A DNA stretch of 8,419 nt from Dehalococcoidia bacterium (GTDB taxonomy: Bacteria > Chloroflexota > Dehalococcoidia > JACPQF01): positions 1-8,419 of the forward strand of contig JAUSEJ010000991.1 of assembly GCA_030650265.1 (NCBI GenBank). The letters are read 5' to 3'. Position 1 is the stretch's first letter, and each line of letters opens with the position of its first letter. Both the position numbers and the translations under genes were made by a program. Of this stretch, positions 1 to 8,419 are shown piece by piece. Below the pieces are notes generated by a model. That model ran no database searches. It was not told where the DNA came from and was given only the letters and a program-made list of their open reading frames with translations.

Positions 1-15
1 CGTGCACGCCTTCAT

Positions 16-33
16 TTGATACTGTTGATACTG
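16..33. repeat. Perfect 9-bp tandem repeat, two copies
   Basis: TTGATACTG occurs at 16-24 and again directly at 25-33. It is followed by related GT-rich sequence (TGTGGTGGGACTGTGGGAC). A further pair, GGGGGACG, lies at 87-94 and 97-104. The repeats are visible directly. They may be chance low-complexity sequence or part of an operator for the promoter about 250 bases downstream. No function can be assigned. Confidence 0.5.
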
Positions 34-279
34 TGGTGGGACTGTGGGACCACCTTTTTGACGAGATCCACCTGGCTACGCCAGCCGGGGGACGTTGGGG
101 GACGGTCAAGCGATTGGAAGACATCAGAACCAGTTCAGAAGCTCGCTGGCAAACACCAATCGGATCAAATTCGGCTCTCATCTGCCGTGAGGACGAATTG
201 CGCCGCATTATTGGGGCGTCGACCCTTACCGCCGAAGGCCATCCCAACTCTCATGCGTAACGATTCACAGTTTCTTGCA
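34..279. other. Non-coding lead-in, no recognisable gene
   Basis: The first 350 bases hold only short overlapping open frames. Their translations are arginine- and tryptophan-rich, lack any recognisable family signature, and two of them overlap each other out of register. None has a convincing ribosome binding site. I read the stretch as intergenic, or as the untranslated 3' tail of whatever lies upstream. The promoter and leader of the first radical SAM gene occupy its end. Confidence 0.5.
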
Positions 280-308
280 TTGACTAGATCAATGGTCGAG
301 AACATAAT
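280..308 (+). promoter_or_regulatory. Predicted sigma70-type promoter for the first radical SAM gene
   Basis: A -35 box TTGACT (280-285, five of six consensus bases) is separated by exactly 17 bases from a -10 box CATAAT (303-308, five of six). Transcription would start near 314-316, giving a short leader of about 36 bases that carries the AGGAGA ribosome binding site at 338-343. It is the best two-box promoter match I found and sits correctly to drive radical SAM gene 1 and the two decarboxylase subunits as one transcript. No transcript data are available. Confidence 0.6.
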
Positions 309-350
309 CAAGCTGGCCCATCCGACCAGGCAGATTCAGGAGAATAGGAA

Positions 351-1724
351 ATGACCCGAGTTGATGAATTGCAGAAGAAGTATCCGGATCTGCCTCGTGA
401 GTTGATCGTCAAATGGGAGACCTTGAGCCAGGGCATCAAGGACACCCCGGCAATCGACAAAGTGAGCGAGTGGACCCGCGGAGGCTCCTACCAGAGTCGT
501 GACCTCAACATAACGATGAAGGAGATCGCGGACAAGAGAGAGGGAACGGCAAAAGCGGGATACGTGTTGCGCCCCAAATCGCTCTATATGAAGAATGGCG
601 TGGGCGTCAACATTCGCAGACATTCCCAAACCCCCTACGAGATTCGGGAGGAGAGTGAGGGCCATTTCGCGCTCTATGAGGGAGAGGACAAGATCGAGGA
701 CATCTTCTTTCCCAGCCCTAAGACACGGGGAGACGAACTCTTTACCAGCAAGGGAACGCCAGTTTCGACCCTGGTCACCGCTCACGCGCGCTGTTTCTCC
801 ATCGCGCCTGTGCGATTCTGTGAATACTTCACCCGGGGCGAACAGTGCAAGTTCTGCAACTACAACTCGACTTATGACGACGCTCGTTCTTTGGGCACGT
901 CTATCCCTCTCACGGTTAACATGGAGGACACAGTCGAAGCGTACAAGATTCTCGCCTCAGAGATGAAGTTCATCGAGGGTCGGTGGCAGAGCGGCGCCCT
1001 CCGGAGCAGCGAGCAGGAAACCGGCACCTACATCAACTTCGTGGAGAAGATAGCCTCCGCCGTTCCCTATACGCCCAATATGACGATGAGCACGCAACCC
1101 GCCGAAAGGAAGCTACTACAGAGGCTGAAGGATGCGGGTCTCACCTGCATTCATTTCAACATGGAAGTATGGGGAGAGGAGCTGTTCGCCGAGGTTTGTC
1201 CGGGGAAATCCAAGTATAGGGGGCTCGATCACTACAAAGAGGGTTATCTGGAAGCGCTAGAGATCTTCGGCGATGGCAACGTTTCATCCAATTTCGTAGC
1301 GGGCGTTAGCATGATGCCGGCGAACGGGTACAAGACCTGGCAGGAGGCCCGGGATTCCGATCTTGAAGGCTACAAATGGTTGATCAGTCACGGCGTGTTC
1401 TGCACCTTCATAGGCTTGCGATTGGGAGTGGGCTCGATCTACGGGGACGACAAAACCAACTGGGCGAAGGTTCCCCCAACGGAGTACTATCTTGAGGCAA
1501 GTATGGGGCATCACAAGCTAATGAAGGAACATGGCCTGTATGAAAAGCTGAACAGGCTGATGTTCTGTCCTCTGGATTGCATCAACGCCATGTATTGTGG
1601 TGACCTGGGGATGATAGAACTGGCCGGCGACATCGGGTCGTGGGCGGCCAAGGTCTTCCCACCCGAGGCCAATTGGCTGGCCAAGTTCATCTCCTCGCAT
1701 CGGGCACCGGCAACAAACCAGTAG
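351..1724 (+). CDS. Radical SAM protein with atypical CX8CX8CX2C cysteines, paralog 1
   Basis: This is a 457-residue cytosolic radical SAM enzyme of no family I can name; the reaction is unknown. The ATG at 351 is preceded by AGGAGA with a 7-base spacer. Cys148, Cys157, Cys166 and Cys169 form CX8CX8CX2C, the last Cys followed by Asn-Tyr-Asn. The usual radical SAM triad is CX3CX2C, so the [4Fe-4S] cluster is probably held by Cys157, 166 and 169 (or Cys148 in place of 157). Barrel-like motifs follow: QRLKDAGL, MEVWGEELF (E272-W274), CPGK (283-286), then GSIYGDD (361-367) and PTEYYLE. This order resembles BioB/HydE-type radical SAM barrels. Three extra cysteines (406, 410, 416) near the C-terminus are only partly shared with paralog 2. 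It is first in a likely operon with the ThDP decarboxylase genes, the next start being 19 bases on. The radical SAM call is firm; the function is open. Confidence 0.9.
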   Translation: MTRVDELQKKYPDLPRELIVKWETLSQGIKDTPAIDKVSEWTRGGSYQSRDLNITMKEIADKREGTAKAGYVLRPKSLYMKNGVGVNIRRHSQTPYEIREESEGHFALYEGEDKIEDIFFPSPKTRGDELFTSKGTPVSTLVTAHARCFSIAPVRFCEYFTRGEQCKFCNYNSTYDDARSLGTSIPLTVNMEDTVEAYKILASEMKFIEGRWQSGALRSSEQETGTYINFVEKIASAVPYTPNMTMSTQPAERKLLQRLKDAGLTCIHFNMEVWGEELFAEVCPGKSKYRGLDHYKEGYLEALEIFGDGNVSSNFVAGVSMMPANGYKTWQEARDSDLEGYKWLISHGVFCTFIGLRLGVGSIYGDDKTNWAKVPPTEYYLEASMGHHKLMKEHGLYEKLNRLMFCPLDCINAMYCGDLGMIELAGDIGSWAAKVFPPEANWLAKFISSHRAPATNQ

Positions 1725-1743
1725 CGCAAGGAGGTTTATCTTC

Positions 1744-2271
1744 ATGGATCGAGGCAAGGACATAGTCGAGGAGCTTAAGAAGGCGGGTATACACTACATC
1801 GTCTGGCTCCCGTGCAGCGAAGGCCATTTCTTGTACGATGCAATACTTTCGGACCCTGAGATCAAAGCGATTCAGGTCTGCCGGGAGGCAGAGGCTATTG
1901 CCATTTGCGCTGGTCTGCACGTCGGTGGCAAGCGGGGGGCAGTGCTGGCTGTGATCAATGGTGTCTACGAGGCTGGCAATATCCTCAATTGGGCAGTCGA
2001 TATGGAAATGCCGATGTTGCTGTTGGTAGGCTACGCTGGATATAGCCGAACCAAGTATCCGAGGCTGCCCGCTTCCCAATCCTATCCTAGGAGAAGACCG
2101 AAGAAGAATTTCGCCGAGCCTTACCTGGATGCCTTCGGTATCCCGCGTTACTTGCTGGATTCAGACGAGGACGTAAAGAAAGTGGCGCCGGCCTGCGAGG
2201 AGGCGTGGAATACTCACCAGCCGGTAGCGCTCCTCATTACCAGGGCGGATGGATACATGGCGGGAACGTAG
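1744..2271 (+). CDS. ThDP-dependent 2-oxoacid decarboxylase, alpha (PYR-domain) subunit, sulfopyruvate decarboxylase-like
   Basis: This 175-residue protein matches the size and layout of the small alpha subunit of two-gene decarboxylases such as sulfopyruvate decarboxylase ComD, and the N-terminal half of phosphonopyruvate decarboxylase. It would bind the pyrimidine end of thiamine diphosphate and pair with the product of the next gene to turn a 2-oxoacid into an aldehyde plus CO2. The key segment is CREAEAIAICAGLHVGGK: Glu48 aligns with the conserved glutamate that activates the cofactor. The following strand reads VINGVYEAGN, where ComD proteins typically have a QNSGxGN-like sequence, so the substrate may differ. 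An AAGGAGGT site at 1728-1735 lies 8 bases before the ATG, making the start secure. The gap to the upstream radical SAM gene is 19 bases. Family assignment is strong; substrate is unknown, and I do not use the comD symbol. Confidence 0.85.
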   Translation: MDRGKDIVEELKKAGIHYIVWLPCSEGHFLYDAILSDPEIKAIQVCREAEAIAICAGLHVGGKRGAVLAVINGVYEAGNILNWAVDMEMPMLLLVGYAGYSRTKYPRLPASQSYPRRRPKKNFAEPYLDAFGIPRYLLDSDEDVKKVAPACEEAWNTHQPVALLITRADGYMAGT

Positions 2272-2289
2272 AGAGGAAGATTGACTATC

Positions 2290-2886
2290 ATGATGAACAG
2301 AACCGAATTGCTCAAGATCTTGGCCGAACACCGCACCGACGAGGTTGTAGTATTCACTCAGGGGGCTATGCATGAATGGACTGACATATCTCCAAGCCCG
2401 CTGAATTTTGTTTGTTCCCTAGCCATGGGCTACGCCTCTTCTGTCGCCCTCGGCATAGCGTTAGCTCGCCCGGACAAGAAGGTGATTGTTTTGGATGGCG
2501 ACGGTAGCCTGCTCATGAACCTTGGTACCCTGGTGACGATTTCCAATCAATCGCCGTCAAACCTGATTTATTTCGTACTGGATAACGGATTGTACGAGCT
2601 GCCGGGACAGGTGCCTCTCCCCGCTGCAGACAAGATCAGCCTGGCCGACTTCGCCAGGGGTGCTGGACTGACCAAAGTGTATCAGTTTGATAGCCTGCAG
2701 GAACTCCGAGAAAAGGCGCCGGCCATTATGCATGAGCCGGGACCGATATTCATCGACGTAAAAGTGGCTCCTATGCATAGAGAGATCCTTAGGGTTCCCA
2801 TAGAGTTCGACTTCGCCCGCCAGACGGAAGAGGCCTTAAGAGCCGAACAAGCCACAGTGGTCAGTCCCATGCGACGGGCTGAGTGA
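2290..2886 (+). CDS. ThDP-dependent 2-oxoacid decarboxylase, beta (PP-domain) subunit, sulfopyruvate decarboxylase-like
   Basis: About 198 residues, matching the C-terminal, diphosphate-binding half of ThDP decarboxylases (ComE-like). The ThDP/Mg motif is clear: VLDGDGSLLMNLG (GDG at residues 70-72) and, 25 residues on, LDN (98-99, the DN form common in this group), followed by GLYELPGQ. Upstream, SLAMGYASSVALGIALARPDK is the typical glycine-rich entry to the fold. With the alpha subunit it would form the active enzyme, two subunits building each active site. Start choice: an in-frame TTG at 2281 is only 3 bases from the purine-rich AGAGGA (2272-2277), whereas the ATG at 2290 (or 2293) has a 9-12 base spacer, so I chose 2290. 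The gene lies 18 bases after the alpha stop and is surely co-transcribed with it. The substrate cannot be read from sequence. Confidence 0.87.
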   Translation: MMNRTELLKILAEHRTDEVVVFTQGAMHEWTDISPSPLNFVCSLAMGYASSVALGIALARPDKKVIVLDGDGSLLMNLGTLVTISNQSPSNLIYFVLDNGLYELPGQVPLPAADKISLADFARGAGLTKVYQFDSLQELREKAPAIMHEPGPIFIDVKVAPMHREILRVPIEFDFARQTEEALRAEQATVVSPMRRAE

Positions 2887-2996
2887 GACTAGCCTGCTTC
2901 GAGTGGTGTTTGAGCGTCGCAGCGGGAGACATTCACTTAGGCTGCCTTGCAGTGAGGAAAAAACAGACCAAAGAATATTGACGGAGGTTTGCAGCA

Positions 2997-4601
2997 ATGG
3001 TTACTTGGTCAAGTCAACTGGCATCAGCGGCACTAGTATTTGGCGCTTTGCTGTTTTCAGCGTGCTCGTCCACTCCGACAACACAGCAAGGAGCGCAGGG
3101 TACACCGGTGCCCCAAGGTCCCTATGGCAGCCTGGTAATCATGGGAAACCTCGGCTCCGGCGGGATCGACCCCGTGCTTACTACCGGCGACATCTACTTG
3201 AGCATAGGCAATGCATATCTCGATACCTTGCTCATATACGACGACAAGGATCAGGTTCAACCGGGGATTGCGGAGCGATGGGAGATATCGGATGATGGCC
3301 TGAGCCAGACCTTCTACATTAGGAAGGGGGTCAAATTTCAGAACGGTGACGACCTCACGGGGGCCGATGTCAAATTCAGTGTTGAGAGAATGATGGCGCC
3401 AGAAGTGACCCATCAGGACGCTGCTGTTTGGCGAGCCGCGATAACCAGTGTGGATCTCAGGGATGACTACACCGTGGTGTTCCGCATGAAGCAGCCTCAG
3501 CTCGAACTGCTCAAGGGGATGGATGGAGGCATGGCAGCCGTAATGCCCAAGAAATACATTGGGCAGAACGGAGTAGATTACTTCCAGAAGCATCCCATGG
3601 GCAGCGGACCATGGAAGGTCGTGAAGTTCGAAATCGGCAACTTCGTCGAACTGGAGGCCGTGGACAGTCACTGGCGAAAGGTCCCCGCGTTCAAGAACCT
3701 CACCATTCGAGGGGTAATGGAGGAGGCAAGCGCCGTCGCCCAACTCAAGACGGGGGAGTTGGACTTGGCTTTGGTCGCACCAGATTCGGTGGCAGGCCTT
3801 AAATCGGCCGGCATACGAATAATGACCTTCGACAGAGGTGCAAACTATTTCATATGGCCGTTTTTCGATATTACCAACCCTGCCAAGTACGCCTTAGGCG
3901 ATGTCAGGGTGCGCAAGGCCGCGCAACTGGCCATTAACCAGAAAGAGATAGGCGCAAACTTGCTCGGTGGAAATGGCGGACCGAAAGCCATGGCTTATGT
4001 GAACTCTAACGCCTATTTCTGGGATCCTAACCAGATAAGGTTGGATCCATACGACCCAGACGGGGCCAAGAAGCTATTAACCGACGCAGGGTACCCCAAT
4101 GGCTTCGACACGAAGCTTTACGACGTAGGGGCAGGGAGCATACTCAGCACCTTAGGCCAAGCTGTGGCGGGCTACTGGCGTAAGGTAGGCATGAATATCG
4201 AGATCGTGCCCATGGATTACGGTACCTTCAGACTCAAGTACAATCCCAAGCAGTTGCCCGAAATCTGGAACACCTTCTGGATCTATCGCGCAAATTATTA
4301 TCGTAACTTCGAAGGAATTCCCCTGGTATACCATTCCTCGAGAAGCTCGGTCAAGAATCTCAACGACCCGACGCTGGACGCACTAATCGACAAGATACCG
4401 CAGACAAAGGATGCCGCCGAGAAGAAGAAGCTTGCGCTCGAGGCTGCTGTGCGGGGGCACGATGCATACACTACACTTGCGGCGGTGGAAGCGTACCCAA
4501 CGCTGGCCTTAAGCGCAAAGGTCGGCCAAGTCAACCGCACCGCGGCTGTGGTAACGACGATTTGGGCAGCCGCATTCGAGGAGATAACCCACGGGAAATA
4601 G
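2997..4601 (+). CDS. ABC transporter solute-binding lipoprotein, SBP_bac_5 (peptide/nickel/opine) family
   Basis: This 534-residue extracytoplasmic binding protein has the usual family size. Residues 1-22 form a hydrophobic leader ending in LLFSAC, with Cys23 as the likely lipidated residue; a Ser/Thr/Gln/Gly/Pro linker follows (24-42). Family-defining stretches are AERWEISDDGLSQTFYIRKG (92-111), VKFQNGDDLTGADVKFSVER just after it, and GSGPWKVVKFE in the middle. Family members bind peptides, opines, nickel chelates, sugars or other small organics, so the ligand is not predictable. The leader is odd: it has no Lys or Arg before the hydrophobic core, and Phe rather than Leu at -3 of the lipobox; no in-frame upstream start exists before a stop at 2979. 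GGAGG at 2983-2987 is 9 bases from the ATG. No permease or ATPase gene is adjacent, so it must use a transporter encoded elsewhere or act as an orphan receptor. Confidence 0.92.
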   Translation: MVTWSSQLASAALVFGALLFSACSSTPTTQQGAQGTPVPQGPYGSLVIMGNLGSGGIDPVLTTGDIYLSIGNAYLDTLLIYDDKDQVQPGIAERWEISDDGLSQTFYIRKGVKFQNGDDLTGADVKFSVERMMAPEVTHQDAAVWRAAITSVDLRDDYTVVFRMKQPQLELLKGMDGGMAAVMPKKYIGQNGVDYFQKHPMGSGPWKVVKFEIGNFVELEAVDSHWRKVPAFKNLTIRGVMEEASAVAQLKTGELDLALVAPDSVAGLKSAGIRIMTFDRGANYFIWPFFDITNPAKYALGDVRVRKAAQLAINQKEIGANLLGGNGGPKAMAYVNSNAYFWDPNQIRLDPYDPDGAKKLLTDAGYPNGFDTKLYDVGAGSILSTLGQAVAGYWRKVGMNIEIVPMDYGTFRLKYNPKQLPEIWNTFWIYRANYYRNFEGIPLVYHSSRSSVKNLNDPTLDALIDKIPQTKDAAEKKKLALEAAVRGHDAYTTLAAVEAYPTLALSAKVGQVNRTAAVVTTIWAAAFEEITHGK

Positions 4602-4612
4602 TGCAGATGAGA

Positions 4613-4674
4613 AAGGCAAAGGGGGGAAGGGAAGAGCCTACGGGGGCAATCTCTCCCATTTCCCTTCCTGCCTT
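4613..4674 (+). other. Intergenic purine/pyrimidine hairpin between binding-protein and radical SAM genes
   Basis: GGAAGGGAA (4625-4633) pairs perfectly with TTCCCTTCC (4660-4668). An outer AAGGCA (4613-4618) pairs with TGCCTT (4669-4674), with a 6-base bulge (4619-4624) on the left. The apical loop is about 26 bases. It begins 11 bases after the binding-protein stop and ends 28 bases before radical SAM gene 2. No U-run follows, so it is not a classical intrinsic terminator. It could be a 3'-end stabiliser, a processing site that sets relative expression, or an attenuator. Confidence 0.5.
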
Positions 4675-4702
4675 CCGGAGATAGTTCTGCGGAGAAAAGG
4701 CA

Positions 4703-6091
4703 ATGACTCGAGTCGATGATCTACAGAGGAAATACCCGAGTATTCCCCGCGAGGTTCTCGTCAAATGGGAACTTCTCAGAAATGGACTTAGAGACTCGAG
4801 CGTAATCGACAAGGTAAGCGACTGGATAAGACCCACTGGCCAGTATCAAAACCGTGACATCGACGTAACGATGTTTGACATAGGGAAAAAACGGCCGGAA
4901 ACCTTGAGGCAGGGCTATATCATGCGTCCAAGGCCGGCCTTCATGAAGAACGGTATTTCCGCTCAAACAAGGAGACATTCCGAGAGCCCATATGAGGCTA
5001 GGGAACTGGGTAACGGAAAGTTTGGCCTTTATGAGGGAGAAGTGAAGGTCGAGGACGTATACTTCCCCGCTCATACTCTGCCATGGGATGTGGAGCCAGT
5101 GACCAGAAAGGGCTGGCCGGTTACGAGCCTGGTCAAGTTCGAGAACGTTTGTTTCAGCATCGGCGCCACACGATACTGCGAATATTTCTCTACGGGGGAA
5201 CAGTGTAAGTTCTGTAACTTCAACGCCACTCAGGACGACGCCCGATCCACTGGCACCGAAGTGCCAATCACCATTAACCTTCAGGAAACGGTTGAGGCCT
5301 ACAAGATCATCAGTTCAAAGGTTAGGCTGGTCGAAGGCTATTTTCAGATGGGCGGCTTCCGGGACCGTGAGCAAGAAATGAAAGTTCAGTTGGCCTTTCT
5401 TGAGAAGATTGCCGGTGCCGCTTCTTACAAGCCTTTTCTGGGCCTAAACACTCAACCGATGAGCCGGAAGGACATGCAGAGGTTGAAGGATGCGGGAGTT
5501 GACAATACTACGCTGAATCTTGAGGTATGGGACGCCGAAATGTACAAGGAGATTCTCCCGGGGAAGGCCAAATGCGTTGGCCGCGATCGTGTCTTGGAAG
5601 CTTTACTCGACGCTGTAGATGTCTTGGGGCCTGGCAACGTGGGAACCAGCCTGGTGGGGAGCCTCACCCTGATGCCGCCGCATGGGCACAAGAGCTGGCA
5701 AGAGGCACGGGATTCGCACATCGAAGGGAGTCGCTGGCTGATAAGAAATGGGGTATTCCCTCATTTCCATGCCTTGCGATTGGGAGCAGGCTCAATCTAT
5801 GGCGACGACAGGTCGAATGTGAAAAAGCTGGCGCCGACCGAGTATTACCTGGATGTGGCTACTGCTCATCATGAGGCAATGATGGAGAACGCCCTCTATG
5901 AGAAATACAATAGGAAGTTGCTGCGATGTCCTCTGGATGGCATCGCAAGTATCTACGGCGGCGATCTTGGGATACTGGCCATTTACGGGGATGTTGGCAA
6001 CTATGCCGCTCAGCTCGGCGTTCCAAATGAGGCCAACTGGGTGGCTAAGTTCATTTCGTCAATGAAGTCTTCTTCACCGGCAACAAACTAA
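4703..6091 (+). CDS. Radical SAM protein with atypical CX8CX8CX2C cysteines, paralog 2
   Basis: This 462-residue paralog of the protein at 351-1724 is collinear with it over its whole length, from MTRVD..LQ.KYP at the start to EANW.AKFISS and PATN at the end. Cys150, Cys159, Cys168 and Cys171 keep the CX8CX8CX2C spacing. EVWDAEMY (274-281), LPGK (285-288), GSIYGDD (363-369) and PTEYYLD are conserved too. It differs where paralog 1 has extra cysteines: only Cys409 of the C-terminal set remains (CPLDGIASIYGG), and the CPGK cysteine is Leu285. That points to Cys150/159/168/171 and perhaps Cys409 as the functional ones. GGAG at 4691-4694 sits 8 bases before the ATG. It is 97 bases upstream of the AOR-family gene and probably co-transcribed with it; I saw no promoter between them. 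The product may act on the same chemistry as paralog 1 with a different substrate. The reaction is unknown. Confidence 0.9.
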   Translation: MTRVDDLQRKYPSIPREVLVKWELLRNGLRDSSVIDKVSDWIRPTGQYQNRDIDVTMFDIGKKRPETLRQGYIMRPRPAFMKNGISAQTRRHSESPYEARELGNGKFGLYEGEVKVEDVYFPAHTLPWDVEPVTRKGWPVTSLVKFENVCFSIGATRYCEYFSTGEQCKFCNFNATQDDARSTGTEVPITINLQETVEAYKIISSKVRLVEGYFQMGGFRDREQEMKVQLAFLEKIAGAASYKPFLGLNTQPMSRKDMQRLKDAGVDNTTLNLEVWDAEMYKEILPGKAKCVGRDRVLEALLDAVDVLGPGNVGTSLVGSLTLMPPHGHKSWQEARDSHIEGSRWLIRNGVFPHFHALRLGAGSIYGDDRSNVKKLAPTEYYLDVATAHHEAMMENALYEKYNRKLLRCPLDGIASIYGGDLGILAIYGDVGNYAAQLGVPNEANWVAKFISSMKSSSPATN

Positions 6092-6188
6092 GAGAGAAGG
6101 CCCCAGAATTCGACCTCATTCGCGATTCGGAAACGGCGCCACAGGCCAGTCAAGTTATTTGTCACCGGCAAGGAAATAGGGGGCAGCC

Positions 6189-8060
6189 GTGAAACTAACC
6201 AACAATCTCGGATATGCAGGACAGGTACTGCGAGTCGACCTCAGTACTGGCAAGATCGGTGCGGAGGCGTTGCCGGCGCCGGAAGAGTTGAGGCAGCTAC
6301 TCGGCGGCACGGGACTGGGAGTGAGAATACTCTACGACGAGGTGCCTGCGGGCGTCGGACCCTATGATCCGGAGAACCGGCTCACCTTTGCCACGGGACC
6401 CTTTGGAGGCACAAACCTGGGGGGAACCGGTACCTTCTCCGTGGTTTCCAAAGGGCCGATGACCAATGGCGCTCTTGCCTCTCAAGCCAATGGCTTCCTC
6501 GGCGCCTGCATGAAATTCGCCGGCTTTGACGCCGTGATTGTTCAGGGTCAATCCCCCAAGCCAGTCTACCTCTACATCCATGACGGGCAGGCCGAGCTGA
6601 GAGATGCCGGCTACCTCAAAGGGAAGGACACTTGGGAGACGATAGACCTGGTCGCCGAAGAGCTAGGGCAGCCGGAGAGCAGGTTGAGCGTCTTCAGCGC
6701 TGGTCCTGCCGGCGAGAATAAGGTGCGCTTTGCGGCTATAGTTGGCGACCGCGGGCACGTCGTCGCCCACGGCGGGCCCGGTGCGGTGATGGCATCAAAG
6801 AACCTGAAGGCCATAGTGGCGTCCCGGGGTCGCGGTCAGATAGCGGTTAAGGAGAAGGAGAGGCTCAAGTCAGTGTTCCAGGCTATCCTCGTAGACGTCC
6901 AGAAATCACCGCTGGATATCTACCATTGGGGCACCGGCCTCGTCTACCCCATAGCGCAAAAGTCAGGATGGCTGCCTGTTAAGAACTATCTGGAAGCGGA
7001 TTTCGCCGAGAAAGACCTCTTTACCAGTCCCAAGTATCGCCCGCTCTTCAAAAGGAAGCGAACGCCCTGCTGGGCCTGCCGCTTCGACCACTGCGCTATC
7101 GTGACCATCAAAGAGGGTCCGTATGCCGGCTATGTAGGTGAGGAGCCGGAATTCGAGGGCTTTGTCTCATGGGGTTGCCTTACCGGCCAAACCGACCCCG
7201 TCGCCGCCGTGGTTCTCTCTAATGATGTGGACCGCCTCGGCATGGACACCAATGAAGCCGGCTGGATCATGGCTTGGGTCATCGAGTGCTACGAAAAGGG
7301 CCTGCTAACGAAGAAGGATACCGATGGGCTGGAAATGACATGGGGAAACGTCGCGTTGATGAGAGCTATGCTGCGCAAAATAGCCTTTCGGGAAGGCTTC
7401 GGCAACGTCCTGGCGGACGGGGTGATGCGGGCTGCTCAGCAGGTCGGGGGTGAAGCGGCGGATCTGGCCATCTATACGATGAAAGGGAATACGCCACGAG
7501 GCCACGACCCGCGCGTCTTCTGGCAGATTCTTCTGGATGTCAGCACTTCCAACGTGGGGCTGGATGCGGCCGGAGCAAACGCCGCGACACCAGCATCTGT
7601 GGGACTGCCTCCCGATACCGACGTCTATACGCCCGATGGGGAAGCAGCCTTGCTTGCCGCTTCTTACGGTGTGCCATTCTTCCGGGATAGCCTTGGAATA
7701 TGCATGCTATCGATCGGCGGCGCCCCTCAGAGCCGGATTTTAGAAGCGATAAGCGCCGTCACTGGCTGGGATTTCACGGCGGATGAGGCAAAGAGGTTCG
7801 GGTTCAGGGCGGCCCACATGTTGAGTGCCTTCGATATCAAGCACGGACTTACCCCTGAGGTCGAGGCTCCCTCAGCCAGGTTTGGCTCGTCTTCCTTGAT
7901 CGGTCCCGCTGCAGCTCAAGCGAGGAGTATTCTTCCAGAATGGGACAAGGCGCGGCGAAGCTCCTACGAGAAAATGGGTTGGGATGGCAGGACCGGGCGT
8001 CCCCTGCCGGAGACGCTTCGACAGCACGGACTCGATGCTATGGTAAAGGACTTTTGGTAA
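6189..8060 (+). CDS. Aldehyde:ferredoxin oxidoreductase family protein (tungsto/molybdo-bispterin enzyme)
   Basis: A complete 623-residue AOR-family enzyme. Such enzymes oxidise aldehydes to acids (or, in the BamBC branch, reduce benzoyl-CoA) at a W or Mo bis-pterin site with one [4Fe-4S] cluster, exchanging electrons with ferredoxin. Seen here: the N-terminal pterin-binding domain (LGGTGLGVRILYDE, ATGPFGGT, SVVSKGPMTNG), EPEFEG (319-324), DRLGMDTNEAG (Gly351-Thr354), GHDPR (438-442) and DSLGIC with Cys505, the expected fourth cluster ligand. The other three, Cys294, Cys297 and Cys302, read CWACRFDHC, i.e. CX2CX4C, one residue longer than the CX2CX3C of Pyrococcus furiosus AOR. The start is GTG at 6189, with GGGGG at 6179-6183 as a close Shine-Dalgarno and AAGGA at 6170-6174 further off. 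In context it could oxidise the aldehyde made by the ThDP enzyme upstream. The substrate and the metal are not readable from sequence. Confidence 0.93.
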   Translation: MKLTNNLGYAGQVLRVDLSTGKIGAEALPAPEELRQLLGGTGLGVRILYDEVPAGVGPYDPENRLTFATGPFGGTNLGGTGTFSVVSKGPMTNGALASQANGFLGACMKFAGFDAVIVQGQSPKPVYLYIHDGQAELRDAGYLKGKDTWETIDLVAEELGQPESRLSVFSAGPAGENKVRFAAIVGDRGHVVAHGGPGAVMASKNLKAIVASRGRGQIAVKEKERLKSVFQAILVDVQKSPLDIYHWGTGLVYPIAQKSGWLPVKNYLEADFAEKDLFTSPKYRPLFKRKRTPCWACRFDHCAIVTIKEGPYAGYVGEEPEFEGFVSWGCLTGQTDPVAAVVLSNDVDRLGMDTNEAGWIMAWVIECYEKGLLTKKDTDGLEMTWGNVALMRAMLRKIAFREGFGNVLADGVMRAAQQVGGEAADLAIYTMKGNTPRGHDPRVFWQILLDVSTSNVGLDAAGANAATPASVGLPPDTDVYTPDGEAALLAASYGVPFFRDSLGICMLSIGGAPQSRILEAISAVTGWDFTADEAKRFGFRAAHMLSAFDIKHGLTPEVEAPSARFGSSSLIGPAAAQARSILPEWDKARRSSYEKMGWDGRTGRPLPETLRQHGLDAMVKDFW

Positions 8061-8206
8061 GTTGACTGAGCATGAGTCGATCATGACAGTGCGGCCAGGA
8101 GAGTATTGCTTTATCGGGTACAATTGCGCATTTGCTTCATTCCGACGGTGGAAGACAACATGCACCCGATTGCACGATCCTCGTGACTTTCAACGGGCGT
8201 CAGGCG

Positions 8207-8215
8207 TGCTATAAT
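8207..8215 (+). promoter_or_regulatory. Predicted extended -10 promoter for the third radical SAM gene
   Basis: TGCTATAAT contains a perfect TATAAT (8210-8215) preceded by the TGn extension (8207-8209). Extended -10 promoters need little or no -35 box, and only CTTTCA (8187-8192, three of six) lies at the 17-base position. The start site would be near 8221-8223, leaving a leader of about 93 bases before the ATG at 8316. This indicates that the third radical SAM gene begins a new transcription unit. Confidence 0.6.
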
Positions 8216-8228
8216 CAATCTGCTCTAT

Positions 8229-8246
8229 TAGAGGGCATCGCCCCTA
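8229..8246 (+). other. 5'-leader hairpin upstream of the third radical SAM gene
   Basis: TAG (8229-8231) pairs with CTA (8244-8246) and GGGC (8233-8236) with GCCC (8240-8243), with A8232 bulged and a three-base ATC loop. The hairpin sits about 7 bases after the predicted transcription start. That position suits a 5' mRNA-stabilising structure or a small protein-binding site. The rest of the leader shows no riboswitch I recognise. Confidence 0.4.
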
Positions 8247-8315
8247 TGGGAATATTTGACGCGAGCGATAGAGGAAGCCGGTCTACTAAGCAAATACAAA
8301 TCAGGAGGCAAGGCA

Positions 8316-8419
8316 ATGACCAAAGTTGATGAATTGCAAAAGAGTTACCCGGATCTTCCCCGGGAGTTCATTGTCAAATGGGAGATCCTAAGCCACGGTA
8401 TCAAAGATACCCCGGCAAT
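8316..8419 (+). CDS. Radical SAM protein, paralog 3 (5' end only, cut by window edge)
   Basis: Only 34 complete codons are visible, beginning MTKVDELQKSYPDLPREF. The ATG at 8316 has an ideal AGGAGG (8303-8308) with a 7-base spacer. By my count, 29 of the 34 residues and 86 of 104 bases match the start of the gene at 351, and most base changes are silent. Paralog 2 matches paralog 1 at only 20 of these 34 positions. It is therefore a second close copy of gene 1, evidently under selection for protein sequence. The cysteine motif lies outside the window, so its radical SAM identity rests on this homology. If the arrangement repeats, decarboxylase or binding-protein genes may follow. Confidence 0.85.
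   Translation, partial: MTKVDELQKSYPDLPREFIVKWEILSHGIKDTPA

Follow-up and report, generated by a model that had tools for sequence, protein, structure and literature searches.

Radical SAM paralogs with a predicted CX8CX2C cluster loop in a Dehalococcoidia contig belong to a multiplied family whose genes often lie beside solute-binding-protein genes

What do two radical SAM proteins that keep four cysteines at identical spacing do in a locus that also encodes a decarboxylase, a solute-binding protein and an aldehyde oxidoreductase? The question is raised by a stretch of 8,419 nucleotides from a Dehalococcoidia bacterium (GenBank assembly GCA_030650265.1, contig JAUSEJ010000991.1, positions 1 to 8,419), referred to below as the window. 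The original prediction, made from the letters alone, saw in the two proteins an uncharacterised subfamily with a four-cysteine signature and left it unclear which three cysteines hold the iron–sulphur cluster. The computational follow-up presented here largely answers the latter question and brings out two features that are of more interest than the cysteine motif itself, the multiplication of the paralogs within single genomes and their linkage to solute-binding-protein genes. The genes of the window all lie on the + strand, in the order radical SAM 1, two halves of a ThDP-dependent decarboxylase, solute-binding protein, radical SAM 2, aldehyde oxidoreductase and radical SAM 3, with the following features:

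351..1724, +: radical SAM paralog 1, 457 aa (NF045502 variant_rSAM, 177.2 bits against a cut-off of 125; AlphaFold2 model)
792..794, +: clade-specific C148 of paralog 1, with which strand 1 opens (alignments and model; unlikely SAM-cluster ligand)
819..857, +: predicted [4Fe-4S]-SAM loop of paralog 1, CX8CX2C, with C157 (819-821), C166 (846-848) and C169 (855-857) (conservation; follows strand 148-151)
1566..1580, +: CX3C pair C406/C410 towards the C-terminal end of paralog 1 (may form a second metal or structural site together with C148)
1744..2271, +: ThDP-dependent decarboxylase, N-terminal half (PF02776, 34.5 bits, above cut-off; TIGR03845, 70.7 bits)
2281..2886, +: ThDP-dependent decarboxylase, C-terminal half (PF02775, 69.3 bits, above cut-off; TIGR03846, 121.6 bits)
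2997..4601, +: extracellular solute-binding protein, SBP_bac_5 (PF00496, 232 bits; the N terminus is hydrophobic and ends in Cys)
4703..6091, +: radical SAM paralog 2, 462 aa (NF045502 variant_rSAM, 143.6 bits against a cut-off of 125; predicted structure)
5150..5152, +: C150 of paralog 2, counterpart of C148 (motif position and alignment)
5177..5215, +: predicted [4Fe-4S]-SAM loop of paralog 2, with C159 (5177-5179), C168 (5204-5206) and C171 (5213-5215) (model and motif positions)
6189..8060, +: aldehyde:ferredoxin oxidoreductase family protein, tungsten/molybdenum pterin (PF01314, 258.2 bits; PF02730, 222.1 bits; both over the gathering score)
8316..8419, +: third radical SAM paralog, 5' part, ending at the window edge (78% over 32 residues to P0076)

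The N-terminal decarboxylase half resembles sulfopyruvate decarboxylase alpha and phosphonopyruvate decarboxylase, and the two halves stay below the cut-offs for ComDE sulfopyruvate decarboxylase (147.95 bits for TIGR03845 and 221.5 bits for TIGR03846). The listed start of the C-terminal half is TTG, with ATG codons at 2290 and 2293 as alternative possible starts. An open frame of 85 residues at the left edge (3-260) has no Pfam match, promoter and terminator scans of the window gave nothing better than shuffled sequences, and a Laminin EGF Pfam match (E 0.079) was read as chance.

Both paralogs are predicted to form a radical SAM barrel of the partial (beta/alpha)6 type, as the original prediction had it; the AlphaFold2 models are of high score (pLDDT 95.1 and pTM 0.93 for paralog 1, pLDDT 93.6 and pTM 0.93 for paralog 2), and structure comparison, which supports the fold, places HydE, HydG, NifB, LipA and BioB among the structural neighbours. 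A profile search proposed at the outset gave a divided answer: PF04055 yields a sub-threshold match (19.8 and 26.5 bits against a gathering score of 29.5; E 9e-4 and 8.5e-6), whereas both proteins pass the curated cut-off of the NCBI model NF045502, which all 89 members of the family alignment match at E 1e-10 or better. Assignment to the NF045502 variant radical SAM family is therefore well supported, and the subfamily, having been modelled already, is uncharacterised only in the sense that no biochemistry of NF045502 was found in the literature searched. With an NCBI family model and a standard fold these enzymes are not a new kind. NF045502 itself describes a domain family, and its title names no function; what distinguishes the window's clade is C148, the CX3C at the C-terminal end and a very large number of copies.

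The four-cysteine pattern CX8CX8CX2C is common to both paralogs (C148/157/166/169, codons at 792-857; C150/159/168/171, codons at 5150-5215), exactly at the positions first reported, in proteins that otherwise differ at about half of their positions (51% identity). The non-canonical spacing is real and conserved: CX8CX2C arises by chance in 70 of 20,000 shuffles of paralog 1, and in the 89-row family alignment, gapped rows excluded, C157 is Cys in 88/88, C166 in 88/89, C169 in 89/89 and C148 in 84/87 rows, while the exact four-cysteine string is found in 82 of the 89 rows, the seven misses including partial proteins. The wide alignment (92 rows, three of them duplicates), which takes in Nit1C/MSMEG_0568-type, Streptomyces and other Chloroflexi members, sets the fourth cysteine apart, with C157 as Cys in 92/92, C166 in 91/92 and C169 in 92/92 rows and C148 in only 72/92, namely 70 from the window's clade and two relatives outside. 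The spacing of the first two cluster cysteines is eight residues in the window's clade, in the Rhodococcus NitD type and in the branch found in genome G432 (see below), nine in L025/L029 and 14 in L032.

The predicted structures point the same way. In the paralog 1 model, strand 148-151 is followed by a loop with C157, C166 and C169 and then by helices, with later strands at 209-213, 243-248, 266-272, 311-317 and 350-355; paralog 2 shows the same order, its first strand being 150-154. The loop after strand 1 thus carries the three near-invariant cysteines, but as CX8CX2C instead of the canonical CX3CX2C, and C148 is the first residue of the strand, away from the loop. Weak profile matches (E 0.034 to 0.32) align C166 and C169 to the last two cluster cysteines of biotin synthase structures. 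Given their near-invariance and the spacings across the wide alignment, C157, C166 and C169 are most likely the [4Fe-4S] ligands, a prediction well supported by alignments and models, and the insertion between the first two ligands would be a trait of the whole modelled family. C148 is clade-specific and not likely to be a ligand of the SAM cluster, and probably belongs to something else. A four-cysteine cluster signature for the family, as originally proposed, is rejected, since C148 is missing outside the window's clade, including in 18 genes of G432.

What, then, could C148 be for? The window's clade (72 rows, SH-aLRT 100 in a quick tree) has C148 together with C406 in 70 rows and neither in two (P0068 and P0083), and in the 89-row family alignment both are present in 74 rows, neither in three and one without the other in none, with 12 rows gapped. 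C406 is Cys in 76/79 and C410 in 65/77 rows of that alignment; C410 is not conserved and is Gly in paralog 2. The coupling of C148 and C406 rests on two losses inside the clade and is valid there only, because 11 rows of the wide alignment have a Cys in the C406 column without C148, with other C-terminal cysteine patterns such as the NitD-type AGCAACGACS. C148 and C406, with C410 where present, may possibly form a second metal or structural site. One of the two rows that lack both, P0068 (Q7O66_11725), also has Ser for C166 and is possibly inactive.

Biotin synthase, lipoyl synthase and HydE-HydG-ThiH share the barrel fold of the window proteins, with sequence identities of about 10-17% in the fold matches, and have the cluster motif CX3CX2C, while Elp3 has CX9CX2C. 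At the level of sequence profiles, biotin synthase is remote: TIGR00433 scores 15.6 and 11.3 bits against a curated cut-off of 225, and hhalign gives a probability of only 20.9%; a phmmer search of paralog 1 against solved structures returned a single, unrelated match (E 0.0099). The radical SAM superfamily includes members with spacings other than CX3CX2C, and extra residues between the first two cluster cysteines are described for QueE (CX14CX2C) and HmdB (CX5CX2C) in PMC4389238; the earlier list of the few established exceptions was short of at least QueE. QueE, HmdB and Elp3 resemble the window proteins in spacing, in that the first gap is longer, and the length of the insertion differs.

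The MSMEG_0568/NitD family is a branch of NF045502 and resembles the window proteins in its CX8CX2C in Rhodococcus (CX9CX2C in Agrobacterium), a PGK motif and the E of EVW, but the identity is 21-23%, NitD lacks C148, and its C-terminal pattern is CX2CX2C where the window has CX3C. The genes of these NitD relatives are part of Nit1C, a cluster of seven genes that also has a nitrilase and an acetyltransferase (PMC1199592). There is no nitrilase among the window genes, so the location is not of the Nit1C type, and membership in NitD/MSMEG_0568 was rejected on score (TIGR04043, 54.9 and 44.5 bits against 303.7) and on context, which differs. In the NitD family a second cluster might be bound by the C-terminal CX2CX2C of the MSMEG_0568 proteins L024 and L025 (AGCAACGACS).

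The family is multiplied to an unusual degree. A first homologue search returned 88 proteins, of which 58 carry the tag Q7O66 of one Dehalococcoidia MAG and ten the tag HYX94, and a profile search added two Q7O66 tags to give 60 tagged copies in total. The 43 Q7O66 copies of at least 400 aa have a median pairwise identity of 48% and a maximum of 78%, which marks them as old duplicates and not strain variants; some of the remaining 17 tags mark fragments at contig ends, where a single gene might have been counted as two halves. The nearest relatives of the window's proteins, at 74% and 72% identity, are from Q7O66, which makes that species the likely origin of the window. HYX94 rows are interspersed with Q7O66 rows in the tree, from which it follows that the onset of duplication predates the split of these lineages. 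High copy number is seen in few genomes. G001, a groundwater Chloroflexi MAG with HYX94 contigs, has 13 matches, 11 of them over the cut-off, and G432 has 19, all over the cut-off; these two are the only ones among the genomes surveyed with more than three such copies. In a draw of 400 genomes from the phylum of G001, 34 match and 14 pass the cut-off (at most four matches scored per genome), and in its class 46 of 294 match and 14 pass (at most six scored per genome). The 18 G432 copies examined for the motif have CX8CX2C with no equivalent of C148 nine residues before it, so that G432 has an expansion of its own, in a sister branch.

The second feature is the company that these genes keep. 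Of the 18 G432 family matches considered, which are all but the one on contig C22, 15 have a solute-binding-protein gene no more than 1 kb away, the exceptions being those on C301, at C256:23197 and at C210:20539, and 14 of 17 radical SAM ORFs adjoin such a gene directly; the count of 17 omits one radical SAM gene that is overlapped by a longer antisense ORF and is included in the 18. Nine of ten chosen proteins beside radical SAM genes match Pfam solute-binding-protein families, and the tenth (L063:5802-6920) shows its likeness only by BLAST to the other nine. It is important to point out that solute-binding-protein genes are very numerous in G432, with 150 scored matches of 320 candidates, so that the chance level, on an estimate of about 6,000 genes, is near 10%; the binomial tail of 6e-13 for 15/18 overstates the linkage, because the copies are clustered on few contigs and are not independent. 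At least 150 of the matches in this genome are to SBP_bac_8. Linkage is also indicated in Q7O66, where 14 of 53 distinct sizes of copy-bearing contigs recur among the sizes of contigs on which the window's solute-binding protein has a relative (43 Dehalococcoidia-labelled matches among the 120 listed), against 0.23 on average and 3 at most over 200 shifts. It is weaker in G001, with 3 of 13 matches within 5 kb of an SBP_bac_5 match (compared by eye). Neither the multiplication of the paralogs nor the linkage to solute-binding-protein genes was found in the literature searched, mainly without subscription papers. The solute-binding proteins of the window (2997-4601) and of G432 L061-L069 have no recognised adjoining permease gene, and a crude hydrophobicity scan of L061-L069 flagged only two small ORFs.

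Further neighbours, from a scan of part of all neighbours, belong to types known from catabolism, with varied redox enzymes among them. They include a xanthine-dehydrogenase-like protein, hydantoinase A and B together with two 2-hydroxyglutaryl-CoA-dehydratase D proteins, acyl-CoA dehydrogenase, a flavin oxidoreductase and MFS transporters; others are two UbiD proteins, MmgE/PrpD, two MtmB-like proteins, MutE, fumarate-reductase-like flavoproteins and a molybdopterin oxidoreductase. These partner enzymes differ between loci, so that no shared pathway is demonstrated.

Taken together, the neighbourhoods suggest a catabolic role, and we put at roughly 50% the reading that this radical SAM family has expanded as a toolkit for opening imported solutes, including the cluster ligands, second site and order of steps that we infer as follows. 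A [4Fe-4S] cluster on C157, C166 and C169, the first two of them five residues further apart than in CX3CX2C, would bind and reductively cleave SAM at the barrel mouth, and the 5'-deoxyadenosyl radical would abstract a hydrogen from the solute, a small organic molecule. A second site, particular to the clade and located on or close to the floor of the barrel, may be provided by C148 and C406, joined in many copies by C410. After repeated duplication in the lineage, the individual copies probably differ in the substrate to which they are adapted. The solute-binding protein would capture the solute, the radical enzyme would make the first difficult bond change, and the neighbour enzymes would complete the breakdown. 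In the window, the ThDP enzyme might turn a 2-oxoacid into an aldehyde by decarboxylation; oxidation of that aldehyde by the aldehyde oxidoreductase would return reduced ferredoxin able to feed SAM cleavage. That the decarboxylase half and the aldehyde oxidoreductase form a unit is supported by G432 C253:5421-7924, where a relative of the window's ThDP C-terminal half again adjoins an aldehyde oxidoreductase gene, with no radical SAM gene.

Radical SAM chemistry is mainly associated with biosynthesis and enzyme maturation; if the catabolic reading is true, it would be one of the main ways in which uncultured anaerobes break down organic matter, one family would supply dozens of natural variants with different substrates, and the binding protein of each variant could be used for finding its substrate. 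The nearest published parallel found is in SAR202 Chloroflexi, where flavin monooxygenases, the enolase superfamily and dioxygenases underwent an ancient expansion to tens of copies, proposed to broaden the range of organic compounds oxidised (PMC6946804). Those expansions concern oxygenases and enolases, whereas here an oxygen-sensitive radical SAM family is multiplied and occurs in pairing with solute-binding proteins, and the word 'radical' is absent from the main text of that paper. A bolder form of the catabolic reading, which we hold only tentatively and with less confidence, is that these Chloroflexi possess an analogue of the SAR202 oxygenase toolkit that works without oxygen. Each genome would encode between a dozen and sixty enzymes of this one family, many of them served by a solute-binding protein of their own, and every enzyme would open a different recalcitrant organic solute by radical chemistry; a clade-specific second metal site (C148/C406) would have been added within the family.

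Alternatively, the radical SAM proteins might not act on a solute and might serve instead in cofactor maturation or in the activation of an enzyme encoded nearby, such as the tungsten aldehyde oxidoreductase. The maturases HydE, HydG and NifB and the cofactor synthases LipA and BioB are among the structural neighbours, and an aldehyde oxidoreductase gene lies downstream of paralog 2 and within 5 kb of 3/13 matches in G001 and 2/19 in G432 (compared by eye). However, G001 has 17 and G432 34 aldehyde oxidoreductase matches, most of them away from radical SAM copies, and the majority of radical SAM copies lack one nearby, which weakens this explanation; it also sits poorly with partners that vary by locus, and 60 copies at a median identity of 48% would hardly be needed for maturation. 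We consider it unlikely, though the strongest of the alternatives.

A somewhat less probable proposal is that the genes serve to produce a secondary metabolite or a modified peptide, and that the solute-binding proteins take this product up again or sense it. Clusters of this kind commonly include radical SAM enzymes, and the Nit1C cluster of the NitD relatives, with its nitrilase and acetyltransferase (PMC1199592), would fit such a role, as would large regulators upstream of three G001 copies. Yet no precursor-peptide or assembly-line gene was seen in the part of the neighbours scanned, and the partners are of types usual in degradation, in keeping with the catabolic reading. The regulators in question are MalT-like AAA ATPase / LuxR proteins of about 1,000 aa encoded directly upstream (L004:2532-5672, L005:2208-5282 and L008:2575-5736).

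Least probable is that some or many copies are degenerate or that a mixed metagenome bin has inflated their number, for although the Q7O66 copies are mostly on short contigs, many are labelled partial and P0068 has lost C166, the 43 long copies are too divergent to be strain variants of one gene, the three cluster cysteines are retained almost without exception, the independent genomes G001 and G432 hold 13 and 19 matches without internal stop codons, and Q7O66_06040 and Q7O66_06045, adjacent tags on one contig of 7,837 bases, are a true tandem.

The cluster site of the aldehyde ferredoxin oxidoreductase family is usually CX2CX3C; the window's member (6189-8060) carries the cysteine pattern CX2CX4C (CWACRFDHC).
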